This document shows, piece by piece, positions 1 through 64,000 of a stretch of DNA of 64,000 bases. Made by a program: the position numbers and the translations under genes. Positions within the stretch are counted from its first letter, which is position 1. Each line of letters begins with the position of its first letter. This stretch comes from Verrucomicrobiota bacterium (lineage in GTDB: Bacteria > Verrucomicrobiota > Verrucomicrobiia > CAIQCK01): NCBI GenBank assembly GCA_016222825.1, contig JACRQF010000006.1, positions 62,001 through 126,000 on the forward strand, given 5' to 3'. A model generated the notes under the pieces. The model worked only from the letters and a program-made list of their open reading frames with translations, did not search any database and had not been told where the DNA came from.

Positions 1-690
1 ACTTCTCCGGGCAGCGCTGTTGCGCGATGGCGTAACAAATCGGTTCTGTGGCTTCGGAAGCACACCCCCGATTCAAGATTGGCCGAAGAGTTTCTTACAA
101 TTCCAGCGCCCAACCATGAAGGACGCGGGCTTAGTCATGGAAACGTGAAGAACATCCAGCGGGCACTTCGCGTCTTCCTACGTGCGCGCGACCTTCTTCC
201 GTTTTTAGCTGCCGATAGGCAGGCTCGGATACCTCGTCCGGAGAACGCAAAAAAGGTATTTGTTGTTCACGGCCACAACGACGCATTGAAGACAGCCGCC
301 GCACGGCTACTTACAAAGCTACAACTTGAACCAATCATTCTGCATGAGCAGCCAAACAAGAGCAGAACGATTATCGAGAAGTTCCTCGATTACAGCGATG
401 TTGCGTTCGCGTTGGTGCTTCTAACGGCGGATGATTGGGGTGGACTCGTTAACGGGCCGCCTGAAAGCTACAATCGTCGCGCACGACAAAACGTAATTTT
501 AGAGTTGGGCTTCTTCATTGGCCGCCTTGGTCGCGAGCGAGTCGTTGCGATCTACGAAGCGGGAGTTGAAATTCCTTCTGATTATAGTGGAGTTCTATTC
601 ATTCCTTTCGATTCCGGCGGTATTTGGCAATACCAAGCCGCTAAGGAGATGAAGGCAGCCGGAATTAAGATAGATATGAGCCACATTTGA
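1..690 (+). CDS. TIR-like / predicted nucleotide-binding domain protein (5' end beyond window)
   Basis: Frame is open from base 1 to the stop at 690. Motifs KKVFVVHGHNDALK, LTADDWGG, RARQNVILELGFFIGRLGR are typical of the TIR-like (CAP12-type) domain. Confidence 0.75.
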   Translation, partial: TSPGSAVARWRNKSVLWLRKHTPDSRLAEEFLTIPAPNHEGRGLSHGNVKNIQRALRVFLRARDLLPFLAADRQARIPRPENAKKVFVVHGHNDALKTAAARLLTKLQLEPIILHEQPNKSRTIIEKFLDYSDVAFALVLLTADDWGGLVNGPPESYNRRARQNVILELGFFIGRLGRERVVAIYEAGVEIPSDYSGVLFIPFDSGGIWQYQAAKEMKAAGIKIDMSHI

Positions 691-766
691 CGAGTGATTG
701 ACACGCAGTGGCAATCGCCCGCCATTGGAGCAGTCCTTACGCGTAGAGTGTTCAGTAGCCTGAGTT

Positions 767-1087
767 TCACTTCGCATCGAGCCGGTCGAGCCGTAGCAGG
801 ACGGCGCCGAAGTCGAGGGCGCGCTGGCCGGGGACGAGGTAGCAGGCGGGGATGCTGTAGCAGTTGCCGTAGCCACGCCGCAGGAGGCCGAACGCCACGA
901 GGAGGGCGAGGTGTTTGGAGATGTTGGAGCGTGGGACACCGATGCGCTTGGCCAGTTCGCTGGCCGGGAGTGGCTCACCCTTGAGCAGTTCGTCGAACAT
1001 GCGCCAGCGTGTCATGTCGGAAGCGGCCCGGATGGCGATTTTCAATGGGATGACAGGCATCTGTGAGGCTGTGGTGGGTGTGTTCAT
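767..1087 (-). CDS. ArsR-like winged-helix transcriptional regulator
   Basis: RWRMFDELLKGEPLPASELAKRIGVPRSNISKHLALLVAFGLLRR reads as a wHTH. Confidence 0.75.
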   Translation of the reverse strand: MNTPTTASQMPVIPLKIAIRAASDMTRWRMFDELLKGEPLPASELAKRIGVPRSNISKHLALLVAFGLLRRGYGNCYSIPACYLVPGQRALDFGAVLLRLDRLDAK

Positions 1088-1143
1088 GGGATTTGGTCTG
1101 GTTTTCTGATGGTTTTAGCAAGTTCTCAGGCGATTGACAAGGG

Positions 1144-1395
1144 TCATCGGGGAATAGAGGTTCTTCATCGGTGACTGTAGCTTAACCATGAGTGATTGTA
1201 GCATATTCATCGGTAACTATACATTCTTTGCAGGTGAATAGAGTTTCTTAGTCTGGGAATAGAGTATATCCATCGGTTGCTGGAGTTTCGTAATCGGTGA
1301 GTAGAGTATAGTCGTCGGTGAACAGAGTTTCTTCGTCAGGAATTGGAGATTGTCTTCCGGGAGTCTGAGTTTCGGGCTCGGTGGGGTGAGGACGT
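1144..1395. repeat. Degenerate tandem array, exact 21-bp period, about 11-12 units, consensus approx. TCATCGGTGAATAGAGTTTCT
   Basis: Units aligned by eye at 1144, 1165, 1186, 1207, 1228, 1249, 1270, 1291, 1312, 1333, 1354 (1375 weak) without indels. Confidence 0.9.
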
Positions 1396-1554
1396 CGCTC
1401 TGCCGTGTGACATCCGCCTTCAGTGAAGCGCGCTCTTTGTTGCGGGAGTGGACGACGTGAGTTTCCTGGCTGGGATCCGATCGCGCGGTGCCGCGAAGGC
1501 CGAACGCCTCTGCTCCATTCATGATGCGTGTCATCGGCGCGGCGGTGGCGGCGC

Positions 1555-1628
1555 GAAATGACGTTGCCGGGAGACGGGGGGGCTTGCTAGGTTGGCGGCA
1601 TGATGAAGAGATGGTTCTCGCGCTGGCG
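1555..1628 (+). repeat. Duplicated promoter/start region, copy 1 (copy 2 at 2605-2682)
   Basis: GAAATGACGTTGCCGGGA..CGGGGGGGCTTGCTAGGTTGGCGGCATGATGA shared almost perfectly. Confidence 0.85.
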
Positions 1629-1730
1629 ATGAAGGCCGGGGTGGAGACGCTCATGAAAGGCGGCGGCGCGCGCGCAGCGGTGATCGGCGGTTGTGGATGG
1701 CCTTGACGTTGGTGAACCAGGATTAGGACT

Positions 1731-2567
1731 ATGAAACTGTCAGCATTGCGAAAGAAGCTCAATTTCTTCGGCGACTCCTCCGAGTGGAAGGACGGGATCA
1801 CGCCATCCATCGGCGGCGGTGACGCCAAGATGCTCATCCGGCTGCTGAACAAGGTCAAACGCGAGAACATGGCGGCCCTCGAAGTCGGGAGTTGGGTGGG
1901 CAACGGCAGCACGCGCGTCATCACGAACCACATCCGGGACCTCCACGCCGTTTTCTACTGCGTGGACACCTGGGCGGGCAGCGAGAACGTCCCGTTCCAC
2001 CAGGAGTTCCGCAAGCGCTACAACACCTTCTTCGAGGTCTTCGCCGACAACGTGCGGGCCTACAACGGGCAGGACATCGTCCGGCCGCTGGTCATGCCAA
2101 GCACCCAGGCATGTGTCCTTTTCCCGGACAAGAGCCTGGACTTTGTCTTCATTGATGGCAACCACGGCTACAGCTACGTGAAGCAGGACATCCTCGCGTG
2201 GCTGCCGAAGATCAAGCCGGGCGGCGTCATCTGCGGACACGACTGCGACGCGTGCTACGCGGACCTGGATCCGAAGCTGAGGGCCGAGAGCGACCCGCAC
2301 GTCGAGGATGATTATTACGAGAACAAGGGCCATCCGGGGCCGAAGGCGTTCCACGCGGGCGTGGTCAAGGCCGTGCATGAGGTCTTCGACGGGAAAGCGA
2401 CACTCTGGTTCAAGTTGAAAGGCTCCACGTCCGTATGGAGCCACAGGCCCGGCAGCCTGATGGACCGCTTGCGCGTTTCCATCGGTGGCGGCGCACCCGC
2501 ATCGCGGGAAGAGTCGGTTGGGGGCAAAGCCTGGCCGAAGCCGACGCCGTGGCCGGCTGCGAATTGA
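1731..2567 (+). CDS. Class I SAM-dependent methyltransferase
   Basis: ALEVGSWVGNGSTRVI, LDFVFIDGNHGYSYVKQDILAWLPKIKPGGVICGHD. Confidence 0.75.
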   Translation: MKLSALRKKLNFFGDSSEWKDGITPSIGGGDAKMLIRLLNKVKRENMAALEVGSWVGNGSTRVITNHIRDLHAVFYCVDTWAGSENVPFHQEFRKRYNTFFEVFADNVRAYNGQDIVRPLVMPSTQACVLFPDKSLDFVFIDGNHGYSYVKQDILAWLPKIKPGGVICGHDCDACYADLDPKLRAESDPHVEDDYYENKGHPGPKAFHAGVVKAVHEVFDGKATLWFKLKGSTSVWSHRPGSLMDRLRVSIGGGAPASREESVGGKAWPKPTPWPAAN

Positions 2568-2604
2568 TTGCTTGCGACTGGATGGAGCGGTTTGTGGACA
2601 GCAT

Positions 2605-2682
2605 GAAATGACGTTGCCGGGAAGCGGGGGGGCTTGCTAGGTTGGCGGCATGATGATGAAACCGTTTGCTTTCGCGCTGGCG
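2605..2682 (+). repeat. Duplicated promoter/start region, copy 2
   Basis: See 1555-1628. Confidence 0.85.
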
Positions 2683-3927
2683 CTGGGGTGCGCATTCACG
2701 ACCTTCGTTTTCGCAGAGGAGAACTGGCCGCAGTTCCGCGGGCCGGATGGGATGGGGCACTCGGATGCCAAGGGGCTGCCAGTGACTTGGAGCGAAACGC
2801 AGAACATCAAGTGGAAAACGCCGATTCACGGCAAGGGCTGGTCGTCGCCGGTTATCTGGGGCAAACAAATCTGGATGACCACGGCGACGGAGGACGGCAA
2901 GCAGTTGTTCGTCGTCTGTGTGGACCGCGACACCGGGAAGATCCTCCACAACACGAAGCTGTTCGATGTCGAAACGCCGCAGTTCATCATCAAGCTCAAC
3001 AGCCCGGCCTCGCCGACGCCGGTGATCGAGGAAGGGCGCGTTTATGTGACGTTCGGAGACCCGGGCACGGCGTGCCTCGACACGAAGAGCGGGAAGGTGC
3101 TCTGGCAGCGGCGCGACTTGAATATCAACCACGTCCGCGGCGCCGGCGCGTCGCCAATCCTGTTCGGTAACCTGTTCATCGTGAACTTCGACGGCGGCGA
3201 TGCCCAATTTGTCGTCGCGCTCGACAAGAACACCGGCAAGACAGTGTGGAAGACCAACCGCACGATGGATTTCAAGGACCTCGACAAGGACGGCAAGCCG
3301 CAGCGGGAGGGCGACCTCCGCAAGGGGTTCACTACGCCGCTGATCGCGTCGTTCGGAGGCGCGCCGCCGATCCTCATTGATCCCGGCTCGATGGCGTTCT
3401 ACGCCTATGACCCGCTCACCGGCAAGGAACTCTGGCGCACCGAGGAACGCAAAAACCACTCCGTCGCCGTGCGCGTGTCGGTCGCCAACGGGTTGATTTA
3501 CGCCTGCACCGGCATGGGCAAAGCGTCGGTCTGGGCGATCAAGCCCGGCGGCAGCGGCGTCGTGACGGACACGCACGTCGTCTGGAAAGCCCCGCGCAAC
3601 GTGCCGACCATGCCCTCGCCCATCGTCATGGGCGACCTGCTCTTCATGGTGAGCGACAACGGCATCATCACCTGCCTCGATGCGAAGACCGGCGAGGTTG
3701 TGTGGGAGCAGAAAGTGGGCGGGGAGTTTTCCGCGTCGCCCATCTCAGCCGAGGGACGCATCTATTTCTTCGACCGCGAAGGCAAGGCGACGGTGATCGA
3801 AGCCGCGCGCGAGTTCAAACAAGTTGCCCAGAACCAGCTTGAGGACGGCTGCATGGCCTCCGCCGCCGTCTCTGGCAAGGCGCTGTTCGTGAGGACGCGG
3901 TCGGCGCTCTACCGCATCGAGAAGTAA
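2650..3927 (+). CDS. PQQ-binding-like beta-propeller repeat protein, secreted
   Basis: Signal peptide; NWPQFRGPDGMGHS; repeated VALDKNTGKTVWKT / CLDAKTGEVVWEQK blades. Confidence 0.85.
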   Translation: MMMKPFAFALALGCAFTTFVFAEENWPQFRGPDGMGHSDAKGLPVTWSETQNIKWKTPIHGKGWSSPVIWGKQIWMTTATEDGKQLFVVCVDRDTGKILHNTKLFDVETPQFIIKLNSPASPTPVIEEGRVYVTFGDPGTACLDTKSGKVLWQRRDLNINHVRGAGASPILFGNLFIVNFDGGDAQFVVALDKNTGKTVWKTNRTMDFKDLDKDGKPQREGDLRKGFTTPLIASFGGAPPILIDPGSMAFYAYDPLTGKELWRTEERKNHSVAVRVSVANGLIYACTGMGKASVWAIKPGGSGVVTDTHVVWKAPRNVPTMPSPIVMGDLLFMVSDNGIITCLDAKTGEVVWEQKVGGEFSASPISAEGRIYFFDREGKATVIEAAREFKQVAQNQLEDGCMASAAVSGKALFVRTRSALYRIEK

Positions 3928-3941
3928 GCCCCGGTTGAGCG

Positions 3942-4445
3942 CTATTTCGCGTTGGTGGCGGGCGTGTCCTTCTGCATCATCCGCACGCCCTCGGCTTTGA
4001 TCAGCTTGCCGGTGGCTTTGTCCCAATGCCGCGTGCGGACGGCCATGCGGTGCTTGCCGTGGCAGTCGGTGCAGACCTTGCGCTTGGCGGGGTCCTTGGC
4101 AAACGCCGCGTCGTGGTCTTCCACAGCGCGGAGTTTGGTCAGCGCATGGCACTTCGCGCAGCCGTCGAGAATCTTCTCTTTCGGGAACATGATCTCCGGC
4201 GGCGTCAGGCCGTCCTCGTCGGCGCTGTGGCGGTCGGACTCGCCGTGGCACTTCTCGCAGCCGACACCATGCTTCTCGTGGTTCTTCGCCAGTTCTTCCG
4301 TCTTGAAGTTGGCGTGGCAGACGAGGCAGTAGGAGTTGTCGGCGGGCTTCTTCGAGGCATCAGCCGCCATCGCGACGACCGCAACCGCGCAACTCGCGAC
4401 AATCAAACCGGCCAAAGCCGGACCTCCGAATGTGTTTCTAGACAT
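3942..4445 (-). CDS. Multiheme cytochrome c-type protein
   Basis: CLVCH, CEKCH, CAKCH, CTDCH motifs after a signal peptide. Confidence 0.8.
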   Translation of the reverse strand: MSRNTFGGPALAGLIVASCAVAVVAMAADASKKPADNSYCLVCHANFKTEELAKNHEKHGVGCEKCHGESDRHSADEDGLTPPEIMFPKEKILDGCAKCHALTKLRAVEDHDAAFAKDPAKRKVCTDCHGKHRMAVRTRHWDKATGKLIKAEGVRMMQKDTPATNAK

Positions 4446-5556
4446 ATTCCCAATCCTTGAGCCAGTGATAGTCCGGTGTGAGCTTCGCCCACATCTCGCG
4501 CGCGATGGTCTGCAACTCCTTCTGCTCGGCGAGGTCGAGCTGGCGGCGCTCCTTGAGGGCGAGGACCATGTTGTCCACCTGCTTGGTGCTGATAAGGCCG
4601 GGGATCGGCGCGGTGATGGCGGGGTTGCCGAGAATGTAGCGGATGGTGAGCCGCGCGCGGCGGTCGTCCTCGGCCACCTCCGCGTGGTCGGGTGAGCCGT
4701 CGCCTTTGAAGATGGCGTTGCTGGCGAACGGTTTGATGCCGAAGATGCCAACGTCGTATTTGCGCACGGCGTCGAGGAAGCTGTCCACCGGCAATTCCTT
4801 CGAGCCGGCGGTGTAGGGCGTGCAGATGACCTGAATCACGTCGGGATATTTTTCGACGAGCATCTTGCCCCAAACGCGGTCGTGCGTGGAGAGGCCGGTG
4901 AAGCGGCACTTGCCCTGTTTCCTGGCGGTGGTGAGCGCCTCGATCATCGCCTCCACGTCGGCGTCGGAGTGCCGGCCGCCGCGCTCCAGCGCCATGAGCC
5001 GCCAGATGTCCACGTAGTCGAGCTTACAACGCTTCAGGCCGGCGTCGAAGAGTTCGAGCAGCTTCTTCGCGTTGCGGTTTTCGGGCACGCGCAGTTCGCT
5101 GGCCGGATGCGAGTAGCCGATATACATCGCGTCGCGCTTCTTGCTGAGGACCTTGCTGTAAACCTCCGGCTCGCTGTCGCCGGCGTAGTCAATGCAGTTG
5201 ATGCCGACCTTGATGCAGTAGTTGAGGACCTCCTCGCGGTTGCGCTGGAACGGCGCGGCGACGGCGGCGTCAGTCGGCGCGTTGTAGGGATTCACCGCGC
5301 TGTCCGTGCCGATGACTTTGTTGATGCGCTTCCAGTGACCGCCGAGGCAGACGGCGGAAACCCAGAGGCCCGTCTTGCCGAGACGGCGGTATTCCATGTC
5401 GGGGTTGTAGCTGCGGGTCTTCTTGAGCTCGGCGCGGTCGGCGTCGGTGATGGCGGCGCAGGTCGTGCGCGTCGTGGCGAGGCTGGCCGCGGCGACGGCG
5501 GCGCTGGTCTGGATGAATGAGCGGCGGGAAAGGCGGGAATCGCGGGTCTGTTTCAT
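4438..5556 (-). CDS. Aldo/keto reductase with Tat signal
   Basis: SRRSFIQTSAAVAAASL; EYRRLGKTGLWVSAVCLGG. Confidence 0.85.
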   Translation of the reverse strand: MKQTRDSRLSRRSFIQTSAAVAAASLATTRTTCAAITDADRAELKKTRSYNPDMEYRRLGKTGLWVSAVCLGGHWKRINKVIGTDSAVNPYNAPTDAAVAAPFQRNREEVLNYCIKVGINCIDYAGDSEPEVYSKVLSKKRDAMYIGYSHPASELRVPENRNAKKLLELFDAGLKRCKLDYVDIWRLMALERGGRHSDADVEAMIEALTTARKQGKCRFTGLSTHDRVWGKMLVEKYPDVIQVICTPYTAGSKELPVDSFLDAVRKYDVGIFGIKPFASNAIFKGDGSPDHAEVAEDDRRARLTIRYILGNPAITAPIPGLISTKQVDNMVLALKERRQLDLAEQKELQTIAREMWAKLTPDYHWLKDWEYV

Positions 5557-5621
5557 AGGCTACTATTGGTTGCGGGCTGATTCTATATCCGAGAACTGCG
5601 ATACAGGCAAGGATGCCGGCG

Positions 5622-6527
5622 CTACTTCGCCGGCGGCGGCCGCCAACTGCGCGGTTGCGGCTTCGGGCCGGCGGGCTTGCCGTCGAGTTGGGCGACGAGC
5701 CAGTCGAGGCCGTCGAGGTTGTCCTTGAGCCGTGCCTCGGCGTCCTCGCCGGTGTGGTTGAGGATGCCGATGGGGCCGCGGTAGCCGCTGTCGCGGATGG
5801 TCTTGAGCAACTGCAAATCGAGGTCGCCCTGACCGAGCGGGAGGATCTTCATGCCGCGCTTGTCGCCGCCCTTGGTAATGCCGTTGAGGTTCAGGCAGAG
5901 CAGGTAAGGCTTCATCGCGACGAGCGCGGCGGGAAAACGGTCGAGGTGGTCGTGGCCGTGATGGAGGTTATAGACGATGCCGACGTGTGCCGCGCCGTGC
6001 TGCTCGCGCAGGAGCTTCGTTACGGCGATCATGTTCTCCGGCTCGCCGCTCCAGCCGCCGTGGTTGTAGAGCGCGACTTTGCAGCCGAGCTTCCGCGCGC
6101 GCTCAACCAACGGAAGCATGCGCTGCGCCGCCAGCTTCACGCGCTCCTCCTGCGTCGGCGCTTCCGCCTTGGGCAGCATCACCCACAACTGCGGCGTGAC
6201 GCCGTGTTTCGGGAAGAGCTTGAACGCCTCTTCGTGCGTCCCCCAGAACGCCGTGAACTCGATGCCGTGCTTCTTCATCGCCACCATTTCCGCGTCGAAC
6301 GTCGGCACGTGCTCCGCGCGCCAGTCGTAGGCCTGCCGCTTGATGCCGAGCCGCTCCAGCATCACCGCGCGCTCCTCCGGGCCGCGTTTCTTGGCGTCGA
6401 ACGGCACAATGCACCACGCGACGAGGTTGTCGTGGGCGAAGATGTTTTGATCGGCGCGGGCGGGCGCGGCAGGCAGCAGGATGGCGGCGCACAGGGAGGC
6501 GATCAGGGCGACGGAAGTGGTTTTCAT
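5622..6527 (-). CDS. Sugar phosphate isomerase/epimerase (TIM-barrel), secreted
   Basis: Signal peptide MKTTSVALIASLCAAILLPAAPARA; VALYNHGGWSGEPENM, IVYNLHHGHDHLDRF, PIGILNHTGEDAE. Confidence 0.75.
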   Translation of the reverse strand: MKTTSVALIASLCAAILLPAAPARADQNIFAHDNLVAWCIVPFDAKKRGPEERAVMLERLGIKRQAYDWRAEHVPTFDAEMVAMKKHGIEFTAFWGTHEEAFKLFPKHGVTPQLWVMLPKAEAPTQEERVKLAAQRMLPLVERARKLGCKVALYNHGGWSGEPENMIAVTKLLREQHGAAHVGIVYNLHHGHDHLDRFPAALVAMKPYLLCLNLNGITKGGDKRGMKILPLGQGDLDLQLLKTIRDSGYRGPIGILNHTGEDAEARLKDNLDGLDWLVAQLDGKPAGPKPQPRSWRPPPAK

Positions 6528-6676
6528 CGTGGCCGGACTATGCCCCAACGCGGGCCGGATGGCTAGAACGCGCGCGCCACAAAGTTGAGCATAAGCGGCG
6601 AGGCGTCAGACCGGCCCTCGCCGTCACCGGTTGTTTTCTTGCGAACGCGGGGCGTGGCGATTATTATGGCGTGGCA

Positions 6677-7171
6677 ATGAAACGCCGTGCCATCTATCCC
6701 GGCAGCTTCGATCCCATCACGAACGGCCACCTCGACGTGGTTGAGCGTGCGCTAAGGCTTTTTGACGAGGTCGTCGTCGCCGTTGCCGTCAACATCCGCA
6801 AGGACCCGCTGTTCAGCGTCAAGGAGCGCCGCGAGATGCTCCAGCGCGCGGTGGGGCATCTGCCGCGCGTCACCGTGGACAGTTTCGAGACGTTGCTGAT
6901 GGATTACGCGCAGGAGAAGAAGGCGGTGGCGGTGGTGCGCGGGCTGCGGGCGGTGAGCGACTTCGAGTTCGAGTTCCAGATGGCGCTGATGAACCGCAAC
7001 CTGGCGCCGCAGGTGGAAACGGTGTTTTTGATGCCGAAAGACAACTACGTGTATCTGAGTTCGAGGATGATCAAGGAAATCGTCCGGCTGGGCGGCAGCG
7101 CGAAGGGTTTCGTGCCGCCGTATGTCGAGACGGCGCTCCAGCGCCGCCTTGGGAAAGGAGGCCGAAGATGA
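6677..7171 (+). CDS. coaD: Phosphopantetheine adenylyltransferase
   Basis: AIYPGSFDPITNGHLDVVERAL; VVRGLRAVSDFEFEFQMALMNR. Confidence 0.95.
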   Translation: MKRRAIYPGSFDPITNGHLDVVERALRLFDEVVVAVAVNIRKDPLFSVKERREMLQRAVGHLPRVTVDSFETLLMDYAQEKKAVAVVRGLRAVSDFEFEFQMALMNRNLAPQVETVFLMPKDNYVYLSSRMIKEIVRLGGSAKGFVPPYVETALQRRLGKGGRR

Positions 7172-7671
7172 AAATCAACCTGAGAAACTTCCCCGCCGAG
7201 GGACGCGACTTCGAGGGCGAGGATCCGGTGGAGATTCTGGATGTCAGCGACCCGGAATATCGCTTCGAATCGCCGGTCAACTACCGGTTGCACGGGCAGG
7301 TGTTGGGCCATGCGCTGGTGGTGACAGGCCGGGTTTGGACGTGCGTGGGCATCACTTGCGTGCGTTGTTTGAAGGATGCCGAGCGGCCCGTGGAGGTCCG
7401 GGACTTCGTGGTGCACCGTGAAATAGAGACCACGGAGGATTTCGCGGACTTGACTGAGAATCTGCGGGAAGATATTTTGCTGGCTCTTCCGCAGAACCCG
7501 TTGTGCAGCAAAGATTGCAGGGGCCTGTGCCCCGTCTGCGGTCAGGACCTGAACGAAAGAACTTGTTCGTGCGCGAAACAGGCGGCCAGCCCCGGCTCCA
7601 AGCGAGTCGAAGCCGGCAGCACGGGAACGCCCTGGAGCGCGCTCGATCGTATTAAAATCGCAAGAAAGTAG
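7168..7671 (+). CDS. YceD/DUF177 family protein
   Basis: CVRCLKDAERPVE and C-terminal CSKDCRGLCPVCGQDLNERTCSC; sits upstream of rpmF. Confidence 0.85.
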   Translation: MKINLRNFPAEGRDFEGEDPVEILDVSDPEYRFESPVNYRLHGQVLGHALVVTGRVWTCVGITCVRCLKDAERPVEVRDFVVHREIETTEDFADLTENLREDILLALPQNPLCSKDCRGLCPVCGQDLNERTCSCAKQAASPGSKRVEAGSTGTPWSALDRIKIARK

Positions 7672-7678
7672 AAGTAAT

Positions 7679-7864
7679 ATGGGCACCCCAAAACGTAAAA
7701 TGTCCAAGAGCCGGCAGCGCAGCCGGCGCAAGGCCAACAGTTGGCGCGCGCCGCAGACGGGCAAGTGCCCGCAGTGTGGCAGCAGCGCGCAACCTCACCG
7801 CGCGTGCCCCAGTTGCGGCTATTATAAGGGCCGCCAGGTCGTCTCCATCGAGGCGGGCGCCTAA
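7679..7864 (+). CDS. rpmF: 50S ribosomal protein L32
   Basis: MGTPKRKMSKSRQRSRRKA...CPQCG...CPSCGYYKGR. Confidence 0.95.
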   Translation: MGTPKRKMSKSRQRSRRKANSWRAPQTGKCPQCGSSAQPHRACPSCGYYKGRQVVSIEAGA

Positions 7865-7888
7865 GGGCGTCCGCGCGGCTCGCCGTTT

Positions 7889-8935
7889 TTGCCCTTGAAG
7901 ATCGCCGTTGATGCCATGGGGGGAGACCACGGGCCGCAGCCTGTCGTGGAGGCTGCTGCGACGGCGCTCGCGCTTTATCCGCAGATCGAGCACATCTTCC
8001 TGGTCGGCATCGAGAAAGAGCTTAACGCCCAACTCGCACGACGGTCGTTTGACCGTTCGCGTCTCAGCGTCGTCCACGCCTCCGAGGTGGTGACGATGGA
8101 GGACAAGGCGGTCGAGGCCATCCGTCGGAAGCGGGATTCCTCGCTCAGCCGTGCCGTGGACATGGTCAAGGACGGCCAGGCCAGCGCCGTGCTCTCGCCG
8201 GGCAACACCGGCGCGTTCATGGCGGCGGCGTTGATCAAACTGCGCACCCTGCCGGGCGTCGAGCGCCCCGGATTGGCGACGGTCATGCCGTCGCAGCACG
8301 GCAGGTTCCTGATCCTCGATCTCGGCGCCAACGCCGACGCCCGGCCGCAGCATCTCTGCGACTACGGCGTCATGGGTGAGATTTACGCGCGACAGATTCT
8401 GGGCGTTCCCAACCCGCGCATCGGCCTCTTTTCCATCGGCAGCGAAGAGATGAAGGGCAATGAACTGACGCTGGAAGCCCACCGGTTGCTGAAGAACAGT
8501 CCTGTGAATTTCGTCGGCAACATCGAAGGCCACGACTTGTTTGACGACAAGGCAGACGTGATCGTCACCGACGGCTTCACCGGCAACGCCGTGCTCAAGA
8601 GCTGTGAAGCCACGTCGCGGCTCATTTACGCCTGGATGAAGGACGATCTTTCGGCGACGCCGATGCGCAGGCTGGGCGCGTGGCTGGCGGCCGGCGCCTT
8701 CAGGGATCTCAAGAAGAAAGCCAACCCCGACGAATACGGCGGCGCCATCCTACTCGGCGTCAACGGCATTTGCATCAAGGCCCACGGCAAGGCCAGCGCC
8801 AACGCCATCTGCTCCGCCCTCCGCATCGCCGCCGACGCCATCACCCGCCAGGTCAACACACTCATCATCGAAGAAATCCGTTTGACGCATGAAAAAGAAC
8901 ACCCCGCGCAGCCCGCGCCCGCAACTGCCGCCTAG
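7889..8935 (+). CDS. plsX: Phosphate acyltransferase PlsX
   Basis: KIAVDAMGGDHGPQPVVEAA; VLSPGNTGAFMAAAL; VTDGFTGNAVLKS. Confidence 0.95.
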   Translation: MPLKIAVDAMGGDHGPQPVVEAAATALALYPQIEHIFLVGIEKELNAQLARRSFDRSRLSVVHASEVVTMEDKAVEAIRRKRDSSLSRAVDMVKDGQASAVLSPGNTGAFMAAALIKLRTLPGVERPGLATVMPSQHGRFLILDLGANADARPQHLCDYGVMGEIYARQILGVPNPRIGLFSIGSEEMKGNELTLEAHRLLKNSPVNFVGNIEGHDLFDDKADVIVTDGFTGNAVLKSCEATSRLIYAWMKDDLSATPMRRLGAWLAAGAFRDLKKKANPDEYGGAILLGVNGICIKAHGKASANAICSALRIAADAITRQVNTLIIEEIRLTHEKEHPAQPAPATAA

Positions 8936-9920
8936 GACCGTCTCCATCGTCGGCACCGGCAGCTACGTGCCCCCGCGCGTTGTCACCAACGCCGAGTTCG
9001 AGGCGCGCCCCGAACTCCAGACCACCGACGAGTGGATCCGCACCCGCACTGGCATCCGCGAGCGCCGTTTCGCCGCCGAGAAGGAAAACACCTCCGACCT
9101 CTCCGCCGAGGCCGCGCGCCGCGCCATGGCCCAGGCCGGCGTGAAGCCGGAGGAGATTGACCTCATCATCGTCGCCACCATCACGCCCGACATGCCGTTT
9201 CCATCCACGGCCTGCCTCGTGCAGCACAAGATCGGCGCCAAGCGCGCCGCCTGCTTCGACCTGGAGGCCGCCTGTTCCGGCTTCCTCTATGCGCTGGAAG
9301 TCGGCCAGCAGTTCGTCGCCGCGCACACCTACAACACCGTCCTCGTCATCGGCGCGGAAAAGCTTTCCTCGGTCATAGACATGCAGGACCGCAACACCTG
9401 CGTTCTCTTTGGCGACGGCGCCGGCGCGGCCATTCTGCGCAACCGCGGCGACGGCAGCCACGGCATCCTCACCACCTGCATGGGCGCCAACGGCGAACAC
9501 GCCGACCTGCTCAAGATGCCCGGCGGCGGCTCCAAGCATCCGGCGACCCACAAATCCGTGGACGCGCGGTTGCATTTCCTCAAGATGGCCGGCAAGGAAG
9601 TCTTCAAGCAAGCCGTCACCGCGATGAACTCCGCCGGGACCGAAGCGTTGGCGCGCTGCCAACTCACCGGTGCGGACATCGCGCTGGTGATCCCGCACCA
9701 GGCCAACCTCCGCATCATAGACGCGCTCGCCAAGCGCATCGAGGTGCCCGCCGACCGCATCTACGTCAACCTCGACCGCTACGGCAACACCTCCGCCGCC
9801 AGCGTGCCCATCGCCCTCGACGAAGCCGCACGCTCCGGCCGCATCAAGAGCGGCGATCTGGTGTTGATGGTGGCCTTCGGCGCGGGCTTCACCTGGGCCT
9901 CCTGCGTCATCCAGTGGTAA
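8889..9920 (+). CDS. fabH: 3-oxoacyl-ACP synthase III
   Basis: TDEWIRTRTGIRERR; CFDLEAACSGFLYALEVG; VIPHQANLRIIDAL; DRYGNTSAASVPIAL. Confidence 0.95.
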   Translation: MKKNTPRSPRPQLPPRTVSIVGTGSYVPPRVVTNAEFEARPELQTTDEWIRTRTGIRERRFAAEKENTSDLSAEAARRAMAQAGVKPEEIDLIIVATITPDMPFPSTACLVQHKIGAKRAACFDLEAACSGFLYALEVGQQFVAAHTYNTVLVIGAEKLSSVIDMQDRNTCVLFGDGAGAAILRNRGDGSHGILTTCMGANGEHADLLKMPGGGSKHPATHKSVDARLHFLKMAGKEVFKQAVTAMNSAGTEALARCQLTGADIALVIPHQANLRIIDALAKRIEVPADRIYVNLDRYGNTSAASVPIALDEAARSGRIKSGDLVLMVAFGAGFTWASCVIQW

Positions 9921-10030
9921 GCATAGGGGTCCTCGCGTTGCGCAAGAGGATTCTGTTGCGGTTCTGCCGCGCTGGGGACTATGCGGTTTAACCCGCACAT
10001 TTCACACGCTGCACGAAACGCCGATAGACT

Positions 10031-10101
10031 GTAGCCGCCGACGTAAGGAGGCGGACGCGTTACCAGCCACAGCCTTTCCGCCTCCTTACGTCGGCGGCTA
10101 C
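10031..10101. repeat. Perfect 25-bp inverted repeat with 21-bp loop
   Basis: GTAGCCGCCGACGTAAGGAGGCGGA (10031-10055) / TCCGCCTCCTTACGTCGGCGGCTAC (10077-10101). Confidence 0.95.
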
Positions 10102-10134
10102 GAAACGTGTGAAATATCCGCTTAACCGCAATCG

Positions 10135-11061
10135 TCACGCCGTCTCCGGCAGGAACGTCGGCAGGTTCACGCCGCGGAAAGGCTGGAACGCCCCGCGCAC
10201 CTGGCTGAAGTGCAGTTCGCAGTTCCGCGCGCCCCACGCGTAGGCCGTCCGCACCAGCGGCGCGCAATCCACCGGCACGAGAAACACCGGCGTCCGGCCG
10301 CGATGGCGGTCGAGTTCCGTCCACAACAACGCCGCCGCCTCCTGCGGCCCGCGCGCGAAGCCCGGCCCGACCATGTTGAGAGCCGGATGCGCCGACGACG
10401 CGCAGAAGCCGTCAATCCGCCCGCCGTCGCCTTCCACGACCGACGCGTGCCAGAAGCCGGGGCGGTTCTTGATGAAGTAACGGTAATCCTTCTCCCGCCG
10501 GATGCCCGCCAGCTCCTGCTCCAGTTGCCCGATGGCTGGCACGTCGCCGGGGCGCGCCGCGCGGACGCGTTTGACGCCCGGCGGCTTCGCCTTCAATCCG
10601 CCCTTCGGCACCGGCAGGAACATGTCCTGATAGGCGCAGCGCGGCACAAAGCCCGCCCGCGTGTAGAGCGAGAACGAGTCGAGGTTCATCGCGCTGCTGA
10701 CCAGCCGCACCGGTTTCCCCTCGCGCTCCGCGAACCGGACGATCCACTCCAGCAACGCCCGCGCCACGCCGCAGCCGGCGTAGCTGGGATGCGAGTTCAT
10801 GATGCCGAGGGAGACGTGCGTCTCGCGCGGATGGTAGAAGCAGGAGCCGATGAGCCGGCCGTTGGGATGGACGGCCACCACGCCGCAGCCGGGATCGAGC
10901 GCCTCGTAAACGTCGAAGAACACCTCCGTCAGCGCCGGCCCGCCGCTGAAGATCGGCGCGCGGCCGTGGGTTTGATACCAGTGGTTGGTGGAGAAGTGAA
11001 TCAGCTCGCTCACTTCAACGCGGTCCGCCTTCGTCATCTTTCGGATTTGCACAGTCGCCAT
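10135..11061 (-). CDS. GNAT family N-acetyltransferase
   Basis: MATVQIRKMTKADRVEVSELI; IMNSHPSYAGCGVARALLEWIVRFAEREG. Confidence 0.75.
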   Translation of the reverse strand: MATVQIRKMTKADRVEVSELIHFSTNHWYQTHGRAPIFSGGPALTEVFFDVYEALDPGCGVVAVHPNGRLIGSCFYHPRETHVSLGIMNSHPSYAGCGVARALLEWIVRFAEREGKPVRLVSSAMNLDSFSLYTRAGFVPRCAYQDMFLPVPKGGLKAKPPGVKRVRAARPGDVPAIGQLEQELAGIRREKDYRYFIKNRPGFWHASVVEGDGGRIDGFCASSAHPALNMVGPGFARGPQEAAALLWTELDRHRGRTPVFLVPVDCAPLVRTAYAWGARNCELHFSQVRGAFQPFRGVNLPTFLPETA

Positions 11062-11163
11062 GAGTCGCTCCAATCAGCGCGGCATTCGCGCCGGCCGAGC
11101 GTGCGAAACCGCCGCCCCGTTGTCAACTCCGTCCGTCGTTGGGCGCAACCTGGCACGCGCACC

Positions 11164-11295
11164 GTAGCGCAGGTTTCCAACCTGCTGTGTCGCGGATTTC
11201 CAATCCGCAGGTCTCCGCCTATCGAGCGCGTTGTATCGTGCGAACGCTCTGCCGGCTGGAAGCCGGCGATACAGCAGGTTGGAAACCTGCGCTAC
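11164..11295. repeat. Nested palindromic element with perfect 25-bp outer inverted repeat
   Basis: GTAGCGCAGGTTTCCAACCTGCTGT (11164-11188) / ACAGCAGGTTGGAAACCTGCGCTAC (11271-11295), with inner palindromes GCGGATTTCCAATCCGC and GCCGGCTGGAAGCCGGC. Confidence 0.95.
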
Positions 11296-11418
11296 ACGGG
11301 TCCGCGAACGGGGCGCGTCTGCCCGGTTGCGCCCCTGTGGTTCCATCCATCACTTGCCTGTTGCCAGAACCGTTGCGGTTGCTATGCTCGCGCGAAACTT
11401 CAACCCAAGGAACCGACC

Positions 11419-11808
11419 ATGAAACTGATGCTCATCGCCCTCCTCGCCTCCATCGTCGCCCTCGCCCCGGCCGCGTCCGCCGCCGACGCCTGCGCCGCCA
11501 AGGGCAAACTCCGCCACGTCGTCTCCTTCAAGTTCAAGGAGAGCGCCACGCCGGAGCAGATCAAGGAGGTCGAGAAAGCCTTCGTCGCGCTCAAGGCCCA
11601 GATCCCGCAGATCGCCGCGCTGGAGTGGGGCGTCAATTCCAGCCCGGAGAAACACGCCAAGGGCTTCACCCATTGCTTCGTCCTCACCTTCAACAGCGAC
11701 GCCGACCGCGACGCCTACCTGCCGCATCCGGCGCACAAGGCGTTCGGCAAGAGCCTCGGCCCGGTCCTCGCCGACGTCTTCGTCGTGGACTTCTGGGCGA
11801 AGGAGTAA
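11419..11808 (+). CDS. Dabb-family (stress-responsive alpha/beta-barrel) protein, secreted
   Basis: Signal peptide; LRHVVSFKFKESATPEQIKEVEKAFVALK; HPAHKAFGKSLGPVLADVFVVDF. Confidence 0.8.
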   Translation: MKLMLIALLASIVALAPAASAADACAAKGKLRHVVSFKFKESATPEQIKEVEKAFVALKAQIPQIAALEWGVNSSPEKHAKGFTHCFVLTFNSDADRDAYLPHPAHKAFGKSLGPVLADVFVVDFWAKE

Positions 11809-11842
11809 GCGCCGCGCCACCTTAAACGGCGCGGAGCCGGGT

Positions 11843-12002
11843 TGTAGGCCACGTCCCCGACGTGGCGATCCGTCATGATAATTCCGCCGGGTCGGGGACC
11901 CGGCCTACACCTGTAGCGGCGGTGTCTCACCGCCGGCTGTCATCATGCCATCGCCGGTCAGAGACCGGCGCTACAGGCCGGCTCTCGCAGAGCGCCGCTA
12001 CA
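11843..12002. repeat. Cluster of GTAG...CTAC-bounded nested palindromes
   Basis: TGTAGGCCACGTCCCCGACGTGG...CCGGGTCGGGGACCCGGCCTACA, then CTGTAGCGGCGGTGTCTCACCGCC...CGCCGGTCAGAGACCGGCGCTACAG, then GGCTCTCGCAGAGCGCCGCTACAG. Confidence 0.9.
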
Positions 12003-12305
12003 GTTCGCTCACCTCGCCGACGCGCCGAAGAAAGCGTTCGCCCAATCGCGGAACGCGCGCATCTCGCTTTGCGTGGGGTTCTCGCTGAAGTCGCCGGTGA
12101 ACGGCGCCAGCCCCGTCGGCTTCATCGCCACGGGCGCGCTGTTGACGTCCAGCGGCGACTGGAAGGAGAAGCCGCCGCGGTTGCTGCTGAAGGCGATGCG
12201 CCCGCCGTCGCCGCTGATGAGAACACGCCGGACTTGCGCCCGCGCGTTCCCGTCGAGCGCGCGCCGAACCAATAACGAAAACCGCTTGCCATCAGCAGCA
12301 TCGAA

Positions 12306-12419
12306 GCGGACAATCCCGGCCGAGGTGAAAACGGGCAACAGAACTACTTCCGCATGGCCGCCTTCGGCCCCAACGGCTGGAGCCCCTGGAGCGACATCGC
12401 CCAGTGCCGCGTGGCGTAG
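12306..12419 (+). pseudogene. 3' remnant of an extracellular (fibronectin-III-like) protein gene
   Basis: In-frame ADNPGRGENGQQNYFRMAAFGPNGWSPWSDIAQCRVA* with no intact upstream gene. Confidence 0.5.
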
Positions 12420-12586
12420 GCGCGGCATCGGTCGAGGAAAAAGACTTCGCCGCCGATACTCATGCATATGCGTGGAGCGGACATCGCAGTTCCCGGCTTT
12501 CGGCGGCAAACCGGGTCGGATAGGGCCGGGAGCGTCTCAAAACATCGTGAGGCGACGATGGGAATGCCCGCATCGCCCGGATGAAA

Positions 12587-12618
12587 AGCCCCGGCGGGAG
12601 TGCAGGCCCGCCGGGGCT
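12587..12618. terminator. Strong hairpin, terminator-like
   Basis: AGCCCCGGCGGG - AGTGCAGG - CCCGCCGGGGCT. Confidence 0.6.
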
Positions 12619-12687
12619 GCTCAAAGCAACCGGCTGGTTTGTCTCTTGCCGGCGAGTTTCGGCGAATAAGAATGTTCGATCAAGAAT

Positions 12688-13281
12688 ATGAATTACTTGC
12701 TAGCCGTGTTACTTCTTTGGCCCATTCTCGCGTTTGCGCGAGTCGGCCCCGACTTGTCGGCGGGAACCGGCGTCGAATACTTCACCCAATTGCGGTTGGA
12801 CTATTCGAAGAACCCGAAAACTGAATTCTATCCGGTGTGGCGAGTCGCGCCTGAGCACGGAGATCTCGTCAAGGCTTACAGAGCCGGCGAGACAGATCGC
12901 GTCATAGAGATTGCGGATTCGTGGCTGAAGAAGTGTCCTATTGATGCAGACACTCACCTGCGAGTTGCGATGTGCTTCAAAGAAAAGGGGAACCTGCCGA
13001 GCTATACTTACCACCTGAGCATTTTTTACGGTCTCTTGCGGTCCATCGCGGCGAGCGGCGATGGTCTGACTCCGGAAACGGCGTTTAAGGTTGTTTCGAT
13101 TCATGAAGAGTATTCCTTGATCCAGGAGATCGGGGCGAATCTTGAGAAGCAGTCCCTCGTTACTGGCCCGTGCGACAAGATGGAGATTTCGCGAAAGAAC
13201 GGGAAAGTTAAGATGACGCTCTATTTTAACGTATCAATCCCGATGGCATTCACGGAATCCAAGTTAAAGTCCGGTAAGTGA
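12688..13281 (+). CDS. DUF4919-like protein
   Basis: Signal peptide; RLDYSKNPKTEFYPVWR, CFKEKGNLPSYTYHLSIFYGLLRSIAASGDGLTPETAFKVVSIHEEY. Confidence 0.6.
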   Translation: MNYLLAVLLLWPILAFARVGPDLSAGTGVEYFTQLRLDYSKNPKTEFYPVWRVAPEHGDLVKAYRAGETDRVIEIADSWLKKCPIDADTHLRVAMCFKEKGNLPSYTYHLSIFYGLLRSIAASGDGLTPETAFKVVSIHEEYSLIQEIGANLEKQSLVTGPCDKMEISRKNGKVKMTLYFNVSIPMAFTESKLKSGK

Positions 13282-13766
13282 TTGATCGAACCAGACGGTG
13301 CAGCGAACGGAAGCCAGCCGGTTCATTCAGAGACAAATACAACGCCATCGGCGGCTGGCTCCCGTCGCTGATCTTTGCGTTAGGCAAAAAAATGCTCGCA
13401 CGCAGCATCGAGATCGAAGCTCGTTCACGGATCATGTGGGGCGATTCGCCCGCGTCAGTGATGGCGTTCCTCCAAGAGAATGGTGTCGGCGATAAGGATG
13501 CTTCGTCGCTCGTCGCGACCTTTCAGAAAGAGCGCGCCAAGAGCATACGAGAGTCTGCAGTGAAGAAGGTTCTCGTTGGTCTGCTTTACCTCTGCGTTCC
13601 AGCGGGAGCATTTGTCATGTTCACGATTTCTGGCGACATCACCGCGAAGTTCGTCGCGCTAGCGTTCATCGCTGGGCTTATTGGTTCGTGGAAGGTGGTA
13701 GACGGCGTGTGGATGTTGTTGCGACCACTGTCGTCGGGAGAAGATTTGGCGACAATCGAGGAATGA
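13278..13766 (+). CDS. Hypothetical protein with predicted transmembrane helices
   Basis: Overlaps upstream stop (ATGA-like coupling); hydrophobic VLVGLLYLCVPAGAFVMF / FVALAFIAGLIGSW. Confidence 0.5.
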   Translation: MIDRTRRCSERKPAGSFRDKYNAIGGWLPSLIFALGKKMLARSIEIEARSRIMWGDSPASVMAFLQENGVGDKDASSLVATFQKERAKSIRESAVKKVLVGLLYLCVPAGAFVMFTISGDITAKFVALAFIAGLIGSWKVVDGVWMLLRPLSSGEDLATIEE

Positions 13767-13787
13767 AGGAAGAGCTTGACGAAACAG

Positions 13788-13829
13788 GCATAGCATCGAA
13801 CGGAGCGGAGCGAAGCTCCGATGCTATGC
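13788..13829. terminator. Hairpin after 13766 stop
   Basis: GCATAGCATCG ... CGATGCTATGC. Confidence 0.5.
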
Positions 13830-13948
13830 GGGGTTGAACGAGCCGCGTCTGAGGGGGAAGCCTGCCGCCTCGCTCTGCGATTTGCTTTTCGAGCATCCGG
13901 GCGTTTCGACCCGAAAACCGAAATCTATCCGCCAAACCTCACCGCGTC

Positions 13949-14128
13949 TTATGCTTTGCATGAGCCGCTTCCCGCCTGTCCAGCGCGCGCGCCTTCGGCG
14001 GCGATCTCCATGAGCGTTTCGTCGTTCAGGTGGTCGTCAGTCCGCGCTTGGAGCCAGCGCGCCAAAGCCTGCTGCTTCTTTTCGGGAAGCCGGCTCACCG
14101 CGCGCTTGATTTCATACACGGTCGTCAT
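13949..14128 (-). CDS. Small antitoxin-like protein, no toxin partner seen
   Basis: MTTVYEIKRAVSRLPEKKQQALARWLQART... Confidence 0.4.
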   Translation of the reverse strand: MTTVYEIKRAVSRLPEKKQQALARWLQARTDDHLNDETLMEIAAEGARAGQAGSGSCKA

Positions 14129-14249
14129 GCACGCGAATCTAGCGGCAATCTCCACGGCCGCCAAAACCGTTTCGCGCTTCAACTTGCCGTGGGAATGCTG
14201 GCTGGCGGCGGGCTGGCCGCGGGCCGGTTAGTTTCCCCGGAAACGAAGA

Positions 14250-14273
14250 GGGGCGGTCCTTGCGGACCGCCCC
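14250..14273 (-). terminator. Terminator hairpin for the 14308-15627 gene
   Basis: GGGGCGGTCC-TTGC-GGACCGCCCC. Confidence 0.65.
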
Positions 14274-14307
14274 TGCTTCTCTTACGACATCTTGCCGGGA
14301 AACCGGA

Positions 14308-15627
14308 CTAGCCCACCGCAACTTCCGCGGGCGTCTTGAAGATGTTGTGTTTGCTGGGCATCGGCGGCTTCAACGTCCGGAACGCGCCCCAGGTCATCTT
14401 GGAGGCGTCGGTGTAGAGCAGCTCCGGCCCATACTTGAACTCGGAGTTCAGGATCTGGTCCCACGTGACCTCGGCGCCGCTGTAGGACGCTTCGCGGCCC
14501 ATGATGGCCGTCAGCGTGCTGTCGGTGACGTTCTTGGTCTCGTTCAACTCGGTGTTGTTCAGGATGGCGTTGATCAGGTTGATGTGCTCCTGCTCGTAGG
14601 GGTTCTTGCTCTGGAGTTCGAGGGTGGACTTCCACGAGTCCTTCTGGCCGTAGAGCTGGTAGCTGCCGGAGGGGTTCGAGGTGCCCTTGGTGCCCTGGAC
14701 GCCCTCGCTGACGGAGGACTTGGAGCGCTTGATCTGGCCGCAGTAGCTGAACATGCGCGCGCCACTGGGATACTCGAACTCGCAGTCGAAGTTGTCCCAG
14801 ATTTCGCCGGACTTCGGCCCGCCGAAGCGCGGGTCGTCCAGTTGCTGGCGCGAGCCTTGGCCCCAGACCTTGACGGGATGGTCCTTCATGATCCAGTTGC
14901 ACACGTCAATGTTGTGGACGTGCTGTTCGCAGATATGGTCGCCGCAGAGCCAGATGTAGTGATACCAGTTGTTGACCTGCTTCTCGATGTCGGTCTCGCC
15001 CTTGTCGCCGCGGTGCCAGATCGGGCCGCCGTTGACCCAGTAGGCGCGCAACGCCACGATGTCGCCGATGGCGCCGCCGTGGATCTGCTTGATGGTGTCA
15101 ATGTAACCGGCCTGGTGGCGGCGCTGGGTGCCGGCGGCGACCTTGAGGCCCTTCTTGTCGGCCAGTTCGCCCGCGGCATACATGATGCGCGCGCTGGGGC
15201 CGTCCACGGCGACGGGCTTCTCGATGAAGACGTGCTTGCCCGCCTCGATGGCAGCCTTGAACTGGGCGGCTTTGAAGCCCGGAGGCGTCGCGATGATGAC
15301 GTAGTTGACGCCCGGCTCGTTGATGGCTTTCATGTAGCCGTCGAACCCGCCGAAGCACTTGTCCTCCGGCACGCCGAAGTTCTTCACGCACTTCTTGGCC
15401 TTTTCCTCGAAGACGTCCGTGCCGGCGACGATCTTGCCTTCGACGCCAACAGCTTTGCACGCGTCGAGGAAGTTCTTGCCCGCGCCGCTGCCACGGCCGC
15501 CGCAGCCGATGATGACGGCGTTCATGGGTTTCTTGGCCTGCGCGTGGAGGATGTTGACGCTGCCGAGCGCCGCGCCTGCCACAGCCGCGGTCTTCATAAA
15601 GTCCCGTCTGGTCACTTCTTGTTTCAT
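14308..15627 (-). CDS. Gfo/Idh/MocA oxidoreductase with Tat signal
   Basis: TRRDFMKTAAVAGAALGSV; NAVIIGCGGRGSGAGKNFLD; GKHVFIEKPVAVDGP. Confidence 0.9.
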   Translation of the reverse strand: MKQEVTRRDFMKTAAVAGAALGSVNILHAQAKKPMNAVIIGCGGRGSGAGKNFLDACKAVGVEGKIVAGTDVFEEKAKKCVKNFGVPEDKCFGGFDGYMKAINEPGVNYVIIATPPGFKAAQFKAAIEAGKHVFIEKPVAVDGPSARIMYAAGELADKKGLKVAAGTQRRHQAGYIDTIKQIHGGAIGDIVALRAYWVNGGPIWHRGDKGETDIEKQVNNWYHYIWLCGDHICEQHVHNIDVCNWIMKDHPVKVWGQGSRQQLDDPRFGGPKSGEIWDNFDCEFEYPSGARMFSYCGQIKRSKSSVSEGVQGTKGTSNPSGSYQLYGQKDSWKSTLELQSKNPYEQEHINLINAILNNTELNETKNVTDSTLTAIMGREASYSGAEVTWDQILNSEFKYGPELLYTDASKMTWGAFRTLKPPMPSKHNIFKTPAEVAVG

Positions 15628-16093
15628 TACGCTGAATCTCCTGTTGATTTGGTTTGTCCGTCTTGGCCGGCTGCAAATCCGTCCAGTCAAGGTTCGCGCA
15701 GCCTAGGCGGTCGCGCGAAAAAAGCCAAGTTTGAATCGCATCCCGCCGCCGGGACGCCGAAGCTGAGTGTCGCCGAAAGTGAGCAGTGGGATGCCGATGA
15801 ACAGATGGACAAAGCCCATGAAGGTGTAGAGAACGGTTATTGTCGTGCTGGACTGAAGGATTGAGATGCGAATCAACTGTTTCTTCACAGCGTGTGGCTG
15901 GTCCAGGACGGCAGCTTCATTTGAGACGTGCCAGGCATGCAACAGCTCGGCGCACTCTGTAACTTGCCACCCTGCGTGTCCAGCCGAATGACAGCGCCTT
16001 GATGCGATAGGATTTCATTTGCAAACAGAAGATTGTGCAACAGAATGGCCTCCAACCTGTAACACATGTCCTTGGTTCATCCGAAAGACACAC

Positions 16094-17326
16094 ATGAAAT
16101 TGATGCCGGATTCAAAAATGATTGGGGCGGTGGCGCTCGCGCTCATGCCTCTCCTTGCTCTGCCCTGTCATGCGGGAACCGGAATCAGTTCCGATGAGAT
16201 GGCGGTCATCAGGTCTTGCAACGAAACGGCGCTCCAGCTTTATCGAAAGCTGGCCAGAGAAGACGCGAAGAACATTGTGATTTCTCCCTATAGCATAGGG
16301 ACAGCCATGTCCATGGCGCTTACAGGGGCGCGCGATGGCACCGAAGCGGAGATGAAGACCGTGCTTAACCAGGCGCTGTCGCGGGAGAAAATGGACGCGG
16401 CGAATCAGAAGCTTCTGGAGAAAATGAACCGTTTCCAGGGAGCGTCTGGTGATGTGCTTTCGATAGCCAACGGGTTGTGTCTGACGACCGACAGCGCGCT
16501 CGTGCACCGTGATTACAGGGAACTGCTGAAGTCGAAATACCACGCGGAAATCTTCGACGCGCCTGATGTTGGTCCGATCAACCGCTGGGTGGCCGCAAAA
16601 ACGAAAGGCAAGATAGAGAGGATTCTTGAGGAGCTCTCGGCCAATTCGGTCTGCGTGCTGCTCAACGCGATCTACTTCAAGGGAATTTGGGCGACCCAGT
16701 TTGACAAGAAACTGACGCAGCCGAAACCGTTCCAGACAGCCTCCGGCGAGATGATTTCAGTTCCAACAATGCGGCTACGCGCGTCCTTCCCATGCACGCA
16801 ACGCGAAGATTGCGCGGCCCTGTCCATGCCTTACAAGGCGGCTTCGCTGGCGATGGTCATCATCCTGCCAAACGAAAAGGACGGACTGCCCAAGCTTGAG
16901 AAGACACTTTCCATGCAGACGCTGCGATCCATCGTGGACGATCTTGGCGGAAGCAAGCCGACGGAAGTGATGCTGAACCTGCCAAGGTTCAAGGCAGCGT
17001 CTGGGGCCAGTCTGATACGGCCATTTCAAGCGCTCGGCATGAAGCTGGCGTTCTCAGCCAGCGCGGCCGATTTCGGAGGAATCACGGGGCGTGCCGACGC
17101 GCGGGGATTGATCTGGATAGCACAGATCCAGCACAAGGCATGTCTTGAAGTGAACGAAGAAGGAAGCGAGGCAGCCGCGGCGACAGCCGTCGAGTTTGCG
17201 ACCAAGTCGGTTCCCCGCTTTACCGAGTTTCGTGTTGACCATCCTTTCTGTTTCCTGCTGATGGACAAGGATACCGGCGCGATCCTGTTCATGGGACGAG
17301 TGAACAATCCCTTGGAAACAAGATGA
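16094..17326 (+). CDS. Serpin family serine protease inhibitor, secreted
   Basis: KNIVISPYSIGTAMSMALTGARDGT; LLNAIYFKGIWATQFD; hinge EEGSEAAAATAVEF; HPFCFLLMDKDTGAILFMGRVNNP. Confidence 0.93.
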   Translation: MKLMPDSKMIGAVALALMPLLALPCHAGTGISSDEMAVIRSCNETALQLYRKLAREDAKNIVISPYSIGTAMSMALTGARDGTEAEMKTVLNQALSREKMDAANQKLLEKMNRFQGASGDVLSIANGLCLTTDSALVHRDYRELLKSKYHAEIFDAPDVGPINRWVAAKTKGKIERILEELSANSVCVLLNAIYFKGIWATQFDKKLTQPKPFQTASGEMISVPTMRLRASFPCTQREDCAALSMPYKAASLAMVIILPNEKDGLPKLEKTLSMQTLRSIVDDLGGSKPTEVMLNLPRFKAASGASLIRPFQALGMKLAFSASAADFGGITGRADARGLIWIAQIQHKACLEVNEEGSEAAAATAVEFATKSVPRFTEFRVDHPFCFLLMDKDTGAILFMGRVNNPLETR

Positions 17327-17371
17327 GAGATGCCTGACTGACAAACTCGACAGCCAATGAAAGGACCTATC

Positions 17372-17758
17372 ATGCGATTCTGTTTGCGCAATCTCGTGTT
17401 CCTGCTGCCCTTCACGCTCATCACCTTCGCCGGCGAAATCCGCACGTTCAACTGCACCAACACCAACTGCAATTTCAACGCCAAGGTGTTCTGCGGTGGC
17501 GGGGATGCTGTCACCAAGGTTTCTGGTTACTGCGCGCACTGCGGCAAGATGGTCACAGCAACCTTCCCGAACAAGGACAAGAAGGGGCTTTGGCCCAATG
17601 CCGTAGCACGGATCTGGGACTCGACTACCGGCAAGACCCTGGAGTTATTTGAGTGCCCGGGCTGCAAACATCCGTTTGCTCCATTGGGGAAGGTGAATTA
17701 TTGCCCCAAGTGCCGGGGCAAAACGATGGCCGAAGGAGTCCCCGGCTTGTGGGACTAA
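17372..17758 (+). CDS. Hypothetical secreted protein with several CxxC zinc-ribbon-like motifs
   Basis: YCAHCGK, CPGCKHPF, YCPKCRG. Confidence 0.5.
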   Translation: MRFCLRNLVFLLPFTLITFAGEIRTFNCTNTNCNFNAKVFCGGGDAVTKVSGYCAHCGKMVTATFPNKDKKGLWPNAVARIWDSTTGKTLELFECPGCKHPFAPLGKVNYCPKCRGKTMAEGVPGLWD

Positions 17759-17912
17759 GCAGTTTTGGCTTTCAATCGCCGACAAGCAGCAGGTGAGCCG
17801 AGTGGGAAGGTCAAGATACTGGTTGAATCTGTTAAGAACCAGAGGTCGGCGACCCGATGACGAGGGTGGATTTGCGTTGTCGCGCCCGCGCCGGACAACT
17901 AGACTGTCGGCC

Positions 17913-18308
17913 ATGAGACTCGTTCTTCTTTCCCAAGCTGAGGGCGCATCGCATTCGACAGTATCGCCACGGCGCCTGATGGCGATGACGCTCGCCGTGC
18001 TGGTTGCCTCATTGGGGTTGTCGGGCTGCGATTCCAAGCCACCCGCCTCCACGCAGTCTTCTGCACCCCCTGCTACCAATGCCGTCAACTCCACTGAGGA
18101 GCTTCTGCGTCTGAAGGCGGAGAAGGAGAAGCAAGGCACGCTTCTGGAACAAGAGCGCGCGACCATCGAGCGGAGCAGCGCGAGGAAATCTCTCTTGATG
18201 GAGGAGCGAATGCCAATGAGCGTCCCCTCCGCCAGTGCCGTCGCTCCAGAGAAGGCCGACATCCCGTCCACCTCGAAGGCCGTTCCCGACCCCATGCAAA
18301 TCAGGTAA
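17913..18308 (+). CDS. Hypothetical lipoprotein-like protein
   Basis: LAVLVASLGLSGCDSKPPAS lipobox-like. Confidence 0.45.
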   Translation: MRLVLLSQAEGASHSTVSPRRLMAMTLAVLVASLGLSGCDSKPPASTQSSAPPATNAVNSTEELLRLKAEKEKQGTLLEQERATIERSSARKSLLMEERMPMSVPSASAVAPEKADIPSTSKAVPDPMQIR

Positions 18309-18312
18309 GGTC

Positions 18313-19407
18313 ATGGCTGACGAAACAGTGCCCAAGCCTCCCGTGCAGTGGAAAGAAGGCGAAAGCGGCCCGCTCCATGCGTCCGTGCTTTTCATGGACT
18401 TGGTGAGTTCCAGCGACTTCGCCAGTGTGATGGGCCTGAAGGACTACGCCGACTACGTCTCGGCTTTTCATGACCTTTGCATCCGGCAGACGAGATTCTT
18501 CTTCAAGACCTTTTCCAAAACGGAGCATGTAGACTATAACGTCGAACTCGTCGGCGACGAACTGGTCGTCTTCCTCCACACGGAAAGCCCGCCAAACGAT
18601 GTCTATCTGCTGATCTGCCTGGCCGTGACGCTCAAATGCGGCTGGCTCGGTTGCCCGCTCAACACCGAGCGCCTGTTCTCGGGCCTGTCCAGCACCGGCC
18701 TTGCGGCGGGCATCAACTCCGGCCTCGTTTGGGCGCGAAGAACCGCCAAGGGTTTCACCAAGTGCGGTTTTGCCATCAACGCCGGCAAGAGAATCGAATC
18801 CGCCTCGCGCGAGGGAGACCGTTATCAGGTGTTCGTCTCCGACCCTGCGTTCAAGCAAATCAACCGGCGCATCCGCAACCTGCTCTTCGGTCCGCGCCGC
18901 ATCACGCCGATGAAAGGCGTGGTGGTTCCCCTCGGCGTGCATGAACTCGCGGAATGCTTCATGAATGTTGGCAAGCGCCTCGAGCCGGAGCTGCTTCAAG
19001 GTTTCGTCCGCCTCGGCCGTCAGGCGCTTCAGCGCAACACTTTCGATTTGTGGGTCCACACCTGCTGGCAGGTGTATCAGGCTTCGGTGGCCGGCGACCG
19101 CATCAGCGACGAGGCGCTCAGTCTTTGCGAGCATGTGCTCAACATTGATCCCACGAATCCGGCGGCCCTTTATCACGCCGGGCAGGGCATGGTCGAGCGA
19201 AAGGACCTGGAGACCGCCCGCCTTTACTACGAGGATCTCACGCGCCACTGGCCGAAGTTCTCGGACGGCTGGCTTGAGCTTGCCCGCACCTGTCGTTCGC
19301 TCGGCCTGAAGGAGGATGCGCGCTGCAGCATCCTCCAGGCCCGACGCCGGGGCATCCCTGAAGAAGAGTTTTCGGGGGCGGCGCCAGATTCCCAACAGGT
19401 CACCTGA
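18313..19407 (+). CDS. Class III nucleotidyl-cyclase-like domain with TPR-like C-terminus
   Basis: SVLFMDLVSSSDF, VELVGDELVVF, FAINAGKRIESASREGDRYQVFVSD; TPR-like C-terminal half. Confidence 0.65.
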   Translation: MADETVPKPPVQWKEGESGPLHASVLFMDLVSSSDFASVMGLKDYADYVSAFHDLCIRQTRFFFKTFSKTEHVDYNVELVGDELVVFLHTESPPNDVYLLICLAVTLKCGWLGCPLNTERLFSGLSSTGLAAGINSGLVWARRTAKGFTKCGFAINAGKRIESASREGDRYQVFVSDPAFKQINRRIRNLLFGPRRITPMKGVVVPLGVHELAECFMNVGKRLEPELLQGFVRLGRQALQRNTFDLWVHTCWQVYQASVAGDRISDEALSLCEHVLNIDPTNPAALYHAGQGMVERKDLETARLYYEDLTRHWPKFSDGWLELARTCRSLGLKEDARCSILQARRRGIPEEEFSGAAPDSQQVT

Positions 19408-19429
19408 CAGCAGTCCGCCTCACCGCACT

Positions 19430-20236
19430 TCAACGTTTCGTTGCTCGAAGCAAAGCGCGATTGGCCGCGAAGGCCCGAAGCAAACTCTTCACGTCGAACG
19501 GACGCAGGTCCGGATTTGCGCCGACGAGCAACGCGCACATGCCGGCGACCGCAGGTGTGGCAAAACTGGTCCCGGTGACTGTCGTCCTGCCTCCGCCCGC
19601 AGCAGCCACCACCACTTGGTCGCCATGAGCCACAAACTCGATGACGTGGTCTTCAGCAAAAAGCAGTTGCAGCGGTGAAGGGAACTTGCCGATGTCCACG
19701 CCGATGCACGTGGCGATCTCGGCGGGAAAACCGTCGTCCGTGAGCGGCACATTTCGCCTCGCGGCAATGACTATCTGGTTCTGGCGATAGGCAGTCTGAC
19801 AAAGCTCGTGCAGCGCCCCGGCGAACTTGGCATTCGCGGCCAGGCTCATATTGATGATTCGCGCCCCCGACTCGATGGCATGCTGGAAACCGGCGACCAT
19901 GGTTTCACCGGTGCAGATGTTCTGGTCGTCGAGAACGCGCACATCCAGAATGCGCGCGTTGGGTGCGATCTGCGTGACGATGCTTGCGACGGCAGTCCCG
20001 TGGCCATACAGGTCGTTGTTTCGCGAAACCGGATTCTTGCGTATCCGCTGTCCATTCGCGCCGCTTTCCACCCGCACGGCGCGAACCACACGGCCCGTCA
20101 GTTCCTGATGTTTCGCGTCCACGCCACTGTCCACCACCGCCACGGTGACGGGGCGCAGTTTTTGTCCTCGCAGTTTCTCAAGACTGACTTCAAGTGCGGC
20201 TTGGAGGCTCATGAGTCGGGCGTTCGGTGCGTTCAT
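19430..20236 (-). CDS. S8 subtilisin-like serine protease, compact, no signal peptide
   Basis: VAVVDSGVDAKHQ (Asp), GHGTAVASIV (His), GTSFATPAVAG (Ser). Confidence 0.92.
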   Translation of the reverse strand: MNAPNARLMSLQAALEVSLEKLRGQKLRPVTVAVVDSGVDAKHQELTGRVVRAVRVESGANGQRIRKNPVSRNNDLYGHGTAVASIVTQIAPNARILDVRVLDDQNICTGETMVAGFQHAIESGARIINMSLAANAKFAGALHELCQTAYRQNQIVIAARRNVPLTDDGFPAEIATCIGVDIGKFPSPLQLLFAEDHVIEFVAHGDQVVVAAAGGGRTTVTGTSFATPAVAGMCALLVGANPDLRPFDVKSLLRAFAANRALLRATKR

Positions 20237-20898
20237 TCCGCCACCAATCCGGCGATGTCGGAAAGCAGGCGGACAATCTGCGCCTTCGCTCGTGGCCGGC
20301 TCTGAACGATTCGGGCCACGGCATCCAGCAGTTGTTGCTCGCAGCGCTCCTGCTCGCTGACGGCACGGAGACGCCGGGCATCTGTTCGAGCAGCTTCCAC
20401 CGCGGCAAGCCGGCGGGATTGCTCGACGACGACGCCCGCAACTGCGGCGACTCGCGCATAGAGCAAAGCATCGTTGCTGTTGAAGAGCTTCCCCGCGCGC
20501 ACACTCACAGCCGTCAGCACACCAACGAGTCTGTCGCCGATTAACATGGGCGCCGCGAGAACCGATTTGGGCGCCTCTGATCTGCCGTCGCGTCGTTTTG
20601 CCTGTCGCGTGCCAAAGGTGGGCGCGCCAATCTGAACTTCTCGCGTCTGCGCGGCAAGCCCTGTGATGCCCCTGCCGATGGGAACGCGTTGTCCGATCAA
20701 GGTTCGTTCGGATTCGTCGCTGCCGATGGTCATGGCAAAGACGAGGTCCTTCTTTCTCTCGTCAAAGACCAGGAGCGACCCCTCCTCAGCGCCGACGAAT
20801 TGCGCGCCCATCTCGATGAGCAGCCGGAGCACGGCCTCCTCGGGGGTCTTGGATGAGATTCCGAGATATGCGTCAAGGACTGAATTCGACTTCATCAT
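20233..20898 (-). CDS. GAF-domain protein, translationally coupled to subtilase
   Basis: LIEMGAQFVGAEEGSLLVFDERKKDLVFAMTIG...RVPIGRGITGLAAQTRE...VLAAPMLIGDRLVGVLTAV; 4-bp overlap with next ORF. Confidence 0.85.
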   Translation of the reverse strand: MMKSNSVLDAYLGISSKTPEEAVLRLLIEMGAQFVGAEEGSLLVFDERKKDLVFAMTIGSDESERTLIGQRVPIGRGITGLAAQTREVQIGAPTFGTRQAKRRDGRSEAPKSVLAAPMLIGDRLVGVLTAVSVRAGKLFNSNDALLYARVAAVAGVVVEQSRRLAAVEAARTDARRLRAVSEQERCEQQLLDAVARIVQSRPRAKAQIVRLLSDIAGLVAE

Positions 20899-21043
20899 AG
20901 AACGCGATCCTTCAAGAGGGATACTGCGCCTCTCGCCGGAGAGCGACAATCACTTTCTGTTGGCATGATGGGTTGCGCCGGAAACCTTGAACAGGAATTT
21001 CCGGTTGACACCTCCATGCTGCGCAGTCTCTCATCGCTTCGCG

Positions 21044-22327
21044 ATGGCAACGACAGCCGCGAATAAAGCCGCCAAGATACTGAGCGAAGCCGTGATCGGC
21101 TACGCCGCAAAGCAGCCGGAAAGACTGTTTCTTCAAATTCGTGGCAACGAACGCCCGCGGCAACAAGCGCGAAACTGCGGCGGCCGCCCGCAGCAATGGC
21201 CGCAGTGCTTCGTGGTGCGGTTGACGGGCCGGTGCAATCTCGCATGCGCCTACTGCTTCGACGCAGCCAACGGTTCGCGGCGGCAAGATCTTGATGTGGC
21301 GACGGCCCGGCAGATCGCCGACTACATCCTGCGGACCCCCGGTTCAAAACCGGTAATATCGTTTTTCGGCGGCGAGCCGCTCGTCAACTGGGAGACAGGC
21401 CGGTTTCTCATCGAGACGCTTCGTCGCGAAGGGCGCGCGAACGGGAAGATTCCCTATTTCAACGTCATCACCAACGGCACATTGATTACGCCGCCGTTGG
21501 CACGGGAACTGGCCAGCGACGACATCACCGTTCAAATCAGCATAGACGGGCCTCGAAAACACCACGACCGCCACCGGCGCGACCCCAGCGGGGCCGGCTC
21601 ACACCAAGCAGCGCTTCGCGGGCTGGAGTTGTTGCGCGCAGCCAGTCCGAAAGCCAAAGTGGATGCGCAAGCGGTGCTCACGCCCGGCAACACGGACCTG
21701 ATAGGTATCGCGAAGCATTTGAAGGCGGTGGGATTTCGGCGCATCAAGTTTCTGCATCTCACCGACGACGAGGGCGGCGGAGAAGCGTGGTCGGCGGCAG
21801 CCGTGCGCAGGTTGATTCGGGAACACGAGAAGTTCTATGTCTATTATCTCCAATCCGTTATCAACGGACACCCGGAAGTGGACATGGGGTTCGCCCATCT
21901 TATCGCGTCGCAACCCGAAGGTCCCCACGGTCTATGCACGTGCGGGTCAGATGAGATATTGATTGACGCGCGCGGCGACATTTACCCATGCCCGAAACTA
22001 TACGGGCAGAGCGCCGTCCCGGCGCTTGGTAATTGTGCCACCAGCGATCCAAGCGCGCCGCCGAACATTTCCCGGCCTACGCAACCGCTGGATTCCGAGT
22101 GTGCGCAATGCTGGGCATACGAGTGGTGCGGCGGCGGCTGTTCGTTCCAATGCCAGAAGTGCGCGTTGACACCCTCCAGCCACAGCAGCGTCACCCAGAA
22201 ACTCTGGTGCGACCTGATGCGCGCACGGTTCGCGCGGGCTGCGATTACATACCGTCTGCTGCGACGTTCATTCCCGAAATGTTTGGAGTCCATCCAAAGG
22301 CTCTTTAGCGATGTGACTCTCGGATGA
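21044..22327 (+). CDS. Radical SAM/SPASM-type peptide maturase
   Basis: CNLACAYCF; SFFGGEPLVNW; C-terminal CAQCWAYEWCGGGCSFQC. Confidence 0.88.
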   Translation: MATTAANKAAKILSEAVIGYAAKQPERLFLQIRGNERPRQQARNCGGRPQQWPQCFVVRLTGRCNLACAYCFDAANGSRRQDLDVATARQIADYILRTPGSKPVISFFGGEPLVNWETGRFLIETLRREGRANGKIPYFNVITNGTLITPPLARELASDDITVQISIDGPRKHHDRHRRDPSGAGSHQAALRGLELLRAASPKAKVDAQAVLTPGNTDLIGIAKHLKAVGFRRIKFLHLTDDEGGGEAWSAAAVRRLIREHEKFYVYYLQSVINGHPEVDMGFAHLIASQPEGPHGLCTCGSDEILIDARGDIYPCPKLYGQSAVPALGNCATSDPSAPPNISRPTQPLDSECAQCWAYEWCGGGCSFQCQKCALTPSSHSSVTQKLWCDLMRARFARAAITYRLLRRSFPKCLESIQRLFSDVTLG

Positions 22328-22425
22328 GAAGTGGTGTGGCGCATTGCGGGGATTGGTATTGATTCAGGCCTGTTGTTTTGGCATTAGTAGCGCGAACAGA
22401 AACTCGAAAAAAAGGAGCGCCATCT

Positions 22426-22671
22426 ATGAAAAAGAAAACCATCAAGAAGACTGCATCAGTCAAGGTTGTCGCGGATGGAACAAACTGCGTCACGTTGGTG
22501 TTTCCCGAGGGAACGGTCCTGAAGGGGAAGAAGAAGCTTTCTATCAAGGATGTGGCCAAGGTGCTGAGCGCCGTGGAAACCGATGAGGTTTCAGGTCAAT
22601 GTTACCTGCATTCCCTGAAGGAAAGAATTCAGGTGCGCACTCCGAGCGCGATTGGCGGCGTTCGTGGTTAA
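22426..22671 (+). CDS. Putative RiPP precursor peptide 1
   Basis: RBS AAAGGAG; MKKKTIKKTASVKVVADGTNCVTLVFPEGTVLKGKKKLSIKDVAKVLSAVETDEVSGQCYLHSLKERIQVRTPSAIGGVRG; homologous to 25751-25987. Confidence 0.75.
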   Translation: MKKKTIKKTASVKVVADGTNCVTLVFPEGTVLKGKKKLSIKDVAKVLSAVETDEVSGQCYLHSLKERIQVRTPSAIGGVRG

Positions 22672-23005
22672 CCGTGAGTTGAGCTAGACGGCGTCGTCTC
22701 GGTGTGGCGTCGTTCTCTCGCGAGGGGCTGCGCGATTCAAACGCCCCTTTCACATGCGCTCGGTCACTTTCGATCAAGGACGTGGCCAAAGTGCTGAGCG
22801 CTGTAGAAACCGATGAGGTTTCGGGACAATGCTACCTCCACATCAGGAAATTGGAGTTAATCCGGGACGGCGTCCGCACGCCATCCGCAATCGGCGGCGT
22901 GCGCGGTTAACCGTGAGTTGAGCGGGACGCCCTCGTCCCGATGTGACGTCGTTCTCTGGCGAGGGGCTGCGCGATTCAAACGCCCCTTTCACATGCGCTC
23001 GGTCA
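22537..23005 (+). repeat. Partial tandem duplication (about 230 + 239 bp) covering precursor 3' half and downstream hairpins
   Basis: Unit A 22537-22766, unit B 22767-23005; CGAGGGGCTGCGCGATTCAAACGCCCCTTTCACATGCGCTCGGTCAC in both. Confidence 0.9.
22704..22910 (+). CDS. Putative leader-truncated RiPP precursor 2
   Basis: GTG-start ORF ending LSIKDVAKVLSAVETDEVSGQCYLHIRKLELIRDGVRTPSAIGGVRG; starts inside the intergenic repeat. Confidence 0.55.
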   Translation: MASFSREGLRDSNAPFTCARSLSIKDVAKVLSAVETDEVSGQCYLHIRKLELIRDGVRTPSAIGGVRG

Positions 23006-24745
23006 CGTCATGAAAGGGTTTCCTGCATGCCCAGCTTTGAGCAACGGGAAAGCCGGAACGGTTTGTCTAAGAACCTCGTTTGCGAGGATGTCCTTGCGGT
23101 AGCCTATCGTCCGATAGAAGCGGGCGATTCCGCTTTCCACCAGTTCGATGCAGCGTTTGCCCTTGGGCTCGTCATGCCAGAACATGTTGGAAAGCGACGC
23201 GGCCTTTGTCATTGAGCGTATCCCATAAGCAGCCGGTGAGTTGAAAACGTCTGACCCGAACAGGAGTTGGAATCGGTTCAAACTGAAGGTTGTTTTGGGA
23301 ACGCTGCGAATGAGGCCTGCCAGGAAGCTGAGGGTTCGGCGGCATTTTTCATAAGCCTCGCCAGGGAACCCGTAAATCATGCAGTAGTGGTTGTAGATGC
23401 CGTGCGCCGCGGAATCGCGATGAATCTGCTGTGTCACTGAGCGGTAGGCATTCCCGGTCAGCGCGGTCTTATTCATGCGGCGCAGGGTGGCGTCGTTGAT
23501 GGACTCCAATCCGAAGATCAACTCAGCGCAACCCCCGCGAGCCATTGTCGCGATGCGTCTGGCATCCCAGCGGGGGTCTATACGAGTCCGAAGCGACCAC
23601 TTGGCAGTAATGCCGGCGTCACGCGCCGAGACGGCTAACGCCGTCGCCGCTTCTGGGTTGATCCCCTGATCGCAGAAGACGATGGTCGAGGAGATCTTGG
23701 AAAGCTGGCGCAGGCTGGCAGTCCACCTAGTCGGATCATCGGATTCCGTATCCGGATCGCCGGCTCGCCGACGGTGCCGGCTGTTGTGCCGGCAGAAGAC
23801 GCACCGGTTCCAATAACAGCCGCGGGAAGAAAGCCGGTGCAGGATCACCAGCTCTGGAGAGAATATCCTGGAGCACTGCCGGGCCGCTTCCTGGCGCAGA
23901 CGCCCGAAATCCAAATCATCAAGCGCGTTGTGTCCGAGACTCTGCTTGCCGCTGCCGGACATGTGCGCATCGCCAAAGCGATGGAGGTTCTCGATCTGTT
24001 GCGTCTTCTTTGTCTCGGCAAGTTGGTTAAAAGTCTCAACCAACCCTTCCTCTGAGATAACGATTCCATCAGTTTGTTTGAGCAAACCGGCGTATCGGCG
24101 GCTGTGTTCGACCAGGTAATCAGTAGCGTTGTTCTCCCAACTGTGGCCGTGGATGAGCACAGTGTTGCCACGCCGACGGAATCGTTCACACAGAATGCCG
24201 AGATGCAAAATATCGGTGTAGCTGTAGGTCACCGCGCTGACAATATTGGCATCGAAGAGTTCCCGGATCGTCTTCGAGCGCGTCCGGTAGAAATCCATGA
24301 TGGGGTTTCTTTCACTCCGAGCGTAGGCCAGAACCTTCCCGAGAGGTCGCTGGGTATCGTAGGTAAGACCGTAGGCCGAGAGTTCTTGCAGGTTTCCGCC
24401 GCTGAACTGTCGTAAGAGATTTGAGGCCACCGCCAGATAGCTGCCGAGGCAGGAGATAGCGTCCAGATATCGCTCCGGGTTATAAAAGCGTTTCGGGTCC
24501 CGAAGCGTGGCGATGGTGCTGGACTCAATGACAGTGGCCAGGAACTTGATTTGCGGGACCGCCGCCCGACCGAGGTGCTTCCGCAGAAAACCGAGGAAGT
24601 CCGCTGAGAAAAGGTATTCCCAGAAAAGCAGGTTGAGGTTCTCAAACCGGACTTCGTCCTGGATTTTCCGGCTCAGCAGAGTGAACTCCGGATAGGCGTA
24701 GAAAGTCGTCGGAAACCGACCCGGCAATACAATGGATTGGATCAT
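23003..24745 (-). CDS. Radical SAM protein, probable B12-binding-type RiPP maturase
   Basis: SSRGCYWNRCVFCRHNSRH (CX4CX2C), SLRTRIDPRWDARRIATMARGGCAELIFGLESINDATLRRMNK. Confidence 0.75.
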   Translation of the reverse strand: MIQSIVLPGRFPTTFYAYPEFTLLSRKIQDEVRFENLNLLFWEYLFSADFLGFLRKHLGRAAVPQIKFLATVIESSTIATLRDPKRFYNPERYLDAISCLGSYLAVASNLLRQFSGGNLQELSAYGLTYDTQRPLGKVLAYARSERNPIMDFYRTRSKTIRELFDANIVSAVTYSYTDILHLGILCERFRRRGNTVLIHGHSWENNATDYLVEHSRRYAGLLKQTDGIVISEEGLVETFNQLAETKKTQQIENLHRFGDAHMSGSGKQSLGHNALDDLDFGRLRQEAARQCSRIFSPELVILHRLSSRGCYWNRCVFCRHNSRHRRRAGDPDTESDDPTRWTASLRQLSKISSTIVFCDQGINPEAATALAVSARDAGITAKWSLRTRIDPRWDARRIATMARGGCAELIFGLESINDATLRRMNKTALTGNAYRSVTQQIHRDSAAHGIYNHYCMIYGFPGEAYEKCRRTLSFLAGLIRSVPKTTFSLNRFQLLFGSDVFNSPAAYGIRSMTKAASLSNMFWHDEPKGKRCIELVESGIARFYRTIGYRKDILANEVLRQTVPAFPLLKAGHAGNPFMT

Positions 24746-24769
24746 GGTTTCCTGACCGGCGCGCGGATA

Positions 24770-25540
24770 TTAGCCAGCAGTCGCAACGAACATTCCCCAA
24801 GGCGCGTCCGGCCCCGCGGCCGTGAACTTGGTTCGGAATCCGTTTGCCGCCAGGAATTCCTTCAGCACACCGCCATGCCTCTTTGCGCTGAGGTCGTGGT
24901 ATTCCCCGACGATCTTTCGAATCCGAGAGATGGTTCTGGCCGGTGCAGAAAGCAGGATGTCGTATTCAGCGCCTTCGCAATCGAGTTTCAGAAGATCCGC
25001 ATGGCTTATCTTGAAGCGGGAGAAAATTTGTTCCAGCGTGATCACGCGAACCCGTTCGGTCCTGCGCGGCCTTCCCGACGATGAGTTCCAGTTCCGGTAT
25101 TCCGGTCGGATGGAATGAATCCCGCCGTGGAATCCGCGGTAGAGGGTCACGTGCTTGTTGCGGCCATCCGCGACGGCGTAGTGGTAGGCGGAGATGTTCG
25201 TGATGTGATTGTTTCGGACGTTGTCGGCCAGTGCCAGGAAGTTGTCGGACGCGGCTTCGAAAGCAAGAATCCGCGCCGACGGGATGTTCCATGCCGCCCA
25301 GATCGAAAACAACCCAACGTTTGCGCCAACGTCGAGCACAGTGTCTCCCGGCTTGATCCGAAACTGAGCCGAAGGCAGGTAGCAACGAGTGCCGATAATT
25401 TCAGAGAACATCTCCCTGAATGGAACTTCTCGCGGAGCAGTCAGCAGGAGTCCATTGGAGAGGCGAAAGAAGTTTCTCGAATCCAACTTCCATTTGGGAG
25501 AACGCTTCATTCCAAGACTCTGTTTAGCCATTGCGCTGAT
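24770..25540 (-). CDS. FkbM-family methyltransferase
   Basis: DTVLDVGANVGLFSIWAAWNIPSARILAFEA; ADLLKLDCEGAEYDIL. Confidence 0.85.
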   Translation of the reverse strand: MSAMAKQSLGMKRSPKWKLDSRNFFRLSNGLLLTAPREVPFREMFSEIIGTRCYLPSAQFRIKPGDTVLDVGANVGLFSIWAAWNIPSARILAFEAASDNFLALADNVRNNHITNISAYHYAVADGRNKHVTLYRGFHGGIHSIRPEYRNWNSSSGRPRRTERVRVITLEQIFSRFKISHADLLKLDCEGAEYDILLSAPARTISRIRKIVGEYHDLSAKRHGGVLKEFLAANGFRTKFTAAGPDAPWGMFVATAG

Positions 25541-25750
25541 GCTAGCTTGGCGATGGGCCGCTTCAAGTAGAATGTTCCTGCGCCCCTGCGCGCACGAGTT
25601 ACCCGCCACCTCGTTACTTCAAGCTTGACGCACTATCAGCGCCAGCGTAGTGGCTTGCGGTGACGAATAAGAAGGCAAGGACTTGCCCGCTGCGTGTTTT
25701 GTTTTCGGATCGCCGAGTGCAGCGAGGTTGGCCATGAAAGAACGCGAATC

Positions 25751-25987
25751 ATGAGCAAAAAAACCATCAAGAAGACTGCATCAGTCAAGGTCGTCGCGGA
25801 CGGATCAAACTGCGTCACACTGGTGTTCCCCGAGGGAACGGTCCTGAAGGGCAAGAAGAAGCTTTCGATCAAAGACGTGGCCAAAATCTTGAGCGCTGTG
25901 ACAACTGGTGAAGTCGAGGGGCAAGCTTGTTGGGGGCGGATTGTCAATACACCCAATCCGACTTCGATTGGCGGTGTTCGCGGCTAA
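25751..25987 (+). CDS. Putative RiPP precursor peptide 3
   Basis: MSKKTIKKTASVKVVADGSNCVTLVFPEGTVLKGKKKLSIKDVAKILSAVTTGEVEGQACWGRIVNTPNPTSIGGVRG. Confidence 0.75.
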   Translation: MSKKTIKKTASVKVVADGSNCVTLVFPEGTVLKGKKKLSIKDVAKILSAVTTGEVEGQACWGRIVNTPNPTSIGGVRG

Positions 25988-26101
25988 GCACAGACTTAAC
26001 GGGATCGCATCTGAGACCGGCTTTGCCTAACCCGATGCGGCAAGCTTGGATCCGGCGCGAAAACCACGACTACCATTGCTGAGCGTAGGATAATGGGTTC
26101 C

Positions 26102-27517
26102 CGACAAGAGATGACGATGAGCAAGGAATTTGAATCTTTCGCGGACGAATGGGTTCCGTCGCGATTCAACATGGCGGTGGACCTCCCGCGCGGTCGCAAG
26201 GCGGTGTTCAACAGCTTCAACGGTTCCTTGGTTGTCATCACCGCCTCGACATGGCGGCGTTATCTCAAGGCCGGTTGCGCGATTCCTGCACGACCTCAAG
26301 CCTCTTCCGATGACGTGGATGTCTTGTGCTCGACTGGCCTGTTGGTGTCCAAGTCGGTCAATGAACTCGACCTGCTCCGGTTGCGCGACCAGACGGCGCG
26401 TTTCAACAACGGGAAACTGGGTGTGACCGTCGCGCCCACGCTGGCCTGCAACCTGAGTTGCCGTTACTGCTTTGAGAGCGGTGTCCAGAAGGCCGGCCAC
26501 GGCAAGACGCTGACGCGCGACCGTGAGGATGAGATTGTCCGTCACATTGCCGTGTCCGCACGGGGGAAACGATCGCTGGATATGAGCTGGTTTGGCGGTG
26601 AGCCGCTGCTGACTGCCGAAGCCATCGCCCGCATCAGTTCGCGATTGATCCCGGCATGCGACCAAGCCGGCGTGAAATACTCGGCCGTCCTCGCCACCAA
26701 CGGCATGCTCTTGAGCCGGGATGTCGTTCGATTGCTTCGCGAGTGCCGCCTGAAGTTTGTGCAGGTGACTGTGGACATCCCCGCGTCGGAAAAACGCGAC
26801 CGTCTCGGCCGGGATACGGCAGGGCAGGTGCTGAACAACCTGGTATTCGCTGCACAACGGCTGCCGGTGCATCTTCGCATCAACATCGTCCGCGACGACA
26901 AGGCGGGGTTCGATGCGCTTTACAGGCAGTTGATCCGGCGCGATTTGCACCGGCATCTTCAGGCTTTATTCTTCGCTTATGTGTTTGACCCGGAGTGTGG
27001 CGGTCGCCATGCGCGTTTTGCGGCGATGACTTATCCGGCTTACGCCCGAATCGCAGCGCGTGAACGGCGGAAGGCGCGAGCTTTGGGTTTGCCGGTGCAT
27101 GCCGATTTCCGGCCCACACAGGTTGGCTGCATCGCCACCGATCGCTTCAACATGGTCATCGGTCCCGACGGCCGGCTTTTCAAGTGCACCGAAGATATTG
27201 GCATGGCGGAGCGGGCCTATGGCTCCATCGAGCCGGGCAGCCCTGTGAAGCTCAACAATCTGGTGCCATGGCTGCTTTATGACGGGTTGCAGGATCCGCG
27301 ATGCGTCCGATGCCCGATTCTGGCGGAATGCAACGGCGGTTGTCCTCACATCCGGCGATTCCAGCCGGGACAGCTTGAAGCGATGCGTTACTGTGAAGGC
27401 CATCTTCAGGAGATCAAAGACCGCATCCGCGAGTGGGCAACAGACCACCTCGGCCGCAGCCCGCGCCGGAGCGCTACGATAGTCGAGCCGGGTAGCAAGG
27501 AGTCCGCCGACAGATGA
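26102..27517 (+). CDS. Radical SAM/SPASM-type peptide maturase
   Basis: CNLSCRYCFESG; MSWFGGEPLLTAEA; GCIATDRFNMVIGPDGRLFKCTEDIG; CVRCPILAECNGGCPH. Confidence 0.9.
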   Translation, partial: RQEMTMSKEFESFADEWVPSRFNMAVDLPRGRKAVFNSFNGSLVVITASTWRRYLKAGCAIPARPQASSDDVDVLCSTGLLVSKSVNELDLLRLRDQTARFNNGKLGVTVAPTLACNLSCRYCFESGVQKAGHGKTLTRDREDEIVRHIAVSARGKRSLDMSWFGGEPLLTAEAIARISSRLIPACDQAGVKYSAVLATNGMLLSRDVVRLLRECRLKFVQVTVDIPASEKRDRLGRDTAGQVLNNLVFAAQRLPVHLRINIVRDDKAGFDALYRQLIRRDLHRHLQALFFAYVFDPECGGRHARFAAMTYPAYARIAARERRKARALGLPVHADFRPTQVGCIATDRFNMVIGPDGRLFKCTEDIGMAERAYGSIEPGSPVKLNNLVPWLLYDGLQDPRCVRCPILAECNGGCPHIRRFQPGQLEAMRYCEGHLQEIKDRIREWATDHLGRSPRRSATIVEPGSKESADR

Positions 27518-30069
27518 AGTCGCGCCTCGACACGTGGTTCACGATCTGGCATCCGCGCTACCGCGGCTGCCTCATTGAACTTGCGATGGTCGGGGCGCTC
27601 GCCTCGGCCCTGACGTATGCCCAAAACGACCTGCTGGGTTTGTTGACGCTTTCGCTCGGTGCCGCAGGAGAACCGGATGGCGGTGGTGAAGGTGCCGCCG
27701 CGTTGTTGAAAAGACTTTCGGAACAGTTCCAGCTCGGCTTGCCGTTGGTGGCGCTGGTGTCTTTCATCACGGTTCGACTGGTTTCAGGTGCTGTGGAGTA
27801 TTGGAAGACATACGCGACCGGCCGGCTCGGCATCCGCTCACGGGACGATCTGGAAACGGAGATCCTCCTGAACCTCTTGAACAAGGACGATTCGTTCTTC
27901 AGCCGGCATTCACCCGCTGAGACGGTCAACAGGCTGGCCGTGGACCTCAATCGCGTCAGCGACCGTCGGCCGAACTTGATGAAGGTCTGGTGGAGCGTCT
28001 TGCTGCTCGCCGGCAATTTGGTTTTCTTCTTCCTTCGGGATTGGCGTCTGGCCGTCGTCGGCGCGACGGCTTGTGTCGCTGGCGCGCTCTGGACGATGCG
28101 CGCGACTCGACCGGTGAAGGAGATGGACGAGCATTACCTGGAACAGGATGACCACATCAAATCTCGCTTCGAGGATTTCCTGCGCGCCGCGCCGGAGGTT
28201 CAGGTGGGTCACCTTTACCAGAAGATCCGGCATCATTTCACGAGCCTGCTGGTCGCGCGGAGCGAGACCTTCTTGAAATATGTCCGGCTGAACAGCAGCC
28301 TGCGGTTGGCCAATGTCATCGCTTATGTGCTGGCGTTTGTTGCGATGGTTCTTGTCGTCCTTTACATGCGCAAGACAGCCAACATCAGCGCCGCTGTAGC
28401 TCTGGTTCCCGTGGTGGTTTGGGCTTTGCCGGTGTTGTTCCAGGAAGCATCCGAACTGGTTTTTCTCCGGCTCGATTTCCAGATCGCGAGGGTCAGCATG
28501 GGGCGCCTGCTGGAATACGAAGCGCAGGAAGCCGTGAACAGCTGTTCCGCCACGGCCGCTTCGGCGGAACCAGCGGCCATCAACATCGAGCGCGTGACTT
28601 ATCGTTATGCCACTCCCGATGGAACGCAGCAAGGCGGCGTGGTGGACGTGACTGCCAGTTTCGCTCCCGGCCGGTGGATCGCCATCGTCGGGGGCGCCGG
28701 CTCGGGAAAATCCACGCTGTTGAAACTCCTGCTCGGCCGGCTCAAGCCACAGGAAGGCTCCATCCGCTATGGACGGGCATCGCTTGACACAATGGCAGGC
28801 ACCGACCGCGCTGCGATCTTCTCGCTCATGCCGCAATCCATCGCGCTGCTCGATACGAGCATCCGCCAGAACATCTTCTTCGGCAGGTCTGCCGATAATG
28901 GCGCCGCCGCCGAAGGCGCTCCGCTGGCTGCCGAAGACATGGATATAATCGAACGTGCCGGCTTGGGGCGGATCTGTCGGCTGAAGGCGCTCGACATGTC
29001 GCCGGGGATGTCGTCCGGCCACACGGCTATTGCGCCGAACATCGTGGCCGCGCGCCATCGCCTGCGCGAGCGGTTGCGTGAGGCCTGTGGAGTCGCAGTC
29101 CTGCCCTTCGAGGAAGGTCACGCCGACCGCGGACATTGGGTGCTGGAAAGCCTGCTCGCCGGCAGGTGCGACCGCGAGCTTGCAACGGGGTTGTTGCTCG
29201 GCAAGCCAGGAAGGCGGAAGTTGCAGTCGCTGCCCCAAACACCGTTCGGCAAAGCGCTGGTCGCACTGGCGCGCAAACTCCTCGAAGGGAATCGTCAGCT
29301 TCTTGGCATTGCGAACTACCACGTCTATTCACAGCTCTCCCCCTATCCTCTCGATGAGGGCCTCTGGCGTCTGCGATCTTCGAGTCTGGAATTCATCCAA
29401 CAGACCGCGCCGTCTCCCGACCAGGCATTATCCTTGTGCATCGTGGCGCTGACAGCTTCTTTGGCTGAGATCGCCGATGACGACGGGGCAGGCAGTCTGC
29501 TCAAGCCTGAGAACCGGCAACTGTTTGCGGCGGAGGTGGGCAGTTTGAAGGATATGCTGGGCGACGCGTGCCTGCCGTATGACGCTGACAATGTGCATCC
29601 GCATCTGACGTGGCGCGAGAACCTCCTCTTCGGCGTTGTGGACGTCCGCAACAGCCGCAGTGGCCGGTTGGTGGACCAGACTGTGCTGGACTTTGTCGGA
29701 CAAGAAGGTCTGAAAGACACATTTACGCGGCTGGGCCTTGAATTCAAAATAGGCAGGCTCGGTGGCAACCTCTCCGGCGGCCAAGGCCAGCTTGTAGCCC
29801 TCTGCCGTGCGCTGTTGCGGCGCACGCCCGTGCTGGTCGTGGACGAGCCAACCTCGGCGCTCGATCCTGCCAGCCGCGCGACCGTCGCAGCATTGCTGAG
29901 GGAGCATAAGAAAGACCGGATCATTATCGCCGTCAGCCATGACGTGGAGTTCATCCGGGCCGCCGACGAGGTTAGGTTGATGGATGGGGGCCGGCTGGTA
30001 GCCGCCGGCACATTTGAGGAACTTGAGCAGAGTTCGGAGACTTTCCGGAGGACGATCAAGCACACATGA
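27514..30069 (+). CDS. ABC exporter (TMD-NBD) with large insertion inside the NBD
   Basis: TM helices; Walker A GGAGSGKST; signature NLSGGQGQLVALCRALL; Walker B VLVVDEPTSALDP; signature lies about 360 aa after Walker A. Confidence 0.88.
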   Translation: MKSRLDTWFTIWHPRYRGCLIELAMVGALASALTYAQNDLLGLLTLSLGAAGEPDGGGEGAAALLKRLSEQFQLGLPLVALVSFITVRLVSGAVEYWKTYATGRLGIRSRDDLETEILLNLLNKDDSFFSRHSPAETVNRLAVDLNRVSDRRPNLMKVWWSVLLLAGNLVFFFLRDWRLAVVGATACVAGALWTMRATRPVKEMDEHYLEQDDHIKSRFEDFLRAAPEVQVGHLYQKIRHHFTSLLVARSETFLKYVRLNSSLRLANVIAYVLAFVAMVLVVLYMRKTANISAAVALVPVVVWALPVLFQEASELVFLRLDFQIARVSMGRLLEYEAQEAVNSCSATAASAEPAAINIERVTYRYATPDGTQQGGVVDVTASFAPGRWIAIVGGAGSGKSTLLKLLLGRLKPQEGSIRYGRASLDTMAGTDRAAIFSLMPQSIALLDTSIRQNIFFGRSADNGAAAEGAPLAAEDMDIIERAGLGRICRLKALDMSPGMSSGHTAIAPNIVAARHRLRERLREACGVAVLPFEEGHADRGHWVLESLLAGRCDRELATGLLLGKPGRRKLQSLPQTPFGKALVALARKLLEGNRQLLGIANYHVYSQLSPYPLDEGLWRLRSSSLEFIQQTAPSPDQALSLCIVALTASLAEIADDDGAGSLLKPENRQLFAAEVGSLKDMLGDACLPYDADNVHPHLTWRENLLFGVVDVRNSRSGRLVDQTVLDFVGQEGLKDTFTRLGLEFKIGRLGGNLSGGQGQLVALCRALLRRTPVLVVDEPTSALDPASRATVAALLREHKKDRIIIAVSHDVEFIRAADEVRLMDGGRLVAAGTFEELEQSSETFRRTIKHT

Positions 30070-30521
30070 ATACCTCCGCTCTTAACGCAGCCGCACGGAC
30101 GCAAATCCTGAACACTTGCCCGTTGTTCGCGAGCATTCCTGTTGCCGAGCGTGCGCTGCTCGCGGAGATGATGGAGACGGAACGCTTGTGCGCGGGTGAA
30201 ACTCTATTCGAGGCCGGCGACCCGTCTGACCGGGTTTACGTCGTGAGCGAAGGCCGAGTGGCCGTGTTCCTGCCAGACCAGTCGCAGGCTGTGCGCAGCC
30301 TGGGCCCCGGCGACATCATCGGCGAATATGGGATGTTCCTGAATCGCGGTCGCAGCGCGACACTCAAAGCCGAAGCCGACACCACGCTGATGTCGCTGGA
30401 CCATATTCGGTTCCGTTCGTTCCTGCTCCGGTTTCCGGATGCCGCGCTGTCGCTGCTCCAAACCACCGTTGAGCGGCTTGTCGCCGCCGAAGACCGCGCG
30501 CGAGGCGGGTCGCACGGTTAG
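30066..30521 (+). CDS. Cyclic nucleotide-binding domain protein (no HTH)
   Basis: LFEAGDPSDRVYVVSEGRVAVFLPDQSQAVRSLGPGDIIGEYGMFLNRGRSATLKAEADTTLMSL; overlaps ABC stop. Confidence 0.88.
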   Translation: MNTSALNAAARTQILNTCPLFASIPVAERALLAEMMETERLCAGETLFEAGDPSDRVYVVSEGRVAVFLPDQSQAVRSLGPGDIIGEYGMFLNRGRSATLKAEADTTLMSLDHIRFRSFLLRFPDAALSLLQTTVERLVAAEDRARGGSHG

Positions 30522-30579
30522 CGACATGTGATTCCGTTTGACTTGGTGCGCGACGCCCGCTTTCATCTGCGCCGAGGTC

Positions 30580-32136
30580 ATGCTCGCAAAAATTCGCTCC
30601 GTCGCCGTTTATGGCATTGATGCGATTCCCGTCGAGATCGAGGCGAACTGCCCCGGCTACGGCGAGATCAAGACAGTCATTGTCGGCCTCCCCGACGCCG
30701 CTGTGCGCGAAAGCCGCGACCGCGTCTATACCGCCATCCAGAACAGCGGTTTCCGCTACCACAAAGGAGCCGTCACAATCAACCTCGCGCCCGCCGACGT
30801 GCAGAAGGAAGGGCCAAGCTTCGAGCTGCCCATCGCCGTCGGCATTCTCGCGGGCGACGGCCAGTTGAAGCTCGACGACATCCGCGTTGCCGACACGCTC
30901 AACCACTACGCCCTCATCGGCGAGCTGGCCCTCGACGGCGGCGTGCGTGCCGTCAAAGGTGTCCTCAGCGTCGCCCTCCAGGCCCGCGCGGCGAAACTCC
31001 GCGGCCTCATCGTTCCCGCCGCCAACGCCGCCGAAGCCGCCGTCGTCCGCGGCCTCGAGGTCATTCCCGTCCGCAGCTTGCGCGAGACGGCCGAGTTCCT
31101 TGCCGGCGATGCCGTCCTCAAGCCGCATCGCGTGGACTTGGACGCGCTCTTCCGCGACCACGCTGCCTACGACGTGGATTTCGCCGACGTGAAGGGACAG
31201 GAGAGTGTCAAACGCGCGCTCGAAGTTGCCGTCGCCGGAGGACACAACATCCTGATGCTCGGCCCGCCCGGCACCGGCAAGAGCATGCTCGCCAAGCGTA
31301 TCGCAAGCATCCTGCCGCCGCTCTCTCTCGACGAGGCGTTGGAAACGACGCGCATCCACAGCATCATGGGCCTCATCGCACCGGGCCAGTCGCTCGTCGC
31401 CACGCGGCCGTTCCGCTCGCCGCACCACACCGTCAGCGACGCCGGCCTCATCGGCGGCGGCGCGAACCCCACGCCCGGCGAGGTCAGCCTCGCGCATCAC
31501 GGCGTCCTCTTTCTCGATGAACTGCCGGAGTTCCACCGCAACGCGCTGGAAGTCTTGCGCCAGCCTCTTGAAGAAGGCCGTGTCACCATCTCCCGCGCCA
31601 TCGGCTCGATGACGTTTCCCAGCGAGTTCATGCTCGTGGCGGCGATGAACCCGTGCCCGTGCGGCTACTACGGCGACTCGCGGCGGGAGTGCCGCTGCGG
31701 GCCGCTGGCAATCCAGCGTTACCGATCGCGCGTCTCCGGACCACTGCTGGACCGGATTGACCTGCACGTCGAGGTGCCGAATGTGCCCTACAAAGCAATG
31801 GCCTCTGACATCACCGGCGAGCCGAGCGAGAAAATCCGTGCGCGTGTGTTGGCGGGGCGGGCAATCCAGACGAAGAGGTTCGCCGGCAGGCGGAAGGTGT
31901 TCTGCAACGCCCGCATGGGGCCGCGCGAGTTAAAGCAGTTCTGCAAGCTCGACGAGAGCTGCCACCAGTTGCTCCAGATGGCAATGACGCAACTGAACTT
32001 CAGCGCCCGTGCCTACGACCGTATCCTGAAGGTGGCCCGCACCATCGCCGACCTCGCCGACAGCGAAACCATCCAGTCGCACCACGTCAGCGAAGCCATC
32101 CAATATCGCTCTCTCGACCGTCAGCTACTAAGCTGA
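30580..32136 (+). CDS. comM: YifB/ComM-family Mg-chelatase-like AAA+ ATPase
   Basis: [69 protein letters not shown]. Confidence 0.93.
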
Positions 32137-32145
32137 GCGGCGGCG

Positions 32146-35100
32146 TCACGGCTGATACTTGATCCACATCGGCGAGACCCAGACGATTTCGCCGGTGGCG
32201 CCTTCGATGTCGGGGACTTGTTCGCCGCGAACGTAGTAGTAGCTGGTCTGGCCGGGCGTGGCCTTCGTGTCGGTCCAGTTGACGGAGGCTTCCTTCTGGT
32301 TTGGCTCGAACGTGTGGACCACCTCGTCATCCTTGATGATCGTGACGCGCGCGAGCGGTTTGACGCCGACGAGCTTGATGTCGAGCGTCGGTAGTTTGGC
32401 GGTGGTGAATTCCTCGCCCATGAAATGCTCCTTGCCACCGGCCTTGCAGCGCATGTCGGCGAGAATGTGGTCGGTGGCGGCATAAACGCGGCGCTTTTTC
32501 ATCGCATCGAGGATCGCCTCGCGCGTCGGCTCGGGCACCCAGACGTTGCAGTAGCTCAGGTGCGTCGAGCCGTGGTCGCTCGATGACTGGAATGCCAGCC
32601 GGTAGCCCTTCTTGAGCGCGAGGTTGACCATGCCTTTCGGCCGCCAGCCGCCGATGCTCTCGCCTTCGACGGCGGTGAGTTTGGATTTTGACTCGCTGAC
32701 GGCGCTGCGCGGCGCGTCGGGGCGCTCGTAGTTGTTGCGGCAACCTTGGTAGATCTCGACGAACGGCTCGACGACCGGATCGTTGTTCCGCCAGTCGGTG
32801 CCCATGTCGGTGGCGCTGGTGTGCTCGGCGCACACACCGTCGAAGCGGCGCAGATACTTGTAGAGCAACTCCGTATCGGGCGCGGGCGGCGGGTTCTCCA
32901 GTTTCGGGTCGCTGAGCGGCAGACGCGGCAGCGTGCGCACGCCGCGTTTGGCAAAGACCGGGTTGCGGTGGCCTTCGGGGTAGTTGACGCTGCGCTCGTA
33001 GCTATACATCGGCACGAATGCGCCGGGCAGCGTGAAGAGCGTCACGGTCTTCTGCGTGATCCACCACGAGTATTCGCGGCCGTTGCCGTTGTCGTGGTCG
33101 CCGTTGCCGACCCAATCCATGTAGGAGGCGTCGAGCGCGTAGCGATACATGTCGAGCAGCGTGCCGTCGCCGCCGCCGTCGGACGACAGCTCGGTGTGGC
33201 GGTGAAACTCGCCTCGCCAGAGCCGCAGCGTCTCGTTGCCGAGCTTCACGCGGTAGTCGCGGAGGGTGTTCGCCGCCGCGGCTTCTTCCGCAACGGCGGG
33301 CGCGGGTGTGGCCGGCTTTTCGGCAGAAACGACGGCCAATTGTGCCGCGGGCGCGGCCTCGACGCGGCTGATCGTCGCGACAAAGACAGTGTTGTTCGGG
33401 TCAGGCGCGGCGCCGGCGCCGGCGGTTTTCTTGCCCGCGCCTTTGCCGCCGCCGCCATAGGGCGGATGCACGGCGGCGCGGCCGTCACCGGAGTAAGCCA
33501 GTAGCATGTCGCCGTTGGGCAGGGCAGCCCAGCCGGGACGGTTGTCGAGGATGTTGTCGGACCGCGGCAACCAGACCGGCGCAAGCCAGCGTTCGCCATC
33601 CATGCGCGTGACGAACTCGTTGAAGATCGGCCCACTCGCCACGCGCCATTCGCCGCCGGGCGGCCGTCCGCGAAACGCGAGCCACACCTTCCCCTGCGCG
33701 TCAGTGGCGAGCCGCGGGAAACAGGGCGCCATCTGCTGGCGCGCGCCTTGGGTCCGCGCTCCCGCCGACTTCGCCGCCCGCGCTTTGCCCTTGCCTTTGC
33801 CTTTACCGGCGACGACAGCCGGCGCGGCGACAATCGGCGGCGGCTGGAGCCATTCTGTGCCGTTGCGCAACACCTTCGAGCCGAGCGAGCGGCCACCGGT
33901 GAAGATGCCGATGCCCGTCTTCTTCAGCGCGCCGAAGTCCTTGCCCCAGTTCTCGCCGCTCTGCTCCCAGACAATCCAGAGATCGCCCTGGCCGTCGTAG
34001 GCGACTGCCGGCCGCACCTCGAAGTCCAGCGTCGCCGCGACGGGCGTCGCCTTGCCGAACGCGCCGTCCGCGCCGCGCAGCGCGACGCAAATGTCGTGGT
34101 CGCCCTTCTCGTAGGTGTCCCACGCAATGGCGACGTTGCCCTTTTTGTCGGCAGCGATGGCGGGATCCCATTCGTTTGCGGGCGTCGCGGCGATGGCCAC
34201 GGGCGCGCCGAACTTGTCGCCGTCCTGCGTCGCCGCAAAAATGTCGAAACTCTGGCCGCGTCCGCTCATCCAAGTGACAACGATCTTGCCGCTGGCATCG
34301 GTGGCGGCGGCCGGCGCGAAATCGGGGCCGGGCGAGTTGCTGACGTTGACGGGCTTGTCGAGCTTGCCGTCGGCGTAACATCGCGCCATCAACTCCCAGT
34401 TACCGTGGTCGAGGTTCGCGTCGGGATTGACGTGCGACGAGTAGAAGACCCAGGCGCGCCCCGCGCCGTCGAGCGCGAGCGCCGGCCGGTAAACGTCCCC
34501 GCCCGCCTTGCTGACCGGCATCGGCTCGCCCCAGACGCCGCCTTTGCAGACACGCAGCTGCACCTGGTCGCCGCCGGTCTTCTGCGCGAGATAGTCGAGA
34601 TCTTCGGGCTTGGCGATGAGGCGGGCCTTGGCCGCGCGCGCTTCGATGGCGGGCTTGACCTCCGGCGTGGCGACCGCTTCGCGCGCGCCAGGGAAATCCT
34701 TGCCGCGCGTGAACGCGACGTAGGCGACATAGACGTTGCCGTCCCTATCCGCGACGGCGGCGGGATAATCCTCGTCGGCTGGCGTCTCGGCGACGGCCGC
34801 AGCTACAGGCGCGCGCTCGATTTCCAGGTTGCCTTCGAGCCGCAGCAACCGCTTGCCGAAAGGCAGGTCGCTCAGTTTGAACTTCGCCTCGCCGGGCTTG
34901 GTGGTGATCACGATCTCCGACGACGGCATCACGTCGACGAGCGTGATGATGACACCGTTGTCGCCGATGGGCATCGGCTTGCCGGCACGGACCTTCTCGC
35001 GCTGCGCGGAACTCTGCACCGGGATGGACCGCGTCTTCACCGTCCACTCATTGCCCTCGGCCTTGTCCATCGGCGTCCAGCGCCAGCCGTGAATCTCGAC

Positions 35101-35248
35101 GACCTTGCCGGGCGTGGCGGTGACGCTGCCGCTCCAGTCCGTGCCTTCCGCGTCCTTCATGCCGAAACGCACGCGCAACGTGACGGCGTCGGCGGCTGTT
35201 GCCAGCGCCACCGCCGACAAAAGACCGACGAGGATGAGTGCTTTCATG
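32146..35248 (-). CDS. Large secreted protein: beta-propeller-like region plus PHP/DUF3604-like C-terminus
   Basis: Repeated WDPAIAADKKGNVAIAWDT; GEFHRHTELSSDGGGDGTLLDMYRYALDASYMDWVGNGDHDNG. Confidence 0.75.
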
Positions 35249-35270
35249 GTGGATCCTTCTGTTGCGTTTG

Positions 35271-36176
35271 TCACTGCGGTCCGATCAAACTCACGCCCGC
35301 CGGCGCCTGGCCGCCGCGAGTGTCCACGATCACCTTGCGCGCCCTGGCCAGGCATTGCTCCAGCGTTTCCAGATAAAGCCGGTTGCGCGTGTCCTCCGGC
35401 GCCGTCTGGTATTTCGCAAACACCTCCCGCACCCGCTGCGCCGCGCCGCTGGCGACCTCGATCTTCTCCTGCCGATACGCCTCCGCGAGCCGCTCGACGC
35501 GGTAAGCCTCGCCCTGCGCCTTCGGAATGAGGTCGTTGGCGTAACCGTGCGCCTCCTCCGAAAGCCGGAAGCGGTCGGCCTTCGCGCTGACCACGTCGTT
35601 GAACGCCGCCGCGACCTCCGGCGGCGGATAGACGCGCTGGATGTTCACGGAGTTGATGCTCACGCCCGCGCGGAAGTCGCCCGCCAGCGCCGCCAGCCGC
35701 TCCTGCACGCGCTGCTGGATCTCGACGCGCTTCTCGTAAAGCACTTCCTCCACCGGCATCCGGCCGACGACTTCGAGCAGCGCGTTCTTAGCCGCCGCCT
35801 TGAGCAAATCTTCGGGCGCGACGCTGCCGAAGAGGTAATCGCCCGGCTCGGCGATGTTGTATTGGACCACCAGCTCGACGTTGACGATGTTCTTGTCGCC
35901 GCTGAGCAGTTCAACCTCCGCCGGCGACGGCGTCCAGCCGGTCACCTGTCCCGCGAGCGCCACGCCGAGGCCGAGCCGTTTCGTTTCGCGCGCTTTCAGC
36001 CGTGTCACCGCGTCGCACGGCCACGGCAGCTTCACATGGATGCCTGGCGGCACGCGGTCGTCCACGACGCGCCCGAACCGGCAGAGCACGCCCTGCTCGT
36101 CGGTGGCGATCATGTAGAACGCCGTCGCCAGCCAGCCAGCGAGGACGAGTCCTGGTATCCAGCGCGTCAGTTTCAC
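35271..36176 (-). CDS. SPFH/prohibitin-family protein (HflK/HflC-like)
   Basis: VLCRFGRVVDDRVPPGIHVKLPWPCDAVTRLKARETKRLGLG; VELVVQYNIAEPGDYLF. Confidence 0.88.
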   Translation of the reverse strand: MKLTRWIPGLVLAGWLATAFYMIATDEQGVLCRFGRVVDDRVPPGIHVKLPWPCDAVTRLKARETKRLGLGVALAGQVTGWTPSPAEVELLSGDKNIVNVELVVQYNIAEPGDYLFGSVAPEDLLKAAAKNALLEVVGRMPVEEVLYEKRVEIQQRVQERLAALAGDFRAGVSINSVNIQRVYPPPEVAAAFNDVVSAKADRFRLSEEAHGYANDLIPKAQGEAYRVERLAEAYRQEKIEVASGAAQRVREVFAKYQTAPEDTRNRLYLETLEQCLARARKVIVDTRGGQAPAGVSLIGPQ

Positions 36177-37510
36177 GCGTCGCCCTCCCCAGTGCTGCTT
36201 GAATGTGGGAGAGGCCTCAGCGCCCCGACCCTGCCGTTGCTACAACTGGTAAACTGTAACGGTGCAGTCAGCCGCAGCCAGCCCCTCTCCCTAACCCATC
36301 GGATGGCGAGAGGGAATCTGTTCGCGCCTTCGTGAGCGCGTCCACCATTCAGCGAGCCGTGTCGCGACGCCTGAGGTTTCTCCCGCTCCCTCGCTGCTGG
36401 GGAGAGGGGCTGTTCGCGTTGCGGCGCGGCCATCGTCGCAGCCGCCAGTAACCACGCACCCGTGCCCCAGTCGAAAGTGCCGAGCGGACGGGACGCGTAG
36501 TTCTCGTAATCGCCCGGCCCCGTGCCGCTGGAGACGCCGATAACGCGGCCTTCGTCGCTAATCTGTTTAGCCAGCGCGGCCCATGTGGGTTGCAGCACGC
36601 CCACGTCGTCGAGTCTTAGCAAGCCCTCGCGATGGGCCTCGGCCAGCGCGTAGAGGAACATCGCGCTCGCCGATGTCTCCAGATACGAGTCGGGCCGGTC
36701 CATCACCGTGTGCCACAGCCCGCTCGCCTTGTCCTGCGCCGCGAGCACCGCCTTCGCAAGCCGCGCGAACTCCTTCGACCGCGCGGCGTAATCCGTCGAG
36801 CTGCGGTTCAGCGCCCGCAACACCTCGACGTAAGACATCAGCGTCCAGCCGTTGCCGCGCGCCCAGAGCGTGCCGACGGGCTGTTGCTTCGGCTCGCTAT
36901 ACATGTGCCAGAACAAGCCGCTCTTCTGTTCCTGGTTGTGGCGCGCGAACACGGCGAGTTGCTTCGATGCTTCGGCCACCAACTCCGGTTTCCCTGCGGC
37001 CGCGGCGTAGCGCACATAAACGGGGCATGCCATGTAGAGCGTGTCCACCCACAGCTCGTGATTGTCCCGCCAATGCCCCAACCCGCCGTCCGCCGTGCGC
37101 GTCGCCTGTTGCATGAACTCCACGATCCGCCCGGCCATGTCGAGGTAGCGTTTTTCCTTCGTCTCCTTGTGGAGCATCAGCACCGGCAGTCCCGGCCCCC
37201 AATGCCCACAGTAGCCGCCGCGCTTGCCGCTGCCGTTCAGCACCGGCTCAATGCCCTGCTCATGCCAATGATCGGCCCACTGGCGGACGTAGTTGATATA
37301 GCGTGGCTCCTTCAGCACCTCACCCGCGCGCATCATGCCCGCCATCAACACGCCTTCGCCCCAGTTGAACTTCACCGGTCTGGCGTGCTCTTCGATGACG
37401 CGGTCCGCCACCTTGCGAATCAGCGGCTGCGGGTCTGGCTTCAGCGGCTCTGCCGCCACGACGAAACCGGTCGCCGCCAAGGCCCACGCCATCATGAGTA
37501 GCTGTCTCAT
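36173..37510 (-). CDS. GH88/GH105-like glycoside hydrolase, secreted, with repeat-encoded C-terminal tail
   Basis: PVKFNWGEGVLMAGMMRAGEVLKEPRYINYVRQWADHW; RGNGWTLMSYVEVLRAL. Confidence 0.8.
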   Translation of the reverse strand: MRQLLMMAWALAATGFVVAAEPLKPDPQPLIRKVADRVIEEHARPVKFNWGEGVLMAGMMRAGEVLKEPRYINYVRQWADHWHEQGIEPVLNGSGKRGGYCGHWGPGLPVLMLHKETKEKRYLDMAGRIVEFMQQATRTADGGLGHWRDNHELWVDTLYMACPVYVRYAAAAGKPELVAEASKQLAVFARHNQEQKSGLFWHMYSEPKQQPVGTLWARGNGWTLMSYVEVLRALNRSSTDYAARSKEFARLAKAVLAAQDKASGLWHTVMDRPDSYLETSASAMFLYALAEAHREGLLRLDDVGVLQPTWAALAKQISDEGRVIGVSSGTGPGDYENYASRPLGTFDWGTGAWLLAAATMAAPQREQPLSPAAREREKPQASRHGSLNGGRAHEGANRFPLAIRWVRERGWLRLTAPLQFTSCSNGRVGALRPLPHSSSTGEGDA

Positions 37511-37669
37511 TGTTCCGCTCCAGTGTTGCGATCCTGTCGTTGCTTGGCCGCCAGTGAAACACATTCGCCCTCCAGTCGTCACTCCTAGAGTTTCAAGCGG
37601 GCGCGGTGAATCCAAACACGGCTTGCTTCGACTCCGGGATGTTCTAAAGTCAGTGCCACGCTCAATGTC

Positions 37670-38890
37670 ATGACGCACACGCCTTCGAACCGGAAGAAAC
37701 TGCGCAAAAAGGTGTTTCCTTTCCTGGCGCGGCTGGCTCTCTGCTTTCTGGTCGTTGAGCTTGCGTGTTTCGCGGGTTACATGGCGTGCTGCCGGTTCTT
37801 CCCATCCGTGGTGGCGGAGGCTGGCGTGGACAGTTTTTTTGCCCGACTCAAATCGGATGACCTTGGTTCCATTGCCGCCCACTATGACCCGTTGTTGGGC
37901 TGGGATTTGCAGCCCGGCCTGCAACGTGAAGAGACAAACTCCGCCGGCAGCAACTACACCGTGCGGACGAACGCGGACCGGTCGCGAGTGGACCGTCTTC
38001 ACACCGGCAAGCCCTGCATCGTGGTTTACGGGGATTCCTTTGCCCAAGGCGTCGAAGTCAACGGCGACGAAACCTGGGCGTCCCTGCTGGAAGCAGAATT
38101 GCAGCAGGATGTCCGCAACTTCGGCGTCCACGGCTACAGCCCGCTTCAGGCCGTGCTCAAGTATCAGCGCCACATCGAGGCAGGTCTGGCGCCCGCGCTG
38201 GCCATCCTCACGGTTTATGAGGAGAACATGGACCGGCTGGTCAACGCCAACCGCTTCTTCATCGGCGGAATGATGCACCCGCTGAGTTTCTCGCCCTGCC
38301 TGGAGCCGGCGCGCGGCACGGTGCGATTCCACGGCAACGTCCTCCACACTGACTTTGGCGATTCGTTTGACCGGCGCGACCTGAAACGGGCCGTTGGCAG
38401 AAGCGCGGACATTGATTTCTGGGCCGGCTTCAAGCTGCGGGCGGGATTTCCGTATTCGTTTGGACTCGCCCGCTGCGTGGTTCATCACGTCCGCTACGGT
38501 CGCGCCGCGCGCGGGTTCAACCTGTGGCAAACCCCTGAAGGCGCGATGGCAATGGATGACGTGTTAGACCGCTATCTGGAGACCAGCCAGCGCCGCGGTA
38601 TCACGCCGGTGGTTCTCTTCATCCCCGACGTGCAGCGGTGGAAGGACGGCCGGCGACAGCCCCAATACACGAACTACGCGCGCGGCCTGAAGACCCGCAA
38701 ACCTTCGTTGACGGTCGTGGACATCGCGGAGGCGGAATTCGAGCCGGCGCGGTTCAACGTCTCCCGCTTCAAAGGCCACGCCTCCGTTTACGGGAACCGC
38801 GTCATCGCCTCCCATTTAACTCCTCGCATCAAGGCGGCTCTCGCCTTGGATCCGGAGGCGGGGCGAGGTCAGGATGAGAGCAAACGCTAG
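37670..38890 (+). CDS. SGNH/GDSL-hydrolase-like membrane-anchored protein
   Basis: IVVYGDSFAQGVEVNGDETWASLLEAEL; NFGVHGYSPLQAVLKYQ. Confidence 0.65.
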   Translation: MTHTPSNRKKLRKKVFPFLARLALCFLVVELACFAGYMACCRFFPSVVAEAGVDSFFARLKSDDLGSIAAHYDPLLGWDLQPGLQREETNSAGSNYTVRTNADRSRVDRLHTGKPCIVVYGDSFAQGVEVNGDETWASLLEAELQQDVRNFGVHGYSPLQAVLKYQRHIEAGLAPALAILTVYEENMDRLVNANRFFIGGMMHPLSFSPCLEPARGTVRFHGNVLHTDFGDSFDRRDLKRAVGRSADIDFWAGFKLRAGFPYSFGLARCVVHHVRYGRAARGFNLWQTPEGAMAMDDVLDRYLETSQRRGITPVVLFIPDVQRWKDGRRQPQYTNYARGLKTRKPSLTVVDIAEAEFEPARFNVSRFKGHASVYGNRVIASHLTPRIKAALALDPEAGRGQDESKR

Positions 38891-38894
38891 ACGT

Positions 38895-40073
38895 ATGCGA
38901 CACGTCGCCCTGATTTACGATGCCCGGCAGCTCTATGACGTGAAGGTCATGGCCGGTGTCGCCGCGTATGTGCGCAAGCTGGCCAACTGGAGCGTGTATA
39001 TCGAGGAGAACTCGCTCGGCGACCAGCGCCTGCCCGACTTGAGGACCTGGCACGGCGACGGCATCATCGCCGACTTCGACGATCCGCGTGTCGCGGCGCA
39101 GGTCACCGCCTCGCGCATCCCGTCGGTCGGCTTTGGCGGCGGCTTCGGATGGTATGATCCTGCCTCGCGCATTCCCTATTTCCATCCGAACAATCGCGCC
39201 ATTTCCCGGCTCGCGGCCGAGCACCTGTTAGATCGTGGCTTTCATAACTTTGCGTTCTGTGGGTATCCCGCGAGCATCGTCAACGGTTGGTCTCAGGAGC
39301 GCGGCCAGGAGTTTGCCGAGCGCGTCGGCGAGTCGGGTTTCGCGTGCAGCACTTATGCGGGCAAACATCGCACGACGCGGAACTGGGAAGGCTTCCGCGC
39401 GTCGCTGGGCCGATGGCTGGCTTCGCTGCCCAAACCGGTGGGACTGATGGCTGCCGACGACAAACGCGCGCGTCAGGTTCTGGAAGTCTGCCGCCTCGCG
39501 GGCATCCAGGTGCCGGATGAAGTGGCCGTGATTGGCGTGGACAACGACGAGATGCTTTGCCAACTGAGCCATCCGTCGTTGAGCAGCATCGAGTCGGGCG
39601 CGCGGCGCGTGGGGCACGAGGCGGCGGCATTGCTCGATCAGTTGATGTCCGGCAAGCGGCCGCGCAGACACAAGTTCGTCGCCGACCCGGAAGGCGTGGT
39701 GACCCGGCAGTCCACGGACGTGCTGGCGGTGGATGACAGCGAAGTGGCTCGCGCAGTCGCGATGATTCGCGCGAACGGCACTGCGGGCGCGACCGTCCAG
39801 AATGTTTGCGACGCGCTGAAGCTTTCGCGCTCCACGCTGGAGTTGCGGTTCAAGCGGGCGATGGGCCGGACGTTGTTCGCGGAGATTCGCCGCGTGCAGC
39901 TTCAACGCGCCGAATGTCTTGTTCGCGAAAGCGACCTGACGCTGAAACAGATCGCCGCCCAGTCCGGCTTTGGTTCTGTGCAGCACATGACGACGCTCTT
40001 CGCGGCGCGATTTGGCAGTCCTCCCGCCACATATCGGCGGCAAGCTTCCTCGCGATTTGCCTCCAGAGGCTGA
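38895..40073 (+). CDS. XylR-type regulator (LacI-like sensor + AraC HTH)
   Basis: VALIYDARQLYDVKVMAGVAAYVRK; PDEVAVIGVDNDEMLCQLSHPSLSSIESGARRVG; C-terminal AraC HTH. Confidence 0.9.
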   Translation: MRHVALIYDARQLYDVKVMAGVAAYVRKLANWSVYIEENSLGDQRLPDLRTWHGDGIIADFDDPRVAAQVTASRIPSVGFGGGFGWYDPASRIPYFHPNNRAISRLAAEHLLDRGFHNFAFCGYPASIVNGWSQERGQEFAERVGESGFACSTYAGKHRTTRNWEGFRASLGRWLASLPKPVGLMAADDKRARQVLEVCRLAGIQVPDEVAVIGVDNDEMLCQLSHPSLSSIESGARRVGHEAAALLDQLMSGKRPRRHKFVADPEGVVTRQSTDVLAVDDSEVARAVAMIRANGTAGATVQNVCDALKLSRSTLELRFKRAMGRTLFAEIRRVQLQRAECLVRESDLTLKQIAAQSGFGSVQHMTTLFAARFGSPPATYRRQASSRFASRG

Positions 40074-40174
40074 CTTTCTCCGTCGGAAGATTCTGTAAAA
40101 GAAAAGCGTGTTTTTGTAAAAGGGTGTTCTTGTCGCGCGCGCCGAACCTCGCTAACGCTACTGCCAGAACAACC

Positions 40175-41542
40175 ATGAAAACCAAGACACCGTCCTCCCA
40201 ACCCACCTCTCAACCTACGCGCCGCGAGTTTCTCCAATGGAGCGGCAAGGCCGTCGCCGCCACTGCGCTCGCCGGCGTCGCCGTTCCCCACGTCCACGCC
40301 GCGGGCAGCAACGCCATCAATCTCGCCCTCATCGGTTGCGGCGGCCGCGGCAGCGGCGCGGTCGTCAACGCCCTCGAATCCGCCAACGGTCCCGCCAAGC
40401 TCGTCGTCATGGCCGACCTCTTCGAGGACCGGCTCAAGCGCTCACACAAGGCGCTGAAGGACAAGTTTGGCGACAACGTGGACGTGCCCGCCGACCGCCA
40501 GTTCATCGGCTTCGACGCCTACAAGAAGGCGATTGATACGTTGCGGCCGGGCGACGTGGCGATGCTGACCGGCTACGCCGGCTTCCGGCCTGGGCAATTG
40601 GAATACGCCGTCGAGAAGGGCGTGAACGTCTTCATGGAGAAATCGTTCGCGGCCGATCCGCCGGGATGCCGTCGCGTCATCGCAGCGGGCGAGGCTGCGG
40701 AGAAGAAGGGCCTGAAGATCGCCGCCGGCCTCATGTGCCGCCATTCGCGCAACCGTCAGGAACTCATCCGCCGCATTCGCGAGGGAGAACTGGGACAGAT
40801 CCAACTCATCCGCGCCTACCGCATGGGTGCAAGCGGCCCGCTGCGCCCGCGCCCGGCGGATGTGAAAGACCTGCATTATCAAATCCGAAACTTCACGAAG
40901 TTTCTCTGGGTCTCCGGCGGCCTCTGGGCGGAGATGGACATTCACCAGATTGACGAGATTTGCTGGCTCAAGGGCGAGTATCCCGTGAGCGCGCACGGCA
41001 TCGGCGGTCGCGTGGCCAACAGCAAGGATTGCAGCCAGAACCTCGACTCGTTCTCGGTGGAGTGGACGTTCGCCGACGGCACGAAGGCCTACGACGTGGT
41101 CCGCTACATCCCGAAGTGTTATGAGGAGTTCACCACCTTCGTCCACGGCACCAAGTGCGCTGCGCAGTTCTCCGGCCCGATCCATGCCAGCACCGTGCAC
41201 ACCTACAAGGACCAGCGTTGCACGCCGGACAACATCGCATGGGAGGCGGAGAAGGAGCCGATCACAATCTATCAGGCGGAATGGGACGCGTTGTTCGACG
41301 CCATCCGCAACAACAAGCCGCACAATGAGGCCAAGCGCGCGGCAATGACCAACCTGGCCGATATCATGGGCCGCGCGGCGGTGCACATGGGCCGCGTCAT
41401 TACGTGGGACGAAGCGATGAAATCGGACTTCAAGTTCTGCCCGAACATTGATAGTCTTACCGACGATAGCGAGCCGCCGGTCAAGGCCGACGCCAACGGC
41501 TGCTACCCCGTGCCGATCCCGGGACAGTGGACGGAGATTTGA
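40175..41542 (+). CDS. Gfo/Idh/MocA oxidoreductase with Tat signal
   Basis: TRREFLQWSGKAVAATALAG; NLALIGCGGRGSGAVVNAL; MEKSFAADPPG. Confidence 0.9.
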   Translation: MKTKTPSSQPTSQPTRREFLQWSGKAVAATALAGVAVPHVHAAGSNAINLALIGCGGRGSGAVVNALESANGPAKLVVMADLFEDRLKRSHKALKDKFGDNVDVPADRQFIGFDAYKKAIDTLRPGDVAMLTGYAGFRPGQLEYAVEKGVNVFMEKSFAADPPGCRRVIAAGEAAEKKGLKIAAGLMCRHSRNRQELIRRIREGELGQIQLIRAYRMGASGPLRPRPADVKDLHYQIRNFTKFLWVSGGLWAEMDIHQIDEICWLKGEYPVSAHGIGGRVANSKDCSQNLDSFSVEWTFADGTKAYDVVRYIPKCYEEFTTFVHGTKCAAQFSGPIHASTVHTYKDQRCTPDNIAWEAEKEPITIYQAEWDALFDAIRNNKPHNEAKRAAMTNLADIMGRAAVHMGRVITWDEAMKSDFKFCPNIDSLTDDSEPPVKADANGCYPVPIPGQWTEI

Positions 41543-41582
41543 CGCACCAACGAACTGCCACCAGCACATAAGGAGAACTGCC

Positions 41583-42581
41583 ATGAACAAAGTCAGAGTC
41601 GCCGTCATCGGTTTGGGTTGGTTTGGAGAGAAACATTGCGAGGCGCTGTCGGGCATCTCGCACGTCGAGCTTTACGCGCTCTGCGATGTCAACGAGCCGC
41701 GGCTGAAGGAGGTCGCGAAGACATTCGGCGTTGCGAAGACCTACACCGACTACAACAAACTTCTCGCCGACCCCAACGTGGACATGGTCAACGTCGTGAC
41801 GATGTGGGACCAGCACGTCGCGCCGACGGTCGCGGCGCTCAAGGCAGGCAAGCACGTGTTCCTGGAAAAACCGATGGCTTCGTCCGTCGCCGACTGCGAG
41901 AAGATCGTGAAGGCGACCAAGGCGACGTCGAAGTTCTTCACGGTCGGCCACATCTGCCGGTTCAACCCGCGCTACGCCGCCGCCAAGGCCGCCATCGCCG
42001 AGGGCAAGATCGGCAAGATTGTCTCGATGTATGCGCGGCGGAACATCCCCGCCTTCGTCGGCGCCTCCGTGCTGCCGAAGATCGGCCCGATCATCGGCGA
42101 CGGCGTCCACGACACCGACCTGATGCTCTGGTATTCCGGCGCGAAGATCGTGTCGGCCTACGCGCAGTCGGTCAACGTCCGCAAGCTCAAGAACCCCGAC
42201 CTCGGCTGGACGATGTATCGCTTCGACAGCGGCGCGATCGGCGTGCTGGAGGACACGTGGTTTCTGCCGGACACGACGGCGTTCCAGATTGACGAGCGGA
42301 TGGAGATCATCGGCACCGAAGGCTCCATCCACATCCACGAGACGCATCCGAATTTCTCCATCGTGGACAAGACCGGCTGGCACTCGCCTGATACGACCTA
42401 CTGGCCGCTGTTGCACGGCGTGCGTGCCGGCGCGTTGCGCGAAGAACTGAGCTACTTCTCCACGTGCGTGCTCGAGAACCGCAAGCCCACCGTCATCACG
42501 GCGGAGGAATCAGCCGCCGCCGTGCGCGCGTGTCTGGCAGCGGAGAAGTCGGCCGCCACCAACAAGCTTGTGAAGCTGTAG
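41583..42581 (+). CDS. Gfo/Idh/MocA oxidoreductase, cytosolic
   Basis: VRVAVIGLGWFGEKHCEALSGI; GKHVFLEKPMASSVADCEKIV. Confidence 0.92.
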   Translation: MNKVRVAVIGLGWFGEKHCEALSGISHVELYALCDVNEPRLKEVAKTFGVAKTYTDYNKLLADPNVDMVNVVTMWDQHVAPTVAALKAGKHVFLEKPMASSVADCEKIVKATKATSKFFTVGHICRFNPRYAAAKAAIAEGKIGKIVSMYARRNIPAFVGASVLPKIGPIIGDGVHDTDLMLWYSGAKIVSAYAQSVNVRKLKNPDLGWTMYRFDSGAIGVLEDTWFLPDTTAFQIDERMEIIGTEGSIHIHETHPNFSIVDKTGWHSPDTTYWPLLHGVRAGALREELSYFSTCVLENRKPTVITAEESAAAVRACLAAEKSAATNKLVKL

Positions 42582-42584
42582 GAA

Positions 42585-42619
42585 TTGGTGACTTGTAACT
42601 GGTGATTGGTGATTGGGAT
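42585..42619. repeat. Left 7-bp-period repeat array of cassette 1 (TTGGTGA-type)
   Basis: TTGGTGA CTTGTAA CTGGTGA TTGGTGA TTGGGAT. Confidence 0.85.
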
Positions 42620-42626
42620 CGGACAG

Positions 42627-43079
42627 ATGGAAGCCGCGGCCAAGACATACAAGAGCTTCGAACGACTGGAGGTTTACAGAACCGCCAGGGAGTTTCGGAA
42701 GAAGATGTATGACGTGGTAAAGCGGTTGCCTGAGGCCGAGAAATACGGTCTCGCTGGCCAGATTAGAAGAGCCGCCGTGTCAATCACCAACAACATCGCC
42801 GAGGGCCATGGGCGCTATCATTACCTCGACAACATCCGGTTCCTGCTGCAAGCGCGCGGCTCCTTGGCGGAGCTGATGGATGATTTGAACGTCTGCCTCG
42901 ACGAAGGGTATCTACCGCCAGCAGAAGTCGAAGAATTGAAGACGGAGAGTTTTTCAGTTTACAGGCTCGTCAACGGCTACATCCGTTACCTGCGCGAGCA
43001 GAAGGCCGGTGCCAACCTGCAAATCCATGAATCGTTCCCGCCCTACGGTGCCGAAGTTCTCGACGAGGTTTCCGTTTGA
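42627..43079 (+). CDS. Four-helix-bundle protein (S23 / bAvd-like family)
   Basis: FERLEVYRTAREFRKKMYDVVKRLPEAEKYGLAGQIRRAAVSITNNIAEGHGRYHYLDNIRFLLQARGSLAELMDDL. Confidence 0.92.
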   Translation: MEAAAKTYKSFERLEVYRTAREFRKKMYDVVKRLPEAEKYGLAGQIRRAAVSITNNIAEGHGRYHYLDNIRFLLQARGSLAELMDDLNVCLDEGYLPPAEVEELKTESFSVYRLVNGYIRYLREQKAGANLQIHESFPPYGAEVLDEVSV

Positions 43080-43135
43080 CCAATCGCAAATCACCAGTCA
43101 CCAATTACCAGTTACCAATCACCAACCACCACTCC
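43080..43135. repeat. Right 7-bp-period repeat array of cassette 1, inverted relative to left
   Basis: CCAATCG CAAATCA CCAGTCA CCAATTA CCAGTTA CCAATCA CCAACCA CCACTCC. Confidence 0.9.
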
Positions 43136-43136
43136 C

Positions 43137-43481
43137 ATGAAAGAATTCCATCATCTCGGATTGCCCACCGACGACGAACAACCCGGCGAGACCTACGTGC
43201 CCGCCAGCAAGGTCTGGGTCACTGACCCGCTGAAGCACAAATACAAGGTCGAGTTCCTGCGCTTCGAGCCGGATTCGCCGGTCAAAGGCGTCGTCCGCGA
43301 CCTGCCGCACTTCGCGTTCCGCGTGGACAGCATCAAGGCCGCCACCGCGGGTGAGAAGATCGTGCTCGGCCCGTTCGAGGCGATGCCAGGGCTGACGGTC
43401 GTGTTCATCGAGAAAGACGGCGCAGTTTACGAGTTCATGGAGTTCGCCGCCCAACCTGGTGCTACCTCGTGGGGCAAGTAA
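43137..43481 (+). CDS. VOC/glyoxalase-like protein
   Basis: MKEFHHLGLPTDDEQPGETYVPASKVWVTDPLKHKYKVEFLRF; LPHFAFRVDSI. Confidence 0.65.
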   Translation: MKEFHHLGLPTDDEQPGETYVPASKVWVTDPLKHKYKVEFLRFEPDSPVKGVVRDLPHFAFRVDSIKAATAGEKIVLGPFEAMPGLTVVFIEKDGAVYEFMEFAAQPGATSWGK

Positions 43482-43497
43482 TCAACAAGGAGACACT

Positions 43498-44664
43498 ATG
43501 AGACTGAAACCACTTCCATCCACCGAATACGCCGGCCGCATCACGCGGCTCCAAGCCGAAATCAAGAAAGCCGGACTCGACTGCTTCGTCGGCTACAGCA
43601 GCGAGAGCGAGACCGGCACCACGCGTTACCTCGCCGGCTTCTGGCCGTTCTTCGACTTCGCCGGCATCATCGTCCCCGCCGAGGGGAAGGCGGTGCTCAT
43701 CACCGGCGGCCCGGAGTCATTTGAGTTCGCCAAGAAGTTCTCCAACGCGCCGGAGATTCGCATCAACCAGCTCTTTGTCGAGACGAGCGCACCGGAATGG
43801 GTGCCACAGGTTTCCGGCGAGAGCTTCAAGACGCTCCTGCCACGCGCCTGCGGCGGCACGCCGAAGCGCGTCGGCGTCGCGAACTGGAACATCTTCCCGA
43901 AGATGATCTTCGACGACCTGCAAGCAGCGGCGCCGAAAGCGGAGTTCGTTCCCGCCGACGACCTCTTGTTGCGTGTGCAGATGATCAAGACCGACGCGGA
44001 GATTCCCTACATCGCCGAGGCCTATCGCATCACCGAGGAGGCGATGAAGGCCGCGCTCCGGGCCGCCAAGCCCGGCAAGCGCGAATGGGAACTCGAAGCC
44101 GTCGCGCGCTCGAAGATGGTGCTCGCCGGCGCCGAGGGCATGAGCTATCCCGCGTGGGTCTGCTCCGGCCCGACCACGCCGCTCAGCCTCTGCCGATCGA
44201 CCGACCGCGCCATCAAGACGGGCGACCTCGTCCAGTTCACGTTCGGCGCGAAATACATGGGCTACTGCGGCAATATGTGCCGGCCGTTCGCCATCGGCAA
44301 AATGCCGAAGCCCGCGCGCAAGCTCGCCGAGGCCGCGCTGGAGGCAATGAACTACGCCATCGCGAACATCCGCCCCGGCGTGCGCGGCTGCGACATGTTC
44401 GACGGCTATCACAAGATCCTGTCGCGCTACGGCTACGAGAACTTCACGCTCTACGGCCCGGCCCACGGCACGGGTAGCAGCGAGGTCGAGGGCCTGTGGC
44501 TCTCCAAGAGCGCCGACTTCGTCATCCAACCAAACATGCTCTTCAACGTGGACATCTGGCTCAGCGACGGCAAATACGGCATGCGCTATGAGGACGGCGT
44601 GCTGGTGACCAAGACCGGCCTGCGCGAACTCAACAGCTACCGGCGAGAGGTGATCGTGTTGTAA
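43498..44664 (+). CDS. M24 family Xaa-Pro peptidase
   Basis: EEAMKAALRAAKPGKREWELEAVARSKMVLAGAEGMSYPAWV; GPAHGTGSSEVE. Confidence 0.8.
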   Translation: MRLKPLPSTEYAGRITRLQAEIKKAGLDCFVGYSSESETGTTRYLAGFWPFFDFAGIIVPAEGKAVLITGGPESFEFAKKFSNAPEIRINQLFVETSAPEWVPQVSGESFKTLLPRACGGTPKRVGVANWNIFPKMIFDDLQAAAPKAEFVPADDLLLRVQMIKTDAEIPYIAEAYRITEEAMKAALRAAKPGKREWELEAVARSKMVLAGAEGMSYPAWVCSGPTTPLSLCRSTDRAIKTGDLVQFTFGAKYMGYCGNMCRPFAIGKMPKPARKLAEAALEAMNYAIANIRPGVRGCDMFDGYHKILSRYGYENFTLYGPAHGTGSSEVEGLWLSKSADFVIQPNMLFNVDIWLSDGKYGMRYEDGVLVTKTGLRELNSYRREVIVL

Positions 44665-44670
44665 AGCAGA

Positions 44671-44730
44671 GGGCAAAATCATAAGGGGCAAAATCATGGG
44701 GAATATGATTTTGCCCAACATGATTTTGCC
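44671..44730. repeat. Left repeat array of cassette 2 (15-bp spacing, 2 forward + 2 reverse copies)
   Basis: GGGCAAAATCAT at 44671 and 44686; ATGATTTTGCC(C) at 44705 and 44720. Confidence 0.95.
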
Positions 44731-44747
44731 AAATCCGTTCGCCAGTT

Positions 44748-45557
44748 ATGCCGATTGAACCGCAAACCGAGATTCGGGTGTTCAATCAGGAGCAATTCCA
44801 CGCCATCGACCGCCGCATTCTGGGCGTGATCTTCGAAGTGCATAACGAGTTCGGCCGGTTCTTGGATGAACTGCTGTTCAAACGGGAGATTGCAGCCCGC
44901 TGCTTGGAGCGCGGTATTTGTGCGGCAGAGCGCGAGGTGACCATTCGCGTCAGCCACGACGGTTTCGCGAAGGATTACTTCATGGACCTGCTGTTCGATC
45001 ACGGCTTGATGGTCGAAGCCAAGACCGTCGAGAAACTCGGCCCGTCGCACCGGCAGCAGACACTGAACTACCTGTTCCTGACCGGCATGCAGCACAGCCG
45101 TTTGGTCAACCTCCGCACCGACCGAGTCGAGCATGAGTTCGTCTCCACGAAGCTAACGGCGGCACGGCGCCGCGTCTTCTCAGTCGTGGATGACGAATGG
45201 CGAGACGTGAACACGGAAAGCGCGTGGCTGAAAACCAAGCTGATTGAACTGCTTCAAGACTGGGGTGCGTTCCTCGAAGTGTCGCTCTACCGCGAGGCCA
45301 TCACATGTTTCTTGGGCGGCTCCTCCGTGGTCTGCCGGCCCGTATCGGTCCTCAGCGGTTCAAAGTCCATCGGCAACCAAACAGTTCACCTGCTGACCGA
45401 CGACACGGCCTTTGCCTTCACCGCAGTGACAGCCGCGCGTGACACGATGCGTGACCACCAGTTGCTCTTCCTACAACACACGCCGCTCAAGTGCATTCAA
45501 TGGGTAAACTTCAACCGCCACCGCATCGAATTCACAACACTCACAAAGGACAAATGA
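44748..45557 (+). CDS. GxxExxY-family protein (PD-(D/E)xK-like) with C-terminal extension
   Basis: RILGVIFEVHNEFGRFLDELLFKREIAARC; DLLFDHGLMVEAKTVEKLGPSHRQQTLNYLFLTG. Confidence 0.88.
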   Translation: MPIEPQTEIRVFNQEQFHAIDRRILGVIFEVHNEFGRFLDELLFKREIAARCLERGICAAEREVTIRVSHDGFAKDYFMDLLFDHGLMVEAKTVEKLGPSHRQQTLNYLFLTGMQHSRLVNLRTDRVEHEFVSTKLTAARRRVFSVVDDEWRDVNTESAWLKTKLIELLQDWGAFLEVSLYREAITCFLGGSSVVCRPVSVLSGSKSIGNQTVHLLTDDTAFAFTAVTAARDTMRDHQLLFLQHTPLKCIQWVNFNRHRIEFTTLTKDK

Positions 45558-46882
45558 AACAAGACAATCTCTCAAAACATGATTTTGCCCCCCATGATTT
45601 TGCCATCTCCGCCATCCGCTCTGCCGTCAATTGCCGCGCCGACGAGATCGTCGCGTGGACGAAGAAGTTCGTCAGCTTCCCCAGCGAGAACCGTCCGCCC
45701 GACGGCAACGAAGCCGCCGCGCAGAAATGGGTCGCGGCAGAATGCCGCAAACGCAAGTGGCAGGTGGATGTCTTCTCGCCGCTCGCCGTGCGCGGTATCC
45801 GCAAGCATCCGTCTTGGCTCGAAGGCCGCAACTACCCGAAAGGCCGCGACAACGTCGTTGCGCGCTGGCACGGCACTGGCGGGGGCAAAGCGATCCTTCT
45901 CAGCGGCCACTGCGACGTCGCGCCGTTCGAGCCGGACAACTGGAAGATTTGCCGGCCCTACAAGCCCGTCGTGAAGAACGGCCGGCTCTACGGGCGCGGT
46001 TCCGCCGACATGAAGGGCGGCCTCGCCGCGATGTTCTGGGCAATGCGCATCCTGCAAGACCTCGGCTTCCGGCCCGTGGGCGACATCCTGTTCGAGAGCC
46101 TCGTGGACGAGGAATTCGCCAGCGGCAACGGCACGCTCGCCGCGCGCCTGCGCGGCCACAACGCCGACCTCGCCATCGTCAGCGAGCCGACGCGCATGGA
46201 AGTCAGCCCCGCGTGCCTCGGCGCGTTTCTCGGCGACCTCACGCTCACCGGCAAGGGCGGCATGGCCTACATGGGCAAGGCCATCGCCAACCCGATGAAC
46301 GGCGCCGCCCGCGCCATCGAGTTGTTCCAAGAGTGGCAGAAGGCGTGGCGCGCGCAGAACAGCCACGCGCTCTTCACCGCGCCCGGCAAGCAACTCAACG
46401 TCCTGCCGTGGCACGTCACGACCGACAAGCCCGGCGAGTTCACGCAGATGGGCACGCCGCTGCTCGCGAAGATCGCGTGGATCGTCTGGTGTCATCCCGG
46501 CATGACCGAAGCCGAGTTCTACCGCCGCTTCCGCAAGTTCTGGAAAGAGCACGGCGCGAAAGATGCCGCGCTCCAGCCGTTCGAGCTGACGCTGGAACGC
46601 GCCTACCACTACGTGAAACCGTGGGAGACGCCCACCGACAGCGCCGCCGTGAAAGCCGTCGTCTCAGCTTTTGAGCGTTATCGCGGCGACAAACCCGGCA
46701 TCGGCGGCGCGGCGTTCTCGTGCGACCTCGGCATCTACGGCGAAGTCGGCAAGATGCCCTCCATCCTCCTCGGCCCCCGCGGCGACCATCTGCACGCCCC
46801 CGACGAGTGGGTCGAGATCCAAGACCTCCTCGACCTCACCGGCATCTACGCGACGTTGGCGGCGGAGTGGTGCGGAAGATAA
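45554..46882 (+). CDS. M20-family peptidase/deacylase
   Basis: FVSFPSENRPPDGNEAAAQKWVAAE; LLSGHCDVAPFEPDNWKICRP; GRGSADMKGGLAAMFWAMRIL. Confidence 0.9.
   Translation: MKQDNLSKHDFAPHDFAISAIRSAVNCRADEIVAWTKKFVSFPSENRPPDGNEAAAQKWVAAECRKRKWQVDVFSPLAVRGIRKHPSWLEGRNYPKGRDNVVARWHGTGGGKAILLSGHCDVAPFEPDNWKICRPYKPVVKNGRLYGRGSADMKGGLAAMFWAMRILQDLGFRPVGDILFESLVDEEFASGNGTLAARLRGHNADLAIVSEPTRMEVSPACLGAFLGDLTLTGKGGMAYMGKAIANPMNGAARAIELFQEWQKAWRAQNSHALFTAPGKQLNVLPWHVTTDKPGEFTQMGTPLLAKIAWIVWCHPGMTEAEFYRRFRKFWKEHGAKDAALQPFELTLERAYHYVKPWETPTDSAAVKAVVSAFERYRGDKPGIGGAAFSCDLGIYGEVGKMPSILLGPRGDHLHAPDEWVEIQDLLDLTGIYATLAAEWCGR
45579..45604. repeat. Right repeat pair of cassette 2 (15-bp spacing)
   Basis: ATGATTTTGCCC at 45579, ATGATTTTGCC at 45594. 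Confidence 0.95.
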
Positions 46883-47200
46883 CTGTGCAGGCGATACGGC
46901 ATGTCGTGCGATAGTTGGCAGCGGCTTCAGCCCGACTGCGCTTCTTTCCATGATGCTTCATTGTTCGACTCCTTATCCGTGATTACCTGACGGGCAGGCA
47001 TTCTACGGAAGGGGAGCGGACATTTGCCGTCCTGGTCCCAAAGAAATCTTGCGCCTCTGACTCCTTGGTCGCCCTCTTCGAACATCGCGCCCGCCGTGCG
47101 CAACACGGAAATCGCCCGCTTTAGCGATTGCGCCGCCTTCTCTGCTTTGTCATCATCCAGCAGCGCAGGAGAGAGCGAAGTGCTGCGAAGGAACTGAAAT

Positions 47201-48346
47201 ATGAACTACTGGCTAGACCTCTTTACCGGGACGACTTGGAAAGAATTCCGTCAAGCCGGCGCAAGCATTTCCGGCTTCAGGCCTCGAATGCGGAAGGCAG
47301 CGGCAAAGGTTCAGCCGGGCGACATCTTCCTCTGCTACCTCACTGGAGTGATGCGCTGGGTTGGAGCGATTGAGGTCATTCGTCCGAGCAACGATCAACG
47401 CAAGATTTGGGCTGATGACGCTTTTCCGGTGCGCTTCGAGGTGAAGCCGTTGGTGCAACTGGAGCCCGAACACGGAGTCCCGATGTCGGAGCTCGAAGGT
47501 AAAGTCCAATTCTTCACCGGCCCCACGGACCGCGGAAAATTCAAAGGCTTCGTCCGCATGAGTCCGAACCGATTTGCGAATCCGAAAGACGGCGAGTTGA
47601 TACTATCCCTCCTCAAGCAAGCCCAGACGTCGCCAATCATGCGACCGGTTGACGCGAAGAAGCTCGCTCGCAAACCGCTTTACACCGCCGAGCGCCGCAA
47701 AGGGAAGAGGACGGTTGCGACTGTTGTGAGCGTGCCCGAACCGGAGGAATCGGAAGAACCAGTCAGCAAAGCGGAGGCGTCCACTGAACAAGAGGCTACT
47801 GCCACAACTCGACACACCGAGATTCAATACAACTTGCTCGCCTTGGGTGCGGACATGGGCTTTGACCTCTGGGTTGCACGCAATGATAGGTCCAAGAGAT
47901 GGCAGGGCAACAATCTAGGCGAGATGCCGGGGATGGTTTCCGAACTGCCCACCCAATTCAACGAAGCGACCAACCGGACGATTGAGTTGATTGATGTTCT
48001 TTGGCTGAAGGGCAACTCCATTGTTGCCGCCTTCGAGGTCGAATGCACCACCGCCGTTTACTCCGGACTGCTGCGGATGAGTGACCTCCTCGCATTGCAG
48101 CCGAACCTCGAGATGAACTTATTTCTCGTGGCGCCAGATGAACGGCAAGACAAGGTCGAGCAGGAGATTCTCCGCCCCACGTTCGCGCTTCGCGAAAAGC
48201 CCCTTGGTAAGGTTTGCGGTTTCCTTGGCTTTTCGAAGCTCATGGAGAAACTCGCAGTAATCCGTAAAGTTGGTTTGGCAACCTCGCTCAAGCCGGATTT
48301 CCTTGTAAAGACGGCCCAATACTTTGCCAAAGACGAAGAAGGTTGA
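47201..48346 (+). CDS. EVE/PUA-like domain + PD-(D/E)xK-type endonuclease-like protein
   Basis: N-term MNYWLDLFTGTTWKEFRQAGASISGFRP..VQPGDIFLCYLTGVMRWVGAIEVI; C-term IELIDVLWLKGNSIVAAFEVECTTAVYSGLLRMSDLL. Confidence 0.75.
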   Translation: MNYWLDLFTGTTWKEFRQAGASISGFRPRMRKAAAKVQPGDIFLCYLTGVMRWVGAIEVIRPSNDQRKIWADDAFPVRFEVKPLVQLEPEHGVPMSELEGKVQFFTGPTDRGKFKGFVRMSPNRFANPKDGELILSLLKQAQTSPIMRPVDAKKLARKPLYTAERRKGKRTVATVVSVPEPEESEEPVSKAEASTEQEATATTRHTEIQYNLLALGADMGFDLWVARNDRSKRWQGNNLGEMPGMVSELPTQFNEATNRTIELIDVLWLKGNSIVAAFEVECTTAVYSGLLRMSDLLALQPNLEMNLFLVAPDERQDKVEQEILRPTFALREKPLGKVCGFLGFSKLMEKLAVIRKVGLATSLKPDFLVKTAQYFAKDEEG

Positions 48347-48354
48347 CTCCCGCT

Positions 48355-48457
48355 CAACGCTCCTCGCCGTGATCAACTCGTCGAGCTTGTTCGCGATGGC
48401 TTGCATCTCGCTTTGGTTCGGCGGGTCGCTGACGGTGAGGCCGAGCGGTTGCACCAT
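48355..48457 (-). pseudogene. Remnant of a short helical-peptide gene abutting the restriction-like gene
   Basis: MVQPLGLTVSDPPNQSEMQAIANKLDELITA then runs antisense into 47201-48346. Confidence 0.4.
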
Positions 48458-48691
48458 GTTTGTGTCGCGCCGAAGGCGAAGCTGAGATCGGCGGCGCTGA
48501 CTTCGCCTTGCGGGCCTTGCGGCTTTGCTCACGGGTGACCCTTTTTGCGGCACGGGATGGCGTCAATTTCCTCTTTCAAAGCGACGAAGTTCTGCCAGAC
48601 CTCGGCGGCATCTATTTTGGCGCCTTCGCGGGGCACATTCGGGTCAGGTTCCATACAAACATGTCCAATCATGGCCTTTAGCGATTCCAAG

Positions 48692-48901
48692 GCCGGCTCA
48701 CGAGTCTCCTGAGCCGGCTCAGGAGTGGGCTAGGCCGGCTCAGGAGTGTCCTGAGCTGGCTCAGGCGGGAGCCAGGCCGGCTCAGGAATGTCCCAGGCCG
48801 GCTCAGGCGGGACGTGAGCCGGCTCACGAGAGTCCTAGGCCGGCTCAGGTGTGTCCTGAGCCGGCTCAGGCGACTATTTGGCCGGCTCAGATGTCTCGGA
48901 G
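48692..48901. repeat. Tandem array, exact 21-bp period, 10 units, GCCGGCTCAGG-variable half
   Basis: Units start at 48692, 713, 734, 755, 776, 797, 818, 839, 860, 881 with no indels. Confidence 0.97.
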
Positions 48902-49307
48902 GAACCGCACGGACGCCCCCGGAAGGCGCTTGGTTTCGGATTGACGATCCGGGCCGTTGTCTTCTTCAGGCTGCTGATGCGCTTGGCAAACCGAGGTTTG
49001 AACTCCAACCATCAATACCCAAAAACACGGAAGCCCTGTCGCGCAGGCGCGAGCGAGGACTTTCTTGTGGCGCGCGGACGGCGGGCGGTGGCAGGCTGCG
49101 CATGGTGACTGCCATGAGACACATCCTCACCCTTATTGCCCCGCTGCTGGCTCCGCTGACCGCGTCAAATGCCGCTGAACCAATTTCCCACGGCACTAGG
49201 TCCATGCCCCGCATCATCTACAACGGCGACGGGTTCAACTTCCTCACGCTCGGTGACGACCTCGGCGTGAAGGATTTGCGGGCCTGCCTCTCGCGGTTGC
49301 GCGGCAG

Positions 49308-50504
49308 TTATCGCGTCGGCGGCGGCTGCAAACCGGAGGTGAACTTCTCGAAGCAGCCGACCTTCTTCACCGCCGGCAAATAAGGTTGCAGGGTTTCCCA
49401 CGTGAAGATGGATGCGCCTTGCACGCCGTGGCGCTTGCCGATTTCCAGATAATCTTCGATCTCACGCGCCGCGCGGATCTTCCCGTGGCTGGTGCTGATG
49501 CCGACGCATATCGTGAACTCGACGGGGTTGCGCAGTTCCTTGAGCGCCGCCGCCACGTCGCGGAAGCGGTCGTCCAGGACCTTGAGATACTTGTCGCCGA
49601 ATTGCTCGCGGTAGGCGTAGCCCGTGAGATTGAGCATGTCGAGGTAGCCGCGCGCGGCCCAGGTCTTCCAATCGCGCGTGCCTTTCAACTCCTGCGCGCC
49701 CCACATGTAAGCGGCGATCCGCGGCTTGGGACTTAGCGCCCGCAGCGCGCCGCTGATCTGGCCAACCAGTTCAGTGAGGCAGTCGCGCTTGAATTTGCGA
49801 AACTCCTCCTTTAGCGCCGCGCTGTTTGGCGGGAACTTCTCGGCAGGATGCGATGCGTCGAACTTCGCCTGCGCCACCGGGTCCATCCGGGCCTCGGTGC
49901 CGGGATAGCGGCAATAGTCGAGCAGGATGCCGTCGGGTTGGTAGCGGGTCGCGATTTCCGTGAGCACCGCGACGACCCACTTGCGCGCCTCCGGATGGCC
50001 CGAGGAAATGAAACCGAGCGGTTGGCCCGCCTCGTCGCGCAACGCCCAATCCGGATGCAGCTTGAGCACGCCTGCCGGCTCCTTGTGTCCGCAGGCCAGC
50101 ACGCACATCACCGGATAGATCTGCAAGCCCCGTTTGCGTGCCTCACGGACCATGATGGCCACCGGATCCCATTTCCCCCACGTCTTGCCGGGAATCAACT
50201 CGCTCGGATAATACGCCTGCCCACTCGTGGTGGTGACGAACGGAATCAAGACACGCAACCCGGACTCCCGAAAACGGTCCAGGTTTTCGATGATCGCGCG
50301 TTCGCGGGCTGCCTCATCGGTCTTCCCGGAAAACCACGTCGGCAGGTGGATATACGCGCCCATGAAAGGCCCGCTGGACCGCAACGCGGATGCACCCAAC
50401 GCACGGCGGTCGGCGAGAAACATCCCCGTCGTGCTGAGGATGCCCAGCCGGATCATCCCGCGTCGGGTCACCTCATTCATTTCGTCCTCGACGGAATCCA
50501 GCAA
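49308..50504 (-). CDS. Family-10-glycosylhydrolase-like (GHL10) protein
   Basis: GAYIHLPTWFSGKTDEAARERAIIENLDRFRESGLRVLIPFV; RYQPDGILLDYCRYPG. Confidence 0.7.
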   Translation of the reverse strand: MLDSVEDEMNEVTRRGMIRLGILSTTGMFLADRRALGASALRSSGPFMGAYIHLPTWFSGKTDEAARERAIIENLDRFRESGLRVLIPFVTTTSGQAYYPSELIPGKTWGKWDPVAIMVREARKRGLQIYPVMCVLACGHKEPAGVLKLHPDWALRDEAGQPLGFISSGHPEARKWVVAVLTEIATRYQPDGILLDYCRYPGTEARMDPVAQAKFDASHPAEKFPPNSAALKEEFRKFKRDCLTELVGQISGALRALSPKPRIAAYMWGAQELKGTRDWKTWAARGYLDMLNLTGYAYREQFGDKYLKVLDDRFRDVAAALKELRNPVEFTICVGISTSHGKIRAAREIEDYLEIGKRHGVQGASIFTWETLQPYLPAVKKVGCFEKFTSGLQPPPTR

Positions 50505-50528
50505 GCTGTCCGGTGCGAACTTCGCCGC

Positions 50529-51302
50529 CTACTTCATCTGCGAGAAATCCGTTGGCTTCATCAGCACGGAGTCGGGCTTCTTGGCGGTGAGAGAGCCGCC
50601 GGCGGCCTTCTCGCTGGCTTCCTTGACGGCGATCCACGCGGGGTCGGCGCGGAAGCCCTTGAAGCTGGCCTCGCAGGCGTCCTTGCTCTTGTGGGCAAGG
50701 ATGTAGATGAGCGTGTCGTCGGCGCCCTGCTTCGGGTCGGTGGGCGTCCAGTAGGCGACGTTGGTGATGCCGTGCTTTTCGAAGAGCTTGCAGGTGTGGT
50801 TGCGGAACCGGGCGAGAAGGTTCGGCAGCTTCTTCTCCGAAGCCTTGTAGATGCGCATCTCAAACGTGCGCGGCTCGGCGGCGCAGCAAACCTTGACCTC
50901 CGGCGAGAAGTCGGTGGCGTTCATATAGACGCTCTCGATTTTGTCCACGAGCTTGCCGTTTTCCTCGGTCTTCTTGAAATACGCCTTCCGGTCGGGATCG
51001 GCGATAAACGCCTTCCATGACGCCGTGGCCGCCTCGCGGCTGGGGAACGCCAGCACATAGATGAGCTTGCTGTCGGGATTCTCCAGCGGCAGCCAGTAAC
51101 CGATGTTGGTCATACCGTGTTTCTCGAAGCTCTTGCAGGTGTAGTCGCGGAATCGGGCTTGCAGCGCGTCGAGTTTGCCCGGCGCGGCATAGTAGGTGCG
51201 CAGCTCGAAGCAACGTGTGTCGGCGGCCTGGCCGGCAGCGGCGGTGAAGAGGAGCGCGAGTGAAAGGGATGCGAGGCAGAGGGAGCGAATGAGTGGTTTC
51301 AT
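50529..51302 (-). CDS. NIPSNAP-family protein, two domains, secreted
   Basis: CFELRTYYAAPGKLDALQARFRDYTCKSFEKHGM and second copy TFEMRIYKASEKKLPNLLARFRNHTCKLFEKHGI. Confidence 0.88.
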   Translation of the reverse strand: MKPLIRSLCLASLSLALLFTAAAGQAADTRCFELRTYYAAPGKLDALQARFRDYTCKSFEKHGMTNIGYWLPLENPDSKLIYVLAFPSREAATASWKAFIADPDRKAYFKKTEENGKLVDKIESVYMNATDFSPEVKVCCAAEPRTFEMRIYKASEKKLPNLLARFRNHTCKLFEKHGITNVAYWTPTDPKQGADDTLIYILAHKSKDACEASFKGFRADPAWIAVKEASEKAAGGSLTAKKPDSVLMKPTDFSQMK

Positions 51303-51490
51303 GGTGGGGCAGTTTTTAACAGCGAAGATGGGAAGAGGGGAAGAGATTTTTTGTCGGTGGCGTCTTGCCAGCGGTGTCAGCGTCCGCGCAAGCCTTGCCG
51401 CTTGACAGCACTCGGCGTGGCGTGCACGCTCCGCCGCGCGTTCAGGTTGGCGTGCGTGCCGTTTCAACAGCGGCAGAAGGAGTTGGTTTT

Positions 51491-51760
51491 ATGGAAGCAA
51501 ACGCGTTTGCCGCGATGGATCCCGATGTCCTCAAACAAGTGCCAGGTTGGCGGCAATCCGTCTCCTTCCCCAAAGGCTCGTGGATCATGCACGAGGGCGA
51601 GCCGAGCGACGGCGCGCATGTGATTGATGCGGGCGAGGTCCGGATGGAGGCGCGCGCAGTCGGGCGCGCTGGAGCACAAACTGTGTTATCTGGGACCGGG
51701 GGAACTGCTGGGCGAGTTCAGCCTGCTGGACGCGCTGCCGCGCTCGGCCCCTGCATGACG
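51491..51760 (+). pseudogene. Frameshifted/truncated cyclic-nucleotide-binding-domain gene
   Basis: MEANAFAAMDPDVLKQVPGWRQSVSFPKGSWIMHEGEPSDGAHVIDAGEVRMEAR then other frame ALEHKLCYLGPGELLGEFSLLDALPRSAPA*. Confidence 0.75.
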
Positions 51761-51796
51761 GCGTGACGCCGGACCGACGTGAATCCCCAAATCGCC

Positions 51797-52471
51797 ATGA
51801 AAACACTGCCTCCAATCCTCGCTCTGACGCTGACACTTGCCACCTCGTTCGCCGCCGAATCCGACACGCCGATCATCAAAAGCCGCCCCGACCAGCCGCT
51901 GATCGGCAGCTTCCGCAAGTTCCTCTTCGACGGCAAGACCTTCGCCGGATGGGAAGGCGACACGAACAAGAGCTTCCGCATCGTGGACGGCGCGGTCGTC
52001 GGCGGCTCGTTGAAGGAGAAGGTGCCGCGCAACGAGTTCCTCTGCACGACGCGGAGCTACACCAACTTCGTGTTGCGGCTGAAGTTCAAGCTGCTCGGCA
52101 AAGGCGCCAACGCCGGCATCCAGTTCCGCTCCAAGCGCGTCCCGAACCACCACGAGGTCAGCGGCTATCAGGCCGACATGGCTGATCCGTCGTGGTGGGG
52201 CTGCCTCTACGACGAGTCGCGGCGCAAGAAAATGCTGGCGAAGTCCGACATGGACGCGCTGAACAAGGTGCTCAAGCGTGACGATTGGAACCCATACGTC
52301 ATTTACTGCAAGGGCCGGCACATCCAGCTTTCGGTCAACGGCCTCCAAACGGTGGACTACATCGAGCGGGACGAAGAGATCCCGCAACACGGCATCATCG
52401 GCCTGCAAATCCACGGCGGCCCGCCCAGCGAGGCGTGGTATAAGGACATCACAATCGAGGAGCTACCATGA
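51797..52471 (+). CDS. DUF1080 (3-keto-disaccharide hydrolase-like) protein
   Basis: KFLFDGKTFAGWEGDTNKSFRIVDGAVVGGS; NAGIQFRSKRVPNHHEVSGYQADM. Confidence 0.9.
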   Translation: MKTLPPILALTLTLATSFAAESDTPIIKSRPDQPLIGSFRKFLFDGKTFAGWEGDTNKSFRIVDGAVVGGSLKEKVPRNEFLCTTRSYTNFVLRLKFKLLGKGANAGIQFRSKRVPNHHEVSGYQADMADPSWWGCLYDESRRKKMLAKSDMDALNKVLKRDDWNPYVIYCKGRHIQLSVNGLQTVDYIERDEEIPQHGIIGLQIHGGPPSEAWYKDITIEELP

Positions 52472-53826
52472 GACAGTTCATCGCCTTCGCCGCGCTGTTG
52501 GCGGCAACGACGCTGGCGGACGCCGCGCGCAAACTGAACGTCGTCGTCATCCTTGCCGACGATCTGGGCTACGCCGACGTGGGCTTCAACGGCTGCAAGG
52601 ACATCCCAACGCCAAACATAGATTCGCTCGCCAAACACGGCGTGCGCTGCGCGAACGGCTACGTATCGCATTCGTTTTGCAGCCCGACGCGCGCGGGGCT
52701 GATGACCGGCCGCTACCAGCAGCGGTTCGGCCACGAGAACAACCCGGCATACCTGCCGGAAGACACGAAGGTCGGTCTGCCGTTGAGCCAGGCGACCATT
52801 GCCGACGTGCTGAAGTCCGCCGGCTACGTGACCGGCGCAATTGGCAAGTGGCATCTGGGGGCGGCGCCGTGTTTTCATCCGAACGAGCGCGGCTTCATGG
52901 AGTATTTTGGCTTCCTCGGCGGCGGGCACATTTACCTGCCCGGCATGAAAGGCGGCCCGGAATACACCGTGCCGTTGCTGCGGAACAAGGAGCCGTTGGA
53001 ACTGAAGGACTACGTGACCGACGTGCTGTCGGCGGAGGCGGCTGCGTTCGTCACGCGGCACAAAGCCGAGCCGTTCTATCTCTACGTCGCCTACAACGCG
53101 GTCCACACGCCGCTGCAAGCGCCGGAGAAATACCTCAGCCGCTTCGCAGGCATCACCGACGAGCGCCGTCGCATCTACGCGGCGATGACGAGCGCAATGG
53201 ACGACGGCATCGGCCGCGTGCTGGCGGCGCTGCGGGACAACGGCATCGAGCGTGACACGATGGTCTGGTTCTTCAGCGACAACGGTGGGCCGGTGGAGAC
53301 CGTCGCGCCGACGCGCAACGACCCGTTGCGCGGCAACAAAGGCACTCTCTATGAGGGCGGCATCCGCGTGCCGTTCGTGGTGCAGTGGCGCGCGGGTTTG
53401 CCGGAAGGAACGGTCTGTGAGCAACCTGTGATCTCTCTCGACGTGCTGCCGACGGCGGCGGCGCTGGCGGGCGCGAAGTTGCCCGCCAGCCTGAAGCTCG
53501 ACGGCGTGAACATCACGCCGCATCTGAAAGGCGAAGTGAAAACGCCGCCGCACGAGCGGCTGTTCTGGCGGATGGGTGGCGGCGCGTCGTGGGCGGTGCG
53601 CGAAGGGCGCCACAAGCTGGTAAAGCCCGGCAAAGACGCCACGCCGCAGCTTTTTGATTTGAACAACGACATCGGCGAGGCCAAAGATTTGGCCGGCGAG
53701 AAGCCCGGCATGGTGGCGCGCTTGCAAGCAGCCTTCGACGCGTGGAACGCGGAGTTGATTCCGCCGATCTTCGAAGGCCCGAAGCCCGCGGCAAAGAAGG
53801 CGAAGCGAGCCGCCAAGAAGAAGTGA
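52468..53826 (+). CDS. Type I sulfatase
   Basis: [32 protein letters not shown] formylglycine motif; [10 protein letters not shown]. Confidence 0.95.
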
Positions 53827-53860
53827 AGTAGCAGGCATCCAGACGAAAGGAACGAACCGC

Positions 53861-55240
53861 ATGAAACTGGCAAGAATAACGGCAACGGTTTTGGTTTTGG
53901 GATCGCTCAGCCTCGGCGGCGGCGCGATGTTCGCGGCCGATTCGATGGCGGCGAAGAAGGAAGAGGCGCGGATGCGCTGGTGGCGCGAGGCGCGCTTTGG
54001 CATGTTCATCCACTGGGGCCTCTACGCCGCGCCGGCGGGCGAGTGGCAGGGCAAGGAGTATAAGGAAATCGGCGAGTGGATCATGAGCTACGCCGCGATT
54101 CCGGTCGCGGATTACGAAAAGCTGGCGAGGGATTTCAACCCGGCGAGGTTCAACGCCGCCGAATGGGTGCGCATCGCCAAGGACGCGGGGATGAAGTATC
54201 TCGTCATCACCTCGAAGCACCACGACGGCTTCTGCCTGTTCGACACCAAGGCGACCGACTACAACATCGTGAAGGCCACGCCCTACGCGAAGGACGTGCT
54301 GCGGGCGTTGAGCCGCGAGTGCAAACGGCAGGGCGTGAAGTTCTGCACGTATTACTCCATCATGGACTGGCATCATCCGTCGCAGTTCCCCGGCAAGTCC
54401 AAGACCGGCGGCCTCGCTTACAATCCGAGCAAGATGCATCCCGACCGCAAGGCCGAATACGTTACCTTCATGAAGCAGCAGCTCCGCGAGTTGATCTCGA
54501 ACTACGACACGGCGGTGCTCTGGTTTGACGGCGAGTGGTGCGACTGGTGGACGGAGGCGGACGGGAAGGACCTTTACGCCTTCCTGCGCAAGCTCAAGCC
54601 CTCGCTCATCATCAACAATCGCGTCGGCAAAGGCCGCAAAGGCATGGAAGGCATGAGCAAGAGTCACGAAGACAGCGGCGACTTCGGCACGCCGGAGCAG
54701 CAGATTCCGCCGAGCGGTTTCCCCGGCGTGGACTGGGAGAGTTGCATGACGATGAACGACACGTGGGGCTTCAAGCGCAACGACCACAACTGGAAGCCCG
54801 CCCAGCAGTTGATCCGCAACCTCGCCGATGCCGCGTCCAAGGGCGGCAATTTCCTGCTCAACGTCGGCCCGACCGCCGGCGGCCTGATTCCACCGCCGAG
54901 CGTCGAGCGGCTCGAAGCGGTGGGCCGCTGGATGAAGGTCAACGGCGAGGCGATCCACGGCACGACGGCCAGCCCGTTCGAGAAGCAACTCCCGTGGGGC
55001 CGCGTGACGCAGAAGTCCGGCCGGCTCTACCTGCACGTCTTCGATTGGCCCGCCAGCCAGAAGCTCGCGTTGCCGCCGGTGAAAGGCAAAGTGACCGGCG
55101 CGTATCTACTGGCCGATCCGAACAAGCGGCCGTTGCAGGTGTCGCAGACGGAAGGCGGCGTGGTGGTCTCAGTGCCGTCGGTCGCGTCCGACCCCCACGA
55201 TGCCGTCGTGGCGTTGAAAATTCAGAGTGGCAAACGCTGA
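53861..55240 (+). CDS. Alpha-L-fucosidase (GH29)
   Basis: [71 protein letters not shown]. Confidence 0.95.
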
Positions 55241-55273
55241 TTCGGCGGGACGGTTGTTCAATAGAAAGGCGCA

Positions 55274-57382
55274 ATGGCCGGCAAAAACACCCGGACGGCA
55301 GGCGTGAAGACGCAGCCGTCCCCTGAAGTCTCCCACCGGGTGTTGGCTCTCCTTCTGTTGCTCAGCGCGCTGCCTTTCGCCGCCGCCGCCTTGGTTCCGC
55401 ATCTGTCGGACTATCAGTTCTGGGGCCTGACACCGTTGAAGTATTCGCGCCCCTGGGGGCCTTTGCTTTACGCGCTGACGGCCGTTTTCTGCGCGACGAT
55501 GATGTGGCGCGGCAACGACGGGGCCGCGCGCGCCTGGGAAGCCGTGGACCGGGCGCTCTTTGTTTCGCCCCGCCGGAAATGGCTGTTGGTCCTGCTGAGC
55601 CTGCTGGCGGTGGCCCTGACGAGCGCGGTCAGGATTTACGATGTGGCCGGGGACGGCATCGTGACGATGAAATGGGTAATTCATCCTTTCATGCAGGGCG
55701 AGTGGCGGGGCATTCCGAACTCGCTCGTCTTCCAGTGCCTGCTTCAGCCGTGGCTGGAAGACTACGACCGGCTGGCGGAAGCATGGCGCTGGCTGGCCCG
55801 GCTCAGCGTGGCCCTCTATGTGCCGCTCTGTTATCTCGTCGCCCGCCTGATGCTCCAGGGCCGGACGCATTGCTTTGCGCTGATGCTGACTTCAGGGGTG
55901 ACGCTATACAACTACTTCGGGCATTTGGATTACTACTGTCTGCAAATACTTTACTTTCTGGCCACCCTGGCCGTCGTGCTGGCCGTCCTGCGCGAACGCT
56001 GGCCGGTGTGGAGCCTTTTGCCAGCGTGGCTGATCGGCGCCACGCTATACCTGCCGATTGGCATCGAGCTGCTGGTCCCCTGCGCCTACGTCATCGCTTA
56101 CCGGTGGCGAGAGCGCATTCCGCTGCGCGTGCTCCGGACCGTGACGTTGACGGCGCTGGTCATCATCGGGGTCTTGGGCCTTCCCTACTGTCTCACGCAC
56201 GGATACCTGGCGCCCGGCGCCGGCACGGAGAACTCCGTGCTCTCGCTGAACCGCCTCGCGATGGTGCTCAACCATTTCTACTACAGCGCGCCGCTGGCGG
56301 TGCTTCTGTGCGGCATCGCCATTCCAGCGGCGTGGCGGCTGGTCAGGAATCTGTGGTCGCGGCCTTTCGAGCAGCCGTTGTTGGCGGTCGTCCTGCTGCT
56401 GGCCGCGCCCGGCTTCGGCCTCAACACAGTCATGGACCTCTACCACGGGTGGTTCGACATGGACAACATGGCGATCTACCACGCCCTGCCGCTGATGCTG
56501 CTGCTGGGACTTTGTCTGGCCAATGTCGAGCAATCCCGCCCCGCAACCACCTCCCCCGGAGTGTCGTGGCTCTCCGCCGGGGCGATTGGCCTCAACCTCA
56601 TTTTCTCCGCGCTGATGATCGGCTTCTTCGCCAACCGTCAGTGCCTTGAGGTGTTCATGCGTTACGTCAACCGCTACACCGACATGCGGTCGGCCTACAG
56701 CTTTAACCACACCGGCAACCGCGTGCCCGTCCTGCTCTCGCTCGGCGAATACGAACTGGCGGCGGCCTGGATGGAGGAGCGCGACACCCGCCGCTTTCCG
56801 ATCAGCTTGCTGAACTGGCAGGATGTCATCATGGACCACGCGCGGAAGGCGGCCCGGACCCAACCACCGCAGCCGCCGCCGGAGTTTGAGAGCCTCCGCC
56901 GCAACCCGTGGTTCTGGCTCGTGCAACTGCAACCGGCCTTCTATTTCTCCAACCAGTCCCCGGCCTGGATGAACCAGCGCGCTGCTCTCTACGGGATGTT
57001 GCTGCAAGGCGAGGCGCAGTTGCCCGCGGCGGCCCGCGCGACACTCCATGCCTTCGGCTGCATGGACGAACGCCTCATCGGGATGCCGTTCACTTCCCTG
57101 CCGGGCGCCAAGGGACCGCCGACAATCGGGCTGGCGCAGGCACTGGCCGACTACTTTATCACGAACTCGGTGTCACGGGTGATGACCAACGGCCTTGCCG
57201 TTGATCTGCGCCAGGATGTGAAGACATCGTCGCTCAGCCTCGACGTTCGCGGCCAATTGGAGACCGCCACGTCCATCACCCAGCCGTTCCACTATCAGTT
57301 CCTCTACTTCCACACCGGGGCGAACCACGTCACCGCTTCCAACCTGACGAAAAGCCTTGCGCCGGCCAACGTGCCGAAGTAA
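55274..57382 (+). CDS. Polytopic membrane protein, hypothetical
   Basis: Many hydrophobic segments; no catalytic motif recognised. Confidence 0.65.
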   Translation: MAGKNTRTAGVKTQPSPEVSHRVLALLLLLSALPFAAAALVPHLSDYQFWGLTPLKYSRPWGPLLYALTAVFCATMMWRGNDGAARAWEAVDRALFVSPRRKWLLVLLSLLAVALTSAVRIYDVAGDGIVTMKWVIHPFMQGEWRGIPNSLVFQCLLQPWLEDYDRLAEAWRWLARLSVALYVPLCYLVARLMLQGRTHCFALMLTSGVTLYNYFGHLDYYCLQILYFLATLAVVLAVLRERWPVWSLLPAWLIGATLYLPIGIELLVPCAYVIAYRWRERIPLRVLRTVTLTALVIIGVLGLPYCLTHGYLAPGAGTENSVLSLNRLAMVLNHFYYSAPLAVLLCGIAIPAAWRLVRNLWSRPFEQPLLAVVLLLAAPGFGLNTVMDLYHGWFDMDNMAIYHALPLMLLLGLCLANVEQSRPATTSPGVSWLSAGAIGLNLIFSALMIGFFANRQCLEVFMRYVNRYTDMRSAYSFNHTGNRVPVLLSLGEYELAAAWMEERDTRRFPISLLNWQDVIMDHARKAARTQPPQPPPEFESLRRNPWFWLVQLQPAFYFSNQSPAWMNQRAALYGMLLQGEAQLPAAARATLHAFGCMDERLIGMPFTSLPGAKGPPTIGLAQALADYFITNSVSRVMTNGLAVDLRQDVKTSSLSLDVRGQLETATSITQPFHYQFLYFHTGANHVTASNLTKSLAPANVPK

Positions 57383-57412
57383 CCAACACATCGAGCCAAC
57401 CAACGTGAGAGG

Positions 57413-58678
57413 TCACAGCTTGACGATGCGCGGCTCCGGCAGCGGGATGATGAACTGGCCCTTGAAGCCGCGGGCGGCAAGCTTGGGCATGAGTTCATCC
57501 GCAATGTGCCACGAGAGCAGCAGCGCGTAATCAGGCGGATCCTCGAACAGCCGCCCCTCGTCAACTACCGGGATCAGCGTCCCGGGCATGTATTTGCCAA
57601 TCTTGTAGGAGCCTTTGATCTCCAGCACGCAGTCCAGGATGCCGTCGTCGAGGCCGAGGTAGTTGATGAGGGTGCTGGCCCGCGAGGGCGCGCCGACGCC
57701 GTAAATCCGCCCGCCCGCCGCCTTGACGCTCTTGAGCAGCGCGTAGAGCGCGAGCTTGCTGTTCACCACGTTCTTCTTGAACGCCTTGAGCTTGGCGTCC
57801 GTCAACTCGCGCGCTTCCTCGGCGAGCGTCGCGGCCACGGAATCGCGGACGGGGTATTTGCCTTTGCGCGCGGCATAGACGCGGATGGAGCCGCCGTGGG
57901 TCGGGATGCGTTTGGTGTGGATGATCTCGAGGTCGTGTGGCTCCAGCAGGTTCTTCAGCGCCGTCACCGAGTAATAGCGCAGATGCTCGTGGTAGATCGT
58001 GTCGTATTGCAGCGTCTCGACGAGCGGCAGAAAGTAGTGGGACTCGGAGATGAAGATGCCGTCATCCGCGAGCAGTTCCATGATGCAATCCACGATCTCA
58101 TGCACGTCCTCGATGTGCGCGAAGACGTTCGTGGCGGTGACGATCTTCGCCTTGCCCTGACTGGCCAGCGCCTTCCTCACCGCCGCGCGGTTGAAGAAGG
58201 AGATGTCGGTGGTGATGCCGCGGCCCTGGGCGAGCTTGCCGGCGTTCGTCGGCTCGATGCCATAGACGCGGGCGTGCTGGGTGAAGTTGCTGAGCAACGT
58301 CCCGTCGTTGGAGCCGACGTCCACGACGAGGTCCGACGGCTTCAGCGGGTAAAGCTTCGCCACCTCCTGCGACAACTCGGCGAAGTTCTCCCGCAGGATC
58401 TTCGTCGTGCCGCTTGTGTAAGGATACGTCGGCGGGAACAGGATGCCCGGGTCCACGACCAGGCCAATCTGCACGAGCTGGCACTTTCTGCAACGGAGCA
58501 CCTGCGCGGGATAAGCGGGTTGTTCGGCGGGCGGCGTGCCGATGGCCGGCATGGTGTTGACCGGCGGGAGGTAGCCGATGAAGATGACGTCTTCAAGCTC
58601 CGTGGAGCCGCAGCTCTGGCAATGGTCCACGACGACGCTGCCGTTGGTGCCGGCAGCCAGCTTTGAGGGGTGATACAT
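57413..58678 (-). CDS. Class I SAM methyltransferase (sugar C-methyltransferase type with N-terminal zinc motif)
   Basis: CQSCGSTELEDVIFIGYLPPVNTM; VVDVGSNDGTLLSNF; C-terminal GVGAPSRASTLINYLGLDDG. Confidence 0.9.
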   Translation of the reverse strand: MYHPSKLAAGTNGSVVVDHCQSCGSTELEDVIFIGYLPPVNTMPAIGTPPAEQPAYPAQVLRCRKCQLVQIGLVVDPGILFPPTYPYTSGTTKILRENFAELSQEVAKLYPLKPSDLVVDVGSNDGTLLSNFTQHARVYGIEPTNAGKLAQGRGITTDISFFNRAAVRKALASQGKAKIVTATNVFAHIEDVHEIVDCIMELLADDGIFISESHYFLPLVETLQYDTIYHEHLRYYSVTALKNLLEPHDLEIIHTKRIPTHGGSIRVYAARKGKYPVRDSVAATLAEEARELTDAKLKAFKKNVVNSKLALYALLKSVKAAGGRIYGVGAPSRASTLINYLGLDDGILDCVLEIKGSYKIGKYMPGTLIPVVDEGRLFEDPPDYALLLSWHIADELMPKLAARGFKGQFIIPLPEPRIVKL

Positions 58679-58688
58679 GACTGATTCC

Positions 58689-59678
58689 TTATTTCTTGGG
58701 TTGGAGATGAGCGTTGGCCGCATACCAGGGAACGGTCTGGGCCAATCCGTCGGCGAGCGCGACGCGCGGTTGGAAGCCGAGCGCGCGGAGTTTGCTGATG
58801 TCCGGGCAGCGCCGCAGCGTGCCGCCGGGCTGGAGACGGCCGGAAACCACGGCGATGTCGCGCCGGAAACAGCGCGCTACCTCGCAGGCAACGGTCTCGA
58901 CGGTGATCTCCTGATCGTTGCCGACGTGATAGACGCCGAGGTGCCGGCCCTTTTCCAAAATGAGCAGGACGCCATCCACGAGGTCGTCAATGAAGGTGAA
59001 CGCGCGCGTCTCTTTGCCGGTGCCTTGAATGGGGAAGGGAATCGTCCCGGCCGGATGCTCTTTCACCAGCGATGCCATGCGCAGGGCGAACTGCGGGATC
59101 ACGTGCTCCCAGCCCATGTTCGGGCCATAGACGTTGTGCGGCCGGAAGATCAACACGCGCGGGATGTGACGGCGGCCGTAGTTGATGGCCATCAGCTCCG
59201 AGATGATCTTGCCGCCACCGTAGGAGTAGCGCGGGTTCAACACGTCCGGCACCGACAGCGGCGCCGATTCGTCCGTGGGCACGGCCGGCGGCGTCTGATA
59301 AACCTCCGAGCTGGAAGCCAGGACCAGTTCCGGGACGTTGTGACGGAGGCATGCGTCAATCACGTTCGTCATGCCCTTGACGGCAACCTCCAGGATCAGT
59401 TCGGGCTTCGTATAGAAAAACTCCGTGCCGTTGACGTAAGCGAGGTGGCAGACGGAGTCCACACCTTGGGCCGCGGCGGCGACGGCGGCGGGATCACGGA
59501 TGTCGCCGAGCAGCAGTTCCACGTCCTTCGCGCACTCGCCGAGGCGCTCCCTGGAGCCGCGCGAATCGTTGTCGAGCGAGCGCACAGCCGCGCCGGCGGC
59601 GACGAGCGCCTTGACCAAGCCGGCGCCGATGAAGCCGGTGCCGCCGGTCACAAGATATTTTTTTCCGCGCAGGTTCAT
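58689..59678 (-). CDS. NAD-dependent epimerase/dehydratase
   Basis: YLVTGGTGFIGAGLVKALVAAG; YSYGGGKIISELMAINYGR. Confidence 0.92.
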   Translation of the reverse strand: MNLRGKKYLVTGGTGFIGAGLVKALVAAGAAVRSLDNDSRGSRERLGECAKDVELLLGDIRDPAAVAAAAQGVDSVCHLAYVNGTEFFYTKPELILEVAVKGMTNVIDACLRHNVPELVLASSSEVYQTPPAVPTDESAPLSVPDVLNPRYSYGGGKIISELMAINYGRRHIPRVLIFRPHNVYGPNMGWEHVIPQFALRMASLVKEHPAGTIPFPIQGTGKETRAFTFIDDLVDGVLLILEKGRHLGVYHVGNDQEITVETVACEVARCFRRDIAVVSGRLQPGGTLRRCPDISKLRALGFQPRVALADGLAQTVPWYAANAHLQPKK

Positions 59679-60424
59679 GGTTTGGGTTGTTTCAACGTCA
59701 CCGTTGCCGGCCCTCGCCGCAGCCACGTGGTGGCAAATGCGTAACGGAACCATCTTAGATACTGCGGCACCCATTTCAAGACCTGGAACCGGCTCTTGCC
59801 AGCGCGCCGCTCGAACCACGCCGCTGGCACCTCGCCGATGCGCCAGCCGAGCCGGTGGCATTTCACGAGCAGCTCGATGCTGTAGGCGAAACCGACAGTG
59901 GACTCGATCCGGATGGTGTCCAACACCCGGCGCGAGAAGATCCGCAGACCGTTGCTCGGATCGCGCGAAGGCAGGCGCGCCAGATGGTGAAGCACGAAGG
60001 CCGAGACGCGCACCAGCGTGGCCTTCAGCCAGGGGCAACCCTTCATGCAGCCGCCGGGCATGAACCGGCAGGCCACCACGATGTCGCAGCCCTCGCGGAA
60101 CTTCGCCATCATCGGGTCAATGCGCGGCGCATTGTAATCATCGTCCGCCGGATACATCAGCACCGCTGGAGCCGTGCTGTCGGCGAAACCCGTGAGCACC
60201 GCGCCCAGCGCGCCCCGGCCGCGGTTTTTCACATAGGCCAGTTGGAATCCTTCGACGCGGTAATCCTTGAGCGCCGCGAGCGTGCTGTCCTCCTCGTGGT
60301 CGTAGCAGATCAGCACCCGGAAAGGGGTCTTCACGCCGCGTCTCAGCGAGTCAAGCACGAGCGCGATGTTGTCGCCCTCGTTATAAACGGGGATGACGAT
60401 GTCGAGTTCGGGTGAAGCCGTCAT
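59675..60424 (-). CDS. Glycosyltransferase family 2
   Basis: LDIVIPVYNEGDNIALVLDSLRRG; VLMYPADDDYNAP. Confidence 0.92.
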   Translation of the reverse strand: MTASPELDIVIPVYNEGDNIALVLDSLRRGVKTPFRVLICYDHEEDSTLAALKDYRVEGFQLAYVKNRGRGALGAVLTGFADSTAPAVLMYPADDDYNAPRIDPMMAKFREGCDIVVACRFMPGGCMKGCPWLKATLVRVSAFVLHHLARLPSRDPSNGLRIFSRRVLDTIRIESTVGFAYSIELLVKCHRLGWRIGEVPAAWFERRAGKSRFQVLKWVPQYLRWFRYAFATTWLRRGPATVTLKQPKP

Positions 60425-61461
60425 GGTGTTGGCGTGACCGTTTGCCAGCCGCCGCTGTGGTGCGCCGCGCGCGCCGCGTCAATCAACTGCTGCACGCGCA
60501 AGCCTTCGGCCAGGCCCGGTGTGACCGGCGCGCCGCTTTCGATGCCGTCGAGAAACCGCCGGACAATCCGGCCCACCGGCGCGATCCGCCCGTCCACCGC
60601 CGCTTCGCCGTCCGTGGTAGCGATGGTGTTGAACACTCCCGTCTCGCGGCGGGCGACGGCGAGCGTGAAGCCGCGGATGTAATCAGCGCCGCGGTTCTCC
60701 AGCACCAGGCTGCCGGCGTCGCTATAGACTTCCAGTTTGTGCCCGGTTCCCAGAAACGCATCGGCGGCGATGGAAACCGAGACGGGGAAACCGGCGGCGA
60801 ATTCGCCCCATGCGTCCACACGGGCTTCCGCGCCGCCGCCCGGAGGCGACAGCCGCGCCGCCAACCGCGCCAGCGGCCCGAAGAGCCATTCGAGATAGTG
60901 GAGCGTGTGCGAGCCGAAGTTATTGAGCGTGCCGCCGCCCGCTTCGGCGGAAACTTTCCAGCCCGCCGTTTGCGCGCGGTAAGCATAGGTCTCCACGCGC
61001 CAGTTCAGCGCAACGTGGCGGATGCGCCCCAACGTGCCGGCCTCCAGCGCCGCTTTCGCCTTCTGCCAGGCATCCACTTCGGGGAACTCGAAGTCAACGG
61101 CGTGGGCCAGCTTCCGACCGGCCACCGCCTCCAGGATGGCGCGGGCTTGCACTGCATTCAACGCCAGCGGCTTTTCGCAAAACAAATGTTTCCCGGCCTT
61201 CGCCGCCGCCAGCGCCGCTTCGGCTTGCACGGCGGGCGGCGCGGCGATGACCACCGCATCAATCTCCGGGTCCGCGACCAGCCCCATCCAGCCGCCGAAG
61301 GCTTTGGGCACACCGGCGGATTGCGCGGCGGCGGCGGCTTTGTCCGCGTGGCTCCCGCAAAGCGCCGCCACCCGGCAGCGGGAGTCCGCGCGGAAGGCGG
61401 GCAGCAGGACTTGCTTGCCGAAGCCCAGTCCAACGATGCCGATGGACAGCGGTTGGTGCAT
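60421..61461 (-). CDS. Gfo/Idh/MocA oxidoreductase
   Basis: SIGIVGLGFGKQVLLPAF; AGKHLFCEKPLALNAVQA. Confidence 0.92.
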   Translation of the reverse strand: MHQPLSIGIVGLGFGKQVLLPAFRADSRCRVAALCGSHADKAAAAAQSAGVPKAFGGWMGLVADPEIDAVVIAAPPAVQAEAALAAAKAGKHLFCEKPLALNAVQARAILEAVAGRKLAHAVDFEFPEVDAWQKAKAALEAGTLGRIRHVALNWRVETYAYRAQTAGWKVSAEAGGGTLNNFGSHTLHYLEWLFGPLARLAARLSPPGGGAEARVDAWGEFAAGFPVSVSIAADAFLGTGHKLEVYSDAGSLVLENRGADYIRGFTLAVARRETGVFNTIATTDGEAAVDGRIAPVGRIVRRFLDGIESGAPVTPGLAEGLRVQQLIDAARAAHHSGGWQTVTPTP

Positions 61462-61480
61462 CACGAAACGCGGCGGCCCG

Positions 61481-62677
61481 TCACTTGTTGAAGAAGTTCC
61501 ATAAGTCGAAGACGGGTTTGCCGCGCAAGTCGGCCTTCGCATAGGCCGCGTGGGGCGTGCAAAGGATCAACAGGTCGCTGCGGCGGATGACTTCCTCCAG
61601 CGGCAGCAGGTCCTTGTCGCCCTGCACGAACGGGTCGGTGGTCAGCACGGTCTTGGCGTGCGGCTTGAGGAGCTTCTTGAGCTTGTAGCTGAGCGAGGCG
61701 CGGGCGTCGTCGCTGTTGGCCTTGAACGCCATGCCGAGCAGGCCGACGGTCATCTCCTTGAGCGCATACTGCTGGCGGAGGCGGCTGATGATCCAAGAGG
61801 GCAGGCCCTCGTTGACCTGGATCGCCGCGGTGCCGAGCGAGAACTGGTTGTCCGAGAACGCCGCCAGTTGGAGCGTGTCCTTGTAGAGGCACGGCCCGGC
61901 GGCGAACCCGGCGCCCGGCAGGTCGCGCATGCGCGGGTAGTCCTCCATCAGCCCGGCGCGGATGCGCGCGTAGCTGAGGCCCGCGGCGGTCGTCATCATG
62001 TAGAACTGGTTGGCGGCGGCGAACTGGAGGTAGCGGTAGGTGTTGCAGAACAGCTTGGCGAACTCCGCCTCCATCGGCGTCAAGCGAACGATCTTGCGGG
62101 CCACCTTCGAGAAGAACTTCGCCGCGGACTCCTCGGCTTCCGGCGTCGAGCCGCTGATCATCTGCACCAGTGACTGGATTTCCTTGATCGCCAGCCCCTG
62201 CACGACGCGCTCCGGGCAAAACGCCACGAGCGTTTTCCTTCCACGTTCGCGCAGGTAACCGTGCAGGTAATCCGTCACGCCGGGAAACACCGTCGAGCGC
62301 AGGATGATTGTTTGCTCGTCGCTGAGATACGGCAGCAGCAAGTCCACGCAATCCGTCAGCACCCGCAGCACCGGCGTCTGGAATTCATCCACGGGAGTGC
62401 CGATCGTCAGAACGATATAGGGGACGCCTTGGATGGCGGAGACCTTCGCGCTGAAGCCGAGCATGTCCGCCGCGAGCGCCTCCTTCAACATCGCCTCGCC
62501 TCCTTCTTCCAGGAACGGCATCTTGCCGGCCGCCAGTGTGTCCATTGCCTGCCGGTTCAAGTCATGGATCAACGTGCGGTAGCCCTTCTTGGCCAGCACG
62601 GCGGCCAGCGGCGCGCCGATATGGCCCGCGCCGCCCACCACGCACACGTCATAGGGTTTGGTCGTCCTTTTCTTCAT
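61481..62677 (-). CDS. UDP-glucose/GDP-mannose dehydrogenase family protein
   Basis: YDVCVVGGAGHIGAPLAAVLAKKGYRTLIHDLN; FCPERVVQGLA; GLLGMAFKANSDDARASLSYKLKKLL. Confidence 0.9.
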   Translation of the reverse strand: MKKRTTKPYDVCVVGGAGHIGAPLAAVLAKKGYRTLIHDLNRQAMDTLAAGKMPFLEEGGEAMLKEALAADMLGFSAKVSAIQGVPYIVLTIGTPVDEFQTPVLRVLTDCVDLLLPYLSDEQTIILRSTVFPGVTDYLHGYLRERGRKTLVAFCPERVVQGLAIKEIQSLVQMISGSTPEAEESAAKFFSKVARKIVRLTPMEAEFAKLFCNTYRYLQFAAANQFYMMTTAAGLSYARIRAGLMEDYPRMRDLPGAGFAAGPCLYKDTLQLAAFSDNQFSLGTAAIQVNEGLPSWIISRLRQQYALKEMTVGLLGMAFKANSDDARASLSYKLKKLLKPHAKTVLTTDPFVQGDKDLLPLEEVIRRSDLLILCTPHAAYAKADLRGKPVFDLWNFFNK

Positions 62678-62708
62678 TCGTCCCCATTTCCTTGAGTTTC
62701 CAAATGGA

Positions 62709-63239
62709 TCAGAATCGCAATCGTCCACGGCGGACCGCCGCCAGCAGCGCGGCCCAGTTCAGCGCGCTGCAAAAATCCTTTTGCGCCAGCAGGTCGCGCG
62801 CGCCACCTTCGAACCGCAGCCAATCAACGCCCGCCTCGCCTTCGATTGTCCGGCCGGGCGCGGGACAGGCGTTCCCCGCGAAAAAGACCCACATCCGGTT
62901 CCCCAGTCGGCCGGTATCGGGGGACAAGTTGGCCAGCAGTTCAAACCGCTCCGCCACATGCCCTGTCTCTTCCAACAACTCCTTTCGCGCGGCATCTTCC
63001 GGCGTTTCGCCCGGCTCCACGTGGCCGCAGGGAAACTCCAGCGTGACACCATCCACCGCCGGGCGCAGTTGCCGCACCAAAAGGAGGCGTCCCTCGCTGT
63101 CCACCGTCACCACCGCCACATAGTCCTTCGTGCGGATCGAGTAATGCGGCTTCGCGAACGATGGCGGCCGTTTGGCCACGATCTCGAACCATTCACAGGC
63201 CCAAGCCACCTCGTCCGGAGCGGTTGCGTTCGTCGTCAT
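62709..63239 (-). CDS. NUDIX hydrolase
   Basis: FPCGHVEPGETPEDAARKELLEETGHV Nudix box. Confidence 0.95.
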   Translation of the reverse strand: MTTNATAPDEVAWACEWFEIVAKRPPSFAKPHYSIRTKDYVAVVTVDSEGRLLLVRQLRPAVDGVTLEFPCGHVEPGETPEDAARKELLEETGHVAERFELLANLSPDTGRLGNRMWVFFAGNACPAPGRTIEGEAGVDWLRFEGGARDLLAQKDFCSALNWAALLAAVRRGRLRF

Positions 63240-63374
63240 GTTTCGGCGCTCAACCTAAGTTCTGCCCTAGTTTAGCGTCAACTGGAAAAGAGGTCTTTGG
63301 GCGACAGCACGGCGCGAGCGCGCGCCGAAGAGTTTGAATGCGGCCGTCTGGCTCTGCTAGAGTCCACGCGTGCA

Positions 63375-63686
63375 ATGAGCCAGAAGAACCACGGCAGTTC
63401 CCCGAAGAAGGGGCGCGACGCGAAGCGGGAACCGACCCCTGCCAACCCGGCCGGAACGGCGGAGGGCCTGCCTTTGTGGACTTGGCTGGGCCGTCCTCGC
63501 GCGTGGAGCGCGGGGCAGGTCGCGGCAATAGCGGCACTAGTGAGCCTTGCGGCATCCCTGCTTGCGGTGTTGTCTGGTCCTGACACTGTCACGTTGTTCG
63601 CGGCCAAAGGATTGGCTGTGCTGGCTTACCTGTTGCTCGGCTTCGTCCTCAGCCGCGAAGTCGTCCGGTCTTTCCGCTGTGAATAA
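63375..63686 (+). CDS. Small membrane protein, hypothetical
   Basis: MSQKNHGSSPKKGRDAKREPTPANPAGTAEGLPLWTWLGRPRAWSAGQVAAIAALVSLAASLLAVLSG. Confidence 0.5.
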   Translation: MSQKNHGSSPKKGRDAKREPTPANPAGTAEGLPLWTWLGRPRAWSAGQVAAIAALVSLAASLLAVLSGPDTVTLFAAKGLAVLAYLLLGFVLSREVVRSFRCE

Positions 63687-64000
63687 CGCCGATTCACATC
63701 TTCCCGTCCGGAAACCCACCAGCCGGCAATGGCTCGGCGCGCTGGCGCTCGCGGTCACCGTGGCGCTGTTCGCGTGGATGTTCTTTGCCGATATCTTCGC
63801 CTGCGACGACATCAGTTGTGAGGCGATAGACAAGCCGCTGGCGATCGGGCATGTGCTGAAGGCGCGCGAGAAGGGCGTGTCGTTGCATGAGTATATGCGG
63901 AACGACCCGGTCTGGGCGGACATGAAGAGCGGCGACCCGGAAGGTTCCTACGCCTACGTGGGCAAACGGTTCCAGTTTGAGTTCTTCGCGTGCCAGGCGC
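63679..64000 (+). CDS. Membrane-anchored hypothetical protein, truncated at window end
   Basis: GTG start overlapping previous stop; VNNADSHLPVRKPTSRQWLGALALAVTVALFAWMFFADIFACDDISCEAIDKPL... open to base 64000. Confidence 0.5.
   Translation, partial: MNNADSHLPVRKPTSRQWLGALALAVTVALFAWMFFADIFACDDISCEAIDKPLAIGHVLKAREKGVSLHEYMRNDPVWADMKSGDPEGSYAYVGKRFQFEFFACQA

Follow-up and report, generated by a model that had tools for sequence, protein, structure and literature searches.

Silent divergence and a replaced core in a tandem precursor repeat: a probable truncated relic in a putative radical-SAM RiPP locus of Verrucomicrobiota

Introduction

A conserved leader followed by a variable core is already standard in families of ribosomally made and modified peptides (RiPPs). 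In the prochlorosins such precursors occur with conserved leaders and variable cores, and their diversification was attributed to core recombination together with insertion–deletion (PMC10783134). Truncated prochlorosin precursor pseudogenes are described as common in the part of PMC10027976 that cites Cubillos-Ruiz et al. 2017. In the maturation of the QHNDH gamma subunit (QhpC/QhpD/QhpE/QhpF) a radical SAM/SPASM enzyme, a subtilisin-like protease and an ABC exporter are found in one cluster (PMC7876137). A third group of related systems is that of the ranthipeptide/SCIFF maturases, such as PapB and CteB.

In this paper we looked at a locus within a 64,000-nucleotide stretch of Verrucomicrobiota DNA (the window), which sits in contig C14 (169,745 bases) of a 6.6 Mb genome in 27 contigs. 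The locus resembles the prochlorosins (ProcA) in the conserved leader and variable core of its paralogous precursor genes. Yet, prochlorosins have a LanM synthetase and Nif11 leaders, whereas here we find radical SAM/SPASM enzymes, a leader that matches neither Pfam nor NCBIfam and a C-terminal GGVRG tail that is conserved. The locus shares with the QHNDH system the combination of enzyme, protease and exporter, but its QhpD and QhpE scores fall below the cut-offs, and its precursors hold one or two Cys while the QHNDH gamma subunit is a multi-Cys protein. It is also similar to the ranthipeptide/SCIFF systems, as PapB is the best NCBIfam model for one of its radical SAM proteins (rSAM1) and CteB (5wgg) is the best sequence match among solved structures for both rSAM1 and rSAM2; however, the scores are below the family cut-offs and the precursors are not Cys-rich. 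We do not see in it a system of a new kind; its peculiarities are a precursor family without a Pfam or NCBIfam match and an unusually clear mosaic of divergence. No paper describing such a radical-SAM RiPP from Verrucomicrobia was found in our literature search.

The gene cluster and its distribution

The genes around the precursors are as follows; the repeat itself, which lies between rSAM1 and the third radical SAM gene, is listed in the next section.

19430..20236, minus strand: S8 (subtilisin-type) protease, PF00082 subtilase; nearest model QhpE, below cut-off
20987..22327, plus strand: rSAM1, radical SAM/SPASM peptide maturase; nearest NCBIfam models of the PapB and QhpD types, below cut-offs
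23003..24745, minus strand: third radical SAM protein, resembling the PhpK/B12 type and convergent with the precursor; the repeat unit ends on the right at its stop codon
24770..25609, minus strand: FkbM-family methyltransferase
25751..25987, plus strand: third precursor, full length, 78 aa, core region RIVNTPNP
26093..27517, plus strand: rSAM2, radical SAM/SPASM peptide maturase with a predicted N-terminal region of three strands and three helices that resembles an RRE; nearest model TIGR04463, below cut-off
27514..30069, plus strand: ABC transporter, membrane domain and ATPase
30066..30521, plus strand: cyclic-nucleotide-binding domain protein

Each of the enzyme scores is well short of the threshold of its model: rSAM1 reached 159.8 bits against NF047865 (PapB; threshold 340) and 143.8 bits against TIGR03906 (QhpD; threshold 453), the protease 94.8 bits against NF049966 (QhpE; threshold 165) and rSAM2 183.7 bits against TIGR04463 (threshold 525). 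The Pfam model of the ATPase in 27514-30069 is matched in two stretches about 200 residues apart, as if the nucleotide-binding domain held a large insertion, and this long form of the ABC transporter is also found in two relatives, G001 from the same genus and G004 from the same family. By eye, an open reading frame at 16019-17326 appears to be serpin-like (a protease inhibitor); it lies a few kb from the S8 protease, and a close homologue of it is found upstream of the cluster in L021.

The precursor genes look like those of ribosomally made, radical-SAM-modified peptides. They are short genes beside modifying enzymes, a protease and an exporter, in an arrangement that is conserved across species (G001 and G004). 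They also combine a conserved leader with a variable core: 46 of 81 columns are invariant in the seven full-length precursors, nearly all of them outside the core, which varies in length and sequence across the family. The N-terminal 37 residues hold 26 of these 46 columns, and the C-terminal GGVRG is shared as well. At E <= 0.1, the three copies in the window had no family in either Pfam or NCBIfam, and the predicted precursor structure (pLDDT 43) was uninformative.

An orthologous cluster with two precursors was found in G001 and in G004 and in no other relative; the precursor and rSAM1 are absent from two other genomes of the same genus and two of the same family. A GTDB scan returned the same two relatives only, no convincing distant homologue was found in 384 genomes of the class, and there were none in viral contigs. 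Five phylum-level matches (E 0.002-0.01) fall within long frames, and we regarded them as chance hits. We are thus looking at a small RiPP-like family in three Verrucomicrobia genomes of one family. On a contig of G001 separate from that of its cluster (C27, near 40414; L011/L023) there is a full-length precursor with the core region RHRHVP, and inspection by eye of the large frames up to about 9 kb away showed no radical SAM gene. In G004 an extra rSAM2-like radical SAM gene (L022:10347-11828, minus strand), which is 45% identical to rSAM2 and is absent from the window, lies beside the first precursor.

The tandem repeat

The source genome holds only three precursor homologues, namely copy 1, copy 2 and the gene at 25751-25987. 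Copies 1 and 2 are arranged in tandem.

22426..22671, plus strand: precursor gene copy 1, 81 aa, complete; ATG with an AAGGAG Shine-Dalgarno; 76-88% identity to six other full-length homologues
22537..22611, plus strand: copy 1 leader segment LSIKDVAKVLSAVETDEVSGQCYLH
22612..22632, plus strand: copy 1 variable core SLKERIQ
22633..22671, plus strand: copy 1 tail VRTPSAIGGVRG and TAA stop
22672..22766, plus strand: copy 1 3' flank; 22720-22766 identical to the copy 2 flank; its right end is a second copy of the downstream radical SAM gene's stop codon
22704..22910, plus strand: open frame holding copy 2; GTG start, no ribosome-binding site; its codons 1-21 are copy 1 3' flank
22767..22841, plus strand: copy 2 leader segment; the first 37 residues of the gene are absent
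22842..22871, plus strand: copy 2 replaced core IRKLELIRDG
22872..22910, plus strand: copy 2 tail VRTPSAIGGVRG and TAA stop
22911..23005, plus strand: copy 2 3' flank; 8 differences from the copy 1 flank, all in its first half

The coding part of the repeat spans 22537-22671 in copy 1 and 22767-22910 in copy 2. In the leader segment 10 of 25 codons differ between the copies and all of the differences are silent, which agrees exactly, codon pair by codon pair, with what a sequence-only reading of this DNA had listed. That reading had also claimed synonymous changes only in the tail, and this was borne out, with 8 of 12 codons (9 nt) different and the residues unchanged. Over leader and tail together, 18 of 37 codons (19 nt) differ without a single amino-acid change. 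The probability that 18 random single-base codon changes would all be silent is about 1.4e-10, and therefore there was real constraint on the protein. One tail Ser codon is AGC in one copy and TCC in the other; since no single silent step links the two and several homologues have Thr (ACN) at this site, it probably passed through Thr.

The core behaves differently. SLKERIQ in copy 1 stands against IRKLELIRDG in copy 2, and the core DNAs of the two copies cannot be aligned beyond the chance level (543 of 2000 shuffles score as high). Copy 1 core DNA resembles the cores of two G001 genes (0 of 2000 and 32 of 2000 shuffles as high), and similar 7-residue cores are found in copy 1 and in both cluster precursors of G001, so that copy 2 is the outlier. 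The proposed signature of purifying selection on recognition elements with diversification of the core stands in so far as leader and tail are constrained and the core is variable among eight copies in three genomes, but the diversification is uneven. Copy 2 core DNA occurs once in the source genome, and an origin of this core elsewhere in it was therefore rejected.

Copy 2 begins at codon 1 of the leader segment, and the 37 residues that precede it in a full-length gene, 26 of them invariant in the seven full-length homologues, are missing. This half is plausibly a recognition element, considering that rSAM2 may have an RRE-like region, that its best fold match is CteB (5why) and that the CteA leader binds as a strand in the CteB RRE, according to a review (PMC8326336). 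In rSAM2 three strands followed by three helices are predicted before the radical SAM barrel, with low model confidence in this N-terminal region (pLDDT ~40-60). Copy 2 has no ATG; the sole frame that leads to its stop starts with the GTG at 22704, and no ribosome-binding site above random was found for it. Copy 2 thus resembles a pseudogene, in that both the start signals and a piece of the conserved protein are gone, and its frame is intact over 75 codons, without a stop or a frameshift. It is probably neither translated nor processed today.

The repeat is longer than was first noted and takes in 95 nt of 3' flank. All 8 differences between the flanks of the two copies fall in their first 48 nt, and the final 47 nt match letter for letter. 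On its right, the unit ends exactly where the convergent radical SAM gene has its stop codon (23003-23005), and in G001 this gene directly follows a single precursor; on these grounds we take the single-copy order, precursor and then convergent radical SAM gene, as ancestral. The junction (22766/22767) is free of Ns, and its microhomology amounts to about 1 nt.

Age of the divergence and of the tandem arrangement

How old the two sequences are and how old their tandem arrangement is can be treated as separate questions. Between copies 1 and 2 the leader dS is 0.82, and 12 of 23 fourfold sites differ over leader and tail. Genes flanking the precursors, compared between the source genome and G001, give a dS of 0.69-1.12. 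For the precursors themselves, 9-10 of 22-23 fourfold sites differ between species (9/23 for copy 1 and 10/23 for copy 2, each against the G001 cluster gene G1A). Because the divergence between the copies is at the level seen between species, the split of the two sequences appears to be about as old as that of the species. In a DNA tree of ~100 nt, copy 1, copy 2 and the two G001 cluster genes (G1A and G1B) form an unresolved star.

The flank gives a very different age. The last 47 nt are identical between the copies although they can be aligned to none of the six other copies in the family, which argues that the tandem arrangement is recent. The difference from the fourfold sites is significant (p = 1.3e-7), and with 0 of 47 positions changed the upper bound on the age of the tandem is ~7% of the divergence if the flank is neutral. 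This estimate rests on 47 nt. As the stretch aligns to no other copy and the flank folds no better than shuffles, functional conservation was rejected as the source of the identity; a genome-wide repeat was rejected too, since neither the 47-nt stretch nor the flank occurs in the source genome beyond copies 1 and 2.

Most likely, then, the silent changes arose while both sequences were in full-length genes. A recent duplication, with purifying selection acting after the truncation, was rejected as the default, as the flank is identical while the fourfold sites have diverged as far as between species. It had been argued from the silent changes that copy 2 was translated despite the loss of its N-terminal leader half; this holds only if the changes postdate the truncation, and the flank points to a recent arrangement. 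Since the truncation copy 2 has had zero amino-acid changes, over a span too short to expect many: a dead copy would have gathered about 2-3 (our estimate from ~80 nonsynonymous-equivalent sites), and therefore the zero is uninformative. Silent-only divergence between tandem copies thus speaks of past selection on the sequences as genes and not of a present function of the truncated copy. In such cases the age of the arrangement needs a separate check, which was provided here by the flanking DNA.

Discussion

The reading that we favor, with a probability of about 0.7, is that copy 2 is a relic, truncated at its 5' end and formed recently, that bears or adjoins a diverged allele, and that the copies diverged in full-length genes. 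The repeat, its pattern of divergence, the identical flank, the missing parts of copy 2 and the conservation of the cluster in relatives are observed, and from them we infer a recent recombination with a diverged allele. Duplication and recombination would drive the diversification of the precursor genes in what would be a radical-SAM RiPP locus. Its working precursors would be copy 1 and the gene at 25751, each with a long conserved leader that is read by the maturases, a short variable core and the conserved C-terminal GGVRG tail. Silent divergence in leader and tail would have built up in full-length alleles under purifying selection. A segment bounded by leader codon 1 and by the convergent radical SAM gene's stop codon would then have been joined in tandem at about 1 nt of microhomology. 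A diverged allele would have reached one copy of the pair, be it during this joining or afterwards through homologous recombination. Several points count against the relic reading: no full-length donor allele was found in the genomes scanned, the frame of copy 2 is intact, the A-to-G change that both copies carry in the first 13 nt of flank suggests common descent within this lineage, and gene conversion could make the 47-nt flank uniform after an old duplication.

There is also a hint of a mosaic between the paralogues themselves. Copy 1 and the third gene differ in 7 of 34 codons of the N-terminal half and in 10 of 17 codons of the leader (p = 0.011, before any correction for the six comparisons made). 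The dS of their N-terminal halves (22426-22536 and 25751-25861) is 0.33 and that of their leader segments 2.2, which suggests gene conversion between them. Such a locus may serve as a compact example of precursor gene shuffling.

One possible option is an old duplication after which the truncated copy 2 went on being translated to this day, from the GTG at 22704 or by coupling, delivering a second core that is recognised through the half-leader and tail alone or processed with help in trans. The open frame that runs through the junction and the 0 amino-acid changes against 18 silent ones would fit this, and many radical SAM enzymes are reported to be leader-independent (PMC8326336). Nevertheless, the precursor's most conserved half is gone, there is no ribosome-binding site above random, the truncated copy is absent from both relatives that have the cluster and the 47-nt flank, identical in the two copies but not conserved otherwise, points to a recent arrangement, so that we consider continuous translation unlikely. 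That copy 2 is a working headless precursor with a non-canonical start, whose core is matured through the half-leader and the GGVRG tail alone, seems to us unlikely as well; if true, one locus would give two products, one from a full-length and one from a tail-guided precursor.

The tandem might also be unreal, an assembly artefact in which two strain variants of one locus were joined in the contig. Copies 1 and 2 do behave as alleles of different strains, and the relatives that came out of the GTDB scan are groundwater metagenome bins. But with only ~1 nt shared at the junction no k-mer overlap could have made it, and the site has no Ns, which leaves this explanation quite improbable. Another hypothesis is that copy 2 is a promoterless silent cassette that donates its core to copy 1 through the leader and tail as arms, in the manner of antigenic variation by gene conversion. 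Such a cassette would be expected to lie beside an expressed gene, to lack its head and to hold another core flanked by homologous arms, as copy 2 does; the paralogues are mosaic, and an identical flank fits a conversion tract. The arms, however, are short and 13-23% different, which makes them poor substrates for recombination, and this is a single cassette, absent from the relatives and with no recombinase noted beside it. We regard it as very improbable.

DNA downstream of the stop codons

Directly after the stop codon, similar DNA is seen in all eight precursor copies (22672-22684, 22911-22923 and from 25988 in the window; L010, L011 and L012 in the relatives), with the consensus TCGTGAGTTGAAC. 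The mean pairwise identity of the eight is 0.67 over 13 nt and reaches background (0.26-0.27) by 48 nt, so that the flank shared by all copies is the first ~13 nt only. In copies 1 and 2 these first 13 nt are identical and carry an A-to-G change that is absent from the other copies, which suggests a common descent of the two copies within this lineage. By eye, a short hairpin can be drawn after the stop at 22684-22702 and 22923-22941, and also in G1A, with paired changes (AGACG..CGTCT, GGGACG..CGTCCC and GGACG..CGTCC); in the other copies it is not obvious. The post-stop element common to the eight copies is possibly an RNA element.

Follow-up and report, generated by a model that had tools for sequence, protein, structure and literature searches.

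An S23-family gene between inverted arrays of a drifting heptamer: an inserted cassette and a candidate mobile element in bacterial operons

The stretch of DNA analysed here (hereafter the window) comprises 64,000 nucleotides of contig JACRQF010000006.1 from a Verrucomicrobiota bacterium. It contains a small S23-family gene between a dehydrogenase gene and a gene of 114 aa, the latter without any Pfam or NCBIfam match (Table 1). Together with a tandem array of a 7-bp unit on either side, the S23 gene fills the gap exactly, from the upstream stop codon TAG at 42579-42581 to the next ATG at 43137. An earlier note on this DNA had described inverted 7-bp arrays that abut the reading frame and fill an operon gap, and Tandem Repeats Finder and the ends of the coding sequences place them correctly to within a few bases. 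Abutment on both sides holds for the right array only; on the left the ATG stands 10 nt past the array, an alternative TTG start at 42606 (157 aa) lying inside it. The left arm matches the reverse-complemented right arm with a score of 22.5; among 414 control flank pairs for the S23 loci of the taxonomic class, none reached 16 and 0.2% reached 14. As folded RNA, the two arms are predicted to pair with each other almost end to end (z = -4.9 against dinucleotide shuffles). Two other tandem repeats of the window, one of 21 bp with 8.5 copies in a predicted ORF (48692-48894) and one of 21/42 bp (GGTGAATAGAGTTTC..) at 1233-1337, are unrelated to the S23 finding.

Table 1. Coordinates of the S23 cassette, its host genes and a second cassette in the window.
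Feature	Position	Strand	Remarks
Upstream host gene, Gfo/Idh/MocA oxidoreductase (dehydrogenase)	41583..42581	+	Profile searches
S23 cassette including both arrays	42582..43136	+	Filled in the window genome and G003; empty in G001, G002
Left arm, about 4.7 copies of ATTGGTG, drifting	42584..42616	+	Tandem Repeats Finder; pairs with right arm
S23 / four-helix-bundle gene, 150 aa from ATG 42627	42627..43079	+	PF05635, TIGR02436
Right arm, about 7.6 copies of ACCAATC, inverted relative to left arm	43079..43131	+	Tandem Repeats Finder
Downstream host gene, 114 aa	43137..43481	+	90-95% identical in three same-genus genomes
Sister cassette, GxxExxY (PD-(D/E)XK-like) gene 44748-45557	44668..45606	+	Gene between inverted GGCAAAATCATGGGG arrays
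Arms of the GxxExxY cassette, GGCAAAATCATGGGG	left ~44668-44730, right ~45578-45606		Unit 13-14 bp

The proposed identity of the gene product as an S23/bAvd-like four-helix bundle was confirmed by two profiles, PF05635 (E = 3.7e-30, 104.7 bits vs a cut-off of 33.8) and TIGR02436 (98.3 bits vs a cut-off of 24). The AlphaFold model (pLDDT 89.9) has four helices, and Foldseek returned 2gsc as the best PDB match, together with 2rld and, more weakly, Avd (4dwl with TMt 0.88 and 13% identity; also 8ub7). Both the 2gsc and the 2rld entry hold five chains (A-E), and 2gsc and Avd form pentameric rings. Gln45, Glu59 and Glu82 never vary among 43 diverse S23 members, and Arg48, Ser52 and Asn56 hardly ever do. 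These residues line one face made up of helix 2 (Gln-Arg-Ser-Asn-Glu) and helix 3 (Glu), which, by inference, might be a candidate for catalysis or nucleic-acid binding. The dN/dS ratio is 0.12 between the window gene and its orthologue in the same-genus genome G003, and 0.05 at a second site (site B, see below). Judged from these comparisons of coding sequences, S23 is under purifying selection.

Filled and empty orthologous sites demonstrate that the cassette is an insertion. In two genomes of the same genus (G001 and G002) the host genes are adjacent, with a 17-bp gap and no array between them, so that the discrete inserted element suspected in the earlier note is real, and the finding that would have refuted it, an array at the empty site without the gene, was not made at the site orthologous to the window's. 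The empty gaps hold an AAGGA Shine-Dalgarno sequence (ACAGAAAGGACCCGACC; GCAATAAGGAACCGACC), which is gone in the window genome and in G003, where the cassette stands in its place. The insertion in G003, a third species, is identical in site, and its right arm has expanded as a 14-bp dimer. At site B, between DUF58 and BatA genes, G001 is empty with a clean ATGA gene overlap, and G000, G002 and G003 are filled, with TGA at one edge of the element and GTGA at the other. Between cysD and cysN, G001 carries a cassette and G003 only a single remaining arm.

Clearer evidence of the same kind was obtained from cyanobacterial plasmids. At one plasmid site (site T) the empty sequence is AAAAAGTAATTAAC and the filled one AAAAA-GTAAT-[element]-GTAAT-TAAC, that is, a 5-bp target duplication; the element reads AAATCAG...S23...TTCTTT between the GTAAT copies. 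Six plasmids that lack the gene have flanks of about 98% identity; the junctions were read in two of the six. Two Nostoc plasmids share an operon that contains a 288-bp gene (287/288 identical between them); one plasmid carries its element ahead of this gene, the other behind it, so each plasmid provides the empty site of the other. The heptamers of the two elements, AGGAGTC and GGGAAAA, are not related. Inspection of the junctions by eye gave the following target duplications, some of them ambiguous since arms and targets share letters: GTAAT (5 bp), TTCTA (5 bp, ambiguous), TGA/RTGA (ambiguous), ATTTAA (6 bp, ambiguous), and none at two sites. Arm length shifts by slippage, as seen in the G003 right arm and at site T. 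In the gap after apt (loci L252, L253, L255, L256 and L257) the array or cassette differs from genome to genome among several genomes (an S23 cassette, short heptamer arrays or GxxExxY-type arrays), as if the gap were a preferred landing site.

The association of S23 genes with such arms is general. Inverted heptamer arms flank all four clear S23 genes of the window genome, and the unit differs from gene to gene (AGAGTTA, TTGGTGA, ACAGTGG and GGATTTT); a fifth, partial match belongs to a longer protein and has no clear heptamers. Proteins of more than 200 aa with a partial S23 domain are encoded at two loci (L005 and L062) whose flanks carry GGACA-type repeats, not clear heptamer arrays, and represent a distinct branch kept in the genus. 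In the taxonomic class, a tandem or inverted flank signal was present at 61 of 69 S23 loci versus 56 of 414 control pairs, and a strong inverted match (score of at least 14) at 57% of loci versus 0.2% of controls and 1.7% of pairs with left and right flanks swapped between loci. A stricter inverted-repeat test gave a strong match for 73% of 78 S23 loci from other phyla (Chloroflexota, Acidobacteriota, Planctomycetota, Bacteroidota, Cyanobacteriota, Proteobacteria, CPR and more). Most genes of this four-helix-bundle family are thus flanked by arrays, so the other outcome that would have refuted the earlier note, a lack of arrays at most such genes, did not arise either. Mean flank periodicity stands out only at lags 7, 14, 21 and 28, both in the class and in the other phyla; a few S23 loci have a period of 8, 9 or 10 in place of 7. 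Heptamer-array flanks were found as well at most of 26 S23 loci on viral contigs; a search of phage records for S23 found none.

The arms do expand and shrink by slippage, and one might therefore regard them as chance low-complexity or locally slipped repeats beside an ordinary gene. The control pairs, the swapped arms, the array-density controls given below and the filled and empty sites leave this explanation with practically no standing, and we consider it ruled out.

Cassettes are co-directional with their neighbours by 48:2 upstream and 50:5 downstream, which makes it probable that S23 is expressed as part of the host operon. Two S23 cassettes lie inside CRISPR-cas operons, between cas10 and cmr3 (L342, NZ_CP016476.1) and between cas6 and cas4 (L345, NZ_CP112875.1). 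A screen for CRISPR association listed the 23S rRNA intervening-sequence protein (IVP) among the domains near CRISPR loci (PMC10910872), and S23 cassettes within cas operons may explain this reported association.

The two arms of a cassette resemble each other far more than chance would allow. Left and right units differ in a mean of 0.98 of 7 letters, versus 3.35 in swapped pairs (82 cassettes with both arms readable). Across cassettes, the similarity of units tracks that of the proteins only above about 60% identity and is near random below, which implies that the word changes fast while both arms continue to share it. Arms have about 4.5 units (median 4.4 left and 4.6 right), and upstream arms are rich in G over C (64 units vs 12). 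Sequence-specific coevolution of unit and protein was considered and rejected, as the Mantel r was only -0.13 and the signal was confined to close relatives. Since the unit follows the protein only above about 60% identity, recognition of particular unit letters by S23 is unsupported, and recognition of structure or period would be required.

Arrays also occur without the gene. In addition to S23 cassettes, an unbiased scan of 864 kb of the window genome found about seven inverted pairs of 7- or 8-bp arrays that enclose only a loop of 7-28 nt in place of a gene; the pairs inspected closely sit between neighbouring genes. At plasmid sites gene-less hairpins occupy the position of the S23 element of relatives and are nested in one another, and one of them interrupts an S23 gene. 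Single arms are left where elements decayed (as at the cysD-cysN site), some of them next to start codons. The tie between array and gene, which held at the window's empty site, is therefore not absolute, as short hairpins and remnants stand alone elsewhere, and at least some of the gene-less derivatives were themselves inserted. Two Nostoc plasmid loci (L357 at ~1240-1430 and L359 at 457-748) carry gene-less elements of the AGGAGTC family with a short structured insert (CTGAATCCCCCAC-type hairpins). Repeats have also turned into protein: an array pair in frame within an inositol monophosphatase gene (G000 C8:260154-260314, in L284) encodes the segments KSKVQNPESKI and NPKSKIGNLKSE.

Heptamer arrays number 39.1 per Mb in nine S23-bearing genomes versus 1.3 per Mb in eight that lack S23 (p = 0.003 by a one-sided rank test), while control-period arrays are about equally frequent (11.4 vs 9.2 per Mb). 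The comparison is based on sampled stretches, and the S23-free genomes differ otherwise too, several having a lower G+C; in three S23-bearing genomes (G003, G027 and G032) the sampled stretches contained few free arrays or none. Free arrays match the units of S23 cassettes of their taxonomic family within one mismatch in 63% of cases, versus a mean of 26% for the units of other families. Shuffled units average 35% and reach 76%, so the match is only suggestive.

The short target duplications at some sites and the gene-less, MITE-like copies would also be expected if a conventional recombinase acted in trans, be it a DDE enzyme, a Y1/RAYT-type HUH transposase or a reverse transcriptase, with S23 as a passenger and the hairpins as ordinary MITEs. 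Y1 transposases are present in most of these genomes, and S23 shares the fold of Avd, the partner of the reverse transcriptase in diversity-generating retroelements (DGR). However, no RVT_1 reverse transcriptase was found in the four same-genus genomes (G000-G003), which have 3-9 S23 genes each, and a reverse transcriptase in trans is disfavoured within the window genus. Moreover, no Y1 match was obtained in G011, a 97% complete genome with two S23 genes, whereas the S23-free G018 and G034, with 48 and 15 Y1 matches, have almost no heptamer arrays; a Y1 transposase in trans appears neither clearly necessary nor clearly sufficient. Ends that vary from copy to copy cannot be the fixed site of a transposase, and the target duplication is itself variable (0-6 bp). 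We therefore regard a recombinase in trans as improbable, with DDE transposases remaining outside the survey. If a known recombinase does move the element in trans, it would be a non-autonomous element of known kind.

The main rival separates the arrays from the gene: the arrays would be a self-spreading repeat system of their own, like the STRR and TAACTGA repeats discussed below, and S23 a host-useful RNA-binding regulator living between them. Assembled as a ring of five, S23 would take up about five heptamers of an mRNA, much as the TRAP ring does with triplets, and would tune the translation of array-bearing genes. The long retention of S23 with dN/dS of 0.05-0.12, the strong co-direction with operons, the position of the arrays where a Shine-Dalgarno sequence used to be, and the agreement between arm size and a fold that forms pentamers in 2gsc and Avd would all suit such a regulator, as would the post-transcriptional regulator binding TAACTGA that MacGregor proposed in 2015 (PMC4679880). 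Free-standing binding sites, however, need no match between arms, yet the arms match far above chance while changing between cassettes, and the gene and both arms appear as single insertions. As a full account this reading seems unlikely to us, less so than a recombinase in trans; the regulator and the mobile element may both be true.

We consider it probable, though by no means certain, that the cassette represents a widespread kind of mobile element, bounded by self-complementary arrays that drift but hold a fixed period, and that S23, with its Avd-like fold, acts on these arrays. The insertion, the architecture and matching of the arms, the gene-less derivatives, the purifying selection on S23 and the association of array density with S23 are observed; the part of S23 as a mobility or array-binding factor is inferred. 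Such an element would consist of one S23 gene between two reverse-complementary arms of about 4-5 heptamers each, the unit being free to drift between copies and lineages as long as the period (7, rarely 8-10) and the match of the arms are retained. It would enter short intergenic gaps, mostly co-directionally within operons and often at a stop/start junction, leaving a target duplication of 0-6 bp or a small deletion, and deletion derivatives would arise from it as array hairpins without a gene or as single arms. By inference, the S23 pentamer might recognise the arms in RNA or in single-stranded DNA, whether through their pairing or their repetition, reading structure or period and not letters, and might be needed for spread both in cis and in trans. 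Strand transfer could be an unrecognised activity of S23 or be supplied by the host. It counts against this explanation that the window element encodes no enzyme known to move DNA, and the long-kept S23 of site B with its low dN/dS also fits a host function. To our knowledge, there is no known transposon whose ends drift freely and yet stay matched. If the explanation holds, a pan-bacterial mobile element shapes operons by replacing Shine-Dalgarno sites, splitting stop/start overlaps and entering CRISPR operons.

A second cassette type lies about 1.2 kb downstream of the 114-aa gene. Its GxxExxY gene (TIGR04256, PDDEXK_3) resembles the S23 cassette in having one small gene, inverted short tandem arrays, intergenic insertion and empty sites; its own site is occupied in G004 and vacant in G001 and G002. 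The two differ in that GxxExxY has an unrelated, nuclease-like fold and units of 8-11 bp as a rule, 13-14 bp in the window copy. GxxExxY genes of the class (L096-L124) usually have inverted arrays of 8-11 bp with no peak at 7. One architecture thus surrounds two small proteins that are unrelated, with a different period for each.

A literature search on S23 with repeats or mobility retrieved no prior account of S23 as an array-bounded mobile element, with preprints and most subscription journals outside its coverage. Of the known categories tested, only two fit, namely membership of the S23 protein family and the description of heptamer repeats as such; each of the others fails on a defining feature. 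Insertion sequences and MITEs of the DDE type require fixed terminal inverted repeats common to the copies, which are missing here. With the Avd protein of diversity-generating retroelements S23 shares the four-helix-bundle fold (4dwl, 8ub7), and the kinship to Avd suggested in the earlier note stands at this level; in sequence it does not, as the Avd models scored 20.5 bits vs a cut-off of 40 and 20.9 vs 80. Together with the missing RVT_1 in the genus, this excludes a DGR. REPINs and their RAYTs also have a gene between inverted short repeats and many gene-less inverted pairs dispersed between genes. Unlike a RAYT, however, S23 has no HUH/Y1 domain (only S23 and Avd families match the repeat-flanked gene), the units vary between copies, and arrays of period 7 take the place of one palindrome.

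Heptamer repeats as such have been described before. The STRR repeats of cyanobacteria are intergenic, hairpin-forming 7-bp direct repeats with no function or source known (PMC2670836). The TAACTGA repeats of Beggiatoaceae, cyanobacteria and Bacteroidetes immediately precede start codons, where Shine-Dalgarno sites are few, and an unknown binding regulator was proposed for them (MacGregor, 2015; PMC4679880). Both resemble the arrays described here in being 7-bp, intergenic and patchy across distant phyla, and our gene-less hairpins and single arms beside start codons meet their description. In the portions of the two accounts that were accessible (PMC2670836, PMC4679880), the repeats are not tied to S23 or to an inserted element, whereas S23-type arrays are the ends of an element and the gene-less hairpins its derivatives. 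An S23 cassette of a Phycisphaerae genome (L197) has arms of TCAGTTA and TCAGTTG; the first is the complement of TAACTGA, and the second differs from it by one letter.

A further close counterpart is the intervening sequence (IVS) of 23S rRNA. In Coxiella burnetii an S23-family ORF is accompanied by inverted repeats with a 28-bp stem, the ORF of such sequences having ~120 aa in a segment of ~430-550 bp; the inverted repeats pair in RNA, and the occurrence is sporadic with presumed horizontal spread (PMC4990558). The window element shares the S23 ORF and the terminal inverted repeats that pair in RNA. Unlike the IVS it lies between protein genes and not in an rRNA gene, its arms are tandem heptamer arrays, and its insertion is documented by filled and empty sites. 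No 23S rRNA signatures were found near S23 genes in the loci checked; the only matches were in an S23-free stretch (L306). The S23 element may be the source both of the 23S rRNA intervening sequences and of orphan heptamer repeats. A wider proposal, that S23 and GxxExxY cassettes form a new class without any known recombinase, in which period and mutual complementarity, in place of a fixed sequence, define the ends, with S23 and its conserved face on helices 2 and 3 as the mobility enzyme or its essential nucleic-acid ring and IVS, STRR and TAACTGA repeats as products, is put forward tentatively, as possible and not quite as probable. If true, it would give one origin to the S23-type rRNA intervening sequences and to the orphan heptamers of cyanobacteria, Beggiatoaceae and others, and a role to S23 genes. 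According to the same article, the IVS ORF was proposed as a mobility factor in 1993, and its function and origin were called unclear in 2016 (PMC4990558); with cassettes of the kind described here, the 1993 proposal would become directly testable.

Follow-up and report, generated by a model that had tools for sequence, protein, structure and literature searches.

Among described systems that combine short inverted repeats with a gene, the REPIN/RAYT elements are short, palindromic and intergenic, consist of inverted pairs, and are associated with a single gene while many copies in the same genome carry none (PMC3116915, PMC8266576). The intervening sequence (IVS) of Coxiella 23S rRNA encodes an IVP-like S23 protein within a 28-bp terminal stem that is cut by RNase III (PMC4990558), and the Rpn nucleases (PF04754, transposase_31) have been linked with RecA-independent DNA transfer (PMC5350276). 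GxxExxY proteins are predicted nucleases of a different Pfam family from Rpn; they are abundant and annotated by motif only, and no paper describing their function or any associated arrays was found in the literature searched, an absence that is no proof of novelty.

The cassette examined here lies in a 64,000-nucleotide stretch of Verrucomicrobiota DNA (the window) and works most like REPIN/RAYT, yet it fails two of the tests that define that system, the HUH enzyme and the tag. As in REPINs, its short repeats form inverted doublets that are present in many copies and lie for the most part outside genes. In contrast to RAYTs, the array-bounded gene encodes a predicted PD-(D/E)XK protein rather than an HUH-tyrosine (Y1) transposase, and the genome's Y1_Tnp genes are located at other sites. 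The arms are built from a 7–11 bp motif repeated two or three times in tandem, and the 8 nt inspected in each of 58 arm flanks never contained the GTAG/CGTC tetranucleotide. We rejected RAYT-driven repeats as an identity for the element, since the Y1_Tnp genes examined are not array-flanked. The 23S rRNA IVS is similar in placing a small gene between inverted repeats and in being sporadically present, and a neighbouring insertion, cassette 1, encodes a protein of the same family as the IVS. However, cassettes lie between protein genes, the cassette studied here (cassette 2) encodes a different protein family, and its arms consist of motif arrays whose spacers do not pair; a 23S rRNA intervening sequence was therefore rejected, cassette 2 being located between M24 and M20 peptidase genes and outside any 23S rRNA gene. 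Insertion sequences and MITEs share terminal inverted arms, a single gene and gene-less derivatives, but differ in that no known transposase domain is present, the arms are motif arrays, and no target duplication is seen (the empty sites are diverged).

Architecture of the cassette and its predicted protein

The features of the locus, in window coordinates, are as follows.

42606–43079, plus strand: four-helix-bundle IVP gene of cassette 1, with inverted arrays of ~7-bp units on both sides; an independent insertion in the same operon
43459–44664, plus strand: upstream host gene of the M24 metallopeptidase family (Pfam Peptidase_M24, 1.6e-40; from the ORF list), contiguous with the M20 gene in related genomes G001 and G002
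44671–44697, minus strand: left outer arm, two ATGATTTTGCC units 15 bp apart with a variable spacer
44705–44730, plus strand: left inner arm, two plus-strand units, which with the outer arm form a complete hairpin resembling the dispersed gene-less ones
44748–45557, plus strand: GxxExxY gene encoding 269 aa, the long form with two domains
44787–45146, plus strand: predicted N-terminal PD-(D/E)XK half, residues 14–133, with invariant E41, D80, E90xK92 and Q104xxxY108
45213–45545, plus strand: C-terminal half, residues 156–266, with the helix and strand order of the N half in the model and without the catalytic residues
45554–46882, plus strand: downstream host gene of the M20 peptidase family, whose ATG start overlaps the GxxExxY stop (ATGA)
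45579–45604, plus strand: right arm, a pair of units in plus orientation, which the M20 reading frame takes in as HDFAPHDFA at the protein's N-terminus

A first-pass annotation of this DNA had described a GxxExxY gene between M24 and M20 peptidase genes, bounded by six repeat copies with a pair spacing of 15 bp, and domain matches bear out that placement. In the window sequence, the copies lie exactly where it had put them, at 44671 and 44686 on the minus strand and at 44705, 44720, 45579 and 45594 on the plus strand. The spacing within a pair is always 15 bp, made up of the 11-mer ATGATTTTGCC and four variable bases, and the 12th base is A rather than C in the copies at 44720 and 45594. Single 12-mers are not rare in the window (9 matches with up to 2 mismatches, vs 4.5 expected). 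The outer copies do form inverted terminal arrays, as had been claimed, since the left and right outer arms make a 31-nt inverted repeat that matches at 90%. The simple picture of a gene plus arrays required amendment in two respects: the gene is the two-domain long form, and the arms are asymmetric, with two inverted pairs (the full hairpin) on the left and a single pair on the right. When folded as RNA, the left hairpin reaches −35.5 kcal/mol (z −8.4); no Rfam match was found in 42400–46000.

The GxxExxY identity of the gene was confirmed by Pfam (E=4e-18) and NCBIfam TIGR04256 (E=6.5e-18), with both family cut-offs passed (TIGR04256, 65.2 bits vs 35; PF13366, PDDEXK_3, 66.3 vs 22). A confident structural model (pLDDT 94.9, pTM 0.90) contains the helix and strand order H-H-E-E-E-H-E-E twice, and the invariant residues of the N half have a RecB/Cas4-like arrangement. 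Sequence search returned no solved relative. The nearest solved structure is the Cas4 protein SSO0001 (Z 8.9, 99 residues aligned, rmsd 2.9). We therefore predict, from the model, a tandem PD-(D/E)XK fold in which the N half retains all catalytic residues and the C half lacks them, with cleavage inferred. The two halves are collinear by hhalign (E=0.006, with a probability of only 6%), and their origin by duplication is likely but not proven. By inference, short members of the family would form homodimers, to which the long form, live in one half and dead in the other, would correspond as an asymmetric pseudo-dimer. Pfam detected no known transposase domain in the array-bounded gene, and no Y1_Tnp match. 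The window protein has no match among PADLOC models, and a known anti-phage defence system was rejected on this ground; a short relative gives a marginal AbiEii match in PADLOC (E=0.0035) and only a weak CRISPR-associated match in PHROGs.

Insertion between operon genes

The ancestral state of the junction was read from M20 orthologues in five related genomes (G001, G002, G003, G004 and G006). In G001 and G002, which belong to the same genus, the M24 stop and the M20 start overlap by GTGA (CTGTGAACAC) with nothing between them, an empty site of the kind that the first-pass annotation had suggested looking for. The same cassette is present in G004 at 93% identity. Judged from these comparisons, the GxxExxY gene is an insertion between the M24 and M20 genes. 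On its left, the insertion site is bordered by the M24 stop codon. In relatives the M20 start is a GTG that overlaps this codon, whereas here M20 begins at a new ATG. The stretch 44671–45604 is read as an insert at a junction of operon genes that left neither host gene broken. The junction has the appearance of an insertion hotspot, with an unrelated 125-bp palindrome, GTCGCGTCACTCCGTGACGCG, occupying it in G003 (L038) and a different small ORF in G006 (L036).

Comparison with the G004 copy gave a dN/dS of 0.15 for the GxxExxY gene, with 0.12 for M20, and on this ratio the gene is under purifying selection. The window's genome (G000) and G004 agree at every unit base (66 of 66), although the gene has diverged by 8% and one of the spacers has changed at all four of its positions.

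Sites of insertion differ by genome (radA, fabD-fabG, M24-M20 and ade), with annotated cassettes placing the gene between radA and a gene for an FAD-dependent protein, or between fabD and fabG. Cassettes lie inside operons and are often codirectional. G085, a genome of another genus, has a short GxxExxY cassette that is lacking from 11 of its 15 sister species, in which the conserved flanks lie together on one contig; in the remaining four the flanks are on different contigs. At the same site, the sister-species loci L282 (G122) and L297 (G389) carry gene-less inverted arrays of other units, e.g., CTTGAAGGTTGAAACGTGAAACCTGAG. The nearest empty sites are 8–15% diverged, too far for a target duplication or the precise junctions to be made out; divergence likewise defeated attempts with G001–G003, with hairpins nested in other repeats, and with a sister genus.

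The first-pass annotation had also placed a first cassette in the same operon. That cassette holds the IVP gene and is itself a presence/absence insertion with 7-bp arrays of its own: G001 and G002 lack it, whereas G003 has it with longer arrays and a different number of 7-bp repeats. With its arrays, it spans 42585–43130, with units GGTGATT and AATCACC. For IVP loci in the class (n=30), the median inverted-repeat score, defined below, was 36.5 vs 19, and most of them have arrays with differing units, ~7–8 bp by eye. Such an architecture points either to a parallel system or to arms that are not tied to nuclease chemistry.

Arrays and motifs across the GxxExxY family

In a class-wide search, 135 of 384 genomes contained GxxExxY relatives, some of them of a distinct long form (~267 aa), and 22 further named loci were taken from Verrucomicrobiota, Kiritimatiellales/Pontiellaceae and Planctomycetota. 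When the flanks were read, inverted arrays surrounded almost every relative, each with its own unit. Inverted repeats were scored between 300 bp on one side and 300 bp on the other, with swapped flanks as the control. The median score of 36 long loci, which include at least two same or near-identical pairs, was 44.5, compared with 19 for swapped flanks; 31 of the 36 lay beyond 95% of the control and 23 beyond 99%. In a later sample of short loci, 19 of 20 exceeded the 95% control and 16 of 20 the 99% control. Neighbouring genes at the same loci (n=28) had a median of 19 and a maximum of 29, with none of the 28 scoring above that value. No arms were found at the Rhodopirellula maiorica locus L146. 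Eight GxxExxY genes from plasmid records (Bacteroidota, Gemmatimonadota, Pseudomonadota, Fusobacteriota and Spirochaetota) were also scored, and three exceeded the 95% control (36, 45 and 113 vs 26.5); several others have looser repeats by eye. Inverted arrays are general for the GxxExxY family. IMG/VR and phage records contained no relative of the protein, and a viral or phage origin was rejected for this reason.

The repeat unit varies between loci but tracks the protein subfamily. The theme of long-form arms is GGYARAAnAT, in two units ~15 bp apart, and that of short-form arms CRCnnA, usually in three units 9–11 bp apart. A strict form of the long motif occurred in 15 of 62 long flanks and in no distant, short or IVP flank. 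The strict short motif occurred in the expected orientation in 15 of 40 short flanks and in none of the 40 in the opposite orientation, and was absent from 80 distant flanks and from long and IVP flanks. Both expressions were composed after many of the same loci had been viewed, making this a description rather than a blind test, and they cover only a minority of flanks, so that what they show is specificity and not completeness. Loci with more similar proteins also have more similar arrays (Spearman 0.39, P=2e-4), a correlation equally expected from shared descent of gene and arms.

Arrays concentrate in genomes that carry the matching gene. The arm type of G170 has 8 sites there and that of G354 has 7, gene-less copies included in each case; both types have no site in the other 16 of the 17 genomes, and each of the two genomes carries a gene matching its own arm type. 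The window's arm type occurs chiefly in G000 and the family to which that genome belongs; variants of it were seen in a few further genera, among them that of G350, whose own gene has such arms. Arrays were also found without a matching long gene, in G003, G005, G006 and G330, and their retention therefore does not require the gene.

The spaced pair ATGATTTTGCC-N4-ATGATTTTGCC occurs 26 times per strand in the 6.6-Mb G000 genome (≤3 mismatches), or at ~52 sites, and not once in a reversed control of that genome. Most of these sites are gene-less hairpins, commonly of exactly 50 bp (15 of 29), in which two minus and two plus units meet at the center. On crude ORF calls they are mostly intergenic, 6 of 19 falling inside an ORF compared with 80% of random points, and several are absent at the corresponding positions in relatives. 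The spacer GGCT is frequent in one arm, and the copies therefore seem to derive from a single asymmetric element. Spacers on opposite sides of the stem lack complementarity (1.16 of 4 bases vs 1.54 when shuffled, P=0.98), from which it follows that the conserved feature is the unit and not a continuous stem; a continuous RNA stem as the selected feature was thus rejected. Despite the unpaired spacers, the hairpins fold strongly (z −3.9 to −8.4).

The first-pass annotation would have been refuted if GxxExxY homologs generally lacked arrays, or if the repeats belonged to an unrelated dispersed element. Neither applies: homologs generally have inverted arrays with a unit particular to each locus, and the repeats, while dispersed, are related to the gene, the gene-less hairpins concentrating with a matching gene at the level of genome or genus. 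Its interpretation is supported on both counts, with binding or cleavage of DNA by the protein only inferred.

Proposed mechanism and alternative explanations

We propose, with a probability of roughly 0.6, that the locus is a mobile cassette which encodes its own motif-recognizing nuclease, and that the gene-less hairpins are its non-autonomous copies. What this proposal has behind it is the insertion, the general association with arms, the motif that tracks subfamily, the concentration with a matching gene, the predicted fold and the purifying selection; movement itself, binding, cutting, and the role of this protein rather than another in driving movement are inferred. That the cassette is mobile is, taken alone, a highly probable part of the proposal. 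The action of GxxExxY itself on the arms is the weaker link, for which there are no binding or cleavage data.

Under the proposed mechanism, the inverted arms, each with two 11-bp motif copies 15 bp apart, would enclose one gene, and GxxExxY would be the element's own nuclease, with its N-terminal PD-(D/E)XK half cutting DNA. The motif pair of an arm would be the recognition site, and the protein, probably as an asymmetric pseudo-dimer, would bind the pairs at both ends, or may instead act on the hairpin folded in single-stranded DNA. Nicking by the bound protein would free or copy the element, which would then be joined at another intergenic site with the help of host repair. The enzyme would also mobilize the 50-bp gene-less hairpins in trans, in the way that RAYTs move REPINs.

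The arms might instead be mobilized in trans by another enzyme, such as an HUH Y1 transposase, leaving GxxExxY as a passenger or a later-domesticated gene trapped between two hairpins. Four Y1_Tnp-like genes are present in the genome, hairpins far outnumber the GxxExxY gene and in some genomes are all that is present, and the IVP genes have the same architecture; that this architecture is common to an unrelated family may count against arms that depend on a nuclease. However, loose matches to the unit number 1, 0 and 0 at the three Y1_Tnp loci examined, the REPIN tag is missing beside the arms, and a passenger leaves unexplained a motif class that tracks subfamily across phyla. We regard movement by another enzyme as unlikely.

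Another possibility is that the arms act in RNA, pairing in the transcript around or beside the gene so that RNase III cuts there and the operon is insulated from its insert, as in the 23S rRNA IVS. Strong folding, the Coxiella precedent (PMC4990558) and the location of cassettes within operons, often codirectionally, are in keeping with such a role. The non-complementary spacers, on the other hand, indicate selection on the unit sequence, subfamily conservation covers that sequence and so extends beyond pairing alone, and the gene-less hairpins are dispersed, making a function in RNA a distinctly improbable basis for the arms. Finally, a homing or defence-like selfish nuclease with incidental arms (e.g., regulatory sites or scars) would suit the nuclease fold with its Cas4-like nearest structure, the sporadic presence and the conserved gene, but is very improbable given insertion sites that differ per genome instead of one homing site, the lack of a PADLOC match for the window protein, and hairpins that it leaves unexplained.

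A wider hypothesis, to which we would give even odds, extends the mobile-cassette proposal to the whole family: a large class of bacterial mobile cassettes, so far undescribed, would have GxxExxY proteins as its enzymes, PD-(D/E)XK nucleases that recognize short tandem motif arrays and insert themselves and gene-less hairpins at operon junctions. The low-complexity repeats around short genes (CACRGAGG, CACGGATT and CGCGGATG) would then be arms, and the IVP four-helix proteins a parallel system. If the arms are the substrate, the family gains a function, as mobility nucleases, and widespread unexplained intergenic repeats gain an origin; REP-like elements would have a further enzyme class beside the HUH transposases. 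A compact nuclease whose recognition motif is legible from each genome would be both directly testable and useful, and the cassettes bear on how operons take in new genes without polar damage.

Three further repeats were noted. At L190 (G354 contig 13), a gene-less TCAGGAAAATT hairpin lies inside a unit of ~320 bp that is present twice in tandem. In the window, the ORF at 48525–48944 contains a low-complexity repeat of PAQECPRPAQ-like units, possibly another tandem array read as protein. Another dispersed repeat, GCGGAGAATGGYCCCGAAGCCGGACGCGAAAGGAATG, is found in G000 and G001 shortly upstream of several apparent gene starts (e.g., L153, L166, L168, L170, and L180 at about 1500).
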